64,000 nucleotides of DNA, taken from positions 1 to 64,000 of the forward strand of contig CAILLK010000101.1 of the NCBI GenBank assembly GCA_903835005.1. The letters are read 5' to 3'. The notes beneath the pieces are model-generated. The model was not told the origin of the DNA, did no database searches, and saw only the letters and a list, made by a program, of their open reading frames with translations. A program made the position numbers and the translations under genes. This document shows positions 1-64,000 of the stretch, one piece after another (positions within the stretch are counted from its first letter, which is position 1; each line of letters begins with the position of its first letter). Source of the stretch: an uncultured Bacteroidota bacterium (GTDB taxonomy: Bacteria > Bacteroidota > Bacteroidia > Chitinophagales > Chitinophagaceae).

Positions 1-31
1 GAGCCTGCCCTGAGAGCGATAACCAAAGGGG

Positions 32-1378
32 CTATTCCTTCACCACCCTGAAATTCTGTACCTCCCCATTAGCCCCTATGATTTTCACTAAGTAAACTCC
101 GGGAGTAAGGTGTATGATACTAACAGCTTCTTTGTTTGAAATAAGCTTTGTCTCAAGCAACTCTGATCCTAGTAAGTTGTAAATTATTAAATCGCTATTA
201 GCGCCATTTTCTATATTCAGTTCATCATTTACCGGGTTCGGATAAATTTTCACATTTGTATATTGTCCCATTTGCACATTACCAATCCCCATTGCTGTAT
301 TATATACCATCCTCACCCGGTTGTTATCTTCATCAGCTATGTAAATTACCCCGTTTTTATCCACAAATACATCGCCACATTTTAATTCTGCAGCAGTAGC
401 AGGCCCACCATCTCCTGAGTATCCCCTCGTTCCGGTACCTGCTACAGTACTTATTATACCAGTTGCACCATCTATTTTCCTTATCACTCCATCGCCATAT
501 TCTGCTATGAATATATTTTCCTGATTATCTACATATATGCCGCATGGCTGATTAAGTGTTGCATTCACAGCCAGGCCTCCATCACCCGTGTGTCCGGCAG
601 TTCCATTTCCAGCAATAGTTGTTATAATGTTAGTTGTGGCATCTACTTTACGTATAGCATGATTGTATTGGTCACAAATAAAAATATTACCAATGCTGTC
701 TGCAAAACATTGAATAGGTCCATTGAATGTTGCGTTAGTTGCCGCTTCTCCATCACCAGAATAACCAATAACCCCTGTGCCTGCAAATGTTGTAATAATG
801 TTTGTAGAATTTGTTATTTTACGTATTTTATTGTTATCATAAACTGCTATATAAATATTGGCAGATCTATCTAAACAAATTCCAACTGGGTTATTCAACT
901 CGGCATTTATTGCTAAACCCCCATCGCCTCCATTTCCAAGTATACCATTTCCACATATTGTATTAATGATGCCTGTTGCTATACTTACTTTTCTAATCCT
1001 GTTATTTAAACCATCAGCTATATAAATATTGCCAGCACTATCTGTAAATACAGCTTCTGGAACATATAAATTTGCGTTTGTAGCGAGTATTCCATCTCCA
1101 TTATATCCAGCACTGTCAGTACCAGCTATAGTGGTGATAATTCCAGTTGTTAAATTTACTTTTCGTACTCTACTGTTAAAACCATCGGCTATATAAAGAT
1201 TCCCAAAATTATCCAGACAAAATCCTTCATCAGAATTTAATTTCGCATTAGTTGCAGGGCCACCATCTCCGCTATATCCAGCACTCTCTTTGCCAGCAAC
1301 TGTAACAATAATATTTTCCTGTGCCTGCATATTATAGCAGGCACATGAGATAATTATTATCAAAACTAATTGCTTCAT
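32..1378 (-). CDS. Secreted NHL-repeat protein with T9SS type A C-terminal sorting domain
   Basis: Signal peptide; repeated GDGGPATNAxLxxP..GNIYIADxxNNRIRKV NHL units; C-terminus NVKIYPNPVNDELNIE...LTPGVYLVKI...FRVVKE. Confidence 0.9.
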   Translation of the reverse strand: MKQLVLIIIISCACYNMQAQENIIVTVAGKESAGYSGDGGPATNAKLNSDEGFCLDNFGNLYIADGFNSRVRKVNLTTGIITTIAGTDSAGYNGDGILATNANLYVPEAVFTDSAGNIYIADGLNNRIRKVSIATGIINTICGNGILGNGGDGGLAINAELNNPVGICLDRSANIYIAVYDNNKIRKITNSTNIITTFAGTGVIGYSGDGEAATNATFNGPIQCFADSIGNIFICDQYNHAIRKVDATTNIITTIAGNGTAGHTGDGGLAVNATLNQPCGIYVDNQENIFIAEYGDGVIRKIDGATGIISTVAGTGTRGYSGDGGPATAAELKCGDVFVDKNGVIYIADEDNNRVRMVYNTAMGIGNVQMGQYTNVKIYPNPVNDELNIENGANSDLIIYNLLGSELLETKLISNKEAVSIIHLTPGVYLVKIIGANGEVQNFRVVKE

Positions 1379-1509
1379 TCTACTACAAATTTAAACCTAA
1401 ATTCATTGCCTTTACTATCTCGTAATTGCATTATATAGATACCTGGTGAAATATTGCCTAATTGCAAATTGTAATTACCGCTATTGTAGACAATATTTTT
1501 TACTCTGCG
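1375..1509 (-). pseudogene. Orphan T9SS C-terminal sorting-domain remnant, no N-terminal part
   Basis: Minus-strand reading ...NIVYNSGNYNLQLGNISPGIYIMQLRDSKGNEFRFKFVVE* is typical of a T9SS CTD; in-frame TAG (1510-1512) directly upstream; its TGA overlaps the ATG of the 32..1378 gene. Confidence 0.65.
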
Positions 1510-1901
1510 CTAAGACTCCCTAGCAGTAATAGAAGCTTTTACTATGACCAACTTTTGATACTGTCGCAGCCCAAGTCTCCAAGAAATAAAGCCAGCTTGA
1601 GCGAAGTCGGAGGATTGCAGGGTACAGAAGCTGATGTTATTCCCAATCAATATCACTAAACATACGCTCAATGGTCCCTTTCAAAATAAACATACCAAAT
1701 AAATAGGAATTTCCAATTATTTATTTTATCTTTGTCCCAAATTTAACCAAAAATATCAACTTATTTATCTATGAAACAATCTTTATTTCATCCTGAGTTA
1801 ATCGTAGGGCTTTATGCCTGCTCCGGATTCAGACACCCATACATTCTCGCTGATTTAGGCTATTGAAGTTATAACAACCAAATTCCCTATACCTCAAATA
1901 G

Positions 1902-2002
1902 GAGATATGATGAGATAATCGTAAATTATTTTATATCAGCCACCAGCAAGGGTTTCAGCGTTTTCCATTATCCCATTGCTTTTTTTAAGGGACATAGGAT
2001 AA
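1902..2002. repeat. Direct repeat copy A (about 100 bp) ending in an imperfect inverted repeat
   Basis: gagatatgatgagataatcgtaaatta.tttatatcagccaccag.agggtttcagcgttt.ccattatcccatt is shared with 2307-2406; end arms TTATCCCATT / ATAGGATAA. Confidence 0.85.
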
Positions 2003-2145
2003 TTCAATCAAAAAGCTTTTTTCCAGAGGCTGCCTTTTTTCAAGGTAGTAGTAAAGTATTAGGGACCAGACATTAAGTTGCAAGGTTAACGTGAGTTCGA
2101 TGGCTTAAAAGGCTCTATGATGCTCAATTTTATTGGTACAAAAAT

Positions 2146-2230
2146 AATCCAGAAGGGATTAAATGTCTATAGAAACCATTCTATGAGTTTTGCCGATGCT
2201 GAAGGCATCGCATGTATTGATGGCAAAAAT
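2146..2230. repeat. REP-like double hairpin unit
   Basis: AATCC-AGAAG-GGATT followed by AAATGTCTATAGAAA, then CGATGC-TGAAG-GCATCG followed by CATGTATTGATGGCAAAA. Confidence 0.6.
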
Positions 2231-2306
2231 GAGTAATTGACACAATCAATTGATATAAACTCCGAACTGACTATAGGTTACTCATTTCCCAATCTCGCAA
2301 AGAATG

Positions 2307-2406
2307 AGATATGATGAGATAATCGTAAATTAATTTATATCAGCCACCAGCCAGGGTTTCAGCGTTTACCATTATCCCATTTCGTTTTTTTGAGACAATG
2401 GGATAA
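2307..2406. repeat. Direct repeat copy B ending in a perfect 10-bp inverted repeat
   Basis: Near-identical to copy A over about 78 bp; TTATCCCATT (2372-2381) pairs with AATGGGATAA (2397-2406). Confidence 0.85.
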
Positions 2407-2616
2407 CCAAACAAAATCCTCAACAAATATTCAAAACAATATTTCTTTTACATTATGAAATTTCAATATTTTTTGCGATAACACCAAATAGACATTATAA
2501 ACCGGCATTAAACAGGATCTTTGCAAATTGCCACTTTGTTGCTTTGCGTGCGCTTTTTCTATAACGTTTTATTTTGAAAACTTCATTAATATAGCTCAAC
2601 CCCACAATTATATGGA

Positions 2617-3933
2617 TCAGCTCAATATTAATTCGCTCAGTTCCAGCCCCTTCTTAATCAGGTCCAGGTTGAAGTTCTCATCAACCCCATGCATATTGCA
2701 GTCGTTGTTGCCCAGCGATATAAGGAAGGCATCAATACCCAGCACATTTTTAAAATCGGCTACTACAGGTATACCACCCCCCACATTCTTTATCACCGGC
2801 TTTACCCCATATACCTGCTCCTGGTATTCCATTATCTTCAGTATTTCCGGGTCCGATACATTTACTTTTACCGGGTACGACAATTTGTCAATTTTCAGTT
2901 CATAATCAATATATTCAGGCACATGGTCAGCAACATATTTCCGGAACATTTCCACAAAAGCCTCTGGTTTCTGAGACGCCACCAGCCTGAAATTTATTTT
3001 GGCGAAAGCGCTGGCTGGTATAATGTTTTTATACCCCTCGCCTGTATACCCCGCCTGGATCCCGCTCACTTCTATAGCTGGCCATATGCCCACCATAGTA
3101 TGAAAATCGTACTTCCCTATAGTAGTTTTTACACCGGCTGTCACCATCGGGTCGTCTATTTTCAGCAATGCCAGGTTGCGCTCAATTTGTTGCGGTTTTA
3201 TTTTATCCACAGCATCATAAAACCCTGGAATGGTTACTGTGCCATCAGTAAGTAGCATTTTTGCCAGAAAGGCTATCAGCTCCTTGGTAGCGCTCGGCAC
3301 GCCGCTGCCGAATAAACCGGAATGCAGGTCGTTTTTGGCAGATATGAATTTTAAGGTAAGGTTGCCGCCACCCCTCAGCGATTCCTCAATAGTAGGTGTG
3401 CCCCCCAGTATTTCACCGTCCGAAATAAGGATCTGGTCACATATCAGCTTGTCGGAATTAGCAATTACCAGATCAGTCATATCGGGGTTGCTGGTCTCTT
3501 CATTACCCTCAATCATGAATTTGAGATTGCAACCCAGCCTGTTTTCTTTAATAAGCTTAATAGCAGTATATATATGTATAAAATTCTGACCCTTGTTATC
3601 CACAATCCCGCGGCCAATAAGCCTTCCGTCTATTTCCGTAAGATAGAATGGCTGCGATTTCCAGCCATCTTCTATGCTGGCTGGCTGAACATCGTAGTGG
3701 CCATATATCAGTTTCGTTTTCAGTTTATCAGATACATGGTATTCTGCCAGAACAACGGGGTTTGTTGCCGGGCCCTTCAGCAGGCTCACCTTAAATCCAT
3801 TACCCTCAAACAGGTGGGTTAACCATTTTACCTGCTCCGAAATACCCGATGCAAAAGAAGCATCAGTCGATATGCTTTTAAAGCCTATATACTCCTTGAG
3901 CAGATGGGTGAAAGCCGTAAGATCCTGTTTCAT
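2617..3933 (-). CDS. M20/M28-type metallopeptidase (dipeptidase-like)
   Basis: IYGHYDVQPA, GRGIVDNKGQ, IEGNEETSNPDM, NDLHSGLFG, VGGGIPVV motifs of the M20 family. Confidence 0.9.
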   Translation of the reverse strand: MKQDLTAFTHLLKEYIGFKSISTDASFASGISEQVKWLTHLFEGNGFKVSLLKGPATNPVVLAEYHVSDKLKTKLIYGHYDVQPASIEDGWKSQPFYLTEIDGRLIGRGIVDNKGQNFIHIYTAIKLIKENRLGCNLKFMIEGNEETSNPDMTDLVIANSDKLICDQILISDGEILGGTPTIEESLRGGGNLTLKFISAKNDLHSGLFGSGVPSATKELIAFLAKMLLTDGTVTIPGFYDAVDKIKPQQIERNLALLKIDDPMVTAGVKTTIGKYDFHTMVGIWPAIEVSGIQAGYTGEGYKNIIPASAFAKINFRLVASQKPEAFVEMFRKYVADHVPEYIDYELKIDKLSYPVKVNVSDPEILKIMEYQEQVYGVKPVIKNVGGGIPVVADFKNVLGIDAFLISLGNNDCNMHGVDENFNLDLIKKGLELSELILS

Positions 3934-4151
3934 ATTAAAAATTATATATTATTATATTGCAGCATGAGATTACCATGACTACTTGAATACCTCAAACCGC
4001 TGACATGCAGATTTGACCCGCTGTAGCGGTTTGTGCAAACTTCGGCAATTAGAATGGGACTTTCAAAAAATAAAGTATTCTTGCAGAGCCCGGTCAGCAA
4101 CCCGTTATGCAAAATAATTCAATTAACTGATCCAACCGGATTTTTGCACCA

Positions 4152-4478
4152 CTAATAGTGCCATCCTTTTATCATTTTAGTGTTAAGTGTGGAGGTGTTA
4201 TGCAGATTCAGCAGGTCATTAAACTCGCGCCAGGTTTCATCTTTGAAGTTATAATATCCAAGGCATGTTTTTCCAGACTGCATGTATATCCTTATCCATT
4301 TGCTGTTGCTGGAGTTGGGAAAACGATCCGGCATAATATTGATTTTTTTAAGTAATTCCTGCGCTATCTCCATAAATCTTCGTTCTAATGTGGTTAAAGG
4401 TAAGCTTTTATATTCAATAAAACTAAAAACTAATTTATTGACTGCCTGTTGTTCCTTCTTTACTGCCTTCCCCGGCAT
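4152..4478 (-). CDS. Small hypothetical protein overlapping the 3' end of the upstream gene
   Basis: 108-aa ORF on the same strand, overlapping the 4435..5991 gene by 44 nt; no family recognised. Confidence 0.45.
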   Translation of the reverse strand: MPGKAVKKEQQAVNKLVFSFIEYKSLPLTTLERRFMEIAQELLKKINIMPDRFPNSSNSKWIRIYMQSGKTCLGYYNFKDETWREFNDLLNLHNTSTLNTKMIKGWHY

Positions 4479-5991
4479 TACTATTTATTTCCCGGCCAGC
4501 CTGCAATTCATTAGCATCTTCATGCCATATCAGCCGTTCCAGGGCTTCTTTGTTCTGGATAATGCTAGCCCTGTATTCGGGTATGGGATTCCACTTTTTT
4601 TCTGCGTCATTCCACCGCTGGGGCATGGCGCTCCATATAATTTCTTTATTGCGGTTCACTATAAACACTTTACTGTCGGGGGCCGCGGTAGAAACAAAAA
4701 TAGACCGGTCAGACAGTTCAATTACATTGCCCCCTGCCGGGAAACCATATGGCGATTGGTAAATGCTGGGACACGCATATTCCCACAATAGTTTCAGTGT
4801 GTCTTTACCGGTTGTGGGCTCCTCCAGTATTTCTACTGAGGGCAGCGAACCCGGATGGCAATAATTATTGTTGAACAACATTAAATTTCCGTCATGAGTC
4901 TGCTTAATACTATGCTGCCCGCAAAACAAGCTATAGTTGTTTTCAGTAGTTCCTTCCTTGTTGATTCCGCCATAATCATTGACTACAGTTCCTTCGGGGT
5001 ATTTGATTTTCAGAATACGGCTTATGTTTTTAAAACTGATATAAATAAATTGCTTTTTATCATCAAAATGGAATGAGTTTTCATGAACATCAAGGGCTGT
5101 CCCGTCGGCTGGAGGTTTCAAATAACGAGGATGTGTTTTGGTAAAGTAATCCGAAGATTTCCAATACCATACAACTTTACCACTTTCATCATACTCTATC
5201 AGATTGCCAAATTGCGTTTTTTGGCTGTTACTTTTATTCTTCTGGCTTTGAGATTTCGGGACCTCCCTGTAAGAAGGATCGCAGTTATAAATTGCCGAAT
5301 CTTCACCAAGAATCATATAATGACCATTTGAAAGCCGGGTAAACTGATGATGAAAATGCTCTGAGTTATCGCCGCTCACAGTGGCTGCAGCAGGTGGTTT
5401 CCATAATATTTCACCATCATAATTTATCTCATAAGGAGGGTCAGATACGAATGTTATAGTTCCCTGCCTCGAAATTTTCATATTTCTTGGGGTAACCTGA
5501 TGGCCTTCCAATTTGGGTAAAAACCAAACCGGCTCTCCGTTCATATCATAAAGTGTTTTGTTGTCGTCCAGAAATACATAGGCATCTTTATAAGCTTCAG
5601 CGGCTGTTGTGATTTTCAGGCGAACTAAAGTGGTATCCACTTCCGGAACAGAAGCTGTAGCGAAATGAAATAAAGAGCTGATAGTTTTATCAGATTGTTT
5701 AAAACTATAAACTATGCGCCAGGTATATTGGCAGCAAAATGACGGCACCCGTTCTATTATCTTATTGGATTTAGAGTGGATGGTTTTTATAATATGCCTG
5801 CAAAACGAATCTGGATTATTAAAACTACCGGAAGCGATTTCGAATGTATAATCGAGGCTCCGGGGCTCTTCCGGCACTTTAAATCCTATTGTTGTGTAAT
5901 TGAGTGTACTGCCATCAAGAGGTTTTATTTGAGCAGGCAGCACTTGAGTAATTATTAACAAAAGACTTAGGATGGTAGGTAGTCTAAGCAT
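4435..5991 (-). CDS. Arylsulfotransferase (ASST)-like secreted protein
   Basis: Signal peptide; DMNGEPVWFLP, HEFTRL/HHQFTRLSNGHYM, DVHENSFHFD, FCGQHSIKQTHDGNLMLFNNN motifs; paralogous to 6341..7882. Confidence 0.75.
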   Translation of the reverse strand: MLRLPTILSLLLIITQVLPAQIKPLDGSTLNYTTIGFKVPEEPRSLDYTFEIASGSFNNPDSFCRHIIKTIHSKSNKIIERVPSFCCQYTWRIVYSFKQSDKTISSLFHFATASVPEVDTTLVRLKITTAAEAYKDAYVFLDDNKTLYDMNGEPVWFLPKLEGHQVTPRNMKISRQGTITFVSDPPYEINYDGEILWKPPAAATVSGDNSEHFHHQFTRLSNGHYMILGEDSAIYNCDPSYREVPKSQSQKNKSNSQKTQFGNLIEYDESGKVVWYWKSSDYFTKTHPRYLKPPADGTALDVHENSFHFDDKKQFIYISFKNISRILKIKYPEGTVVNDYGGINKEGTTENNYSLFCGQHSIKQTHDGNLMLFNNNYCHPGSLPSVEILEEPTTGKDTLKLLWEYACPSIYQSPYGFPAGGNVIELSDRSIFVSTAAPDSKVFIVNRNKEIIWSAMPQRWNDAEKKWNPIPEYRASIIQNKEALERLIWHEDANELQAGREINSNAGEGSKEGTTGSQ

Positions 5992-6340
5992 TTTATATTA
6001 TTTTCAGTTGAATTTATAACTATACTAAAGGATGTTTGACATTTATTAAATGATTTTGTTTAACAAATAGCGAAGTGTATTTTAAAAATATTTATTATTA
6101 TTGAACTGTTTTTTGTTGAGGTCCTTCTTCCCAAAGCACTGTCTTGAACTCAATATTTATTCCTAAAGCTTAAAGTATTTCAAAATTTTAAAATGCAATT
6201 TAGCCCAAGTGGATTTAATTATTTGTAGAATTAATTTGATGTTAATAAAATAAACTACAATAGCTAAATAAATTAATAAAAATAATTAAATTATATGCGG
6301 TTAAGGGTATTGCCAAAATGTAAAATGTATCTCCTGAACT

Positions 6341-7882
6341 TCATTTGTTTTCGCCCATAATGAGCAGGTCCATCAATTTTCTGTTTTCTATTACACTGGC
6401 TCTGTACTCTGTAATACCAACCCATTTATTTTCCTCACTGCTCCACCTTTCCGGAGCTGCACTCCATAATATCTCTTTGTTTAAGTTTATGATAAATAAC
6501 TTATTATCCGGAGCTGCGGTAGATACAAAAATTGATTTATCTGACAATTCAATTACATTTCCTCCGGCCGGAAATCCATCCTTAGAATGAATTTCTGTGC
6601 TGCAAGGATATTCCCAGATTTTTTCGAGGTTTCCTTCATCTGAATCGGGCTCCTTAAATATTTCTATAGTTGAGGAGCTATCCGGATTATCATGGTTATT
6701 ATTGAACACGAAAATCCTGCCATCGCAGGAGTGTTTTATGGCATGTTGTGCCGAAAATAATTTATTAACTCCTGAATGAGGGGCCTTTTTATTTTCCTGG
6801 CCATAAATATTCAGAAGTGTGCCTTCGGGATATTTTATTTTAAGGATGCTGTTTAAATTCTTACAGCTCACGAATAGAATTTTATTGATTTCATCAAATT
6901 GAAAAGCATTTTCATGGATATCAACTATTTTTTGACGATAATCTTCTATACCGGGAGCAGGGTTATAATGTGAAAGTCCGGGATTTAATAACCTGGAATT
7001 GAGAATGTCGCTTTCTTCATAATATTTTTCTGAATTCCAGCTCCAGACTATTTTCCCTGAATCATCGAATTCTATTATTTCCCCATGAAGTACCTTACGG
7101 ATATTCTTATTATTTCCGGGTAAGTTATTCTTAATCATTGCAATATGATAACTGCAGTCTTCCGCTTTTTCCACGCTGCAGCTTGCCTGTTCATATTTCA
7201 ATGCCATGTAATGCCCGTTATTCAGCCTGGTAAATTCGTGGTTAAAATTTATTGGTTGTTCGTTCATAACGGTATTATCAGGAGTTCTCCATAATACAGT
7301 TCCATCATAGTTGATTTCAAAAGCATGCCCATCAGCAATGAAAGTTATAGTGCCCTGAGGAGTAATCTTTATATCCTGCGGCTGTAGGGTTTTACCCTCT
7401 ATTAAAGGCATATACCAAACTGGCTGCCCTTTTATATTGTATAATACTTTTGTTCCATCTAATAAGATAAAAGCATCTTTATGTCTTTTATATGGATATG
7501 AAATTCTAAGATGAGTAATATTGCTATCCACTTCCGGAATGATACCTGTGTTGAAATGGAAAAGGTTGCTGACTGTTTTACTTTGTTTGCCGAAAATATA
7601 AGTAATCCGCCAGGTATATTGGCAACCAAAATAGGGGACTTCTGCAATAGTATTATTTTGCTTACTCCTTACCGATTGAATAATGTTATTTTTAAACGAA
7701 TCGACAGAATAATAATTACCTTTTGCGAGTTCAAGCAAATAAGTCTGAGTCCTGGCTTCCGCTGGAAACGTGAAGGCGATCAATCTGTAGTTTAATTCAC
7801 TTTTTTCCCGAGGTTTGATCTGGGCAGTCAGGATTAACGGAAAATAAATCAATAAACTTAATGCGTTTAATGTTTTTAGCAT
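6341..7882 (-). CDS. Arylsulfotransferase (ASST)-like secreted protein, paralog
   Basis: Collinear similarity to 4435..5991 (FPAGGNVIELSDKSIFVSTAAPDNKLFIINLNKEILWSA and others). Confidence 0.75.
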   Translation of the reverse strand: MLKTLNALSLLIYFPLILTAQIKPREKSELNYRLIAFTFPAEARTQTYLLELAKGNYYSVDSFKNNIIQSVRSKQNNTIAEVPYFGCQYTWRITYIFGKQSKTVSNLFHFNTGIIPEVDSNITHLRISYPYKRHKDAFILLDGTKVLYNIKGQPVWYMPLIEGKTLQPQDIKITPQGTITFIADGHAFEINYDGTVLWRTPDNTVMNEQPINFNHEFTRLNNGHYMALKYEQASCSVEKAEDCSYHIAMIKNNLPGNNKNIRKVLHGEIIEFDDSGKIVWSWNSEKYYEESDILNSRLLNPGLSHYNPAPGIEDYRQKIVDIHENAFQFDEINKILFVSCKNLNSILKIKYPEGTLLNIYGQENKKAPHSGVNKLFSAQHAIKHSCDGRIFVFNNNHDNPDSSSTIEIFKEPDSDEGNLEKIWEYPCSTEIHSKDGFPAGGNVIELSDKSIFVSTAAPDNKLFIINLNKEILWSAAPERWSSEENKWVGITEYRASVIENRKLMDLLIMGENK

Positions 7883-8114
7883 TATACAGGGATTTGAGGT
7901 AAATTAAAATCAGGCTGATTAACATTACTTTCCTTAAATTTGATTATTAATGATGCTACAAGGTTAGAACATCAGGTGATTAGTTTTTGTAGAATTTATT
8001 ATCAGATGCTGTAGAATAAATTTGAGTGCCCCGGGTGAGAAATTCATTATCTTTATTCATCGATCGCCAGCTATACTCATGAAATTGGATTGATGTTTAC
8101 TGTAAATAGTTTTT

Positions 8115-8756
8115 ATGACGCCTTGTATAATATTAGCAGATGATCATAGTATGATCAGGAAAGGGATAAGGCTTTTAATAACTTCCAGGCTGGGGTATAA
8201 GAATGTATATGAGGCCGATAGCTGTAACAGCCTGATGAACGAGTTGAAAAGTGTGCCTTGCACACATATGATTCTTGATGTAATTTTCCCCGATGGTACT
8301 TGCCTTGAGATAGTTCCCATAATCAGGAAATTATACCCTGATGTGAAAATTATGATCTTTTCGATGCAGCCCGTTGATATTTATGCTGATGCTTTCAGGC
8401 AGTATGATATATATTATTATCTTCCTAAATCATCTAACGAAGAGGAGATTTCAACCTGCATAAAGAGCTTTCTGAATAACGAACCTTACCACAATAAAAA
8501 TAAGTCAACCGCCATCCGGAATAATCCTTTTTCTTCCTTAGCACCCAGGGAGCTTGAAATATTGCACTACCTTCTTAACGGTTATAAGACGAATGATATA
8601 GCTGCTACGCTTAATCTCAGCAACAGTACTGTTTCTACTTTTAAAAAGAGAATTTTCGACAAAACAGGCACTACCAGCTTGTCACAGTTATTCGAAATTG
8701 CTTCTGTAAATAACCTGGGATTTTTTGCAGGTACTTCAAAACCCAAAAATGATTAG
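8115..8756 (+). CDS. NarL/FixJ-family response regulator
   Basis: Receiver domain ILADDHSMIRKGI...MILDVIFPDG; LuxR-type HTH LAPRELEILHYLLNGYKTNDIAATLNLSNSTVSTFKKRIFDKTG. Confidence 0.93.
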   Translation: MTPCIILADDHSMIRKGIRLLITSRLGYKNVYEADSCNSLMNELKSVPCTHMILDVIFPDGTCLEIVPIIRKLYPDVKIMIFSMQPVDIYADAFRQYDIYYYLPKSSNEEEISTCIKSFLNNEPYHNKNKSTAIRNNPFSSLAPRELEILHYLLNGYKTNDIAATLNLSNSTVSTFKKRIFDKTGTTSLSQLFEIASVNNLGFFAGTSKPKND

Positions 8757-8780
8757 AAATGCGTTACTGATTAATCATCA

Positions 8781-11588
8781 CTAACTGTTAACTTTCATAG
8801 AGAAATGAAATACTGAACCCCTGCCTTTTTCACTGTCTACCCATATTTCCCCGCCATTCTCAACTACAAATTCTTTGCAGAGCGACAGCCCGATACCATT
8901 GCTCATTATGTTATCTGTCTTTGCCTTACCTTTTGTGGAGGGTTCAAAAATATGAGCAATCTTGTCCTTGTTTATGCCTGTGCCGTTATCACTTACGGAA
9001 ATGATCACCTGGTTCCTGTTTTTTGTAAGCGTGGCGCTGATGCCAATGAGGCCGTTAATATTTGAATATTTTACGGCATTTGACAGCAGGTTGCGCAGAA
9101 CAAATTTTATATGGTTAGGGTCAGCAAATGCGGTAATATGCCCTGGTATGTTGTTGATAATGGAGATATTCTTCTGATTTGCCGAGGCATTTATCAGCTG
9201 AAGTTCATCTTCCAATGTTTCATTAATATTAATGTGCTGCTGGTTCAGCGCAGTGCCCTGAATCTGTTCCTTGGCCCAATCCAGCATATTCTGGAGCGTT
9301 TTAACCGATGATACAGCATTCAGTTCCAGTTGGTAAAGCAATGCATCTTTTTCGTCTTCAGGAATTGATTTATCACGGCACAATCCAAGAGATAAAGGCA
9401 TAAACCCGATTGAGCCGGTGATATCATGGGCAATAACAGAAATCACCTTATTTTTTACATTATTGGAATTCCTGAGTTTCACTTCCCGGTTTGCGAGCTC
9501 CTTATTCATCAATCTGGATCTTCCCCATGAAATGCTAACAGCAAGAACAACAAATGAAAGTATCCCGGCTATATAAACTGGAAGGTTATTCCCAATTTGC
9601 GGTTCGCCATTTGAAATTTCCAGCTGCGGGTCGCTGGAATTTACTGCATTCAATTTATTCTTTGATTCCATGTTAGTACTGGCCAATGCACTTTCCAGAT
9701 AAACAAGGCTGTCAAGAATACTCTTTTGTTTCTCCAGCAGTGAAGTTGCTGCAACATAATCACCTTTCTTTATGCATTTTTTAATAAGGACTTCTAAACT
9801 ATTTACCTCATTTTTTTTAATGATAGATTCACGGGTTAAATCAACTGGCGAGGTAAGTTTATTTATATTATTCAGCTCAGCATTAGTCCCATTATTTGCA
9901 GTTCCGGATGCATTTGCAATTTGTGTCGCTCTGTTACTTGCTGAACAATCCAGGGTAATCTCGATATTATGGTTATAGCTTGATGCACTGAATAAATTCA
10001 GGTTATTTACGGAAGCGTCAGCCTCAGGCAGGTAAAGCGGGTTAAACAAAAATGCATATTGCTTACCGGCTGTTGATCCGGAAACAGTATTGGGAGCAGA
10101 TCCTGTTGTGGTTTTATTTTCATTGCTGCTATTTAAAGCAGGATTATTACCGGCTTCGGCTTCCCTGAGTGAAGACGATACCAGAGCTCCGTTTCTGTGC
10201 GTATTCAGTTTTTCAGTTTCAGCTTCAGGGGTTATTACCGGCCATCCGGTAAAATTAACCGGCCACATTTTATCGAGGTAGAGGTACGAAGTGTAGGGAA
10301 CTACTTCATCGTAGGGCAGGTAGGCTATTAATCCATATCCGGGAACCGGAACTGTATTTTGGGTTCCCGGCAAAAGGTAATTGTTACTGCCATGCTCAGT
10401 ATTGATTTTAATAACCTGATTTCCCTGAAGGTTACCAAAGGGGTAGCCGGAGCTATTCATATCCGTATTCCGGATTTCAGCAGGGATATTATTTGCAGCG
10501 CTTATGGCTTCATTAAAGTTCAGTAATCCCAGCTCCGGAGCAAGACTTAATGATGTGCCCGTTTTGCCAAAGATGGAGTTGCTGTTGTTGAAGACAACCG
10601 CCGGTTCATTTTTCTGCTTTTGGTTTGGCAACTTCAGCAGCGAAGCAATATTTACCGACTCAACACCTTTGCCGGTATTATCTTTGCCAGTGGCTTTATC
10701 ATTATCCTTTATGCTCAGTTCAAAACCTTCATACAGGTTATTGGTATGTTTTTTCAACAATAAATTCAATGCATACCGGGTATAGTTTAATGTCTTTGCA
10801 GTATCACCATCCATAGTATAAATAGCGTCTTTTATAGCATCTGGCAGTGACCTTACCTCTACGTAACTGTTGTTTTTACTCACATCCAGTATTTTCTGGA
10901 GTTTTTTCATGGAAATGAAGTTGTCCTTCATATCTTTTACAACAGACGGGATATTACTGCTTCTCAATATTACAAGGTCATTTTCGGGCTGATCTTTTGC
11001 CACATTCAAACCCTTCATGTAATATTCCAGTGCATTTCCCAGGTCGCCCGAGCGCTCATAGTTCTCACCTATTTTTATTAATGTATTGGTTATTCCATCA
11101 GTATCGCTGAGCGCTTCAAAGGTCTTCAGCGATTTAAAAAAATGCCCGGACGCATCATCAAATTTACCCTTTCTGCTGAGTAATACACCGAGAATATTAT
11201 GGCCAGATGCCAGGTCGCTGTAATCTTTAATTGCTTTATAAATCAGCAAAGATTTCTCCAGTGATTTCTCAGCAAGTTCGGTTTTATTCTGATCGGAATA
11301 AATTATTCCCTGATAGGTAAGCAATGATGCAATCCCTTGCTGGTAGCCGTTTTGATTGAATTGGGCAATTCCTTTTTTTATCAGAAGTTGGGCAGAATCG
11401 GGTTTTGAAAACCGGCAGGCCTTAATAATGTTTTCATAAGCCGTTAACTTCTGAGCATCACTTTCAGCTTGTTGTAAGGCATAGGCATAGGAGTTAATAT
11501 CTGCTTGTCCGTGTGCTGTTACTGATAGTAACTGGAAAGCAAAAAAAGAAATACAGCAAAAGACCCATATTGGAGCTGCTATTTTCAT
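8781..11588 (-). CDS. TPR-containing membrane sensor histidine kinase
   Basis: N-terminal TPRs, TM segment VYIAGILSFVVLAVSISW, H-box VISVIAHDITGSIG, N-box VLRNLLSNAVKYS, G-boxes VSDNGTGI and NGIGLSLCKEFV. Confidence 0.92.
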   Translation of the reverse strand: MKIAAPIWVFCCISFFAFQLLSVTAHGQADINSYAYALQQAESDAQKLTAYENIIKACRFSKPDSAQLLIKKGIAQFNQNGYQQGIASLLTYQGIIYSDQNKTELAEKSLEKSLLIYKAIKDYSDLASGHNILGVLLSRKGKFDDASGHFFKSLKTFEALSDTDGITNTLIKIGENYERSGDLGNALEYYMKGLNVAKDQPENDLVILRSSNIPSVVKDMKDNFISMKKLQKILDVSKNNSYVEVRSLPDAIKDAIYTMDGDTAKTLNYTRYALNLLLKKHTNNLYEGFELSIKDNDKATGKDNTGKGVESVNIASLLKLPNQKQKNEPAVVFNNSNSIFGKTGTSLSLAPELGLLNFNEAISAANNIPAEIRNTDMNSSGYPFGNLQGNQVIKINTEHGSNNYLLPGTQNTVPVPGYGLIAYLPYDEVVPYTSYLYLDKMWPVNFTGWPVITPEAETEKLNTHRNGALVSSSLREAEAGNNPALNSSNENKTTTGSAPNTVSGSTAGKQYAFLFNPLYLPEADASVNNLNLFSASSYNHNIEITLDCSASNRATQIANASGTANNGTNAELNNINKLTSPVDLTRESIIKKNEVNSLEVLIKKCIKKGDYVAATSLLEKQKSILDSLVYLESALASTNMESKNKLNAVNSSDPQLEISNGEPQIGNNLPVYIAGILSFVVLAVSISWGRSRLMNKELANREVKLRNSNNVKNKVISVIAHDITGSIGFMPLSLGLCRDKSIPEDEKDALLYQLELNAVSSVKTLQNMLDWAKEQIQGTALNQQHININETLEDELQLINASANQKNISIINNIPGHITAFADPNHIKFVLRNLLSNAVKYSNINGLIGISATLTKNRNQVIISVSDNGTGINKDKIAHIFEPSTKGKAKTDNIMSNGIGLSLCKEFVVENGGEIWVDSEKGRGSVFHFSMKVNS

Positions 11589-11736
11589 ATTTTTCCCTTG
11601 TCTGAAATCAAACGTCCCTTTAGTTTCTTACCAGATTTAATGATACGAAACTCTTATAGGCAAAATAAGAGAACATTGATAACGTTAAAATTAGCAATTG
11701 CATTTCAAACAAAAAAATTTATTTGCCTTTAATTTG

Positions 11737-11823
11737 TTAATGCACAGATATTGGCGTATCCTCCGCAGAGAATATGTGGATGTAAATCCCCGGAGCTAAG
11801 GAAACCAGGAAAGTGGAATAAGT
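11737..11823 (-). pseudogene. Possible second T9SS sorting-domain remnant
   Basis: Minus-strand reading TYSTFLVSLAPGIYIHIFSAEDTPISVH*; LAPGIYI is the CTD hallmark; in-frame TAA immediately upstream. Confidence 0.4.
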
Positions 11824-12335
11824 TTAAACCGAAACCGGTAAATCAGGAAATCCCGACCACCCGATTTTCCATGTAACCAATATTAATAAGCCTTTTAAAA
11901 AAGGAATTATTTTGAAAGCTTGCAACACAAAACATCCTTTATTGGAACTATGAGCAGGATTTGGGAATACCCCAACTGGGGCAATCCAAAAGAAAATACA
12001 AGCCGGAATTCTACCTCAAAAAATTCACCGTTCAAAAACGGCATCCATAATACCTGTTATCTATTCATTACTCGCCATGGTCTGCTATGCTGGCAAATGT
12101 GCTGTTAGAACAAAAACTGTCCCCCCGGCTGCATTCTCATACAATCATGCTTTGCCATAGTTTTGCTTTATTATATTTCGTTGAACCACATCGCAACAAG
12201 CTAATCTGGTATTAACATCCCCCTAACTCCAATATAACATTGCTCTTTGTCAAGAAAATATATTGCTCAATAATGAGAAATATGAGTGAGAGATAAAATG
12301 AAAAAGCTATTTGTAATCCCAGCAATATACTACAC

Positions 12336-13889
12336 CTAATATACTACAACTTTAAAAGTTTGCACATTTCCATTATGAGTAACCTGTATCAGGTAATTGC
12401 CAAAAGTTGAATTTTGCAGCTGAATAGTTTGATGTAACCCATTTGAGCTAGCACCCGGCAACTCCTGGCCATCCATGTTGAACAATTGAATTGTTGCTGC
12501 TTCATAACCCGGAGGCATGTCGATATATACTGTCCCGTGACCCGCCGTAGGATAGACTTTCACCGCTTCATCTTTCTTAGGATCGGGCACTGCCTCACCG
12601 TATTTGTCAAGCCGGACGATCCAGTAATCAGAAGCACCATGATTGCCAGAAACTTCGTCGTTATTTGAATGTGAGTCGCCGGCGACGATAAAGCCGCTGT
12701 CGGGCGTCTGGGAAGTTGCGGCTGAATAGTCGTCCAGGCTGCCCCCGTATGATTTTTGCCATTGCAGCGATCCGGCGGCATCCAATTTCAATATCCAGAT
12801 ATCGTATAGTCCCAGGTTCCCGGTAATATCTCCATCAATGGAATTGGAGTAGCCCGAGACCAAGTATCCGCCATCAAAAGTCTGAATGATTGAAGTAGCT
12901 TCGTCATCGCCGCTGCCACCGTAAACTTTACTCCACTGCTTAACCCCGGCGCTGTTCAGCTTCAAAACCCATAAATCGTTACCTCCGTGGTTTCCTGTTA
13001 TATCTCCATCCACAGAGTTGGTATAACCCGCAATTACATAGCCTCCGTCCGTAGTCTGAACGACAGTTTTTCCCCAATCATAACCTGTTCCGCCAAAGAA
13101 TTTCCGCCATGTGATTCCACCTGTATCATTGAGCTTTACTACCCACAGGTCGCCTTTGCGGTCTGGGCCAAGGTTACTGGCAACGGAATAGCCCGTAACG
13201 ACGTACCCGTGGCCGGAAGTCTGTTTTATGCTAAAGGCTGTGCTGCTATCATAAACTTTTTGCCAGATGATTTTACCGGTATCATTAAACTTAACCACCC
13301 ATGCTCCACCAAGCCCGGTATATCCTGCCACATCTCCGTCGTTTGACGAAGTAAGCCCGGCGAAAATATGGTTGCCATCATCTGTGTTCACCATTGAATA
13401 ACACATTTCAAGTTTGGAGCCTCCATAGCACCGCTCCCACAAAAGATTGCCCGCAGTATCCGTAGCCACTACCCAGCAATCATTCTGCGGATTAGTTTGA
13501 TCACCGTGAAGCCCGGTCACTTCTCCATATGTAGAATTTGTGACACCGGCAAGCAGATAGCCGAAGCTTGTTTTAGTCATAGCAAAATCGTTGTCGCTAA
13601 AATTACCGCCGTATGATCTTTCCCATTTTATCGCGCCATAATTGTCAATATTAACCAGCCAGAAATCTGCTCCGCCACAAAAAGGTGAAACACGGTCCCC
13701 ATCATACGAAGAAGCTGTGCCGGCAATAGCAAAACCTGTATCACCCAAAGGAATTGCTACAGTTGCATCATCAAAATCTGATCCTCCATAACAATGTTGC
13801 CATTGTATCGGCGGGAACTGGGCAAAAACCGAACCACTACAGAGCAATATCGGTATAGCGATCGCAATAATTTTTAACTTTAACATCAT
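12336..13889 (-). CDS. Secreted beta-propeller protein with T9SS sorting domain
   Basis: Repeated W(Q/S)K(S/V)YGGSxDDxATSIIQTxDGGYLVSGYSNSxDGDITGNxGxxDxWILKL units; C-terminal VKVYPTAGHGTVYID...YLIQVTHNGNVQTFKVVVY; signal peptide favours the internal Met start. Confidence 0.85.
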   Translation of the reverse strand: MMLKLKIIAIAIPILLCSGSVFAQFPPIQWQHCYGGSDFDDATVAIPLGDTGFAIAGTASSYDGDRVSPFCGGADFWLVNIDNYGAIKWERSYGGNFSDNDFAMTKTSFGYLLAGVTNSTYGEVTGLHGDQTNPQNDCWVVATDTAGNLLWERCYGGSKLEMCYSMVNTDDGNHIFAGLTSSNDGDVAGYTGLGGAWVVKFNDTGKIIWQKVYDSSTAFSIKQTSGHGYVVTGYSVASNLGPDRKGDLWVVKLNDTGGITWRKFFGGTGYDWGKTVVQTTDGGYVIAGYTNSVDGDITGNHGGNDLWVLKLNSAGVKQWSKVYGGSGDDEATSIIQTFDGGYLVSGYSNSIDGDITGNLGLYDIWILKLDAAGSLQWQKSYGGSLDDYSAATSQTPDSGFIVAGDSHSNNDEVSGNHGASDYWIVRLDKYGEAVPDPKKDEAVKVYPTAGHGTVYIDMPPGYEAATIQLFNMDGQELPGASSNGLHQTIQLQNSTFGNYLIQVTHNGNVQTFKVVVY

Positions 13890-14013
13890 AATTCTGGATG
13901 TCTTAAATTTTTTACCTTTTCCAAATATAATCAATAAAAAAAGATAGAAAAATTTTTTATCAAATAGAAAGTTATACTTTCCGTTCATTAGAAATACATC
14001 AGGAATGTTTCTC

Positions 14014-14045
14014 CGATGCTGAAGGTATCGAATGTATTGGTGGAA
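14014..14045. repeat. REP-like hairpin, related to 2194-2227
   Basis: CGATGC-TGAAG-GTATCG followed by AATGTATTGGTGG. Confidence 0.5.
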
Positions 14046-14145
14046 ATTAGCATTCGGTACAATAGATTGATAATCTGATTATTGAGTTCCGAACGGGTTA
14101 AGTTAATGACATCGTGCCGGGCAGTATCTTCAGCATAAAAGAAAA

Positions 14146-14177
14146 AATGCAAACCCGGTTACTACCAGGTTTGCATT
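14146..14177 (-). terminator. Intrinsic terminator for amt
   Basis: Perfect 10-bp arms AATGCAAACC / GGTTTGCATT; on the minus strand followed by TTTTTTC, 23 nt past the amt stop. Confidence 0.75.
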
Positions 14178-14199
14178 GAAAATTGTAAACTGTAAATTC

Positions 14200-15429
14200 T
14201 TACACCACTCCCGCATCATAGGCCTGCTCGCCATGAATAGACTCATCAAGCCCTGCAGTCTCTTCCTGCTCGCCTACTTTTACTTTAGTTACAAAGTTGA
14301 TGATGGCCAGCATCGCATAAGTGAAAATAAATGCATAGATACATGCGCCTACAACTGCTATCAACTGATGCATAAAGAAGGTAGTACCTCCCAGCATCAG
14401 GCCATCGGCGCCTGTGGCATTAATGGCTTTTGATGCATAAACACCCAGTAATACGGTGCCCAGGCAACCGCCAATGCCATGTACACCCCACACATCCAGG
14501 GCATCGTCCCAGCCCATACGGTTTTTGAGCGATACAGCCAGGTAGCACACAGCGCCGGCCGCTATACCTATTATAACTGCTGAATTGAGTGTAACATAAC
14601 CAGCTGCAGGAGTAATAGTAGCAAGGCCTGCAACAGCGCCGGTAAGCAGCCCTACGAATTTGGGTTTCTTAACCAGGCTCCACTCAATAGCCAGCCAGGT
14701 GATGGCGGCAAAAGAAGCGGCTACATCGGTATTGATAAATGCCTGACCGGTAATAGCATCAACATCCAGCTCGCTGCCGGCATTGAAGCCATACCAGCCA
14801 AACCATAACAGCCCGGTGCCTATGGCTATAAGCGGTATACTGTTTGGCGGAGATTCGCGGTCGCGGCGCTTGCCTACATAAATTACAGACGCCAGTGCCG
14901 CAAAGCCGGCAGTGGCATGCACCACAATACCACCTGCAAAGTCGCGAACCCCCCACTGAAACAGCAATCCGCCGCCCCAAACCATATGGGCAAAAGGATA
15001 GTAAACCAATACCTGCCATACTACCAGGAATACAAGGTATGCCTTAAAGGTAATACGGTTGATAAAGGCACCGGTGATGAGCGCTGGTGTGATGATGGCA
15101 AACATCATCTGGTAAGCGAAGAATACAAATTCGGGCATTTTGTTATTGCCGGGGAATGGCGTATTCAGATCTACCCCATGCATAAAACATTTGTTGAGAT
15201 CACCGATAATACCGCCCATCTGGTTGCCACTGAAACACAACGAATAGCCGCAGACATACCACAAAATAGTGGTGATACCCATAGATACGAAACTCTGGAT
15301 CATTATACCCAGGATGTTGCGCTTGCCCGCAAGGCCGCCGTAGAAGAACGCGAGGCCGGGGGTCATTAACATTACGAGACTTGTGGCGAGGAGCATAAAG
15401 CCCGTGGAGCCTGTGTCGAAGTTTGCCAT
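14200..15429 (-). CDS. amt: Ammonium transporter
   Basis: Amt signatures: MLMTPGLAFFYGGLAGKRN, DFAGGIVVHATAGFAALAS, WFGWYGFNAGSEL, DALDVWGVHGIGGCLGTVLLG. Confidence 0.96.
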   Translation of the reverse strand: MANFDTGSTGFMLLATSLVMLMTPGLAFFYGGLAGKRNILGIMIQSFVSMGITTILWYVCGYSLCFSGNQMGGIIGDLNKCFMHGVDLNTPFPGNNKMPEFVFFAYQMMFAIITPALITGAFINRITFKAYLVFLVVWQVLVYYPFAHMVWGGGLLFQWGVRDFAGGIVVHATAGFAALASVIYVGKRRDRESPPNSIPLIAIGTGLLWFGWYGFNAGSELDVDAITGQAFINTDVAASFAAITWLAIEWSLVKKPKFVGLLTGAVAGLATITPAAGYVTLNSAVIIGIAAGAVCYLAVSLKNRMGWDDALDVWGVHGIGGCLGTVLLGVYASKAINATGADGLMLGGTTFFMHQLIAVVGACIYAFIFTYAMLAIINFVTKVKVGEQEETAGLDESIHGEQAYDAGVV

Positions 15430-15535
15430 TTTAAGTATACAGTTAAAGGTTAAAAATTAAAAGTCTGTAGTATTTATTCTGAAGTTGCTTTTTATACTTA
15501 GTGCATTCAACCTGTAAAATCCCGATTCATTTACC

Positions 15536-16699
15536 TTATTCCTTCCTTGTAAAAAAATTTTTCAGCAGGTCGAAAGAGACGCCGCCATTAATCATTATTT
15601 CGTACCGGGCATTCTGGCCTATACCATTCTGCACATAGATATACTGATCTTTGTCCATTTGCAACAGCCGGCTCTCGAGCTTTATGTAAGAATTCTCAGT
15701 GGGCTTGTACTCAAAGCCTGCTGTTATGCCCCAGAGCTTATATCCTGTTTTATTACCTGCGTGATCGGTGAGGACAGGTGAAACTATAGCATCCGGGTCG
15801 CGGAAAACCTCTCCCCGGCAATATATACCTGCCTTCTTACCCACCTGGTACCTGGCGGTAGCCAGGGCGCTATACATGGTTGCAGTGCTTTTGTTGGTAG
15901 CTATGTCCGAATTTTGCTGTGTAAAATAATCGGCGCCCAGTTGCAGTTTTATTTTCTTATGGCTGTAATTCAGGAAAACATTATGGGCTATGCGCAGGTG
16001 CGGAGGATCCAGAAGGGCGGGAGGGGTGTCGTCGCCAATATAATTGGTGTAGCCAATACCCAGTTTATCATTAACCGTATAGGTAATACCCATGCCGAAT
16101 GACTTTGTATTGTTGTTGTCAACAAACATATTGTAGCCGTTGAGCAGGAACAGGTTGATCTCCAGTTTAGCAGTTGGGTCGAAATTGAGTTTTATGCCGC
16201 TTTCGTATGCCGGTTCGTAGTAAGTGCCTACAGCAATGGAACTGGTAATATTCTCCACAGGCAACAAAAATTCGGTGCCGAAATGGGTGCGGAAAAAACC
16301 GGCATCTATCCACAATTTACTATAGACCTTAAACCCTATATGCGCTTCCATGATATTGTTATAAGGAGCGGGAGCCCAGGTGCAATTTGCAAAATCGCCA
16401 TAGCAAAAAACGGCGGCAGCTCTTATTTTATCAGAATTATACTGAACAGACAGCTGGGCAACATTGAGTGAAGGAGTATTGGATTTGGGCGATGTATTGG
16501 GAAACTTCTGAAATTTATCGGGGCCAACAGAGTCGGTATAGTAGGCATAATATGCATCGGCATAAGCCGTGATGGAGAGGGTAGAAACGGTATCAATTTT
16601 TTGACCCATGCTTTTACCTCCAATCAAAAGACAGATGGTAAGCATGAGTAGAAAAGCTTTTTTGCCTGTTAATATCATTATCGGATTTCTGAGTATCAA
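15536..16699 (-). CDS. Outer-membrane beta-barrel porin (OmpL-like / beta-barrel porin-2 type)
   Basis: Signal peptide, YADAYYAYYTD start of mature region, alternating beta-strand pattern, terminal ENSYIKLESR...; adjacent to amt. Confidence 0.75.
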   Translation of the reverse strand: MILRNPIMILTGKKAFLLMLTICLLIGGKSMGQKIDTVSTLSITAYADAYYAYYTDSVGPDKFQKFPNTSPKSNTPSLNVAQLSVQYNSDKIRAAAVFCYGDFANCTWAPAPYNNIMEAHIGFKVYSKLWIDAGFFRTHFGTEFLLPVENITSSIAVGTYYEPAYESGIKLNFDPTAKLEINLFLLNGYNMFVDNNNTKSFGMGITYTVNDKLGIGYTNYIGDDTPPALLDPPHLRIAHNVFLNYSHKKIKLQLGADYFTQQNSDIATNKSTATMYSALATARYQVGKKAGIYCRGEVFRDPDAIVSPVLTDHAGNKTGYKLWGITAGFEYKPTENSYIKLESRLLQMDKDQYIYVQNGIGQNARYEIMINGGVSFDLLKNFFTRKE

Positions 16700-16770
16700 A
16701 CAAACATATTAAAAAGAGGTTTAAAAAACAAATGACAATGATCATGTTCTCCATTTAATTTATCAGTATT

Positions 16771-17202
16771 CTATTTATCCGGGTCTTTGCTTAGGCATGA
16801 TTTTATGGTAATTGTATCGCTTCTCCTGTATCCGGAACCCTTAAAAGCGTTGACTGTAAATTGAAAAGTGCCTTGTTCATCGAGGTTTTTATAAATCAGC
16901 GCATTAACTCCCGGCTTTAATTTCTGAAATGACCAGGAATTTACGGGTTTAAAATTATTGATCCAGCCGGTATCGATTCTTCTTTTGGCAACTTCGTAAT
17001 AATCAGCCCATGGTGCATAAAATAAAAGTTGCTGGTTGTTGCAATGCCCTTCCGGGCTTATATTTTCAATCATTATGGTTGGTTTTATGCCGATTGTGGT
17101 ATCTTCTATAGGAGCAGGTTTTGTTTTACTTGTTTGCGCTGTAAGTGTTGTGGTAGTGAAAGCAGCCAAAATTAATATCACCAATGAAATATTCTTCCCC
17201 AT
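16771..17202 (-). CDS. Secreted hypothetical protein
   Basis: 143-aa ORF with signal peptide; no family recognised. Confidence 0.6.
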   Translation of the reverse strand: MGKNISLVILILAAFTTTTLTAQTSKTKPAPIEDTTIGIKPTIMIENISPEGHCNNQQLLFYAPWADYYEVAKRRIDTGWINNFKPVNSWSFQKLKPGVNALIYKNLDEQGTFQFTVNAFKGSGYRRSDTITIKSCLSKDPDK

Positions 17203-17265
17203 AAATAAATGCTCAAAGTCTACTCAAAATTAAATTGATTTTCCGCAAATTGCTGCTAAGAATAA

Positions 17266-17760
17266 CTACTTCTTCCCCAATTCTATTACCTCGCATTGCT
17301 TCATATCCTTGCCATCTATCACAAAGCGGATGAGTGTGCGCACTTTATGCCAGCCATGCCTTCCGGCGGCGCCGGGATTCATATGCAGGCATTTGATTTT
17401 ATCATCGTAAATCACCTTCAGTATATGGGAATGACCTGTAATGAACAGTTGAGGCGGGTTGGCAAGAAGCTCAGTTCTGATAGCCGGGGCATAGTGGCCC
17501 GGGTAGCCGCCTATGTGTACCATAAACACATTTACTTCCTCACATGTAAACTTTAATTTTTCGGGATACTCCAGCCTTATGTCGTTGCCATCTATATTGC
17601 CATAAACTCCCCTTAGCGGTTTAAAAGCTTTAAGTTTATCGGCAATCTCCGCTGTACCGAAATCGCCTGCATGCCATATCTCATCGCAGTTTGCGAAATG
17701 AGTGAACACAGCCTCATCAAGGAAGTTGTGGGTATCTGATATAAGGCCGATACGGGTCAT
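17266..17760 (-). CDS. YfcE/MJ0936-type metallophosphoesterase
   Basis: IGLISDTHNFLD, IWHAGDFG, GVYGNIDGNDIR, FITGHSHILK motifs. Confidence 0.93.
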   Translation of the reverse strand: MTRIGLISDTHNFLDEAVFTHFANCDEIWHAGDFGTAEIADKLKAFKPLRGVYGNIDGNDIRLEYPEKLKFTCEEVNVFMVHIGGYPGHYAPAIRTELLANPPQLFITGHSHILKVIYDDKIKCLHMNPGAAGRHGWHKVRTLIRFVIDGKDMKQCEVIELGKK

Positions 17761-17763
17761 TTT

Positions 17764-17796
17764 TTAGTCGAAAGTCTTTAGTCTTTAGTCGTAAGT
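17764..17796. repeat. GACTTA/GACTAA array, locus 1
   Basis: ttagtcgaaagtctttagtctttagtcgtaagtt fills the spacer between DUF4435 and metallophosphoesterase. Confidence 0.8.
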
Positions 17797-18810
17797 TTAT
17801 TGCCTGGTAAGTGTAGTTGTATATCTATCAAGGTCAATTTTAATTTTTTTATAGAGGAAACAGGATCTGAATTCTGTGTTAGAATTGAGAACTATTGCAA
17901 CATCCTGTTTCTGATTTCTATAGTGGTTCATTTCATTTATCAGATTTGGCTTATTACCAGTATTTTGTTCGGTGATGCTGGATTCTTTTTCTTTTATTAA
18001 AGCATGACTAACGGGCTTAAGTAACATCAAAACAATATTGTCTTTCAAAGTATGGCCCTGGATAAAAAGGTAGGAGTTTTGAGGTTCAAGTCCTTTTGCT
18101 TTCAATGAAGTTGCGATAGTCCTGATTTCATCATTTGCCAAAGGATAGCCGCTTTCCAGTACAGCAATTTTGGCTGCAATCCTTTTTCTGAAACCATCAA
18201 TTGTCCCTGAAAGTTGGTCAGTTATATCTATTTTATCAGTGAGTTTTATTATCTCACAGAAATGGGAAACAGTAAATGTTTCTTGGTCATTTTGTGATCT
18301 GAACCATAGGTTCCAAAGTAAAAGAGGGTAAACGATCTCTGAAATGGTTTGCATCGTTTCTTTGAAATCAAGCACCCGTTTATCGTGTTTGGTTGCCTGC
18401 ACACAAACAGAATGGAGGCTATTGCTGAAACACTGAAGGTTTTCTATAGAGTAAGAATAAGTCTGAAAAATAAACGGATTTTCATTCACCAGTTTTGAGG
18501 TATCCGAATGTTCTGGTAACAGATAATCATAATCACTGTCCACGCAAACTATAAGGTACTGGCCAACAGATAGGGCAAGTATTTCTTTACTTTTTTCAAT
18601 TGCTTTTTGTTTTCCTTTTTTGGTTGGGGTCTGAATGTTAAATTCTAATTCCGGTGATTCATAATCATGAAGAACATGCCGCCAGAAAGCAATATCCTCA
18701 TCACTTTCCACATATACTAATACCCGCCTGGGTGCGCCCTTTGGCAGAAAAGCATTTTCTTCCACAAGGCTTTCAGAACTTGTATTTTCAACTAAGGAAC
18801 TTGCGAGCAT
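17797..18810 (-). CDS. DUF4435-family protein, TOPRIM-like putative nuclease effector
   Basis: RRVLVYVESDEDIAFWRHVL, LIVCVDSDYDYLL (DxD), YSYSIENLQCF hallmark; start overlaps the ATPase stop. Confidence 0.85.
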   Translation of the reverse strand: MLASSLVENTSSESLVEENAFLPKGAPRRVLVYVESDEDIAFWRHVLHDYESPELEFNIQTPTKKGKQKAIEKSKEILALSVGQYLIVCVDSDYDYLLPEHSDTSKLVNENPFIFQTYSYSIENLQCFSNSLHSVCVQATKHDKRVLDFKETMQTISEIVYPLLLWNLWFRSQNDQETFTVSHFCEIIKLTDKIDITDQLSGTIDGFRKRIAAKIAVLESGYPLANDEIRTIATSLKAKGLEPQNSYLFIQGHTLKDNIVLMLLKPVSHALIKEKESSITEQNTGNKPNLINEMNHYRNQKQDVAIVLNSNTEFRSCFLYKKIKIDLDRYTTTLTRQ

Positions 18811-19793
18811 CAGTTGAGAATTTTTGTTCCTTTTTGTATTAAATCGCTGATGTTCGATACCTTATCCATCCATCCTTCCCGGATTATTGCCGGTGCATGA
18901 GTAGCAAGTATTATTTGCACATTAGGGTTGAGTTCCCGGATATATCCGATCAGTTTTTTCTGCCAGTCGAAATGAAGAGATAACTCAGGTTCATCCATAA
19001 ATAGAATGGCATTTTTATTATCTTGCACTAATACGGTAAGTAATATTACAAGCAGTTGTTTTTCGCCAGAGGATAATTGGTACGGACTAATTTTTTCATC
19101 ACCCAACAGAAAGCTTATTTCATCCTCTTTACGATTAAGTTTTTTGTTTGTTTCTTCAAAAAGGGTGTCTAAAATATCTGAAAACCTGTTTTGATTTGCC
19201 TGAATTTTCAGTAATTCACCATTTGAAATGCTATTATTGATTGCCTCAATGGTTTTTTGAGCAGTGCTTAATTTGTATTTCAAATATTTTTTTTGGAGAT
19301 GATATATTTGCCAATCTAACTCTGTTTTTGCATTGTCATCTGTGATTTTATTGATAGCTTCTTCGGGTTTAAATTCATTATCAAAGGTGCAGATGAAATC
19401 TACCATTGGAAAAAAGGCAATATCTTTTGAACTAAGTTTTTCAACTACATAAAAAGAGTAATTTTTTCCATAGTATAAAAATGTATCAATGGGATTTGTA
19501 TATTTTTCGGCACCTGATTCATTTAGTTTAGTAAAAGAAAATGACAGGAACTTTTTGCTTCCAAAGGAAATTTTGCAATTGCTGATGCTCTTACCTATGT
19601 TATCAATTTGCCCTTCGTTAAGTAAACCTGCATTACGAATTAATTTTGATGTACAATTCAAAATAGTACTCTTCCCACTCCCGTTAATACCCGACAGCAC
19701 ATTCACATCCGGATGTAAATTCCATTCCAGATCATGCTTCCCCCAGAGGCCCTTAATTTCTATTTTGGAAATGTATTTTATTTCTTCACCCAT
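18810..19793 (-). CDS. ABC/AAA_21-like ATPase partner of the DUF4435 protein
   Basis: Walker A SGINGSGKSTILN, signature QLSSGEKQLL, Walker B AILFMDEPELSLHFDWQ, H-loop ILATHAPAII. Confidence 0.9.
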   Translation of the reverse strand: MGEEIKYISKIEIKGLWGKHDLEWNLHPDVNVLSGINGSGKSTILNCTSKLIRNAGLLNEGQIDNIGKSISNCKISFGSKKFLSFSFTKLNESGAEKYTNPIDTFLYYGKNYSFYVVEKLSSKDIAFFPMVDFICTFDNEFKPEEAINKITDDNAKTELDWQIYHLQKKYLKYKLSTAQKTIEAINNSISNGELLKIQANQNRFSDILDTLFEETNKKLNRKEDEISFLLGDEKISPYQLSSGEKQLLVILLTVLVQDNKNAILFMDEPELSLHFDWQKKLIGYIRELNPNVQIILATHAPAIIREGWMDKVSNISDLIQKGTKILN

Positions 19794-19849
19794 CAGATGC
19801 TGATTTGATTGTAAATATAGCTATTTAATGAATAAAGCTAAAGCTTGTA

Positions 19850-20845
19850 TTACTCAATTATTACTTCCCTGCTGTAATGCTCCTCGACCTCATTCAATAT
19901 ATCCCCGATCTCCACCAGGTTTTCTGTCATTACCAGGCGGGTTCGGTATTCCTTTACATGGCTTAGCCCCTTGAGGTAGCTGGCATAGTGGCGGCGCATT
20001 TCGAGGATGCCCAGTTTTTCGCCCTTCCAGTTTACTGAGCCATAGAGGTGCTTGCGGCAGGCCTGCAGGCGCTCTGCAAGGGTAGGAGCGGGCAGGGTTT
20101 CTCCGGTGTTGATAAAGTGTTTTATTTCTCTGAAGATCCACGGATAGCCAATGGCGGCACGGCCTATCATAATACCATCTACTCCATACCTGTTTTTATA
20201 TTCCAGCGCCTTCTCCGGGGTATCAATATCCCCGTTTCCGAAGATGGGTATATGTATGCGCGGGTTCTCCTTTATTTTACCTATCAGTGTCCAGTCGGCT
20301 TCACCTTTATACAACTGCTGCCGGGTACGGCCATGAATGGAAATGGCCTTGACGCCTATATCCTGCATACGCTCGGCCACTTCTTCTATGTTGCGGGTAT
20401 TGTTGTCCCAGCCCAGGCGGGTTTTAATGGTCACAGGCAGGGTGGTGGAGCGGATACAGGCTTTGGTGAGGCGCACCATCAATTCTATGTCTTTAAGGAC
20501 TGCAGCCCCAGCTCCTTTACATACCACTTTCTTTACCGGGCAGCCGAAATTTATATCCAGCAGGTCGGGGTTGGTGGTATCCACAATCTTGGCGCTCAGG
20601 GCCATAGCCTCTTCATCGCCACCAAAAATCTGGATGCCTATTGGTTTTTCGTAATCAAAAATATCCAGCTTCTGCCTGCTCTTCATGGCATCACGGATCA
20701 GGCCTTCTGATGAGATAAACTCCGTATACATCAGATCTGCCCCGTAATCCTTACAAACAGCCCGGAAGGGCGGGTCGCTCACATCTTCCATCGGCGCCAG
20801 CAGCAGCGGGAATTCCCCCAACTCTATGTTATCTATTTTCACCAT
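19850..20845 (-). CDS. dusB: tRNA-dihydrouridine synthase
   Basis: LAPMEDVSDPPFRAVCKDYGADLMYTEFISSEGL, DINFGCPVKKVVCKGAGAA, SIHGRTRQQLYKGEADW. Confidence 0.95.
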   Translation of the reverse strand: MVKIDNIELGEFPLLLAPMEDVSDPPFRAVCKDYGADLMYTEFISSEGLIRDAMKSRQKLDIFDYEKPIGIQIFGGDEEAMALSAKIVDTTNPDLLDINFGCPVKKVVCKGAGAAVLKDIELMVRLTKACIRSTTLPVTIKTRLGWDNNTRNIEEVAERMQDIGVKAISIHGRTRQQLYKGEADWTLIGKIKENPRIHIPIFGNGDIDTPEKALEYKNRYGVDGIMIGRAAIGYPWIFREIKHFINTGETLPAPTLAERLQACRKHLYGSVNWKGEKLGILEMRRHYASYLKGLSHVKEYRTRLVMTENLVEIGDILNEVEEHYSREVIIE

Positions 20846-20855
20846 TTACAGGGTG

Positions 20856-20863
20856 CAAAGGTA
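20856..20863 (-). promoter_or_regulatory. Candidate -7 element TACCTTTG upstream of dusB
   Basis: Minus-strand TACCTTTGCACCCTGTAAATG; matches Bacteroidetes TAnnTTTG; no clear -33 TTTG seen. Confidence 0.4.
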
Positions 20864-20890
20864 CGGGGTTTAGTTGAGAGATATTTATCG

Positions 20891-21436
20891 CTACTCCTTC
20901 CCGCTCACCCCCTTAAACTGATGATGTGTTTCCTTAAACAACACATTGAAAGTGGTAAGCGAACCATAGATGGCTGTGATATATTGCTGCAGGTCTACTT
21001 TTTCATCGTCGGTCATAACCTTACTGGCGTTGATCTTTTGCTCCATTACACGCAACCTGTCGCGCACCATAACAATTTTATGGAAGAAGGTATCTATAGG
21101 CACTTCTTTCGATGCGAGGGTAGGGTCGCCGGGTTTCAGTATCATCATGCCACGTTTCCAGCGCGGGCCTATAGGCACCAGTTGCATATCATGCAGCCTG
21201 CGGTCCAGTATATTGCTCAGCGCCTCTTCTATATCAGCTATAGTAATAACTCCGGGAGTCTGAGATCCTTCTACCTCTTCCAGTGTTTTCATATCCGGAT
21301 AATCCTTGCTGATGCTCTTGGTGCCCTGCTGCGATTTGAACCAGATGGTGTAAAACTCAGAAGCGGTATCTACTATTACGCCCTTGCCAAAATGCTGGTG
21401 GTCTATGCGGGATCCTATGCCTAATTGTGTGCTCAT
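20891..21436 (-). CDS. Hypothetical protein with N-terminal Tudor/CarD-like 'HFGKGVIVD' segment
   Basis: GSRIDHQHFGKGVIVDTASEFYTIWF resembles small beta-barrel domains; intact 181-aa ORF. Confidence 0.75.
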   Translation of the reverse strand: MSTQLGIGSRIDHQHFGKGVIVDTASEFYTIWFKSQQGTKSISKDYPDMKTLEEVEGSQTPGVITIADIEEALSNILDRRLHDMQLVPIGPRWKRGMMILKPGDPTLASKEVPIDTFFHKIVMVRDRLRVMEQKINASKVMTDDEKVDLQQYITAIYGSLTTFNVLFKETHHQFKGVSGKE

Positions 21437-21500
21437 TCTATAGTTGATTGTGGATGTATTATCTTTATAAAATCGCTCTAAATTACTAATAATAATCGTT

Positions 21501-22088
21501 ATGAGAATAATTGAAAAGGCTTTGGTGCTGATTGCAGTTTTTGGGTTGATTGTAAGATTATTGGGCCAGCCTACAGGCAGTATAATTATGGTTATGTCTC
21601 TCTGCTCCTTAAGCTGGCTTTATGTAATCTTATCTTTTGCACTATTGAATGACATAAAGTTGAGAAGTCTATTTAAAAAAGGCGCTTTTACCTGTATCCC
21701 CACCTGGCATAAAATTGGCGCTGTTTTAAGCGGTATCGGCCTTGGAATTGCCTGTATAGGGATTCTATTTAAGATACAGGCTTGGGGAGGCGCACAAATT
21801 GAATTGATTGAAGGGTTAATTTTATGCCTGATACCAGCTATAATTGGTTTACTAAAAAGGCGGGGCAGGCATAAGGAGTTTTACAATCGGGTGGTTAGCC
21901 GTACAATAATCTTTGGATGTCTTTGTCTGGTTTTCTTATGCCTTCCCGACTTATTCTTTCTCAGGATTTATTACCGCCATAATCCGACATTTATAAATGC
22001 CGTTGAGCAATCAAGGAAAGATCCCGAAAATCAACAATTAAGAGACAAAGTAGATGCTGAACGGAGAAAAATAATGCAAAATCATTGA
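21501..22088 (+). CDS. Integral membrane hypothetical protein
   Basis: Four predicted TM segments; GldL-like motif 'GIGLGIACIGILFKIQAWGGA'. Confidence 0.65.
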   Translation: MRIIEKALVLIAVFGLIVRLLGQPTGSIIMVMSLCSLSWLYVILSFALLNDIKLRSLFKKGAFTCIPTWHKIGAVLSGIGLGIACIGILFKIQAWGGAQIELIEGLILCLIPAIIGLLKRRGRHKEFYNRVVSRTIIFGCLCLVFLCLPDLFFLRIYYRHNPTFINAVEQSRKDPENQQLRDKVDAERRKIMQNH

Positions 22089-22091
22089 AGA

Positions 22092-22580
22092 TTACTTCCA
22101 GTCGCCCAGCAATCGCCTGATGGCAATAACCTCACCCACATGGTAGCTGTTATGGTCGGCTATCAGCAGGGCTTCGCGCAGCAGGTTTTGTCCGTCGCCG
22201 TGGGCAAATGGTTTGTATAAATCTACTTCAGGATCCTCCAGCAAGGCTATAAACGCTTCCCTGTCTTTTTTAATGCGGATGATGCAGTTTTTCCAGGCTT
22301 CTTCATCTTTTGGGGCGGTTTCTTTTGGCCAGTAGCCTTCCGGCCATTTTGGAGATACATGCCTTGGATTATGCGAAAACTCGAGGATATCCCACTGGGC
22401 AATTCTAATATGCTCTGCAAGCTGCCATATGCTGTAAGGTAGTTTATTAGGCACAATACCGCGAATGTTTTCCGGTACATCTTTGAATGCATTATTCAGC
22501 GATACATGCGCATTGCCTGCCAGCAGCAGGTCTTTGAGTTGTTTGATGACCTCTTTAGAATTGAGGTTGCCAGCAGCCAT
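22092..22580 (-). CDS. DinB-family protein
   Basis: SIWQLAEHIRIAQWDILEFS and LLIADHNSYHVGEVIAIRRLLG metal-binding His pattern. Confidence 0.85.
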   Translation of the reverse strand: MAAGNLNSKEVIKQLKDLLLAGNAHVSLNNAFKDVPENIRGIVPNKLPYSIWQLAEHIRIAQWDILEFSHNPRHVSPKWPEGYWPKETAPKDEEAWKNCIIRIKKDREAFIALLEDPEVDLYKPFAHGDGQNLLREALLIADHNSYHVGEVIAIRRLLGDWK

Positions 22581-22581
22581 T

Positions 22582-22734
22582 TTATTGATTAAAGTTTGGA
22601 AGCCCCACAGTTTTCAGAATATTATTGGCCATTTTTAACTTTTCAGGAAATAAAACAACATCGCTGAATTTATCCAGTTCTGCATTTATTTTTGCTCCTT
22701 TCGGTAACACAGGCGCTTTTTTCTTGGTTTTCAT
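22582..22734 (-). CDS. 50-aa small protein (absent from the supplied ORF track)
   Basis: Minus-strand MKTKKKAPVLPKGAKINAELDKFSDVVLFPEKLKMANNILKTVGLPNFNQ*; lies tightly between DinB (1-nt gap) and the 22746..23189 gene (11-nt gap). Confidence 0.65.
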   Translation of the reverse strand: MKTKKKAPVLPKGAKINAELDKFSDVVLFPEKLKMANNILKTVGLPNFNQ

Positions 22735-22745
22735 ATACTACAAAA

Positions 22746-23189
22746 TTACTTTTTTCTTTTCACTAAAAATGCATCATAGGTGATATTTTTTGAAAACTTA
22801 AACCACGTCTTATTTTTTAATCCATAAACCTCAAAGTCTTTCTCTATTTCTTCAATATTGTTGGTGATTCCCATTCGGTATAATCTGGTGCGTGCTGATG
22901 TTGCACCTAAGGCAATTACAGTTGCATCAGGGTAATTATCAGTAAATACAAATAGAGTTGAAGCTACAGTAGCCAGAACTTTTTGGCTGTCACCATTATT
23001 GGTAATAATCAAATCATTGAGTTCATTGGTGATAAGGTCTTTATCTCCAAACCCAAGGTTATAGACATTTTTAAGATTAGTTTCAGAATATTGCACGACT
23101 TTCCTGATAATTCCTTTTGGACCTGTACTATCAAATTCATATTGTAGGTAATCTGCACCTAACTCGTAATTATAAATATCAGCGATCAT
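22746..23189 (-). CDS. DUF6934-like hypothetical protein
   Basis: NLGFGD...LIITNNGDSQKVLATVASTLFVFTDNYPDATVIALGATSARTRLYRMGI resembles a family common in Bacteroidetes. Confidence 0.65.
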   Translation of the reverse strand: MIADIYNYELGADYLQYEFDSTGPKGIIRKVVQYSETNLKNVYNLGFGDKDLITNELNDLIITNNGDSQKVLATVASTLFVFTDNYPDATVIALGATSARTRLYRMGITNNIEEIEKDFEVYGLKNKTWFKFSKNITYDAFLVKRKK

Positions 23190-23291
23190 AGGATTGCTTG
23201 AAATCCCACAATTTTATAAATAATTTACCATTTTTATCAAAGAAATATTTGAGAAGCAAATGTTTCAGATTGTTTCTATTTTTACCCGGTA

Positions 23292-24041
23292 ATGGCTAAG
23301 AAAAAAACAGCAGAGGTTAAGAAAAAAAAGCCATCTGGCATCCGGAGGTTTTTCAGAATTGTATTTCGTGTTATCCTGATTCTGTTCGTATCCTCACTGC
23401 TGTATGTAGTAGTATGCAAATGGGTATTACCACCCGTTACCATGACCCAGTTGGGCGGGCTGTTTGGCGGCTATGGCCTCAAGCGGAGCTATGTAAGCTA
23501 TGGCGATATCTCCCGCAATGTTAAGCTGGCCGCCATTGCCAGCGAAGACCAGTTGTTTCCGGAGCATGGCGGTTTCGACTGGAAAGCTATTGATAAAAGC
23601 CTCAACAACCCACACCACAAAAAGCGGGTGCCTGCCGGTGGCGGCGCAAGTACCATAAGCCAGCAGACTGCCAAGAATGTGTTTCTGTGGCAGGGCAGCG
23701 GGTGGGGAAGATATGTGCGCAAAGCCCCTGAGTTTTATTTCACCCAGCTTATAGAGTGGACATGGGGCAAGCGCCGCATCATGGATGTATACCTGAACGT
23801 GATAGAAATGGGCCCCGGTATTTTTGGTATTGAGGCAGCATCGCAAAAATACTTCCATAAGCACGCCAAAAATCTTACCCGCGGCGAGGCGGCCATGATC
23901 ATTGCCTGCCTGCCCAACCCCAAGGAATACACTGTTGTGCCCATGAGCGCCAAGGTGCGCTGGCGCACTGCCCACATACTGGAGCAGATGGATAACCTGG
24001 AGGGAGATGAAGATGTGGAGGCGGTGATAAAGACGCCATGA
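23292..24041 (+). CDS. mtgA: Monofunctional biosynthetic peptidoglycan transglycosylase
   Basis: GT51 motifs: AAIASEDQLFPEHGGFDWKAI, GASTISQQTAKNVFLW, EFYFTQLIEWTWGKRRIMDVYLNVIEMGPGIFGIEAASQKYF. Confidence 0.94.
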   Translation: MAKKKTAEVKKKKPSGIRRFFRIVFRVILILFVSSLLYVVVCKWVLPPVTMTQLGGLFGGYGLKRSYVSYGDISRNVKLAAIASEDQLFPEHGGFDWKAIDKSLNNPHHKKRVPAGGGASTISQQTAKNVFLWQGSGWGRYVRKAPEFYFTQLIEWTWGKRRIMDVYLNVIEMGPGIFGIEAASQKYFHKHAKNLTRGEAAMIIACLPNPKEYTVVPMSAKVRWRTAHILEQMDNLEGDEDVEAVIKTP

Positions 24042-24215
24042 GAATTTAGTAGCCTTGATTAGTTTTCATTTAGGATTATCTTCTATTTGAAATCTATTTT
24101 CCAAAAACAATTTCCTGATTTCAACGATTAATTTTTAACTTACCTGCTTATTGGTGTTCAGAGGTTTTCGCTCTATTCTCTTAGCTGTGCGCCAAAAATT
24201 TTTTAAATTTGTATA

Positions 24216-24860
24216 ATGCCACCAAAAAATACTACCAGACATATTGCTGTTGCCGGAAACATCGGCTCCGGAAAAACTACATTAACCGGCCTGCTGGCCA
24301 AGCAATTTAAGTGGCAGCCACATTACGAGGATGTGGACCACAACCCCTACCTGGTAGACTTTTATGAGGATATGCCCCGCTGGTCGTTCAACCTGCAGAT
24401 ATACTTCCTCAACCACCGTATCAAGAACCTGATTGATATCCGAAGTGGCAAAGAAACTGTTATTCAGGACCGTACCATTTATGAAGATGCCTGCATCTTT
24501 GCCCCCAACCTGTTTGATATGGGGCTGATGACCAAGAGGGACTTCGAAAATTACACCTCATTCTTCGAAAACCTCAAAGCGCTCATTCAGCCACCCGACC
24601 TGCTTATTTATCTCAAAGCTTCCATACCTGCCCTGGTAGACCAGATACAGAAACGCGGCCGGGATTATGAAGAGAACATAAGGCTCGACTACCTGAAGCG
24701 CCTCAATGGCTTTTACAACAAATGGATAGATAACTATAAAGACGGCCCGCTGCTGGTAATAGATGTAGACAACTGCAACTTTGCTGATAAGGAAGAAGAC
24801 CTGGCCGATGTGGTTAATAAAATAGATGCCCAGTTGCATGGGTTATTTAGTAAAAAATAA
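24216..24860 (+). CDS. Deoxynucleoside kinase
   Basis: VAGNIGSGKTTLTGLLA, DRTIYEDACIFA, RGRDYEENIRLDYLKRL. Confidence 0.92.
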   Translation: MPPKNTTRHIAVAGNIGSGKTTLTGLLAKQFKWQPHYEDVDHNPYLVDFYEDMPRWSFNLQIYFLNHRIKNLIDIRSGKETVIQDRTIYEDACIFAPNLFDMGLMTKRDFENYTSFFENLKALIQPPDLLIYLKASIPALVDQIQKRGRDYEENIRLDYLKRLNGFYNKWIDNYKDGPLLVIDVDNCNFADKEEDLADVVNKIDAQLHGLFSKK

Positions 24861-24880
24861 TTTCATAAATCTCCCCAAGA

Positions 24881-24907
24881 TGTGCCACACCTTCAAAGTG
24901 TGGCACA
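24881..24907. repeat. Perfect 10-bp hairpin
   Basis: TGTGCCACAC-CTTCAAA-GTGTGGCACA, 20 nt after the kinase stop; no T-run on either side. Confidence 0.6.
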
Positions 24908-24976
24908 CCTATGCTATAAATTTTATGGTTACTATAGATGATTTACCGATATTGCATCTGTTATTTTCAGGAAACC

Positions 24977-27529
24977 ATGCATCTGCGTAAACTACTTCTT
25001 CTCTTTATTTTTACAGGCCTGCCCGCAAGTTTATTTGCCGGGGTGCTCAAAGGCAGGGTAGTGGATGATAAAGGCGAAAGGTTGCCCTTTGCCACAGTAT
25101 ACATTGAGGGTACTACCACCGGTGTGAATGCCAACGGCAATGGTGATTATGAGCTCACTGTGGCTCCCGGCCTCTATAAAGTTATCTGCCAGTATATTGG
25201 CTACCAGCAATCTACTTTTAATCTTTCCATTACCGGAAATGAAACCATTGAGCACAAGTTTGTATTAAAGGGCCAGAACCTGGAGATGAAAGAAGTAGTC
25301 ATTCACTCCAATGCCGAGGACCCGGTTTACGAAATTATCAGGAATGCTATAAGTCGTCGGGAGTTTCATCTGAAACAGGTACAATCTTTCCAGACAGATA
25401 TTTATCTTAAAGGGGGCATGAGATCAAGGAAAATGCCCAAAAAATTCATGGGGCAGAAGACAACAGATGAAACAGATATAGTAGACAGCATGGGCAGGGG
25501 AGTACTGTTTCTGAGCGAGGAAGATGCAACCTACTATACTCAGGGCAAGAAAAAGAAAACGGTGATCCATTCAGTACATCAGAGTGGTAGTCCCAACGGG
25601 CTTGGTTTTTCGAGGTTTCCCAGTGTGATGACTTTTTATGAAAATGATATCAATGTTTTTGGTGGCGAGTCAAGGGGGTTTATTTCGCCGGTTAGCGACA
25701 ATGCATTGTTTTATTACAAGTACAAACTCGACGGGCAATTTGAAGAGCAGGGCCATACTATTTATAAAATTCAGGTAATCCCAAAACGAGCCTATGAGCC
25801 ATGCTTTACCGGTGAGATCTATATTGTAGACCAGGACTGGGCAATTCACAGCCTTAATATGACACTTGCCAAAAAGAGCGGCATGGATATTGTGGATACG
25901 CTGAAAGTAGACCAGTTATTCCTACCATTGCATAAAGACACCTGGGTTATCAAAAGCCAGGTGCTTTACTTTACTGTTAATCTGCTGGGATTTGATGTTA
26001 CGGCAAGCGGTGTTACGGTGTATAATAACCAGAAAGTAAATGAACCTATTCCCGACTCTGTATTTGCAGACAGGATCATCAGCGCTTACGATAAAACAGC
26101 TAATAAAAAAGACACTTCCTACTGGAAGGATAACAGGCCTATCCCACTGGAAAAAGATGAATCAAAGGATTTTATAGCCAAAGACAGTCTCCGGCTTAAG
26201 ATAACAAGCCCAGAATTTGTTGATTCCATGCGCCGTAAAGGAAATCGTTTCAAACCACTGGGTTTTCTGCTTGGCGGCTATTCTTACAGTACAAAAAAGA
26301 ATAAAAATATTTTCAGTATCAATTCAGTTCTTATAGGCCTGGGAAGCGATAATATGCTGAATTTCAATACAATTGAAGGGTTTAATCTGGCTCCTAAAAT
26401 AAGCTGGCGGCATATGATTGATACCGGTAAATACCTGCATGCAGAGTCAGTTTACCGCTATGGGTTCAGCAATACTCATTTTGATGTGGCAGGCAGGCTA
26501 TACTATGTTTCCAGAGACAGAGCATTTCTGAACAGGGCCTGGACTATCGGGATAGAAGGCGGGAAATATGTTTTTCAATATAATTCTGAGAATCCTGTTC
26601 TTCCCTTTTTTAATACTTATACTGCTTTGTTTTATCGCGATAACGACCTCAAGCTTTATGAGCGTTATGAGGCAACAGCCTATTTAGGCCGCAACTACGG
26701 CAACGGTTTAAACTGGTATATAAAACCTTCTTACCAGCAACGGCTGCCATTGAACAATACCTCCTACTACAGCATTTGGCCAGGTGGCCTCAGTGATGAA
26801 AAATCAAATAGCCCCGATTGGTTATTGAAAGCGGCAACTGCATGGCAAAAGAGTGATGCAGCGCTTATTACTGCCTCAGTTTCTTTTAAACCAGGGTATA
26901 CCTACACCCAATATCCCGATTATAAAGTAGCCAATGGCAGCGACTGGCCCACGTTCAGGCTGTTTTATGAAAAAGGCATTCCGGGTATCATCAACAGTGT
27001 TTCCAATTTTGATAAATGGCGGTTTTCAGTTCAGGATGAGTTTAGTATGAAACTGACAGGACTGATTAAATATAATTTTGCTGTTGGGGGTTTCTTTAAC
27101 AGTGCCTATGTTTCGGTGCCTGATCTGATGAATTTATATGGAAACAGAGGCATAGGTTATGCCTCACCTTACCTGCAGAGTTTTCAGTTTGCGCAATATT
27201 ATGAGTTCAGTAATAAGGAGCCTATTTACGGAGAAGCTCATCTGGAATATCATTTGAAAGGATTGCTGAGCAATAAGATCCCTTTGTTACGGCAAGCAAG
27301 ATATTACCTGCTGTTTGGCGGCAATGCGTTTTATGCCACTGGCACAGATTATTATACCGAGGCTTTCGCAGGGCTTGAAAATATTGGTTACAAACTGGGC
27401 AGGGTGCTTAGAGTTGATTTTGTTCAGTCGTGGGACAGCCATAACGGGCATAATTCAGGTATAAGGTTTGGCTTGGGTTTGCCAGGTATGCCTGCCTACA
27501 AAACCTATCCTTTGCATGGAGAATGGTAG
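24977..27529 (+). CDS. DUF5686 / carboxypeptidase-like-regulatory-domain outer-membrane protein
   Basis: N-terminal GVLKGRVVDDKGERLPFATVYIEGTTTGVNANGNGDYEL (CarboxypepD_reg-like), DUF5686-type EIIRNAISRREFHL and beta-barrel C-terminus. Confidence 0.85.
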   Translation: MHLRKLLLLFIFTGLPASLFAGVLKGRVVDDKGERLPFATVYIEGTTTGVNANGNGDYELTVAPGLYKVICQYIGYQQSTFNLSITGNETIEHKFVLKGQNLEMKEVVIHSNAEDPVYEIIRNAISRREFHLKQVQSFQTDIYLKGGMRSRKMPKKFMGQKTTDETDIVDSMGRGVLFLSEEDATYYTQGKKKKTVIHSVHQSGSPNGLGFSRFPSVMTFYENDINVFGGESRGFISPVSDNALFYYKYKLDGQFEEQGHTIYKIQVIPKRAYEPCFTGEIYIVDQDWAIHSLNMTLAKKSGMDIVDTLKVDQLFLPLHKDTWVIKSQVLYFTVNLLGFDVTASGVTVYNNQKVNEPIPDSVFADRIISAYDKTANKKDTSYWKDNRPIPLEKDESKDFIAKDSLRLKITSPEFVDSMRRKGNRFKPLGFLLGGYSYSTKKNKNIFSINSVLIGLGSDNMLNFNTIEGFNLAPKISWRHMIDTGKYLHAESVYRYGFSNTHFDVAGRLYYVSRDRAFLNRAWTIGIEGGKYVFQYNSENPVLPFFNTYTALFYRDNDLKLYERYEATAYLGRNYGNGLNWYIKPSYQQRLPLNNTSYYSIWPGGLSDEKSNSPDWLLKAATAWQKSDAALITASVSFKPGYTYTQYPDYKVANGSDWPTFRLFYEKGIPGIINSVSNFDKWRFSVQDEFSMKLTGLIKYNFAVGGFFNSAYVSVPDLMNLYGNRGIGYASPYLQSFQFAQYYEFSNKEPIYGEAHLEYHLKGLLSNKIPLLRQARYYLLFGGNAFYATGTDYYTEAFAGLENIGYKLGRVLRVDFVQSWDSHNGHNSGIRFGLGLPGMPAYKTYPLHGEW

Positions 27530-27658
27530 GTGGTTACCTGATTCTAACCTCGCAAGGATTGTGTCTGGATGTTATGATTTCAGGTTGGGTAGTAAAAAAA
27601 TAATTTAATGTAGTATATTTATTGCGGCATTGTTTTTGCTGAGTTAAATTCATCTCTT

Positions 27659-28195
27659 ATGAGAATCATTTCCTTGCTTTTATTACTGGTTTTTTCTCAG
27701 GGTGCCTATGCCCAGGATTTTTGCAACCTGCTCAAAAAGGAGGTGTCTCCGGATCATACTATTTATGATTATTCTTCACCTTTCGACCCCAATGAACCAC
27801 CTGCGGTGCGTGTTTCCAGGAGCTATGGCACCAACCCTGATTATGCTACAGATAATTTTTTTGTTATTTTTCAGATGACAAATCCGTTAGAGTCCATTTA
27901 CAAGAAAACAGATACAGGAGAGATCGAAAAGGAGGAAGTGAAACTGGTAGTTGAGTTTGAGGATAAATCCAAGTATATAGATGATACTATTAAAATAACA
28001 CACGATTTTACCAATGACCGAATGAATGCCATCCGTACAGTTTTTTACTCGCTGAATGAAAAATCCATAAAAGAGTTTGCAGCAAAAAAAATAACGAAAT
28101 TCAGTCTTGCAGGCTATGAACAAGCTGTTCCGGCCGATAGCGCCAATGCCATTCAGCATTACGTGCAGTGCCTTAAAGATGTTAAGAAAGATTAG
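27659..28195 (+). CDS. Secreted hypothetical protein
   Basis: 178-aa ORF with signal peptide. Confidence 0.65.
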   Translation: MRIISLLLLLVFSQGAYAQDFCNLLKKEVSPDHTIYDYSSPFDPNEPPAVRVSRSYGTNPDYATDNFFVIFQMTNPLESIYKKTDTGEIEKEEVKLVVEFEDKSKYIDDTIKITHDFTNDRMNAIRTVFYSLNEKSIKEFAAKKITKFSLAGYEQAVPADSANAIQHYVQCLKDVKKD

Positions 28196-28258
28196 CACTT
28201 CCACCCACACGTATCTTCAAGCTAACATGGAACCAATATTTTACTATCTTTGAGTGCC

Positions 28259-29572
28259 ATGGATATTACCCATCTGCTGATATATATATTAGGATGTATT
28301 CTGCTTATCGGTTTTTTTGCAGGAACCGAAATTGCTTTTATATCGGCCAATAAGCTGAATATAGAGTTGCGCAAAAAGCAAGGTAAGTTCTCGGGCCAGA
28401 TACTGGCCCGCTTTATGGATAATCCGTCTGAGTTTATTGGTACCAGCCTGGTTGGGGTTAATGTATTTGTGGTTATATATGGCCTACTTGCATCCACTCT
28501 TACCACCGATTTATTGCATCATTATCACATAATTATTACCGGTGAAAAGCCATCTGACCCATGGATGATGCAACCTTTTTATTCCATATCGGAATATACA
28601 AAACTGGTGGTTGATACTTTTCTTGCTACGCTGGTTATCCTCATTTTTGCAGAGTTCCTTCCCAAAGCTATTTTCAGATCAAAGGCCGAAACCGTACTCA
28701 CCATATTCAGCGTTCCTATGCTTTTTATGTACTGGATATTTTACCCTGTTGCCAAAATATTTGTATCCATTTCTGAGTTTATACTTAAATATCTTTTTAA
28801 TGTACGTATCCGGGAGAAAAAACAAATTTTTAACCGGGTAGATCTTGAATTGCTGGTAAAACAGACCATGCATGGCCATGAAAATGAAACCAGTGAAGTA
28901 AATGCGGAATTATTTGAAAATGCACTGTACCTGGTTAATGTGCGCATCCGTAAGTGCATGGTGCCCCGTAATGAAATTGAAGCAATAGATGCGTCATCTG
29001 ATATGGCGCAGACCAGGAAGAAATTTATAGATACAAAATTATCAAAGATCATTGTTTATGAAGAAAACATTGATAATATTATAGGGTATATCCATCACCT
29101 GGATCTTAACCGCCGCCCGGCATCATTGAAAGAGATTCTGCATACCATTACCCCGGTGCCCGAAGCTATGAGCGCTGTAGACCTGATGAACAGGTTTACA
29201 AAAGAGCGCAAGAGCATTGCCTGGGTCATTGATGAATTTGGCGGTACGGCGGGCATTGTTACTATGGAAGATGTGCTGGAAGAGATTTTCGGCGATATCA
29301 ATGATGAGTATGATGAGCAGGAATTTGTAGAGAAACAACTTTCGGAGAATGAATATATTTTCTCCGGCAGGCTGGAACTGGATTACCTGAATGAAAAATA
29401 CGGTTTTGTTTTTCCTACCGATGAGTCGGAAACCTTATCGGGCTATATCATTACCGAGCATGATACTATCCCCAAAATCAAGGAAAGGATTCTGCTGGGT
29501 AAGTATGAATTTGATGTGTTGCTGGTAACAGATACCCGGATAGAAACTGTGAAAATGAAGATATTGAAGTAA
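28259..29572 (+). CDS. CNNM/CBS-domain membrane protein (CorC/TlyC-like hemolysin family)
   Basis: FFAGTEIAFISANKLNIELRKKQG, VRIRKCMVPRNEIEAID, AWVIDEFGGTAGIVTMEDVLEEIFGDINDEYD. Confidence 0.92.
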   Translation: MDITHLLIYILGCILLIGFFAGTEIAFISANKLNIELRKKQGKFSGQILARFMDNPSEFIGTSLVGVNVFVVIYGLLASTLTTDLLHHYHIIITGEKPSDPWMMQPFYSISEYTKLVVDTFLATLVILIFAEFLPKAIFRSKAETVLTIFSVPMLFMYWIFYPVAKIFVSISEFILKYLFNVRIREKKQIFNRVDLELLVKQTMHGHENETSEVNAELFENALYLVNVRIRKCMVPRNEIEAIDASSDMAQTRKKFIDTKLSKIIVYEENIDNIIGYIHHLDLNRRPASLKEILHTITPVPEAMSAVDLMNRFTKERKSIAWVIDEFGGTAGIVTMEDVLEEIFGDINDEYDEQEFVEKQLSENEYIFSGRLELDYLNEKYGFVFPTDESETLSGYIITEHDTIPKIKERILLGKYEFDVLLVTDTRIETVKMKILK

Positions 29573-29576
29573 GTTT

Positions 29577-29610
29577 TTAGTCGTAAGTCTAAAGTCGTAA
29601 GTCTAAAGTT
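29577..29610. repeat. GACTTA/GACTAA array, locus 2 (antisense to both flanking genes)
   Basis: ttagtcgtaagtctaaagtcgtaagtctaaagtt directly after the CNNM/CBS stop. Confidence 0.8.
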
Positions 29611-29671
29611 GGAAAAAATTAGCAGAGTTCACACTCTTGAAATTAGAAATTAATAATTAACTATTGATATT

Positions 29672-30190
29672 ATGCCAGTACAGCGCCCTTTTAATCTCAG
29701 CAAGTGGATAGATGATAACCGCCATTTATTAAAACCACCGGTAGGTAACCAATGTGTGTATAAAGATGCCGGCGACTTTATAGTAATGATAGTAGGTGGA
29801 CCGAACAGCCGTAAGGATTTTCATTACAATGAAGGGGAAGAATTGTTTTACCAGCTGGAAGGCGATGTTGTTGTAAGAATTCAGGAAGATGGAAAAATAG
29901 TGGATATGCCTATAAAGCAGGGCGATATGTTCCTGCTGCCGGGGCGCACACCTCATTCACCTCAGAGAGGTGCAAATACTGTAGGGCTGGTGCTTGAAAT
30001 AAAGCGTAAAACCCAGGAAATGGATGGCTTTATGTGGTTTTGCGAAAACTGCCACGAAAAGCTGTATGAGGAGTTTGCTCATATCAGCGATATTGTGACC
30101 CAGTTACCACCCATCATGCAGCGGTTTTATGATGATGAACAGAAGCGCACCTGCAAAAAATGCGGGGCTGTAATGCAGCCGCCACAGTAA
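29672..30190 (+). CDS. 3-hydroxyanthranilate 3,4-dioxygenase
   Basis: NLSKWIDDNRHLLKPPVGN, GGPNSRKDFHYNEGEELFYQLEGD, LPGRTPHSPQR; C-terminal paired CxxC/CKKC rubredoxin-like metal site. Confidence 0.92.
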   Translation: MPVQRPFNLSKWIDDNRHLLKPPVGNQCVYKDAGDFIVMIVGGPNSRKDFHYNEGEELFYQLEGDVVVRIQEDGKIVDMPIKQGDMFLLPGRTPHSPQRGANTVGLVLEIKRKTQEMDGFMWFCENCHEKLYEEFAHISDIVTQLPPIMQRFYDDEQKRTCKKCGAVMQPPQ

Positions 30191-30212
30191 TTGGAATTTA
30201 GAGTTTGGAATT

Positions 30213-30953
30213 TTATCTTTTCTTCATCCCCGGAAATTTCATTCTCAATCCCTTTAGTGTTTGCTGAATTGTTCTGGCAACCAGGTATGATTTATACCAG
30301 TTCTGGTCGGATGGGATAATATGCCAGGGCGCGGCGTTGCAGTGTTCAAATACATCTTCGTAATATTTCATGTAGGTGTCCCATAGTTTGGATTCTTTGA
30401 AATCATCCGGGCTGTATTTCCACATCTTTTCCGGCTTTCTCAGCCGCTCGTCCAGCCGCTCAAGCTGTTCTTTATGCGATACGTGCAGGTAGAATTTCAG
30501 GATGTGGGTATCATTGTGGTTGATAAGCAATTTTTCAAAATCATTGATGGCTTGCATCCTTTTTTTTGCAATTTCATCATCAATCATCCCGTGCACCCTG
30601 GTTACCAGTACATCTTCATATTGCGACCGGTTGAAAATCTGGATCATGCCCTTTGCCGGGGCCTGCTTATGAATCCGCCAAAGAAAATCGTGCGACAATT
30701 CTTCTTTCGTTGGCTCTTTAAATGAGCTTACATTAACGCCTTGCGGATTCATGCTGGTAAAAACATCGCGGGTCAGGCCATCCTTACCACTCGCATCCAT
30801 GCCCTGTATTACTATGAGTAAACTGAATTTACCTTCGGCATAAAGCAGGTTCTGCAGTTCATCAAGGTCCTTGAGAATTTTGCCCAGGGCATTTTTTGTT
30901 TTTGTTTTATCTACTCCTGCAGGAGCCCTGGTGTCAATATCCTTAAGTTTCAT
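30213..30953 (-). CDS. Polyphosphate kinase 2 family protein
   Basis: VIQGMDASGKDGLTRDVF, FNRSQYEDVLVTRVHG, DERLRKPEKMWKYSPDDFKE. Confidence 0.93.
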   Translation of the reverse strand: MKLKDIDTRAPAGVDKTKTKNALGKILKDLDELQNLLYAEGKFSLLIVIQGMDASGKDGLTRDVFTSMNPQGVNVSSFKEPTKEELSHDFLWRIHKQAPAKGMIQIFNRSQYEDVLVTRVHGMIDDEIAKKRMQAINDFEKLLINHNDTHILKFYLHVSHKEQLERLDERLRKPEKMWKYSPDDFKESKLWDTYMKYYEDVFEHCNAAPWHIIPSDQNWYKSYLVARTIQQTLKGLRMKFPGMKKR

Positions 30954-31105
30954 ACACAGATAAGTAAATGAAAACCTGGCTGAGCAATTTCTGCCAGGTA
31001 TTTCTGAATTTTGCTACTTTAAAGGTATTGAATTTATTCTGCTCAATAACAGCACAAACCTAGATGGGTTGTAAATTATCTTAAAAGCTTTGAAACAGCG
31101 CTTAA

Positions 31106-31927
31106 TTACTGCTTGGATTTCAAAAACTTATCCAGATCGTCCTGGTAATTTTTATAGCTGAATTTATTATCAAGGCTCCCATAAGCATCTTTATCTACAG
31201 TAATTGAGTAAGCCCATTCTGCAAACTCCTCTTTGCTGCTTTCAAAGCTCAGCCAGTCCATCATGGTTGACACCTGGCTGGTTGTAATTTGTTCATCTTT
31301 CAGCTCCCCTTTCAGAAAAGTAGTTTTCTCGGTATCCGTTTTTTTAGCTGCTACATTCGTTTTCAACTGGTCAATTTTAGCATCGGTGAGCGAGCCGGTA
31401 ACCGGTGGGGCAGGCTGCCTGTAATTGTCGTTTTGCTGGTTATTATTATTCTGGTTGTAGCCATTATTCTGGAAATTACCATTATTCTGCCGGCTATTAA
31501 TTTCCTGGTTATAATTGTTCCTGTTGTTGTCCTGGTTGCCGGGGTTATTCATTCCATTAGAATAAGGTGCTGGTCGGTTGGCGTTGAATGTATTGAAATC
31601 CATTTCTGTAATCTCCCTGTTGCGACTGATCGGGTCATACGACAGAATAGAAACCATTCCTTCCGATGTTCTTACATTCCCCTCATATATTATCTCCTCG
31701 CGGCCTCTGCCACGTCTGTTATTCATCAGGCAGTATATCTGTACCCTGTGACGGCCGGGAGGCAGATCGCCAACAGTAACTGATGTGCCCCTCTTATTAA
31801 AATAGCGCCCATCCACAGCCACATTAAACGGTGAATTATCACTCAATCTTACTTTTATTGATGACTGGGCATGCGCATAGTTGATTCCACATACTGTAAT
31901 CATCAAAACGATCACTAAATTTTTCAT
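31106..31927 (-). CDS. DUF4476-type secreted protein with Asn/Gln-rich linker
   Basis: Signal peptide; N/Q-rich 120-175 region; C-terminal LKGELKDEQITTSQVSTMMDWLSFESSKEEFAEWAY. Confidence 0.75.
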   Translation of the reverse strand: MKNLVIVLMITVCGINYAHAQSSIKVRLSDNSPFNVAVDGRYFNKRGTSVTVGDLPPGRHRVQIYCLMNNRRGRGREEIIYEGNVRTSEGMVSILSYDPISRNREITEMDFNTFNANRPAPYSNGMNNPGNQDNNRNNYNQEINSRQNNGNFQNNGYNQNNNNQQNDNYRQPAPPVTGSLTDAKIDQLKTNVAAKKTDTEKTTFLKGELKDEQITTSQVSTMMDWLSFESSKEEFAEWAYSITVDKDAYGSLDNKFSYKNYQDDLDKFLKSKQ

Positions 31928-31998
31928 AAACCTGTTTTTTTATTTTTAATCCTCAATTGTAATGCCAATATAGTTAATAAAAACCAGTATAAAATTTT

Positions 31999-32739
31999 TT
32001 AACAAGGAAGTAACAGGGAGCATAATATACCTGCTGATACAGCCGCATTCAGCGATTCAGCTCCTCCCTTTCCGGGTATTGTTACTTTATTTGTTGCCAT
32101 TTTCAATACAGATTCAGATATTCCTTTCGATTCGTTACCTATTATCAGAACCCCCGCTTCCATTCGTTTCATACCATAAACCGGGACTCCACCCAGGGTC
32201 GCTGCTATCTTAGGTAATGATATAGACTGTAAAAATGGCACGAGGTTTGATTCGTAAACAGAAACCCTTAAGTGGCTGCCCATGGCACTCTGAACAACTT
32301 TAGGATTATATTGATCAACACAACCAGGCGAACAAATAACATTGCTTATGCCAAACCAGTCTGCTATACGAATGATAGTGCCCAGGTTTCCGGGGTCTTG
32401 TATATCATCAAGCGCTATATACCACTCATTGCGGATGGGTATTGCTGTAGATTCCGGAATAGGTATTACCAGCAATACCTGGTTAGGTGTTTGTAAAGTA
32501 GTAAGTGCCGCCAGTTCCGATTCCTTAACCTCAAAGTATTTGGCCTCCGGATGTTTTGCCAGCAGATTTGAATGCATGGATATCCACTCAGTGGTACCTA
32601 AAACCATTTCTATAGCCTTATCGGATAATAGCCATTCTGTGGCCAGCTTTTCACCTGCTGCTTTAAATGCTTTAGCCTCATTTCGGATTTTTCGCTCTGT
32701 TAACGACTTAATATACTTAATTTGCGCCTTGGTCAACAT
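31999..32739 (-). CDS. TrmH/SpoU-family RNA 2'-O-methyltransferase
   Basis: LDDIQDPGNLGTIIRIADWFGI, VVQSAMGSHLRV, LIIGNESKGIS, ESLNAAVSAGILC. Confidence 0.93.
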   Translation of the reverse strand: MLTKAQIKYIKSLTERKIRNEAKAFKAAGEKLATEWLLSDKAIEMVLGTTEWISMHSNLLAKHPEAKYFEVKESELAALTTLQTPNQVLLVIPIPESTAIPIRNEWYIALDDIQDPGNLGTIIRIADWFGISNVICSPGCVDQYNPKVVQSAMGSHLRVSVYESNLVPFLQSISLPKIAATLGGVPVYGMKRMEAGVLIIGNESKGISESVLKMATNKVTIPGKGGAESLNAAVSAGILCSLLLPC

Positions 32740-32774
32740 ACTGCAAAACTAGACTAATTGTAGTAACCTGATAA

Positions 32775-35195
32775 ATGAATTATAAATTATTGCATAATGC
32801 TAAATCTGTTATAATCATCCTCTTTTTGGGGATATTGCTGCTGGCTGAAAGTTGTAATACATTCAGGCATTTAGGTAATGACCAATTCCTTTTGAGGAAA
32901 AATTCAGTTATTTTCAATACCCAAAGCAAAATAACCGGCAAGGGTGAAATAAAAGATAATCTCAACAAATTAATAGCCCAGAAACCAAATTCCAGGTTTC
33001 TGCGTGTACCTGTAAAGTTATTATTGTTCAACAGGCATTATTACAGATTGCATAACCGGGCCAATGATTCTTTACCGGCATCAGTGGAACGACCGGTCAT
33101 TTTTGATACCTCATTGGTAATGCGCTCAGTCAGGAATATGAAAGATTACCTCTACACACAGGGGTTTTTCTATGCGAAAATCAATGAAAAGCTGAAAATA
33201 AAGCACAGAAAGGAATATGTGACCTATAACATTACCGCCGGTAAAAATTATAAAATCAACAAGGTTAATTACTTTATAGGAGACAGTGTTATCGCTAAAC
33301 TGGTAAGGGATCATGAAGAAGAATCAATTCTACAGAAAGGGCTGGATTTTAAATACAATATGCTGGTTGATGAAAGAAGCCGCATAACCGCTCTGCTGAG
33401 GAATAACGGATACTATAAATTTACCCAGGAAAATATAAATTTCTACAATGGAATTGATACCGTTGACAAGTCTCAGTTTCAAAATGCCGAAAGCCCGTTT
33501 AAGGGTATTGTAAATTACGAATCAGAGCATAAAAACGGACATCTGCAATCAACTGTTGACCTGGATATGTATATACAGATTGTTGATGATTCTGAAGCCT
33601 TTAAAAAGTTCAGAATTGGCTCGGTCTGCATTTATCCCGATTTTAAATCGCTTGCCGACCTGACAGATTCTGCAATGAATAAGGATACAATCGGGTCTGT
33701 ATGTTTCAGGTATCACAGCAAATTCGTGCATAATCATGTGCTTTATGACCATATATATCTTGATCCCGGAAATGTATATTCACAGGCCGATTATGATAAA
33801 ACAATATCTAAATTGACGGAATTGGGCATTTTCCAATACCCCAAAATAATACCCTATGAAAACAGGTCAGGTCAGGACTCAATTGATTACGATATATTTC
33901 TGAGCAAAAGCAAAAAACATGATTTAAGTACAAACTATGAATTATCAACCGGGTCTACTTATTCCCTGGGCAATTCATTAAGTTTTAATTTCAGGGACAG
34001 GAATTTATTGAAAGGGGCTAACCTGCTGACAATTAGTGTGAATGGCGGTCTGGAAACCTCTTACAATGATAATACCGGCAAAAACATTTTTGAGCATTTC
34101 AGTCTTATTACCAAGTATTATGGTGTAAATGCTAGCATTGATTTTCCGAAATTCCTGGCACCGGTTGCATCTACTTTATTCGACAACAGCAGCTTACCGC
34201 ATACTATTATAGAGGGTGGTGAAAATGTAATGGACCGCGTTGGCCTTTTTACCCTGCTGAATACAAGCGCCAAATTTACTTATAGCTGGCACCAGTCTCA
34301 AAACATTATCTGGACCTTTTCACCTGCCTTTGTGAACATAATTCATGTTCCGGTTGAAACGCCTTACTTTATTGATTCTTTTCTGGATAAAAATATCTAT
34401 TTGAAAAACAGCTACAAGGAAAATTTTATTGAAGGGGAAAATATTTCATTTACGTTTGATAATATGATTAAAAGACGCAACAGAAATTATTCCTTTATCA
34501 AACTATCAATCGAAGAGGCAGGTGGTATTCTGGGGGGGCTTAATCAGTTAGGTGCGGCGCTGAATGACCTTTATAAGATACAATATGCCCAGTATACCAA
34601 ATTTGATTTTGATGCCCGGCATTATTTTACTTTTGGCCATGATATGGTGGCTATGCGTTTTTATGGCGGAGTAGGTATACCCTATGGCCAGTCGGATGCT
34701 TTACCTTATATCAAGCAATATTTTGCCGGAGGGCCATATAGCTTAAGAGGATGGCGGATACGAACACTTGGGCCGGGAAGTTATTTTGACAACAACCCAA
34801 ATTCAAGCCAGGTAGATCTTACCGGCGATATAAAACTGGAGTATAATGCTGAATACCGTTTCCCCATTGCTCCGCTTTACGGGGATGCTATAAAGATGAA
34901 CGGCGCTTTCTTTATGGATGCGGGAAATATCTGGCTGGCACGGTCTGACCCCAATAACCCCGGTGGTAATTTTACATTCAATACCCTTGGGCAGGATATT
35001 GCTGCAGATATAGGGGTTGGTACCCGGTTCGACATTGAATCATTTCTTACACTTCGTATAGATGTGGCCATGCCGGTTAAGAAGCCCTATATTCTAACCA
35101 ATAGTGGCTGGGTTTTCGACCAGATCTCACCCTACGACCCTACCTGGCGCGCCAACAATATCATTTTCAATATTTCAATTGGATACCCTTTCTGA
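32775..35195 (+). CDS. BamA/TamA-family outer-membrane protein
   Basis: POTRA-like N-terminus; C-terminal QYFAGGPYSLRGWRIRTLGPGS (bacterial surface antigen) and terminal aromatic ...ISIGYPF. Confidence 0.92.
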   Translation: MNYKLLHNAKSVIIILFLGILLLAESCNTFRHLGNDQFLLRKNSVIFNTQSKITGKGEIKDNLNKLIAQKPNSRFLRVPVKLLLFNRHYYRLHNRANDSLPASVERPVIFDTSLVMRSVRNMKDYLYTQGFFYAKINEKLKIKHRKEYVTYNITAGKNYKINKVNYFIGDSVIAKLVRDHEEESILQKGLDFKYNMLVDERSRITALLRNNGYYKFTQENINFYNGIDTVDKSQFQNAESPFKGIVNYESEHKNGHLQSTVDLDMYIQIVDDSEAFKKFRIGSVCIYPDFKSLADLTDSAMNKDTIGSVCFRYHSKFVHNHVLYDHIYLDPGNVYSQADYDKTISKLTELGIFQYPKIIPYENRSGQDSIDYDIFLSKSKKHDLSTNYELSTGSTYSLGNSLSFNFRDRNLLKGANLLTISVNGGLETSYNDNTGKNIFEHFSLITKYYGVNASIDFPKFLAPVASTLFDNSSLPHTIIEGGENVMDRVGLFTLLNTSAKFTYSWHQSQNIIWTFSPAFVNIIHVPVETPYFIDSFLDKNIYLKNSYKENFIEGENISFTFDNMIKRRNRNYSFIKLSIEEAGGILGGLNQLGAALNDLYKIQYAQYTKFDFDARHYFTFGHDMVAMRFYGGVGIPYGQSDALPYIKQYFAGGPYSLRGWRIRTLGPGSYFDNNPNSSQVDLTGDIKLEYNAEYRFPIAPLYGDAIKMNGAFFMDAGNIWLARSDPNNPGGNFTFNTLGQDIAADIGVGTRFDIESFLTLRIDVAMPVKKPYILTNSGWVFDQISPYDPTWRANNIIFNISIGYPF

Positions 35196-35232
35196 TTTTT
35201 GGCCGGGATCATTCTTATGAAGGCAATTCTGT

Positions 35233-35748
35233 TTATTTGACGATGACCAATTTTAATCCTTTGCCCAGAAAGGCAGTACTGTCGGGCATAGGTACATTTG
35301 ATTTTCCCTGAAAACGAACCACCATTACATTATCTATAAAAACAGTATCTCCGGCTTTTGTACGGTCATATATGGAGGCAGAAATTATTGATCTCAGCGT
35401 ATCACCGTTACAATGTTCGGTCAGGTATTCAGGTGTTACCATCAGATTGCCTACTTCATCTTCATAAAGATTCCTTTCCACATAAGTAAAATCAAAACTT
35501 ACCACTTTGTACTTTTTACCGGTTGAATCGTGCGAAGTCAGCCCTTGTTTTAATAAATTATCCAGGTTGTTTTTTGTGATATTACCATAGCAATATTCAG
35601 AATGCCCCAGATATACATTGGGCCTGAATATTTTTTTAGCAGGTTTTTGTTCAGAGCCGGCCTTAGCTTGCTGGCCTGCAAGGTTTAAAACCGGTATTAT
35701 AAAAATAACAAGCACTAAATATGGAATAATCCTGTTCATACCAACCAA
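35233..35748 (-). CDS. Secreted hypothetical protein (gliding-motility-like)
   Basis: 171-aa ORF with signal peptide. Confidence 0.6.
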   Translation of the reverse strand: MVGMNRIIPYLVLVIFIIPVLNLAGQQAKAGSEQKPAKKIFRPNVYLGHSEYCYGNITKNNLDNLLKQGLTSHDSTGKKYKVVSFDFTYVERNLYEDEVGNLMVTPEYLTEHCNGDTLRSIISASIYDRTKAGDTVFIDNVMVVRFQGKSNVPMPDSTAFLGKGLKLVIVK

Positions 35749-35919
35749 AAATAAAAAAATAATTCTATTACGCCTATTTTTAAACAGATTTGTACCCCTA
35801 TAGCCGGCTAATCGGGGACAAAAGAACCTTTTAACCTGAACTTAGGTATAAATCAGGCCCGATAAATTGTTTGCCAATTGCTAACCCCCTATATTAGCGT
35901 TTCAATTTTACCACAGCTC

Positions 35920-36366
35920 ATGAATTCAGCAGCACTTGATTATATCCCTCAGCGCGCCCCCTTCTTTTTGATAGATGATGTGATATATGCCGAAGGCGAT
36001 ATTACACGCACCACCCTTGCCATTAAGGAGGATAACCTTTTTATCGTTGACGGCCACTTTACTGAGCCCGGATTAATTGAAAATATGGCACAGACAGCAG
36101 GTGCCGGCACCGGCTACAGAGCTATTAAAGGAAATAAACCCAAACCAATGGGGTATATAGCCGCGCTAAAAAACATCAACATATATTCTCTGCCGGCCCT
36201 TGGTGATACTATAACAACTGAAGCTGTCTTTTTGCAGGCTTTACTTAATTTTCACCTGGTAAAGGGAAAGGTTATGGTGGGCGACAAAGAAATAGCCAAC
36301 TGCGAGTTTAAAATTTTCGTTACTCCTGATCCGCAGTTGAATAAAGCAGAACAGGCTGCCGGATAA
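35920..36366 (+). CDS. Hotdog-fold 3-hydroxyacyl-ACP dehydratase-like protein
   Basis: YIPQRAPFFLIDDVI, DGHFTEPGLIENMAQTAG pattern as in FabZ/ApeP-type hotdog proteins. Confidence 0.8.
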   Translation: MNSAALDYIPQRAPFFLIDDVIYAEGDITRTTLAIKEDNLFIVDGHFTEPGLIENMAQTAGAGTGYRAIKGNKPKPMGYIAALKNINIYSLPALGDTITTEAVFLQALLNFHLVKGKVMVGDKEIANCEFKIFVTPDPQLNKAEQAAG

Positions 36367-36432
36367 ACTTCTATTTTAAAACATATTCAAGGCAATAGTG
36401 ATTTTTCGGTAAGGGCTATTGATGACCACTAA

Positions 36433-36879
36433 TCAATCTGCCCTTGTCCATTTTGTGGTTCTTCCAAACAGCGAAAAGCCCACATAACCCCTTACATCAA
36501 GCTGGTTGCCGTTGAGCGTCATTTTGCAACTATAGGTTTTGCCATTTTTGGGGTCATAAATCTTGCCGTCCTGGTAGCCATGTTCGCCATCCTTCACAAA
36601 TCCAGTCAAAACCACCAACCCTAATTCCGGTTCATTTCTTCTTTTTTCATCCGGGTTATTGATATCTGTTTTGGGCTTTCCGTCACGGTCCGGTTCTTTC
36701 AGCCAAATAATTTTGCCATAAAATTTATTATCCGGCCCTTTATAAACCTGTATTTTACCGGTTTTTTCTTCATTGTACCATATGTGTTCAATCTGATCGG
36801 CCTGGGCCAGGGAACAGAAGCGTGTGCCAAGGAGGGTAAGCAGCAAAAAAAATATCCTGAAAGACTTGTTGATTGCCAT
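36433..36879 (-). CDS. DUF2147 secreted protein
   Basis: IWYNEEKTGKIQVYKGPDNKFYGKIIWLKEP...DGKIYDPKNGKTYSCKMTLNGNQLDVRGYVGFSLFGRTTKW. Confidence 0.85.
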   Translation of the reverse strand: MAINKSFRIFFLLLTLLGTRFCSLAQADQIEHIWYNEEKTGKIQVYKGPDNKFYGKIIWLKEPDRDGKPKTDINNPDEKRRNEPELGLVVLTGFVKDGEHGYQDGKIYDPKNGKTYSCKMTLNGNQLDVRGYVGFSLFGRTTKWTRAD

Positions 36880-37048
36880 ACTGTCTTTTTTTAAATAAAT
36901 ATAGCAAAAACCTTGCCAAAAGCAAAAATATTAAAGGAACAAAGAGGGTTTCGATATGATAAAAATAACAGGCACAGACGGTTAGATCCAACCATAAAAA
37001 GAATCACAGTCACACCAATGCCGAAAAATTTTATACTGAATCTATAAG

Positions 37049-37783
37049 TTAGTTAGCATCTTTAAGAGAGCTCACCCCAGATACAGACTGCGTTATTGCC
37101 GGGTGGCCTTTATACTTTATTTTACTGGCACCACTTACTTCTGCATCCAATTTCTGAGTTGCAGTAACTTCGCCGTTTCCAGCGCCCGATACAGAAATCT
37201 TTGTTGCCTGCGTTTGCAGCGGGAATGCCTTCACATTACTTGCGCCGCTTACTTCATAGCTGGCATTTTTTACCGAACCACCATTAACCGTTATATTGCC
37301 TGCACCCGAAATATCAACAGATAAATCATCCACATTGGCACTGTCCATTTTAACCGAACTTGCGCCTGAAACATCAATTTTAAATTCCTTACCTGTCAGA
37401 TTTCCGTGAATATCGGCATTAGCTGCTCCTGTCATTGTTAAAAGTGTAATGGCGGGCATGGTAATTGTCAGGGTCAATCCGTTATAATCCACAGACCATG
37501 TACCATCCAGATCACTGTATACTTTGAGCTCATTATTTTCCACCTTTGTTTTAATATGCCCGATTATATTTTCATAGCCAGCAATCACTATTCCAGGTTG
37601 GGCTCCCTCCTTCATATTGATGATTACTTTTGTGCTTATATCTACGTCCACTGCATTGAACGGGGCTACTGCGGGAGTTATTTCCCCCTTAGCGCCTTCC
37701 CCTCTTAATACATTGACTTTGCAGGCTGAAGCTAAAAAAGCAACCAGCATAAGGAACAGTAATGAGCATGCAAGTTTTTTCAT
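37049..37783 (-). CDS. DUF2807 (GIN-domain) putative auto-transporter adhesin
   Basis: Lipoprotein signal; GAANADIHGNLTGKEFKIDVSGASSVKMDSANVDDLSVDISGAGNITVNGG. Confidence 0.85.
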   Translation of the reverse strand: MKKLACSLLFLMLVAFLASACKVNVLRGEGAKGEITPAVAPFNAVDVDISTKVIINMKEGAQPGIVIAGYENIIGHIKTKVENNELKVYSDLDGTWSVDYNGLTLTITMPAITLLTMTGAANADIHGNLTGKEFKIDVSGASSVKMDSANVDDLSVDISGAGNITVNGGSVKNASYEVSGASNVKAFPLQTQATKISVSGAGNGEVTATQKLDAEVSGASKIKYKGHPAITQSVSGVSSLKDAN

Positions 37784-37813
37784 TGGAACTAAAATTCAGG
37801 TTTTAATAAAAAA

Positions 37814-38029
37814 TCAAACACCGCTTTTATTGTTTTTCCACCAGATCAAGCCCACTGTACCCATAAGTACTAAAGGAAGGAAGGCCAGGTAAATGATACC
37901 ACCGTTCAAACCTTTGGCGCTTTTATCATCCAGCCCCTGGGCTGTTTTGGTACATACGCTGCAACCCTGCCCAGATGAATGAGCTGTAAGTAAAACACAA
38001 AAGAGAGCCAATAACACTGATCGTTTCAT
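37814..38029 (-). CDS. Small membrane protein
   Basis: 71 aa; signal peptide, CSVC motif, C-terminal TM segment. Confidence 0.6.
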   Translation of the reverse strand: MKRSVLLALFCVLLTAHSSGQGCSVCTKTAQGLDDKSAKGLNGGIIYLAFLPLVLMGTVGLIWWKNNKSGV

Positions 38030-38127
38030 AAATTAAAATTACCGCTAAGTAAGCACATAGCCAAAAGTGTATTTTTATTTAAGGATATTGCAAGGCGCTG
38101 AGTTCTAAAAATGGTTAAAAACAGTTC

Positions 38128-38832
38128 TTAATTTTCCTCTTCCATAGCTGCAGGAGGCAGAAATGTGCCATCGGGTGGCCCCACCACAATCACAATTTCG
38201 CCTTTTGGCGGGTGCGCCTCATAATAGGCAGCAAGCGCGCTTAGTGAATTGATATTGGTTTCTTCAAAGAATTTTGTGAGCTCGCGGCAAACAGCGGCCT
38301 GCCTTTCGGGGCCGAGGTAGGTGGCCAGTTCCTTTAATGTTTTTACCAGGCGGTGGGGAGATTCATACAGTATTATGGTGTGTTCCTCAAGAGCCAGTTT
38401 TTTCATCATGGTCTGCCGGCCTTTTTTTATCGGCAAAAAGCCTTCGAAAACGAAACTGCTGGCCGGGAGTCCGGAGTTGATTAAAGCCGGAACAAAAGCA
38501 GTGGCACCGGGCAGGCATTCTACCTTTATTTTATTACGGTTACATTCCCTTACCAGCAGAAAACCGGGATCGGATATGCCCGGAGTGCCCGCATCGGTGA
38601 TGAGGGCAAATGTCTTGCCCGCAGCCAGCTGCTCTATAAGGTGGGGTAGTATCTTGTGTTCGTTGTGCTGGTGGTAGGGCGTAAGGGGTTTATGAACCTG
38701 GTAATGATTCAGCAAAACCTGGCTGCTACGGGTGTCTTCACAGAGAATCACATCGGCCTGTTTCAGTATTTCAACAGCGCGATAAGTAATATCTCCCAGG
38801 TTGCCGATAGGCGATGGAACTAAGTAGAGCAA
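38128..38832 (-). CDS. rsmI: 16S rRNA (cytidine1402-2'-O)-methyltransferase
   Basis: LVPSPIGNLGDITYRAVEILKQADVILCEDTR, ITDAGTPGISDPG, PGATAFVPALINSGLP; TTG start. Confidence 0.94.
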   Translation of the reverse strand: MLYLVPSPIGNLGDITYRAVEILKQADVILCEDTRSSQVLLNHYQVHKPLTPYHQHNEHKILPHLIEQLAAGKTFALITDAGTPGISDPGFLLVRECNRNKIKVECLPGATAFVPALINSGLPASSFVFEGFLPIKKGRQTMMKKLALEEHTIILYESPHRLVKTLKELATYLGPERQAAVCRELTKFFEETNINSLSALAAYYEAHPPKGEIVIVVGPPDGTFLPPAAMEEEN

Positions 38833-38835
38833 TTT

Positions 38836-38870
38836 TTAAGTCTTAAGTCGTTAGTCGTTAGTCTGAAGTT
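38836..38870. repeat. GACTTA/GACTAA array, locus 3
   Basis: taagtcttaagtcgttagtcgttagtctgaagtt immediately upstream of rsmI. Confidence 0.8.
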
Positions 38871-38938
38871 ATTTTCCGATAGTCGAGGGCAAACTGAAAT
38901 GAGTGCATTGACCACCGGAAATAGAACCGGCATCGTTC

Positions 38939-39190
38939 CTAAGCTTCAGTGATTGTGAAATCAAACGATTCCATTACCTGGTTGGCGAGCAGTTTTTTGC
39001 AGGCTTCGCGCACATGGGCATCCGCATCGGCTTTATCAGCAGCATCTACATGCAGGGTGATGTGCTTACCTATGCGCACATCATGCAGCATGGTCAGGCC
39101 CAGGTTATGAAGGCTGTTGTTTACCGCTTTGCCTTGTGGGTCGAGCAGTTCTTTAAGGGGCATTATATTAATGTGTGCTGTGTATTTCAT
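38939..39190 (-). CDS. purS: Phosphoribosylformylglycinamidine synthase subunit PurS
   Basis: INIMPLKELLDPQGKAVNNSLHNLGLTMLHDVRIGKHITLHVDA. Confidence 0.92.
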   Translation of the reverse strand: MKYTAHINIMPLKELLDPQGKAVNNSLHNLGLTMLHDVRIGKHITLHVDAADKADADAHVREACKKLLANQVMESFDFTITEA

Positions 39191-39199
39191 TTTTTAAAA

Positions 39200-39245
39200 A
39201 GTCTAAAGTAGTTAGTCTAAAGTATTAAGTCTGAAGTATTAAGTT
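39200..39245. repeat. GACTTA/GACTAA array, locus 4
   Basis: gtctaaagtagttagtctaaagtattaagtctgaagtattaagtt immediately upstream of purS. Confidence 0.8.
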
Positions 39246-39250
39246 GAAAA

Positions 39251-40057
39251 TCAGTTTGTCGTTATCTCATCCGGCTGCCTGTAGATGAAGGATAACAACA
39301 CATACAGTATAAAGCCGAATGTAATGCTTGCCAACCCCAAAAACGGAAAAGACCCTGCGGAAAGCAATACCAAAATCAGATGAGGCCAGGCATAAGTCAG
39401 GTTCCATTTAGCTGGCACCATTTTGAAAAATTTCACTTTCGACACCATCAGCCAGCAAAGTATAGCGATAATCAGGTAAATGGACCAGGTATTCTGGAGC
39501 ACTGCACTTGCCATGTGTTCTGTTTTTGCTGAAGAAAACCATTGTACCAAGGGCAGGGAGGCAACAAAAATACCGGTTGCAGGCACAGGCATACCTATGA
39601 AATAGGCCTTTTGGCTGGTAGCGGTGATGTTGTATTTAGCAAGGCGCAGTGCAGCAAAGCACGCTACCAGAAAAGCAGGTACCATTGCCAGCATATTGAC
39701 ATCGAAAACATTTTTTTCACTCATTTTGGCATCCCAAAGGAATTTGAAAAGGATCATGGAAGGAGCAACGCCAAATGAAACCACATCGGCCAGCGAATCG
39801 AGATCTTTGCCTATAGGAGAGAAAACTTTCAGTGCCCTTGCCACCAGGCCATCCAGCAGGTCGCAGACGGCGGCAATTCCTATGAAAAAACTTGCCATAA
39901 ACATCTGCTGACTTCCGTAAACCCATTGCCATGTAGGTACCCCGCCATGATCACCCAGGCTCATGCTGGTATAAGGCTGCGCGTTCAGAACATAAACAAT
40001 GGCTATACAACCGCAGAATAAATTGGCCAGCGTAAGCAGGTTTGGCAAATGTTTCAT
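39251..40057 (-). CDS. pssA: CDP-diacylglycerol-serine O-phosphatidyltransferase
   Basis: LPNLLTLANLFCGC, CDLLDGLVARALKVFSPIGKDLDSLADVVSFGVAPS (CDP-alcohol phosphotransferase motif). Confidence 0.94.
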   Translation of the reverse strand: MKHLPNLLTLANLFCGCIAIVYVLNAQPYTSMSLGDHGGVPTWQWVYGSQQMFMASFFIGIAAVCDLLDGLVARALKVFSPIGKDLDSLADVVSFGVAPSMILFKFLWDAKMSEKNVFDVNMLAMVPAFLVACFAALRLAKYNITATSQKAYFIGMPVPATGIFVASLPLVQWFSSAKTEHMASAVLQNTWSIYLIIAILCWLMVSKVKFFKMVPAKWNLTYAWPHLILVLLSAGSFPFLGLASITFGFILYVLLSFIYRQPDEITTN

Positions 40058-40233
40058 TACCTCAAAAGTAAGAAATAAAGTGAATGGCTAAATTAACAGC
40101 TTAAAATAAACGGAAGTAAGTGAAGGATTATAATGATAATTCAGACCATTTTTTAATGGACCAGCAGAAAATCAGTTATTAGCCCAATCTTAATTGATTT
40201 GTATTTAAAATAAAGGTATGGTAATTAGTGCTT

Positions 40234-41370
40234 TTATTTCTTTGCAGCTCCGGTGGTGACAGACATTTTCTTAACAGTGCAATTGCCATTATCGGCAATA
40301 TATAATATTCCATGGTTATCCATTGTCAGGCCATTCGGAACAAATGTGGCTGAAACTTCGGTTTTTGTTCCTTTATCAGCAATTGCAGATGCAGGAACTT
40401 CAGCAATAGTAACTACCATGCCGGTATCATTTATTTCCCTGATTCTGTGGTTCAGCTGGTCGGCAATAATGATATCACCCTTGCCATCTAAAACAATGCC
40501 TTCGGGGTGCTGAAACGCCGCCGCTTTAGCCTGACCGTTGTCTCCGCTAAAGGCTCCCTTGCCATTCCCGCCAATGGTGGTAATAATGCCTTCAGTGTTT
40601 ATTTTTCTGATGCGGTTGTTGTAGCTGTCTGTAAAATAAATATTTCCAGGGCCATCAATTGCCATTGCATATGGGTAATAAAGTTCTGCTGCGGTAGCTT
40701 GCCCTCCATCGCCGCTGAACCCAGCCGATCCTTTGCCTGCAATAGTTGTAACAATGCCGGACAGGCTGATTTTTCTTATCCGCATATTGCCATAATCTGT
40801 AAAATAAATTTCACCGGTGCCATCAACTAAAATGTCTGTGACCAGGTTGATTTGTGTGGCTGTGGCTTGCCTGCCATCGCCGTTAAAGCCGGGAATACCT
40901 GTGCCGGCAATAGTAGTAATAACGCCAGATGCATCAATTTTCCGGATACGGGAACCTGAAAGTGCCTGGCTGTCAACCAGGTAGTTGCCTTTTACATAGC
41001 GCTCAGAGTTGCCTTCCGATACATACAAATTCCCTTCATTATCTGTAGCCACACATTGCGGGTAGGGTATGCCAGCACTTAAAGCAGCGCTGCCATCACC
41101 AGAATGTATCAAAGACCTGTTGCCTGCTGTGGTACTGATAACACCCGATGAATTTACTTTCCGGATGCAGCCATTACCCCAGTCGGCTATGTATACATTG
41201 CCATTGCCATCGGGGCAGGCATAAAACGGATAACAAAGATTGGCATAAACAGCTGGTGCACCGTCGCCGGCATACCCCCGCGAATTATTACCGGCAAACG
41301 TTGTCATTACCTGTGCAGATGACTCAGTACAGATAATTACAACCAGGAAAAGAAACAGCGTGCGGAACAT
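40234..41370 (-). CDS. NHL-repeat secreted protein lacking a recognisable T9SS CTD
   Basis: Signal peptide plus NHL repeats; ends ...CTVKKMSVTTGAAKK. Confidence 0.88.
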   Translation of the reverse strand: MFRTLFLFLVVIICTESSAQVMTTFAGNNSRGYAGDGAPAVYANLCYPFYACPDGNGNVYIADWGNGCIRKVNSSGVISTTAGNRSLIHSGDGSAALSAGIPYPQCVATDNEGNLYVSEGNSERYVKGNYLVDSQALSGSRIRKIDASGVITTIAGTGIPGFNGDGRQATATQINLVTDILVDGTGEIYFTDYGNMRIRKISLSGIVTTIAGKGSAGFSGDGGQATAAELYYPYAMAIDGPGNIYFTDSYNNRIRKINTEGIITTIGGNGKGAFSGDNGQAKAAAFQHPEGIVLDGKGDIIIADQLNHRIREINDTGMVVTIAEVPASAIADKGTKTEVSATFVPNGLTMDNHGILYIADNGNCTVKKMSVTTGAAKK

Positions 41371-41398
41371 GTTTTGCTAATTTTAAAAAAACGGAAAG

Positions 41399-42775
41399 CT
41401 AATGTACAACAACTTTAGCTGTCTGCCTGCCATCTTCAGTTACCGAAGTTAGCAAATAAATTCCGGGTGGTGCATCAAGGATTATCTTAGTTGCCCTATT
41501 AGTAGTAGTGTAGAATTTTTTTACGGCCCGGCCAGTGATGTCGGTAATGACTACCTCCACTGGCTCAGAAAAAGAAGAAGACAGCAAAAAAGAGAATGAG
41601 CCAGTTGCAGGGTTGGGTGTGATAGTGAGTTGAGCATTTATATTCGGGGTTATTGGCACATCCTCTCCGCTGCAATGAGCACACACCATCCTTATATCTT
41701 CGTTACCCACATCGGCCAGGTACAAATTATTATATTGATTCAATGCCAATGCCAGAACCATATCTGTTTGGGCTGAATCGGCAGGGCCGCCGTCTCCGCT
41801 AAATCCGTATGTTCTGTTGCCGGCAACAGTAGTAATTATTCCTGTATGGCTTATTTTCCTGACCAGGTAATTGCCGTAGTCTGAAAAATAGATATTCCCG
41901 GTATCATCCATAATCATTGCCGACGGATAGTTAATAGTGGCAGCAGCTACAGGCCCTCCATCACCACTATAGCCAAAAGTGGTATCGCCCGCAAATGTGC
42001 TGATAACCCCTGAATGGTTAATTTTCCTTATCCGGTTATTGGCTGCATCTGAAAAGAAAATATTGCCCGAATGATCTGTAACAATGCCATGCACATCGGT
42101 TACTGTAGCTGCAGAGGCCTGTCCGCCGTCGCCACTGAAACCCCAGGAACCGTTTCCGGCTATTGTATTGATGATGCCTGATTTATTGATTTTCTGCAGC
42201 CTGCTCTGCACATTACCGATATAAATGTTTCCGGAATCGTCTGCAGTAATGCTTCTGATATAATAAAACCCCTCAGTAGTGGCAGGTATCCCATCGCCAT
42301 TAAAGGTTGTGGTGCCATTGCCGGCAATGGTAGTAATAATACCAGCGGTATCTATTTTGCGGATATACTCGCCCGAATTAGCATAATGTGTGGTAAAAGG
42401 GTCGGTGAGGCTGTCGGAGACGATATAGATATTACCCTGGTGGTCGCAGGTAACCCATATTGGGAAATTGATACCGGCTGCCGATGCCGGGCCACCATCA
42501 CCGCTATGGGCTGGCGAGCCATTACCGGCAAAAGTGCTGATAATACCGGTAGCAGGGTCCACAACCCGGATACGCGCATTCCAGAAGTCGGCAATATACA
42601 CTTTGCCAGCGGCATCGGCAGCTACACCCCCCGGCCAGTTAAGCGCAGCATCGGTTGCCGGGCCGCCATCACCAGCATTGCCTTGCATCCCAGTACCCGC
42701 ATAGGTGGAGATGATCTGTGCATTAATTGCCGGGCAGATAAAAAATGTCAGAAAAATGAGTGCTATCCTTATCAA
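41399..42775 (-). CDS. NHL-repeat secreted protein with T9SS CTD
   Basis: NHL repeats; C-terminal LTITPNPATGSFSFLL...APPGIYLLTSVTEDGRQTAKVVVH. Confidence 0.9.
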   Translation of the reverse strand: MIRIALIFLTFFICPAINAQIISTYAGTGMQGNAGDGGPATDAALNWPGGVAADAAGKVYIADFWNARIRVVDPATGIISTFAGNGSPAHSGDGGPASAAGINFPIWVTCDHQGNIYIVSDSLTDPFTTHYANSGEYIRKIDTAGIITTIAGNGTTTFNGDGIPATTEGFYYIRSITADDSGNIYIGNVQSRLQKINKSGIINTIAGNGSWGFSGDGGQASAATVTDVHGIVTDHSGNIFFSDAANNRIRKINHSGVISTFAGDTTFGYSGDGGPVAAATINYPSAMIMDDTGNIYFSDYGNYLVRKISHTGIITTVAGNRTYGFSGDGGPADSAQTDMVLALALNQYNNLYLADVGNEDIRMVCAHCSGEDVPITPNINAQLTITPNPATGSFSFLLSSSFSEPVEVVITDITGRAVKKFYTTTNRATKIILDAPPGIYLLTSVTEDGRQTAKVVVH

Positions 42776-42782
42776 TGCTGGT

Positions 42783-44111
42783 TTATTCTATGATTAATTT
42801 TGCTGTCTGCCTGCCTTCATCAGTTACCGAAGTTACAAAATAAATGCCGGGCGGGGCATTAAGGGTTATTTCGGTTTCTTTATTGGTGGTTGTGGTTAAT
42901 TCTTTTATTGGTTGGCCTATGATGTTGGTGATGATGATGTGGGCGGGGAGGGTAGTAGGGGAAGACAGGGATAGGCTGAAGGAGCCCTTTGTGGGGTTGT
43001 GGGAGAGCGCTAATTGTTGCGACTCAGATTTAACAGGCTGGACCCCAGTGCTATTGGCAGAAACCTTCCAGATAACAGCTATGTCTGTTATGTATAGATT
43101 ACCTGCGTTATCAACAGAGACACAATACGGGTAGCCCAGGTGTGCATCGGTGGCGGGTACACCACTGCCATCCCATCCTCCACCAGCCACAGTGGTAATA
43201 ATTCCGGTGGTGCTTATCATCCTTATCCGGCCATTGCCCACATCGGCGATATAGATATTGCCTGCAGTATCGGTTGCAACATTATTGATGCTTCCACTAA
43301 GGCTTAGCTGTGCATTTGTAGCCGGACCGCCATCGCCGCTGAAACCAGCGGTGTCGGCTTTCATAAGCGAGGTTATTATACCGGCTGAATTAATTTTTCT
43401 TACCCGGTTAAACATTGATTCTGTGAAGTAAATATTACCCTTGTTGTCGGCAGTAATTCCCCATGGTGTAGATAGGTAGGCATCTGTAGCAGGAATACCA
43501 TCATTTCCGCTACCGGTTGCTGGATTACCGGCAAACAAGGAAATGATACCTGCCGTGTTTATTTTCCTGATCTTACCGGCGCCGGGGTCTGTAATATAAA
43601 TATTCCCGGAGGTATCAACCGTAAGATCATTAATTCCGGCAAAACCAGCAGCAGTAGCGGGTCCGCCATCGCCACTATAGGTGGTCGTACCGTTTCCGGC
43701 AATTGTAGTAATTATTCCGGTAGTATTTACCTTCCTTATCTGGTTTCCGGTTGCTATATAGAAATTGCCAGTCCGGTCTGTTGCAACACTTATCGGAGAA
43801 GCTATACCGGCATCCATAGCAGGTCCGCCGTCGCCGCTTATAGCAGCAGATCCGTTACCGGCAACTGTATTGATAGTACCAGCGGTATTTATTTTGCGGA
43901 TACGGTTATTCATATAGTCTGCGATGTAGAGGTTCCCCCCGGCATCGGCACGGGAAACAAAAGGATTGCTGATTGACGCATCAACCGATGGTCCGCCATC
44001 ACCTGAAAACCCTTCGGATGTAGTGCCAGCTATGATATGGATATTCTGAGCCGGGACAATGGCTGAATAAAGAAGAAGCGAGACGAGCAATAAAATACAG
44101 GTGCGTAGCAT
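42783..44111 (-). CDS. NHL-repeat secreted protein with T9SS CTD
   Basis: NHL repeats; C-terminal LALSHNPTKGSFSLSL...APPGIYFVTSVTDEGRQTAKLIIE. Confidence 0.9.
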   Translation of the reverse strand: MLRTCILLLVSLLLYSAIVPAQNIHIIAGTTSEGFSGDGGPSVDASISNPFVSRADAGGNLYIADYMNNRIRKINTAGTINTVAGNGSAAISGDGGPAMDAGIASPISVATDRTGNFYIATGNQIRKVNTTGIITTIAGNGTTTYSGDGGPATAAGFAGINDLTVDTSGNIYITDPGAGKIRKINTAGIISLFAGNPATGSGNDGIPATDAYLSTPWGITADNKGNIYFTESMFNRVRKINSAGIITSLMKADTAGFSGDGGPATNAQLSLSGSINNVATDTAGNIYIADVGNGRIRMISTTGIITTVAGGGWDGSGVPATDAHLGYPYCVSVDNAGNLYITDIAVIWKVSANSTGVQPVKSESQQLALSHNPTKGSFSLSLSSPTTLPAHIIITNIIGQPIKELTTTTNKETEITLNAPPGIYFVTSVTDEGRQTAKLIIE

Positions 44112-44286
44112 GATTGTGCAGTTTGGTTATATATTTATAGACGTAAAAACTGAACAGAATCTTGGGTATTATGAAAAATAATCCGGGTTTGATTTTCTAT
44201 TATACTAAATTAAAGTTAAATGTGATTTGGTATTATCAATGGCTGTAGCTCTTTGCGTTAGGTTTAAATTCTAAATACACACAATT

Positions 44287-45006
44287 ATGTCCAGAATAAG
44301 TTATGCGCTGTTCGCATGTATGATTTTATTTTTATCAGCCAGCGCTTTGGCTCAGCCAGCCCCGGCCGAAAGGCCATATATCAGCGTTACAGGTATTGCT
44401 GAGCGGGCGATAGTGCCTGATGAAATTTATATTCGCATCAGTATTAAAGAACTATATGAAGGAAGAGATAAGGTAAGTATTGATGATCAGGAAAGGGAAA
44501 TGATGGATAAGCTGAAAGCTTTAGGATTCAATATGGCCGACATTTCGCTTAGCGCTGCCGATGAGGTGTACAGGAAGGCGAAAGGCTTCAAAAGGGATGT
44601 AATGGCTAAAAGAAATTATGAACTGAAAGTGAATAATGCCGATATGGCCGGAAAAGTACTGGATACTCTTGAGGCAATGAAAATTGTCGATGCCAGTGTG
44701 GTCAGGTTTGACTATTCGAAAAGAGAACAGCTGAAAAAAGAGCTGCAGATAGAAGCGGTAAAAGCAGCTAAAGAAAAAGCCCAATACCTGCTTGAAGCTA
44801 TAGGGCAGCGTGCAGGCAAGCCTGTATTGGTGGAAGAGATAACAGGAAGAAACAGTAATAATGAGGTGCAAAACCTTACTGAGCGTGGCTATTATAACTT
44901 CGCCAATGCAACCCAGCCGAGTGAAGATGTATTTACTCCTGTTCAATTTGAATTCAGGAAGATAGTCTATAAGTGTGCTATTAATGGGCGGTTTTTGATA
45001 GAGTAG
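44287..45006 (+). CDS. SIMPL (DUF541) domain protein
   Basis: YISVTGIAERAIVPDEIYIRISI...ELKVNNADMAGKVLDTLE...AVKAAKEKAQYLLEAIGQRAGKPVLVEE. Confidence 0.88.
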   Translation: MSRISYALFACMILFLSASALAQPAPAERPYISVTGIAERAIVPDEIYIRISIKELYEGRDKVSIDDQEREMMDKLKALGFNMADISLSAADEVYRKAKGFKRDVMAKRNYELKVNNADMAGKVLDTLEAMKIVDASVVRFDYSKREQLKKELQIEAVKAAKEKAQYLLEAIGQRAGKPVLVEEITGRNSNNEVQNLTERGYYNFANATQPSEDVFTPVQFEFRKIVYKCAINGRFLIE

Positions 45007-45144
45007 TGTATCAGGGGCATTTGCAGATGTTTACAACATTAATGTCGCTTTAATCGCTTTGATGTAAAAGTCAGGCTTTTGTAGTGATAAATACATTTAT
45101 TTTCTAAAAAAAATCGATCTGAATCCGGAATCATTCAGAAATCT

Positions 45145-45232
45145 ATGGATTTTACAAAAAAAATCCATACCTTTGCAACCCTCTTTAAAAGTTGCAATAT
45201 CATTTACAGGCAATACTTTAAAGGGTTGCAAA
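45145..45232 (+). promoter_or_regulatory. Tandem promoter / inverted-repeat region upstream of rpsJ
   Basis: ATGGATTTT/AAAATCCAT perfect 9-bp IR (45145-45168) abutting TACCTTTG (45168-45175); TTTGCAACCC-TCTTTAAA (45172-45189) pairs with TTTAAAGGGTTGCAAA (45217-45232). Confidence 0.6.
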
Positions 45233-45260
45233 ATATAGTTTAGAAAATCTCAAAAATTAT

Positions 45261-45291
45261 TTTGCTGAATCAAAACAAACAACTACCTTTG
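45261..45291 (+). promoter_or_regulatory. Bacteroidetes-type promoter for the S10 operon
   Basis: TTTG (45261-45264) - 19 nt - TACCTTTG (45284-45291), matching the TTTG/TAnnTTTG consensus. Confidence 0.7.
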
Positions 45292-45335
45292 CAGTCCCAA
45301 ATTTTAAGGGGTTCAGAGAATATTTATCAAGTATT

Positions 45336-45641
45336 ATGTCGCAGCGTATCAGAATTAAGCTAAAATCTTACGACCACAACCTGGTTGACAAATCGGCGGA
45401 TAAGATCGTTAAGACGGTGCGCAATACAGGAGCAGTGGTTACAGGCCCTATTCCGTTGCCTACTGAGAAGAAGATCTTTACCGTATTGCGTTCACCGCAC
45501 GTAAACAAGAAGAGCCGTGAGCAGTTTCAGTTATGCACGCACAAGCGTCTGCTGGATATCTACACCTCTTCTTCACGTACTGTTGATGCATTATCAAAAT
45601 TGGATTTGCCCAGCGGAGTAGAAGTAGAAATTAAAGCGTAA
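45336..45641 (+). CDS. rpsJ: 30S ribosomal protein S10
   Basis: [25 protein letters not shown]...[28 protein letters not shown]. Confidence 0.98.
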
Positions 45642-45768
45642 CAGCCTCAGGGCTAAACGTAGTTTGTTGTTTGGAATTTATTTCCGGCAGTTCTTTAAAA
45701 AAATTGAAAAACAGTCTATCCCGGACCACACATAGGAACCGGGCGCTGGACCCAAATACGCTCTTGAT

Positions 45769-45786
45769 TTCCGGTTTTAACCGGAA
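45769..45786. promoter_or_regulatory. Hairpin in the rpsJ-rplC spacer
   Basis: TTCCGGTT-TT-AACCGGAA perfect 8-bp arms, 28 nt upstream of the rplC ATG. Confidence 0.5.
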
Positions 45787-45814
45787 GAAGGGAGAGTAAT
45801 ATAAAAAATGTAAT

Positions 45815-46432
45815 ATGAAAGGTATTATTGGTAAAAAAATCGGTATGACCAGCATTTTTGAACCTAATGGCAAGCAGACAGCTTGTACCATTATCGAAGC
45901 TGGCCCTTGTGTGGTTACTCAAAAGAAAACCGTGGATACCGACGGTTACGATTCCCTGCAGATCGCGTTCGGCGAGGCAAAGGAAAAGAATACGCCTAAG
46001 GCGCTCATTAATCACTTCGCTAAGTCGGCCTCGACTCCCAAAAGCGTTGTAAAAGAAATCCGCAATTGTTCTATTGATAAACAGGTTGGTGAAAACATCA
46101 CTTGTGAAATATTTACCGAAGGTGAAAAGGTAAGCGTTATCGGCACCACCAAAGGTAAAGGTTTCCAGGGAGTTGTAAGGCGTCATGGTTTCAGCGGGGT
46201 GGGTGAAGCAACCCATGGCCAGCATGACCGTAGCCGCGCACCAGGTTCTGTAGGTGGTTCATCTTATCCCAGCCGTGTATTTAAAGGTATGCGGATGGGC
46301 GGCCGTATGGGTGCTGACCGCGTAAAGATCAAAGCGCTCCGCGTTGTAAAAATATTCCCTCAGGAAAATTATATATTGATCAGCGGTTCGGTACCGGGAC
46401 ATAACGGATCTATTGTTTTAATTCAGAATTAA
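45815..46432 (+). CDS. rplC: 50S ribosomal protein L3
   Basis: GIIGKKIGMTSIF...GTTKGKGFQGVVRRHGFSG. Confidence 0.98.
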   Translation: MKGIIGKKIGMTSIFEPNGKQTACTIIEAGPCVVTQKKTVDTDGYDSLQIAFGEAKEKNTPKALINHFAKSASTPKSVVKEIRNCSIDKQVGENITCEIFTEGEKVSVIGTTKGKGFQGVVRRHGFSGVGEATHGQHDRSRAPGSVGGSSYPSRVFKGMRMGGRMGADRVKIKALRVVKIFPQENYILISGSVPGHNGSIVLIQN

Positions 46433-46440
46433 TTTTAGTC

Positions 46441-47082
46441 ATGCAAGTTGACGTTTTAAATACTAAAGGCGAAAAGACAGGACGTTCAGTAGAACTTCCG
46501 GAAGATATTTTCAATGTTGAGCCAAACGATCATTGTATTTACTTGGCAGTAAAACAATATCTGGCCGCTCAGCGCCAGGGCACGCACAAAACCAAGACCC
46601 GCGCAGAAGTGAAGGGTTCTTCGAAGAAACTGCACAAGCAGAAAGGTACTGGTGGCAGCCGTAAAGGTAACATCCGTAATCCTTTGTACAAGGGTGGTGG
46701 TACTGTGAATGGCCCGTTGCCGCACGGTTATGCTTTCAAACTGAACCGTAAGGTGAAGGACCTGGCTAAAATATCTGCTCTGGTTTATAAAGCCCGCGAA
46801 AACAGGATTGTGGTTGTAGAAGACCTGAAACTGCAGGCCCCTAAAACCAGCGATTTCTCTACAATGCTCGCAGCTTTACGTGGCGATAACAGGAAGACAA
46901 TGGTGGTATTGCCAGAGCACGACAGCAATGTTTACCTCAGCGGCCGTAACTTATCAAACCACCAGACTGTAGCTTTAAGCGACCTGAATACCTACGACCT
47001 GACACATACTCAGATTGTGATATTCACCGAGACAGCTGCAAAAATGTTCAGCGAAGAAGAAATTGAAGTGGTTGAAGCATAA
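46441..47082 (+). CDS. rplD: 50S ribosomal protein L4
   Basis: YLAAQRQGTHKTKTRAEVKGSSKKLHKQKGTGGSRKGN. Confidence 0.98.
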   Translation: MQVDVLNTKGEKTGRSVELPEDIFNVEPNDHCIYLAVKQYLAAQRQGTHKTKTRAEVKGSSKKLHKQKGTGGSRKGNIRNPLYKGGGTVNGPLPHGYAFKLNRKVKDLAKISALVYKARENRIVVVEDLKLQAPKTSDFSTMLAALRGDNRKTMVVLPEHDSNVYLSGRNLSNHQTVALSDLNTYDLTHTQIVIFTETAAKMFSEEEIEVVEA

Positions 47083-47133
47083 TATAGCAGCTGGTATATA
47101 GTATAAAGTAAAAAGCTGTAATTAATAAAATTT

Positions 47134-47168
47134 GTGTCTTTAGACTTAATACTAAAGACTATAGACTA
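47134..47168. repeat. GACTTA/GACTAA array, locus 5
   Basis: tgtctttagacttaatactaaagactatagacta upstream of rplW. Confidence 0.8.
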
Positions 47169-47183
47169 AAAAAATTAATAAAA

Positions 47184-47477
47184 ATGAAACTATCTGAAGT
47201 ATTGGTGAGGCCGGTGATTACCGAAAAGGTAAATCTGCAGATGGAGCGCAGTGGCCGCTATACATTCGTAGTGGGCAAGCACGCCAATAAGCTGGAAATA
47301 AAAAAAGCAGTGGAAGAATTTTACGGCGTAAAAGTTGCTGAAGTGAATACACTGGTAGTTCCGGCCAAAAGCAAAACCCGTTTCACAAAAGCTGGTTTGC
47401 TTGCAGGACGTAAGCCATCGTATAAGAAAGCGATCATTACGCTGAACGAAGGAGAAACAATTGATTTGTTTGCTTAA
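47184..47477 (+). CDS. rplW: 50S ribosomal protein L23
   Basis: VLVRPVITEKVN...YTFVVGKHANKLEIKKAVEEFYGVKV. Confidence 0.97.
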   Translation: MKLSEVLVRPVITEKVNLQMERSGRYTFVVGKHANKLEIKKAVEEFYGVKVAEVNTLVVPAKSKTRFTKAGLLAGRKPSYKKAIITLNEGETIDLFA

Positions 47478-47487
47478 GAACGCCCGG

Positions 47488-47570
47488 TCCGCCCAGGCGG
47501 AGCGGTAAGGTTTAAAAAGTATAGTAATAAAAGTTAAAGACTCTTTGGTAAGCCTCTTTAGAGGTAGGGG
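47488..47570 (+). promoter_or_regulatory. Two-hairpin spacer upstream of rplB
   Basis: TCCGCC-CA-GGCGGA (47488-47501) and CCTCTTTAGAGG (47553-47564) followed by GGGGGTT. Confidence 0.6.
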
Positions 47571-47586
47571 GTTAAAAATAAATAAA

Positions 47587-48435
47587 ATGGCATTACGTAA
47601 ATATAAACCGGTCACAGCCGGAACACGTTGGAGAATAGGTAACGCTTATGCGGAAATTACCACTAACGAGCCTGAAAAGAGCTTGCTGGAACACCAGAAA
47701 AATACCGGTGGACGTAACTTCCAGGGCCGCAGGGCAATGCGTTACAGTGGTGGTGGAAACAAAATCCAATACCGCCTTATTGACTTTAAGCGCAATAAAA
47801 GTGATGTTAAAGGTACTGTGAAGAGCATTGAATATGATCCCAACCGTACTGCATTCATCGCATTGCTGCATTATTCCGATGGTGAAAAACGTTACATTAT
47901 TGCTCCGCAGGGCCTGCAGGTAGGTGCTGTAGTAGTAAGTGGCGCGGCAGTTGCTCCCGAAGTTGGTAATGCTTTATTATTAAAGAACATGCCCCTTGGT
48001 ACTGTGGTTCATAATATAGAACTGCAGCCGGGTAAGGGTGGTGCACTTGCCCGTTCGGCAGGTACCTACGCTCAGCTTAATGCAAAAGAAGAAAAATATT
48101 GTGTACTGAAAATGCCTAGTGGTGAGCTGCGTAAAGTGCTGAGCACATGCATGGCGACGGTAGGTATCGTTTCCAACAGCGACCATGCGCTCCAGTCAAT
48201 GGGTAAAGCAGGCCGTAACCGCTGGAAAGGTATCCGCCCACGTAACAGAGGAGTTGCAATGAACCCTGTAGATCATCCGATGGGTGGTGGTGAAGGTCGT
48301 TCTTCAGGAGGTCATCCACGTAGCCGTAAGGGTAAGTATGCTAAGGGCGAAGTTACACGTAGCACACATAAGGCATCGAATAAGTTGATTATTCAGCGAC
48401 GCAACGGAAAGAAATTAAGCGGCAGGTTCCATTAA
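47587..48435 (+). CDS. rplB: 50S ribosomal protein L2
   Basis: [16 protein letters not shown]...[26 protein letters not shown]. Confidence 0.98.
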
Positions 48436-48480
48436 TAGTAATTCCGGTTGAGTGGTTATTGAAAATATAAATCATAATAA

Positions 48481-48499
48481 AAGCCTGAAAATCAGGCTT
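48481..48499. promoter_or_regulatory. Hairpin in the rplB-rpsS spacer
   Basis: AAGCCTGA-AAA-TCAGGCTT perfect 8-bp arms, followed by an A-rich rather than T-rich tract. Confidence 0.55.
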
Positions 48500-48526
48500 G
48501 GAAATAAAAAATAAAAAGTCAGGAAA

Positions 48527-48793
48527 ATGGCTCGTTCAATAAAAAAAGGACCTTATGTAGATGCTAACCTTGAAAAAAAGGTATTGGCTGTAAGTGAGGG
48601 CAAAGCTAAAAAAGGTGTACTGAAAACCTGGAGTCGCCGGAGTACAATTACTCCTGATTTCGTAGGCCAGACATTTGCGGTGCATAATGGCAACAAATTT
48701 ATTCCTGTATATGTTACAGAATATATGGTTGGCCATAAGCTGGGTGAGTTTTCACCTACCCGTAACTTCAAAGGCCATAGCGGTCAGAAGTAA
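48527..48793 (+). CDS. rpsS: 30S ribosomal protein S19
   Basis: [18 protein letters not shown]...[16 protein letters not shown]. Confidence 0.98.
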
Positions 48794-48801
48794 ACCTGCT
48801 G

Positions 48802-48886
48802 TCCGCCGTGGCGGAGAAAGGAAGAAAGTAATAGTAGAATAATATAATTCAGGATACTCCGGTGAAGCCCCTTTAGGGGTTTGGGG
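48802..48886 (+). promoter_or_regulatory. Two-hairpin spacer upstream of rplV
   Basis: TCCGCC-GT-GGCGGA (48802-48815) and CCCCTTTAGGGG (48868-48879) followed by TTTGGGGTT. Confidence 0.6.
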
Positions 48887-48902
48887 TTAAAAAATCAAAA
48901 AA

Positions 48903-49292
48903 ATGGAAGCCGTTGCCCGTTTAAGAAATTATCCAACCTCGCCCCGTAAGATGCGCCTCCTGGCAGATCTTATCCGTGGAAAGGAAGTGGAAGAGGCGCT
49001 GAATATATTGAAATTCAGCACCAAAGATCCGTCAGTACCGCTGGAAAAGCTGTTATTGAGCGCTGTAGCCAACTGGAGAGTGAAAAATGAAGGTAATGAT
49101 GTTGCTGAAGCAGGATTGTTTGTTAAAACAATATTTGTAGATGGTGGCCGTGTTCTTAAGCGGATGCGTCCGGCTCCGCAGGGCAGGGCTTACAGGGTGC
49201 GCAAGCGCAGCAACCACATCACTTTATTTGTGGACAGCCGGAATGCAGTAACTGAAAACGCAAACACAGAAAACGAAAAAGTTCAAGCTTAA
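48903..49292 (+). CDS. rplV: 50S ribosomal protein L22
   Basis: [32 protein letters not shown]...[22 protein letters not shown]. Confidence 0.97.
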
Positions 49293-49303
49293 TATATAAA
49301 GTA

Positions 49304-50227
49304 ATGGGTCAAAAATGTAATCCTATAGGTAACAGGTTGGGCATCATCCGCGGATGGGACTCAATGTGGTATGGCGAAAAAAGGGACTTCGGCCAGAAAC
49401 TGGTTGAAGACCACAAGATCCGCAACTACCTCAATGCACGTATCAATAAAGGCGGTATTTCCCGTATCGTTATTGAGCGCACACTGGGCAAGCTGATCGT
49501 TACTATTCATACTTCAAAGCCTGGTATCATCATAGGTAAGGGTGGAACAGAAGTTGATCGTATCAAGGAAGAGCTGAAGAAGCTTACCAAGAAGGAAGAT
49601 GTGCAGATCAACATTATGGAGATCCGTCGTCCTGAACTGGATGCCATGATTGTGGGTGAAACAATTGCCCGCCAGATTGAAGGCCGTGTAAGTTACAAGC
49701 GCGCTATCAAAATGGCAATATCCACAGCAATGAGGATGGGTGCAGAAGGTATAAAAATTAAAGCGGGTGGCCGTCTTAATGGTTCTGAAATAGCCCGTTC
49801 TGAAGAATTCAAACAAGGCCGTACTCCTTTGCATACTTTCCGTATGGATATTGATTACGCTTCCACTTATGCCATGACTGTTTATGGTAAAATTGGTTTG
49901 AAAATCTGGGTTTGTAAAGGTGAAGTTCTGGGCAAGCGTGAGCTGAATCCTAATTTCTCTGCCAATTCCGATAGCCGTGGCAATCGCCCTGCTGGTGGAT
50001 TTGCCGGTGGCGAAGGCGGAGGACCACGTGGTGATCGTGACCGTGAGCGCGGTGGTGATCGTGGCGACCGCAGAGGCGGTGGCGGTGGTGAAAGAGGCGG
50101 CGGCGGTGGTGACCGCAGAGGCGGCGGCGGTGCAGGCCGTGGTGGAGCAGGTGGCGGCCGTTCAGGCGGAGCAGCTGGTGGCGGTCGTTCGAATGGCGGC
50201 GGCTCAGGAACCGGTGGACGCAGATAA
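49304..50227 (+). CDS. rpsC: 30S ribosomal protein S3 with Gly/Arg-rich C-terminal extension
   Basis: [20 protein letters not shown]...[13 protein letters not shown]...[13 protein letters not shown], then about 85 aa of RGG/GGG repeats. Confidence 0.97.
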
Positions 50228-50265
50228 TAATATTGTTTTAGAATACTTTAATAAATATTGTAACA

Positions 50266-50688
50266 ATGTTACAACCAAAAAAATCAAAACACAGGAAAGC
50301 GCATAAAGGAAGAATCAGAGGTAACGCTCAGAGAGGCGCTATGATATCATTCGGTTCATTCGGCCTCAAGGCTATGGAACCAAAGTGGATCAACAACCGC
50401 CAGATTGAAGCAGCCCGCCAGGCATTAACCCGTCACATGAAGCGTGAAGGTAATGTGTGGATCCGGATATTCCCTGATAAGCCGATTACCCGCAAGCCTG
50501 CTGAAGTGCGTATGGGTAAAGGAAAGGGTAGCCTTGAATTCTGGGCTGCGGTTGTTAAGCCAGGTCTGATCATGTTTGAACTGGATGGCGTACCAATGAA
50601 GGTAGCTCAGGAAGCATTATTGCTGGCTGCACAGAAATTACCAATCCGGACGAAGTTTGTTGTTCGTCATGATTATGCAGGTGAATAA
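50266..50688 (+). CDS. rplP: 50S ribosomal protein L16
   Basis: [19 protein letters not shown]...[24 protein letters not shown]. Confidence 0.98.
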
Positions 50689-50759
50689 AATTATAGTATC
50701 AGGCCTGAAGTAACAGAATTGTAGTTGTTACGTCAGATTAAGTAAAAATATAAAATTTG

Positions 50760-50792
50760 TCTTTAGACTAACGACTTTAGACTAACGACTAA
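50760..50792. repeat. GACTTA/GACTAA array, locus 6
   Basis: tctttagactaacgactttagactaacgacta, two 14-nt units, upstream of rpmC. Confidence 0.85.
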
Positions 50793-50806
50793 TAAAAATC
50801 AACAAA

Positions 50807-51019
50807 ATGGCAAAAGCACAAAAGGCGAAGGTTGATGATTACCGTTCGCTGGAAAATGAAGCGCTGAATGAAAGGATTCTGGACGAGGAGATGCGCCTGA
50901 AAAAGACGAAGTTCAGCCATGCGGTTAATCCGATCGAGAACCCGCTATCAATCAAGACACAGCGCCGTGCAATTGCGCGTCTGAAAACGGAACAGCATAA
51001 AAGAAAATTAGGTTTCTGA
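50807..51019 (+). CDS. rpmC: 50S ribosomal protein L29
   Basis: Short L29-like coiled-coil; position between rplP and rpsQ. Confidence 0.93.
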   Translation: MAKAQKAKVDDYRSLENEALNERILDEEMRLKKTKFSHAVNPIENPLSIKTQRRAIARLKTEQHKRKLGF

Positions 51020-51033
51020 TAAAGTAATATTTT

Positions 51034-51300
51034 ATGACGATGACGATTGAAAGAAAAAGCAGGAAAACCCGTATCGGGATAGTAAGCAGTAACAAGATGA
51101 CCAAAACCATCACCGTTACTGTTGAAAGGAAGGTAAAACACCCGATGTATGGTAAGTTCCTGAAAAAATCATCAAGCTTCCATGCTCATGATGAGGCCAA
51201 CAATGCCGGTATTGGCGATGTGGTGCGCATTATGGAAACTCGCCCGCTGAGCAAAACAAAGCGCTGGCGCCTGGTAGAAATTATTGAAAAAGCTAAGTAA
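51034..51300 (+). CDS. rpsQ: 30S ribosomal protein S17
   Basis: [33 protein letters not shown]...[23 protein letters not shown]. Confidence 0.97.
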
Positions 51301-51309
51301 CCATTCAAG

Positions 51310-51678
51310 ATGATACAACAAGAATCCCGGCTCAATGTAGCCGACAACAGCGGAGCTAAAGAGGTACTTTGCATACGTGTGCTGGGCAACTCGGGACAAG
51401 ATTACGCAGGTATCGGTGATAAAATCGTTGTAACTGTTAAGGACGCGCTCCCTGGTGGTGGTGTCAAGAAAGGCACTGTTTCTAAAGCGGTTATTGTCCG
51501 CACAAAAAACAAGTTGCGCCGCAAAGATGGCTCATACATCAACTTTGATGATAATGCTGTTGTGCTGCTCAATAACGCCGACGATCCGCGCGGTACCCGT
51601 ATATTCGGCCCGGTAGCCCGTGAACTGCGTGATAAAGGTTACATGAAAATTGTTTCCCTTGCTCCTGAAGTATTGTAA
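51310..51678 (+). CDS. rplN: 50S ribosomal protein L14
   Basis: [26 protein letters not shown]...[29 protein letters not shown]. Confidence 0.98.
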
Positions 51679-51687
51679 AAATTAGTG

Positions 51688-51717
51688 TACCTTTGCAGCC
51701 CCTTAGAAAATAAGGTG
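51688..51717 (+). promoter_or_regulatory. Candidate internal -7 element plus hairpin upstream of rplX
   Basis: TACCTTTG (51688-51695) then CCTTA-GAAAA-TAAGG; no canonical -33 TTTG at 19-nt spacing. Confidence 0.35.
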
Positions 51718-51740
51718 CCTGAAAAGACAAAATAGTAAAA

Positions 51741-52079
51741 ATGAAAAAGAGATTTAAACCGAAGTTCAATATTAAAAAGGGCGACAACGTGGTGGTTATT
51801 GCCGGTGATGATAAAAACCGCACTGAGCCACGTGAAGTGCTGTCTGTAGATCCGTCTGTTGGCAAGGTCCTGGTTAAAGATGTAAATCTGGTAACCAAAC
51901 ACCTGAAGCCTAATGCCCAGAATCCGCAGGGTGGTATTGTTAAGGAGGAAGCGCCTATTCACATCTCTAATGTGATGCTGTGGGATGCTAAGTCCAAAGC
52001 TCCGGCTCGTGTTAAGCGCAGTCGTACTGAAACAGGTTTTGTTCGTGTATCTAAAACATCAGGGGAGGTAATCAAGTAA
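51741..52079 (+). CDS. rplX: 50S ribosomal protein L24
   Basis: FNIKKGDNVVVIAGDDKN...VKDVNLVTKHLKPNAQNPQGGIVKEEAPIHISNVML. Confidence 0.97.
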   Translation: MKKRFKPKFNIKKGDNVVVIAGDDKNRTEPREVLSVDPSVGKVLVKDVNLVTKHLKPNAQNPQGGIVKEEAPIHISNVMLWDAKSKAPARVKRSRTETGFVRVSKTSGEVIK

Positions 52080-52756
52080 TGGCAACGGCAAAAACACCGG
52101 CAACTAAAGGGCCGGCAACTACAAAAGATAAAAACCCTAAAAAAGGGTCGACCAGCTCGGTAGAAGGTGGTAACCAGGCTGCATTGCCTGCCGGCTATAA
52201 GCCAAGGATGCAGAGCATGTACAGGGAGCAGGTAATTCCTGCTATGATGAAGAAATTTGGCTACAAATCTGTAATGGAGTGCCCGAGGCTGGTAAAAATA
52301 TGCCTGAATCAGGGTGTGAAAGGATCAACTTCCGATAAGAAGATGATTGATGATGCAGTAGCTGAAATGACTATCATTTCCGGTCAGAGGGCTATCCCTA
52401 CAATGTCTAAGAAAGATATATCCAACTTTAAGCTGCGTAAAAACATGCCGATAGGTTGTCGTGTTACCCTCAGGCATGTAAAGATGTATGAATTCCTGGA
52501 TCGTTTTATATCTGTTTCTCTTCCCCGTGTACGTGACTTTAAAGGTATCAGTGAAAAATCATTTGATGGCCGCGGTAACTATACTATGGGTATCAATGAG
52601 CAGATCATCTATCCTGAAATCAACATCGACAAGATTACACGTCTGAGTGGTATGGATATCACTTTTGTAACCACTGCCAAAACAAATGAAGAGGCATATG
52701 AGTTATTGAAAGAAATGGGTATGCCTTTCACCAACATGGAAAAAACAGGTAAATAA
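52079..52756 (+). CDS. rplE: 50S ribosomal protein L5 with low-complexity N-terminal extension
   Basis: MYREQVIPAMMKKFGYKSVMECPRLVKICLNQGVKG core; about 40-aa Thr/Lys/Ala/Pro extension; start overlaps rplX stop by 1 nt (TAATG). Confidence 0.96.
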   Translation: MATAKTPATKGPATTKDKNPKKGSTSSVEGGNQAALPAGYKPRMQSMYREQVIPAMMKKFGYKSVMECPRLVKICLNQGVKGSTSDKKMIDDAVAEMTIISGQRAIPTMSKKDISNFKLRKNMPIGCRVTLRHVKMYEFLDRFISVSLPRVRDFKGISEKSFDGRGNYTMGINEQIIYPEINIDKITRLSGMDITFVTTAKTNEEAYELLKEMGMPFTNMEKTGK

Positions 52757-52800
52757 ATCTAACATTATAAATCGTCATAAGCATTTATAGTTGTCCTCAG

Positions 52801-52836
52801 CGACTTACGACTAAAGACTTACGACTTACGACTTAA
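52801..52836. repeat. GACTTA/GACTAA array, locus 7
   Basis: cgacttacgactaaagacttacgacttacgactta immediately upstream of rpsN. Confidence 0.85.
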
Positions 52837-52840
52837 AAAC

Positions 52841-53110
52841 ATGGCAAAAGAATCAGTAAAAGCCCGCCAGCGCAAACGCGAACACATGGTTGCCAAGTAT
52901 GCATCAAAACGTGCAGCACTTAAAGCAGCCGGAGATTACGCAGGATTGGATAAGCTTCCAAAAAACTCCTCAGCAGTACGTTTGAGGAACCGTTGTCAGC
53001 TTACCGGTCGTCCAAGAGGCTATCTCCGGTATTTCGGTGTATGCCGTCTGGTTTTCCGCGATATGGCTCTGGATGGTAAGATACCAGGTGTTCGTAAAGC
53101 AAGCTGGTAG
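52841..53110 (+). CDS. rpsN: 30S ribosomal protein S14 (zinc-independent type)
   Basis: [41 protein letters not shown], 89 aa, no CxxC pairs. Confidence 0.97.
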
Positions 53111-53235
53111 TATCCGGGTACCAATATCGCCTTTGCGTAAATTCTGGCGGTCAATGGAAGAAACGTTTCAAAGTCAGAACCATCAGGTGTCTGATACTAG
53201 TAACAAATATTAATCAATAAAACTCAATTTTTAAA

Positions 53236-53634
53236 ATGGTAACAGATCCAGTAGCAGATTATCTGACCCGTATCCGTAACGCACAGATGGCCCGTCATCG
53301 TATTGTTGAAATACCAGCTTCCAATGTTAAGAAGCGCATCACCGAAATACTTTACGAAAAAGGCTACATACTGAAGTATAAATTTGAGGATGATAACAAG
53401 CAAGGTCTTATTAAAATAGCGTTGAAATATGACGCTCAGACTAAAGATCCTGCTATTAAGTCATTAGAGCGCATAAGCCGTCCGGGATTGCGTCAGTATG
53501 CTAAGCCAGCTGATATCCGCCGGGTTCAGAATGGATTGGGTATTGCAATTGTATCTACTTCTAAAGGGTTAATGACCGATAAAGAAGCCCGTACACAAAA
53601 TGTAGGTGGTGAGGTAATGTGTAATATTTATTAA
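53236..53634 (+). CDS. rpsH: 30S ribosomal protein S8
   Basis: VADYLTRIRNAQMARH...GLGIAIVSTSKGLMTDKEARTQNVGGEVMCNIY. Confidence 0.98.
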   Translation: MVTDPVADYLTRIRNAQMARHRIVEIPASNVKKRITEILYEKGYILKYKFEDDNKQGLIKIALKYDAQTKDPAIKSLERISRPGLRQYAKPADIRRVQNGLGIAIVSTSKGLMTDKEARTQNVGGEVMCNIY

Positions 53635-53771
53635 TTGTTTTGCAAATGTGGTTATTGGCATTTATGCACATAACCTTTTAAATAAAGAGTAAAGCCGAGA
53701 ATTTAAGTTCTCTATACGGTAACTGAACACGGCTGAATGTTTTTGAATTTTAACTTTTGAATTAATTTATT

Positions 53772-54326
53772 ATGTCTCGTATAGGTAAAAAACCAATTAC
53801 ATTGCTGAAAGGAGTATCTGCTTCAGTTTCTTCAGCTAATGAATTGAAAGTAAAAGGGCCAAAGGGTGAATTAACCCAGGCAATTGATCGTGATATCACT
53901 ATCAAAATAGATGGCGATCAGCTTCTGGTTGAGCGTCCTACTGATCAGATCCGTCACCGTGCTTTGCATGGTTTGTATCGTTCACTGATTGCCAACATGG
54001 TAACAGGTGTAACTACCGGATTTAAAAGAGAACTGGAACTTGTCGGTGTAGGTTATCGTGCTGCTGTCACTGGCCAGACTATTGATCTTGCATTAGGTTA
54101 TTCTCATAACATTATATTTGAATTGCCAAAAGAAATCAAAGCTGCTGCCACTGCCGAAAAAGGACAGAACCCAAGAATTATTCTTGAGTCGAATGACAAG
54201 CAGTTGCTTGGCGCTGTAGCTGCAAAACTGAGGAGCTTGCGTAAACCGGAACCATACAAGGGTAAAGGGGTACGTTACTCAACGGAAACAGTTCGTCGTA
54301 AAGCTGGTAAGTCTGCGGGTAAGTAA
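53772..54326 (+). CDS. rplF: 50S ribosomal protein L6
   Basis: MSRIGKKPITL...VKGPKGEL...EPYKGKGVRYSTETVRRKAGKSAGK. Confidence 0.98.
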   Translation: MSRIGKKPITLLKGVSASVSSANELKVKGPKGELTQAIDRDITIKIDGDQLLVERPTDQIRHRALHGLYRSLIANMVTGVTTGFKRELELVGVGYRAAVTGQTIDLALGYSHNIIFELPKEIKAAATAEKGQNPRIILESNDKQLLGAVAAKLRSLRKPEPYKGKGVRYSTETVRRKAGKSAGK

Positions 54327-54459
54327 TAAATGGTTAGTTGGCAGTTTACAATTGGCAAGGTGCAGATTGATACTGTTGTTCAAGATCAGAGATAGAATTA
54401 AATTAAAAGTAACTCCGGTAGCTCCTGAGAATTTGGGAAGCCCGTAAAACTGAGATAAA

Positions 54460-54819
54460 ATGTCACAAGACGCAAAAGTAATCCGTCGCCAGAAATTACG
54501 CTGGCGCATACGCACAAAACTTCATGGTACTGCCCAGAAACCAAGGTTATCTGTGTTTCGCAGTAACAATGATATCTACGTGCAGCTTATAGATGATAAT
54601 AATGGTTTAACACTTGCCGCAGCAAGTTCCCGTGAAAAGGATATCGTTGCGCTTGGTGGCAACAAGGTTGCCAAATCATTGAATGTTGGTAAAGCAATCG
54701 CCCAGAAAGCCAAAGCAGCAGGAATAGACACCTGTGTGTTTGACCGCGGTGGTTACCTGTATCATGGCCGCGTTAAGTCAGTGGCTGATGGTGCCCGTGA
54801 AGGTGGATTGAAATTCTAA
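54460..54819 (+). CDS. rplR: 50S ribosomal protein L18
   Basis: [24 protein letters not shown]...[27 protein letters not shown]. Confidence 0.98.
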
Positions 54820-54916
54820 TTATCAGCATTACCTGAACAGGGTAGGGCTCAATTGAAAAATAATAAAAACAAACCTGCAATAACTATCAGTAACGGCAGG
54901 CCAATAAAAAAATAAA

Positions 54917-55435
54917 ATGGCGAATTCACAAATCAGTCGCGTAAAAGGGGGAGACCTGGAACTGCATGAAAAAGTAGTGGCTATCAATCGTGTGGTTAAG
55001 ACTACTAAAGGCGGTCGTGCATTCAGCTTCTCTGCTCTTGTAGTAGTGGGCAATGGTGCAGGTGTTGTAGGTCACGGTCTCGGGAAAGCAAAAGAAGTTC
55101 AGGAAGCTATCACCAAGGGAATTGATGATGCCAAGAAAAATCTCATCAAGGTGCCGGTAATGCATGGTACTATTCCTCACGAGCAGTTGGCTAAAGAAGG
55201 CGCTGCAAAAGTGATGATCAGGCCTGCTGCACATGGTACCGGTGTAATAGCCGGAGGCAGTATGCGTGCGGTTCTGGAAGCTGCCGGTATCACCGATGTT
55301 CTTTCAAAATCACTGGGCTCGGCTAATCCGCACAATGTGGTTAAAGCTACATTTACTGCATTAAGTATGCTGCGTGAGCCAATCAAAGTAGCGAAAGACC
55401 GCAACATCAGCCTGAAGAAAGTGTTTAATGGATAA
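54917..55435 (+). CDS. rpsE: 30S ribosomal protein S5
   Basis: [46 protein letters not shown]. Confidence 0.98.
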
Positions 55436-55530
55436 TCAGGATTTTATTGAATAACCGGGTTAAAATTACTAATTAATACATCCCACAGGAATCAAAAGTT
55501 TAACTAAGATTAAAAGCTGAATAGATGGTT

Positions 55531-55552
55531 CCCCTTTAGGGGTTCAGGGGTT
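55531..55552 (+). promoter_or_regulatory. CCCCTTTAGGGG element upstream of rpmD
   Basis: cccctttaggggttcaggggtt, same motif as upstream of rplB and rplV. Confidence 0.55.
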
Positions 55553-55567
55553 TTAAATTGAATTGAT

Positions 55568-55789
55568 ATGTCAAAGATAAAAATTACACAGATAAAAAGC
55601 GGAATTGACCGCATGGCTCGCCAGAAGCGTACTTTAAAGGCTTTGGGCCTGCGCAATGTGCTGCATACTGTGGAAGTTGAAGCAACACCCCAGATATTTG
55701 GTATGGTGAATGCTGTGCATCATCTGGTAAAAGTGGAAGATGCCAGTGGCAAAACTTTATCCCAGTCTAATTTTGTTTCCGGAAAGTAA
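55568..55789 (+). CDS. rpmD: 50S ribosomal protein L30
   Basis: KIKITQIKSGIDRMARQKRTLKALGLRNVLHTVEVEATPQIFGMVNAVHHLVKVE. Confidence 0.96.
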   Translation: MSKIKITQIKSGIDRMARQKRTLKALGLRNVLHTVEVEATPQIFGMVNAVHHLVKVEDASGKTLSQSNFVSGK

Positions 55790-55884
55790 TCGGATAGTAC
55801 CGGAATATCCAAATAGAATTACCAGATTTTCTAACTGATTTGCGAGCGGTTATACATTCCGCGCAAGTTCAAAAATTGTAAATA

Positions 55885-56331
55885 ATGCAACTGCACAATC
55901 TGAAACCTGCTGAAGGTTCAACAAAAAAAGGTAAACGTATTGGTCGTGGTGAAGGTAGCGGCCATGGTGGAACAGCTACTAAAGGTAACAAAGGCCAGCA
56001 GGCCCGTACCGGTTATCAGTCCAAAAGAGGTCATGAAGGTGGCCAGATGCCTATTCAGCGCCGTATGCCTAAGCGCGGGTTCATTAATCCTTTCCGTGTT
56101 GAGTATAAAGTTTTCAACCTCAGCCAGCTCGATCAGCTGATCGAAAAATATGAGCTGAAGGAATTTACTCCTGATGTATTGTATATTAATGGTTTAATCA
56201 ACCGTACTGATCTGGTTAAGATCCTCGGTGCTGGTGAATTTAAAACCGTTATACCATTTAAAGTAAATGCAGCAAGCGCAAAAGCTAAAGAAGCTATAGC
56301 CGCTGCAGGTGCAACATTGGAGATTCTTTAG
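55885..56331 (+). CDS. rplO: 50S ribosomal protein L15
   Basis: MQLHNLKPAEGSTKKGKRIGRGEGSGHGGTATKGNKGQQARTG. Confidence 0.98.
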   Translation: MQLHNLKPAEGSTKKGKRIGRGEGSGHGGTATKGNKGQQARTGYQSKRGHEGGQMPIQRRMPKRGFINPFRVEYKVFNLSQLDQLIEKYELKEFTPDVLYINGLINRTDLVKILGAGEFKTVIPFKVNAASAKAKEAIAAAGATLEIL

Positions 56332-56409
56332 CATAAACAGGCGCATTTTTTGGTGAAATGCGTCTTTTATCGTTTATTCGCATTTCATTTTTGACTAACA
56401 ACAGTTCCT

Positions 56410-57768
56410 GTGAAGAAATTTATAGATAAACTTAAGAATATCTGGAGCATTGACGAACTTCGTAAACGTATTCTGTACACTATTACACTGGTGTTGGTAT
56501 ATCGTGTAGGATGTTACGTTGCCCTGCCAGGAATTAACCCTTCCCGCCTCAGCGACTCAAATGGTCCCGGCGGTATCCTCGGTATTTTGAACATGTTTGC
56601 AGGCGGAGCTTTCAGCCGTGCATCCATTTTTGCATTGGGTGTTATGCCGTATATCTCGGCATCTATCTTTATGCAGCTTGCAGGTATTGTTATACCCCAG
56701 GTTGCCAAAATGCAGAAAGAAGACAGTGGCCGCAGGAAAATAAATCAGTATACCCGTTATCTCACAGTAATTGTTACCGCTTTCCAGGCAAGCGCTTATG
56801 TGGCTTATCTGCGTTCCGGTACTTATCAGGCAGCTCTTGCTCCCGACTACAGCCCTTATATGTTCTGGTTGAGTACAATTGTTGTGCTCACAGCTGGTAC
56901 TTTATTTGTAATGTGGCTTGGTGAAAGAATTACGGAGCGTGGAATAGGTAATGGTACTTCCCTTATTATCATGGTTGGTATCCTTGCACGTTTCCCGCAC
57001 TCTATTTTCCAGGAGTTCGGCGCCAAGAATTTAGGTGGCGGCGGTGGTCTGTTGATATTCCTGATAGAGCTGGCTATTCTTATCGCTGTTATCATTGGTC
57101 TTATATTGCTCACACAGGGTGTTCGTAAAATACCATTGAATTATGCACGTCGTATCATTGGCAGCACCAATGCAGCCAAGGAAGTAAGTGGCGCTCGTGA
57201 TTTTATACCTTTGAAAGTGAACTCAGCAGGCGTTATGCCTATCATCTTTGCCCAGGCAATGATGTTTATCCCTACCATATTCACCAGTTTTGCAACCAAT
57301 GAAAAAGCAGCGGGTTTTGTACATTCACTGTCTGATCCAAGGTCTCTGTGGTACAACCTTATCTATGCAATAATGGTTATTTTATTCACTTATTTCTACA
57401 CGGCTTTGATATTCAATCCGACTGAAATGGCTGATAACCTGAAACGCAATAACAGCTTTATACCGGGTGTTAAACCAGGTGAACCAACAGCCAACTACAT
57501 TGCAACTATTATGGATCGTATCACACTGCCGGGTGCATGTTTCCTCGCTCTTGCAGGTATATTACCCGGAATAGCTACATTATTGGGTGTAACGAGTGGT
57601 TTCGCTTCATTCTTTGGTGGTACTTCAATGCTGATTGGTGTGGGTGTTATTCTCGATACATTGCAGCAGGTAGAAAGTTATTTGCTCATGAACCATTACG
57701 ATGGTTTGATGAAAACCGGTCACATTGTAGGCCGTACCGCAGTAGCTCCGACCCGTGCATCAGCCTAG
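56410..57768 (+). CDS. secY: Preprotein translocase subunit SecY (GTG start)
   Basis: LRKRILYTITLVLVYRVGCYVALPGI, GVMPYISASIFMQL, NSAGVMPIIFAQA motifs. Confidence 0.98.
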   Translation: MKKFIDKLKNIWSIDELRKRILYTITLVLVYRVGCYVALPGINPSRLSDSNGPGGILGILNMFAGGAFSRASIFALGVMPYISASIFMQLAGIVIPQVAKMQKEDSGRRKINQYTRYLTVIVTAFQASAYVAYLRSGTYQAALAPDYSPYMFWLSTIVVLTAGTLFVMWLGERITERGIGNGTSLIIMVGILARFPHSIFQEFGAKNLGGGGGLLIFLIELAILIAVIIGLILLTQGVRKIPLNYARRIIGSTNAAKEVSGARDFIPLKVNSAGVMPIIFAQAMMFIPTIFTSFATNEKAAGFVHSLSDPRSLWYNLIYAIMVILFTYFYTALIFNPTEMADNLKRNNSFIPGVKPGEPTANYIATIMDRITLPGACFLALAGILPGIATLLGVTSGFASFFGGTSMLIGVGVILDTLQQVESYLLMNHYDGLMKTGHIVGRTAVAPTRASA

Positions 57769-57816
57769 TATAAGGTTTTGGAGTTTGGAATTTGATTTTT
57801 GACCTTTAATTTATTA

Positions 57817-58647
57817 ATGATACACATAAGAAGTAAAGACGAAATTGAACTGATACGTAAAAGCGCATTAATGGTTTCTGCCACCTTAACCGAGGTGGCA
57901 AAATTTTTAAAGCCCGGTATCACTACAATTTCAATCGATGAGATGGCCGAGACTTTTATCCGTGATAACGGAGGGATCCCCTCTTTTAAAAATTATCATG
58001 GTTTCCCCTATTCTTTATGCATTTCAGTAAATGAAGTTGTGGTTCACGGTTTCCCGGGGAAATATGAATTGAAGGATGGTGATATCATTTCTGTCGATTG
58101 CGGCTTTTATAAGAATGGGTATCATGGCGACTCGGCTTATACCTTTGCCATTGGCAACGTAAAACCCGAAGTCCTGCAGTTATTAAAGGTTACCAAAGAG
58201 TCGGTATTCAGGGGTGTTGCGCAGGCTAAAGAACATAACAGGATAGGTGATATTGCATTTGCCGTCGAGAATTATACTTCCAGAGAGCATCGTTATGGAG
58301 TGGTAAAAGAACTTGTGGGTCATGGAGTAGGCAAGGAGTTGCACGAAGATCCGCAGGTGCCTAATTATGGCAAGCGGGGTGATGGTAAAAAATTGAAAGA
58401 AGGGATGGTACTGGCAATTGAGCCAATGATCAACCTGGGTACAAGAGAAGTATATACACTCGATGATGGCTGGACTGTTGTAACGCGAGACAAGAAGCCT
58501 TCTGCGCATTTCGAGCATACTACTGCTGTAAGAAGAAATAGCGGGGAGCCTTTATCGAGCTTTGCTCCGATTGAAGCTGCAGAACTGGTAAACCCTGAAC
58601 TGAATTCCAGCTATTTCAGCAGCCCTGTGGTTGCAGCTGTAGTCTGA
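57817..58647 (+). CDS. map: Methionine aminopeptidase type I
   Basis: ISVNEVVVHGFPGKYELKDGDIISVDCGFYKNGYHGDSAYTF, ELVGHGVGKELHEDPQVPNYG. Confidence 0.97.
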   Translation: MIHIRSKDEIELIRKSALMVSATLTEVAKFLKPGITTISIDEMAETFIRDNGGIPSFKNYHGFPYSLCISVNEVVVHGFPGKYELKDGDIISVDCGFYKNGYHGDSAYTFAIGNVKPEVLQLLKVTKESVFRGVAQAKEHNRIGDIAFAVENYTSREHRYGVVKELVGHGVGKELHEDPQVPNYGKRGDGKKLKEGMVLAIEPMINLGTREVYTLDDGWTVVTRDKKPSAHFEHTTAVRRNSGEPLSSFAPIEAAELVNPELNSSYFSSPVVAAVV

Positions 58648-58676
58648 AGACAATAATTGAATAAATATTAACCACA

Positions 58677-58934
58677 ATGGTTACCAGAGAAATATTCGAA
58701 CAGGCTGTAGCTGATAGCAAACAACTGACATCCCGCCCCGATAATAATACATTATTAATGCTTTACAGCCTGTATAAACAAGCCACCGATGGTGATGTAA
58801 CAGGTGATGGCCCTACAAATCCGTTTGATTTCGTAGCCAAGGCAAAATTCAATGCCTGGGAAAAGCTCAAAGGCACTGCTGCTGATGCTGCTATGGCACA
58901 GTATGTGGAGATAGTGGATAAATTAAAAAAATAG
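58677..58934 (+). CDS. Acyl-CoA-binding protein (ACBP)
   Basis: LYSLYKQATDGDVTGDGPTNPFDFVAKAKFNAWEKLKG is the ACBP signature. Confidence 0.92.
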   Translation: MVTREIFEQAVADSKQLTSRPDNNTLLMLYSLYKQATDGDVTGDGPTNPFDFVAKAKFNAWEKLKGTAADAAMAQYVEIVDKLKK

Positions 58935-58985
58935 ACTATTTGGTTTATATCTTCTATTTCCCCTTTACCTTTTAATATCCCGGGT

Positions 58986-59183
58986 ATGAAATGGTTGGCA
59001 GTTTTAATAGTTTTGCTGGTTTGCGCTGGTTATATTGCGTTTGCATTTGAACTCAGGATTATAAACCCGAAACATTTTGGACTTGTTATAGCTTCAGTTT
59101 TAATCTCCTTAATAGTTATAGGGAAGTTTTTGAAAATTCACCATTTAAGGAGAAAGCGGAAACCATTTCAATACATAGATTAA
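58986..59183 (+). CDS. Small two-TM membrane protein
   Basis: 65-aa ORF, two hydrophobic segments. Confidence 0.5.
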   Translation: MKWLAVLIVLLVCAGYIAFAFELRIINPKHFGLVIASVLISLIVIGKFLKIHHLRRKRKPFQYID

Positions 59184-59276
59184 TCCCAACTTGCATTTTC
59201 TTGGTTTTTTCTTTCATTTCTGTCCTAAATTGCAACGGTTTTAAAGGGTAGCTTTATTTTCAGTGTATATTGCATT

Positions 59277-59939
59277 ATGAAAACAGCCATTGTTATCGGC
59301 GCTACAGGTTTAGTGGGCAAGGAATTGGTTCAACTCTTATTAAAGGATTCCCGGTTCTAAAAAGTAAAAGTTTTTGTCCGCAGATCAACTGGCTTGAAGC
59401 ACGTTAAACTCGAAGAACATCTGGTTGATTTTGATGCACTGGATACCTGGAAAAAGCAGGTATCCGGAAATGTATTATACTCCGCCATGGGCACAACAAT
59501 AGGTATAGCCGGCAGTAAAGAAGCTCAATATAAGATAGACTATACTTACCAATACCAGGCAGCCAGAATTGCGGCGAATAACGGGGTGCAGGAATATGTT
59601 TTAATCTCAGCTGCCGGATCGGACCCTGGTTCTAAAATATTCTATTCAAGGATGAAGGGCGAACTGGAAAGAGATATTAAAAAGCTGCCTTTCGAAACAA
59701 TTCATATCATCAGGCCCGGAATGCTGGCCGGAGACAGAAAAGAAAAAAGAACAGGGGAAAAGCTGATGCTGCCCCTGATGAATTTTATAGGCAATATACC
59801 AGGCCTGGGTAGCCTTAAACCCATTCAGGGCATGACAGTGGCCCAGGCTATGATCAATGCCACCTTCAGGCATGTGGTGGGCATTCACGCTTATAGTATG
59901 GGTGAAGTTTTTAAGCTGGCAGAGTTACCTACAAAATAA
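59277..59939 (+). pseudogene. NAD(P)H-binding oxidoreductase-like gene interrupted by one in-frame TAA
   Basis: MKTAIVIGATGLVGKELVQLLLKDSRF-TAA(59358-59360)-KVKVFVRRSTGLKHVKLEEHLVDFDALDTW...; both halves in the same frame. Confidence 0.85.
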
Positions 59940-60000
59940 TATTGCTGTCAGGAAGATTTCTACTTTTAAAAAGTTGGCAAATCTGATACAGGCCTACAAT

Positions 60001-61212
60001 TCAGTCCTTTATCGCCGCAATACCCGGCAATTCCTTCCCTTCAAAATACTCCAGCATTGCACCTCCGCCGGTAGATACATAACTTACCTTATCGGCGAGT
60101 GCGAATTTATTAACTGCAGCTACACTGTCTCCGCCACCCACAAGTGAATAAGCCCCATGTTTTGTAGCTTCAGCCACTGCAAGCGCAATAGCCTTTGAAC
60201 CGTGCTGAAATTTATCCATTTCAAAAACGCCCATTGGGCCATTCCACAGAATAGTTTTTGATTTACTTATTATTTTGCAGAATTGGGCAATCGCCATCTG
60301 CCCGATATCCAGCCCCATCCAGCCCGCAGGTATTTCATTGCTGAGCGAAGATGAAGTATCGGCATCTGCAGCAAATTTGTCAGCTATAATACTATCGGCT
60401 GGCAAATGGATGCAAACACCCTTTTCTTCGGCTTTTTTAAGAAGCGCAATCGCCATATCCATGCGGTCGTCTTCGCACAGAGAGTTGCCTATCTGGCCAC
60501 CCTCAGCTTTGAAGAAGGTATACGCCATACCACCGCCAATGATTATGTCTGTAGCCCTGTCCAGCAGTTGCTCAATGATCAGTATTTTGTCCGATACCTT
60601 GGCGCCGCCAATTATAGCAGTAAATGGCTTCTGGTTATTATGCATTACCTTTTCGGCAGCCATTACTTCGCCCTCCATCAGCAGCCCGAACATCTTCTTA
60701 TCGCCCGGGAAAAACTGTGCTATAACCGCAGTTGATGCATGTGCCCTGTGTGCGGTGCCGAAAGCATCATTCACATACACATCACCCAGTTTCGATAGCT
60801 TTTCAGCAAATTCTTTATCGCCTTTTTCTTCCTGTTTGTAGTACCTCAGATTCTCCAGCAGCAACACCTGGCCCGGCTTAAGTTCCGCAGCTTTTTTAAC
60901 CGCATCCTCACTGATACAATCATCGGCAAACTGTACCTCAATACCCAGCAGATTACCTAAATATGGAACTACCGGTTTCAAAGAAAAATCTGCCAAAGTA
61001 AGATTTGGTTTCTTCTCAATATCCTTGAGTGGCCTGCCCCAGTGGCTCATCAGTATTACGCTGCCACCATCGGCAAGTACTTTTTTAATAGTGGGCAATG
61101 CGCCCTGTATACGGGTATCATCAGTAATAACACCATTCTTTACAGGTACATTAAAATCTACGCGTATCAGCGCTTTCTGGTTTGCGAAATTGTGTGTGGA
61201 GAATGTGGACAT
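60001..61212 (-). CDS. pgk: Phosphoglycerate kinase
   Basis: [82 protein letters not shown]. Confidence 0.98.
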
Positions 61213-61226
61213 GTTTGCTTTCTTAT

Positions 61227-61760
61227 TTAGAAGTCTATATTGTACTTTTCTTCAAGTATTATTTGATATTTTTTAGCAAAATCACCAAATTTAGTATCAT
61301 TTGCTGCTCCAGCTATTCTGGAGTAATTTTTAAAACAAATTATAGCTGTTGTTTCATCTTTATTCAAAACTACTCCCTTTGTTTCGAAATAATCAATAGT
61401 ATTCCCGAGTTGCTGTATAGCTTTATTTCTCTTGTCCTTCCGGGTGCCGGTACTGCTACCTTTTATTTCTACAAAATAAGTTTTACGGTCATTGAATAAA
61501 ACACAATCGCATTTTTTCTGTCCTTCTTCATTTATAAGACATCTGTCAGTCTTTACTAAAAAGATAGCAGAGGATGAAGAATTATTTACAGTTAATTGGT
61601 AATCACCACTATGAACAATTCTTACTGGTTGAATATCTTCAGCATCAAAAATGAAAAATTCTTTTTCATTGATAATGTGGTAGGAACTTTTGTTTTCACA
61701 GAGTGATTTATCGGCAAATTTACAATCACCCAGTTTATCTTTTAATTGTTGTAAGATCAT
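61227..61760 (-). CDS. Putative PD-(D/E)XK nuclease-fold protein, partner of the upstream ATPase
   Basis: [20 protein letters not shown] fits D-x(n)-ExK; ATGA overlap with the ATPase stop. Confidence 0.6.
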
Positions 61761-63028
61761 ATCATTAAACGGGTTAAAGCATCAAAATCATCCCCCATCT
61801 CATCTGAAACATCATCAATTTTGTTGTCAATGATCAACCCGATTTCCCGGTTTAAAATAGTTTCCGCTCCTCCACCGCTGATTTGGTATGCAGAGAAAAT
61901 ATTTGGTTGTATATTAGCATTTGGAGGAATTATTTCTTTTAGTTTATTCTCAATTTCGGGAACATATCCAGCACTTGCCGGACTACCTTTCTCATTCCAT
62001 ACCTTGCTGGCATATAATAAATTATTGAATGCGGATAAAATATAAGGGCTGTGTGTAGTATAAGTATGTATGGCTCCTCTATCATAAGAATATGCTTCTT
62101 GTCGAAGAGATTCGATTAATTTAATTAATGTGTATTGCGCTTTTGGGAATAAATTTAACTCAGGTTCTTCAATCACAAACGAACGCTGATAGCTGGTTTT
62201 ATCATGTGATAAAATCGGAATTAGAATATTGACAGCACTTTGTATACCAGATGCCGCTTCGATTAATTTGATGCTTGTTTTTTCATTGACAAATATTCTA
62301 CCTTCTCCGTTTATGTTTTTGTATTTTAAATTGGTATCCAGGAAGGCTAAATCAATTTCATTTATTGTAGATCTTTCCAGTTCAGCCCCGAGTAATAGAA
62401 TATGTTTTGGAATGGGGACTTTATTTAATAATAAATTGAAAGAGAAGTCCTTAACTAAATTTATAAAACTTCTTTCCGCAGCTATATATGTTGGCGCTTG
62501 GGTACTAAAATAATTTTCTAATTCAATAGCAGAATCAAGCACTTTTAAAAACTGGTCAAGTTTGTTTTCATGAGTATTATCAATACTTATTTCATGCCAT
62601 TTAGGATTAATAGATTGGTAGTTTTCTAATTTCTTAATTTGATTTTTAACAGTAATATCAATAAAATCGGCTTTTTTAAAGTCTTCGATTTTAGTTGATA
62701 ATTCGTCTATTTCATGTTTTAGTTTTGGGTAATAATTTATTGTCTGATCAATATATGAGAGTTTATGTACTTCAGATTCAAAAATAATTTCAGTATCAAT
62801 ATTCAGAAAAGCAGCAATATTGTATTCTTCCAAGGCGTCTAAAAATGAGGCTCTATTATCGCTACCTCCATTTTTCAAAAACTTCCTCGGCGCTTTAAAA
62901 ATAGTATACAATTTAGCCAATGCGCTCTTCCCGCTGGCCTGAGGCCCTATAAAAACATTTACGTTTCTCAGGTCTAAGTCAACGAATTTAATTGGGCCAA
63001 AATTCTTTACTATTAAGCGCGATTGCAT
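61757..63028 (-). CDS. AAA_15/AAA_21-like ABC-type ATPase
   Basis: LIVKNFGPIKFVDLDL, Walker A IGPQASGKSALAKLY, Walker B SFVIEEPELNLFPKAQ, H-loop IHTYTTHSPYILSAFNNLL. Confidence 0.88.
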   Translation of the reverse strand: MQSRLIVKNFGPIKFVDLDLRNVNVFIGPQASGKSALAKLYTIFKAPRKFLKNGGSDNRASFLDALEEYNIAAFLNIDTEIIFESEVHKLSYIDQTINYYPKLKHEIDELSTKIEDFKKADFIDITVKNQIKKLENYQSINPKWHEISIDNTHENKLDQFLKVLDSAIELENYFSTQAPTYIAAERSFINLVKDFSFNLLLNKVPIPKHILLLGAELERSTINEIDLAFLDTNLKYKNINGEGRIFVNEKTSIKLIEAASGIQSAVNILIPILSHDKTSYQRSFVIEEPELNLFPKAQYTLIKLIESLRQEAYSYDRGAIHTYTTHSPYILSAFNNLLYASKVWNEKGSPASAGYVPEIENKLKEIIPPNANIQPNIFSAYQISGGGAETILNREIGLIIDNKIDDVSDEMGDDFDALTRLMI

Positions 63029-63092
63029 GTCCTATCTGAAAAATAAGGTGTGAAAATACAGAACTTGAGGTTATAATCTTGATTTCTATCCC

Positions 63093-63317
63093 TTAAGCAG
63101 CATACAATAGACAAGCTTCAATGTCTTCTGTTTCTAATATCGGATGCTCTTCCAGAATCATATCCTTAGTCATTCCACTGGCCATCATCTCTAAAACATC
63201 ATTCACCCGGAATCTGATTCCACGAATAATTGGCTTTCCTGCGAAGATGCCCGGATTGGTTGTAATTCTGCCCAATAATCCATTTTGATTATTTTCCATT
63301 ATCAACAATTTCTTCAC
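63093..63317 (-). CDS. DUF433 family protein (antitoxin-like), no adjacent toxin seen
   Basis: GRITTNPGIFAGKPIIRGIRFRVNDVLEMMASGMTKDMILEEHPILETEDIEACLLYAA; start may be the internal Met at about 63299. Confidence 0.85.
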   Translation of the reverse strand: MKKLLIMENNQNGLLGRITTNPGIFAGKPIIRGIRFRVNDVLEMMASGMTKDMILEEHPILETEDIEACLLYAA

Positions 63318-63328
63318 AAAAATATAAA

Positions 63329-63352
63329 AAAAGACCCTGAAAAGGGTCTTTT
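63329..63352 (-). terminator. Intrinsic terminator downstream of gap
   Basis: AAAAGACCC-TGAAAA-GGGTCTTTT perfect 9-bp arms with A/T flanks. Confidence 0.75.
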
Positions 63353-63378
63353 ATGTTTATTAAAGTTACATTTCTTTA

Positions 63379-64000
<622 letters not shown>

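Follow-up and report, generated by a model that had tools for sequence, protein, structure and literature searches.

Septu (PtuA and PtuB) and the PtuAB effectors of the retrons Ec78/Eco7 have a gene for an ABC/SMC-type ATPase with that of a small nuclease downstream, and PtuB of Septu is an HNH nuclease. PARIS combines an AAA_15/AAA_21 ATPase (AriA) with a smaller effector (AriB), which is a DUF4435, TOPRIM-like protein, while Gabija and the OLD family have an OLD-like ATPase core, accompanied in Gabija by a TOPRIM domain and the UvrD-like helicase GajB. The usual homes of defence genes are defence islands, prophages and other mobile elements. PADLOC also holds PDC-x entries, which have been described as unpublished candidates (PMC11811056).

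The locus described here lies in a stretch of 64,000 nucleotides from an uncultured bacterium of the family Chitinophagaceae, hereafter the window. The original prediction gave the minus-strand order as gap, terminator, DUF433, ATPase, small protein and pgk, with an ATGA overlap of 4 nt between the ATPase and small-protein genes and 14 nt between the small-protein stop and the pgk ATG (61212), and every one of these features was found (Table 1). Our main reading, held at a probability of roughly 0.65, is that the ATPase and the small protein form a two-gene ATPase-nuclease cassette, probably anti-phage and Septu-like, inserted between the gap terminator and pgk.

The ATPase shares the PtuA-type fold, but the partner is PD-(D/E)XK-like, and neither an HNH nor any other Pfam match above the cut-off was found in it. 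Similarity to PARIS is limited to the ATPase class, since the cassette has no AriB-like gene and the small protein matches neither AriB nor DUF4435 in Pfam or the PADLOC models. Core residues of the ATPase are OLD-like; unlike Gabija, however, the 423-aa protein has a single ATPase domain, no TOPRIM domain being found by Pfam scan or in the model, and its 177-aa partner has no helicase match. In contrast, the two adjacent genes match both models of the PADLOC candidate PDC-M29, the ATPase matching PDC-M29A at 1.7e-34 and the small protein PDC-M29B at 6.9e-17, as judged by E-value against the models and not by PADLOC system cut-offs. PDC-M29 is a computational candidate without name or assay, and a search of the available literature on it and on its genomic placement returned nothing. 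The statement that the pair corresponds to no named system stands. The pair is an unnamed variant of the ATPase-nuclease type already flagged as PDC-M29, and its residence in core operons is the most interesting part.

A PARIS-type pair is also present elsewhere in the window (17797-19793, minus strand). Its AriA-like ATPase (8.6e-57 against the PADLOC AriA model) and AriB-like DUF4435 protein (6.9e-39) are encoded by genes overlapping by 1 nt, which lie in a run of ordinary genes with dusB (19850-20845) on one side and a metallophosphoesterase gene (17266-17760) on the other.

Table 1. Features of the gap-pgk region, in window coordinates
Feature	Position	Strand	Basis
gap (glyceraldehyde-3-phosphate dehydrogenase), 3' part	63379..64000	-	95% protein identity to sister genome G312
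gap intrinsic terminator	63329..63352	-	hairpin and U-run, -12.6 kcal/mol, z = -5.3
TATATTTTTG element directly 3' of the gap terminator	63317..63326	-	sequence comparison
DUF433 protein	63093..63299	-	PF04255 6.5e-20
AAGTTCTGTATTTT element upstream of the cassette ATPase	63053..63066	-	common to L089, L095, L101, L118
ABC/SMC-type ATPase, PDC-M29A-like	61757..63028	-	AAA_15 4e-19
Small PD-(D/E)XK-like nuclease (putative), PDC-M29B-like, 177 aa	61227..61760	-	PADLOC match and invariant residues
Gap from small-protein stop to pgk ATG, without terminator	61213..61226	.	sequence
pgk (phosphoglycerate kinase)	60001..61212	-	PF00162 3.6e-151

The ATPase and its putative nuclease partner

The ATPase carries a Walker A motif (GPQASGKS), a Walker B motif (VIEEPE) and an H-loop (THSPY). 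Its predicted structure (pLDDT 87.6) matches Rad50, SMC heads, PtuA of Septu (8eea, 8ee4) and retron PtuA, and a profile of the protein matches the PtuA sequence at 2.8e-5. The view that this is a defence-like ATPase and nuclease architecture is borne out by this PtuA/Rad50-like fold, together with the PADLOC candidate match. The nearest relative of the ATPase, at locus L085, is 80% identical. Against the nearest relative, dN/dS is 0.065 and 0.08 for the two cassette genes, which indicates purifying selection on both and argues that both are maintained; since the order of the pair is also kept in about 50 loci, the two reading frames are not chance. We propose, from the ATGA overlap, that the small-protein gene is translationally coupled to that of the ATPase. 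A second, divergent ATPase-nuclease pair occurs elsewhere in the same genome (C37).

With the small protein as query, single-sequence searches of Pfam and NCBIfam were uninformative and a profile search matched no PDB sequence. Comparison with 53 relatives, with identity down to 16%, was more telling: D72, D85, E98, K100 and Q117 are invariant, and D85, E98 and K100, present in 53/53 sequences, make up the D...(D/E)xK active-site pattern of the PD-(D/E)XK superfamily. In the predicted structure (pLDDT 90.7), D85 opens one strand, E98-K100 sits on the strand after it, and the helix that follows contains Q117. The top Foldseek matches of this model are nearly all PD-(D/E)XK nucleases, although none reaches E<1e-3 and the TM-scores are at most about 0.34; structural neighbours include SfsA, N.BspD6I, HincII, Hjc, T7 endonuclease I and LmuA. 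The suggestion that the small protein has a PD-(D/E)XK core is therefore supported by the motif and fits the order of secondary-structure elements in the model, although no single solved structure matches it at E<1e-3. Residue pattern and modelled fold make it very likely that the small protein is a divergent PD-(D/E)XK nuclease. C21, C74 and C84 are nearly invariant among the same relatives, two of them adjoin active-site residues, and a metal-binding role for the three is possible. The invariant residues supply an active-site hypothesis for PDC-M29.

The gap-pgk spacer as an exchange site

The region upstream of pgk was read in 30 genomes of the same genus, 22 of which have gap upstream. Fourteen of these 22 spacers are empty (90-183 bp), that of the closest sister among them; three hold the pair, four hold DUF433 and one holds unrelated genes. 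In the other eight genomes pgk is located elsewhere or the contig ends, and large inserts before pgk were rejected there because the visible neighbours are rpsP or other ordinary genes. A further genome, G315 (locus L085), brings the carriers in the genus to four; its contig runs from gap into the pair and ends there. The pair also precedes pgk in G371, G080 and G178, of other genera, in G178 without gap upstream, and the versions in these seven genomes are divergent. Strong matches to the pair were found in only 8/396 genomes of the family, and the distribution is patchy. As the gap-cassette-pgk order is not conserved, the earlier view of an insertion and not an ancestral arrangement is upheld. 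What has to be added is that this placement is not a one-off, as relatives of the pair often reside in core operons.

On a host tree built from gap and pgk, every carrier of the genus has an empty genome as its nearest neighbour (G000/G312, G296/G268, G306/G300 and G315/G339). With 7 carriers, presence of the pair costs 7 changes on this tree, of which well supported branches force at least 4, and parsimony alone does not separate gains from losses. The common ancestor of these genera could already have had the pair in front of pgk, with repeated losses since and no repeated insertion; the versions of the pair from the gap-pgk loci of five genomes do group together, with weak support (84/85), and a single clade of all seven gap/pgk copies is not rejected (p = 0.12). 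We consider this origin unlikely, because a single clade of the four same-genus copies is rejected (AU p = 0.015), because G000 and G315 share the closest pairs and yet their hosts are not sisters, and because DUF433-type modules in the same spacer of other genomes point to an exchange site. With an empty sister for each same-genus carrier and disagreement between pair and host trees, the pair probably arrived at gap-pgk more than once. Co-transfer of the cassette with flanking gap or pgk was also considered and is unsupported, since the flanks track the host sister and not the nearest relative of the pair: the window's gap and pgk stay close to their counterparts in the empty sister as far as the edge of the insert (about 80-99% nucleotide identity), while the nearest pair is in another host.

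The DUF433 gene has a different history. Relatives align with an ATG at 63299, which is a likelier start than the GTG at 63317 of the mechanical ORF call. Nine of its closest homologues in the family occupy the gap-pgk spacer and one more sits immediately upstream of pgk; they represent seven other genera, and 8/10 have a DUF5615 neighbour, the G309 toxin matching PF18480 at 1.9e-16. Three of the four DUF433-bearing spacers of the same genus likewise include a DUF5615-type toxin gene. The window has no DUF5615 gene, although one is present in the same spacer of relatives. DUF433 was rejected as a part of the cassette, given that the nearest pair, in L085, lacks it and that DUF433-DUF5615 occurs alone in relatives. 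The window gene, a close homologue of those in the spacers of relatives, is probably the leftover antitoxin half of a separate DUF433-DUF5615 toxin-antitoxin-like module. It is thus an orphan here, as had been proposed, but also a member of another cassette type that favours the same spacer. Searches of the available literature on DUF433 with DUF5615 and on gap/pgk hotspots found nothing.

In a wider sample of 60 family genomes, 46 have gap upstream of pgk and 35 of these spacers are nearly empty. The remainder include one PIN-domain toxin-antitoxin pair, one DUF433 remnant and several copies of an unrelated 116-aa protein. Between gap and pgk, then, lies a small exchange site. The PIN pair, in L208 (G090, another genus), consists of a PIN_2 toxin (4.7e-27) and a small upstream ORF. 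The protein of about 116 aa belongs to an unannotated family of putative membrane proteins, seen in the spacers of L224, L234, L235, L246, L251, L252 and L257, and the one member scanned had no Pfam match.

Promoter elements and residence in core operons

TATATTTTTG is probably a Bacteroidota -7 promoter element; spacers with and without inserts both have a similar TATTTTT(A/G)C behind the terminator of gap. Empty spacers have TATTTTTAC at this place, and the ATPase gene of L085, L088, L090 and L094 begins 17-19 nt beyond that element, so that in these loci the cassette seems to have captured the pgk promoter. The window, L089, L095, L101 and L118 have AAGTTCnGTA(T/A)TTT just upstream of the ATPase; AAGTTCTGTATTTT occurs only once within the window and is probably the cassette's own promoter. 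Wherever the junction is visible, pgk begins 14-44 nt past the cassette, except in G080. Co-transcription of the cassette and pgk is the simplest reading of this arrangement, and from the anatomy (a 14-nt gap and no terminator) pgk would depend on transcription of the cassette; a pgk promoter could also lie inside the small-protein ORF. In G080, an unannotated gene of 157 aa (L042:5386-5859, minus strand) stands between the nuclease gene and pgk, preceded by a cassette-like element, AGTTCTATATTTT.

When about 85,000 species genomes were searched, 67 loci came up, nearly all in Bacteroidota and most with the pair in the same gene order. Host-operon neighbours were checked against Pfam, except smc, which was recognised by eye. 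In L129, L130 and L140, a divergent version of the pair interrupts the normally contiguous sdhA-sdhB operon, with 16-121 nt upstream and -19 to 23 nt downstream. Relatives follow dnaK in seven Flavobacterium, and also metF, smc, carB, lysS, birA and methylmalonyl-CoA mutase genes; others precede lpxD (4-nt overlap) or NAD synthase, or are flanked on both sides by Fe-S oxidoreductase genes (1 nt). A co-directional upstream gene within 160 nt was found at 31/47 pair loci vs 5/25 GajA/PtuA loci (p = 4e-4), and at 20/38 vs 5/25 once shared contexts were collapsed (p = 0.017), the control being an imperfect one: small (PtuA gave four loci and GajA was added), based on mechanical ORFs and unscored for core status. 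The pattern of residence in core transcription units is therefore suggestive and not proven. The cassette contains no recombinase gene. Carriage on phages or plasmids has scant support, a few distant matches being all that the phage and plasmid collections returned.

Function and significance

By analogy with PtuAB, the Rad50/PtuA-like ATPase would be both scaffold and sensor, binding the nuclease and keeping it inactive, until a change of nucleotide state or ligand brought about by the phage switches the nuclease on; the activated enzyme would then cut nucleic acid and stop the infection. Both the anti-phage function and the regulation of the nuclease by the ATPase are inferred. Lodged in a housekeeping transcription unit and having no recombinase, the cassette would be expressed from the adjacent constitutive promoter or from its own, on a transcript that probably carries pgk.

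The main rival to defence is that the pair is a toxin-antitoxin-like selfish module, its ATPase restraining a toxin nuclease and its persistence due to addiction and linkage to essential genes. A spacer shared with DUF433-DUF5615 and PIN toxin-antitoxin modules would suit this, as would the small, apparently coupled two-gene format and the often tight fit into essential transcription units. Against it are the match to a candidate defence system, the architecture of an ATPase-nuclease defence pair and the size of the ATPase, unusually large for an antitoxin, and we regard it as distinctly improbable as the sole explanation, although addiction is compatible with defence and the two may overlap. 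A part in housekeeping or regulation, linked to glycolysis or to the host operon (control of pgk mRNA, for instance), could account for the recurrent site before pgk in several genera, including one without gap upstream. The closest sisters, however, lack the pair, few genomes of the family have it, and its relatives adjoin genes as unrelated as sdhA/B, dnaK, metF and lysS. This role is very unlikely, and with a patchy distribution and a PADLOC match the pair gives no indication of a housekeeping function.

With anti-phage defence as the preferred function, the locus and its relatives form an uncharacterised ATPase-nuclease family that recurs in operons for core metabolism and information processing. 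It has no recombinase gene, and its closest relatives have empty sites. The gap-pgk locus offers a natural experiment, since among related genomes it can be empty, hold a toxin-antitoxin-like module or hold the ATPase-nuclease pair. Two questions become testable: how a cassette moves when no integrase is apparent, and whether linkage to essential genes stabilises genes for defence. We put forward, tentatively and at somewhat less than even odds, that a mobile ATPase-nuclease defence family persists by co-directional insertion into core housekeeping units (gap|pgk, sdhA|sdhB, dnaK, metF, carB, lysS, smc, birA and lpxD), borrowing their constitutive expression, and that losing it would carry a cost, the essential gene downstream being dependent on its transcript. 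If true, core operons would be an alternative to defence islands and mobile elements.
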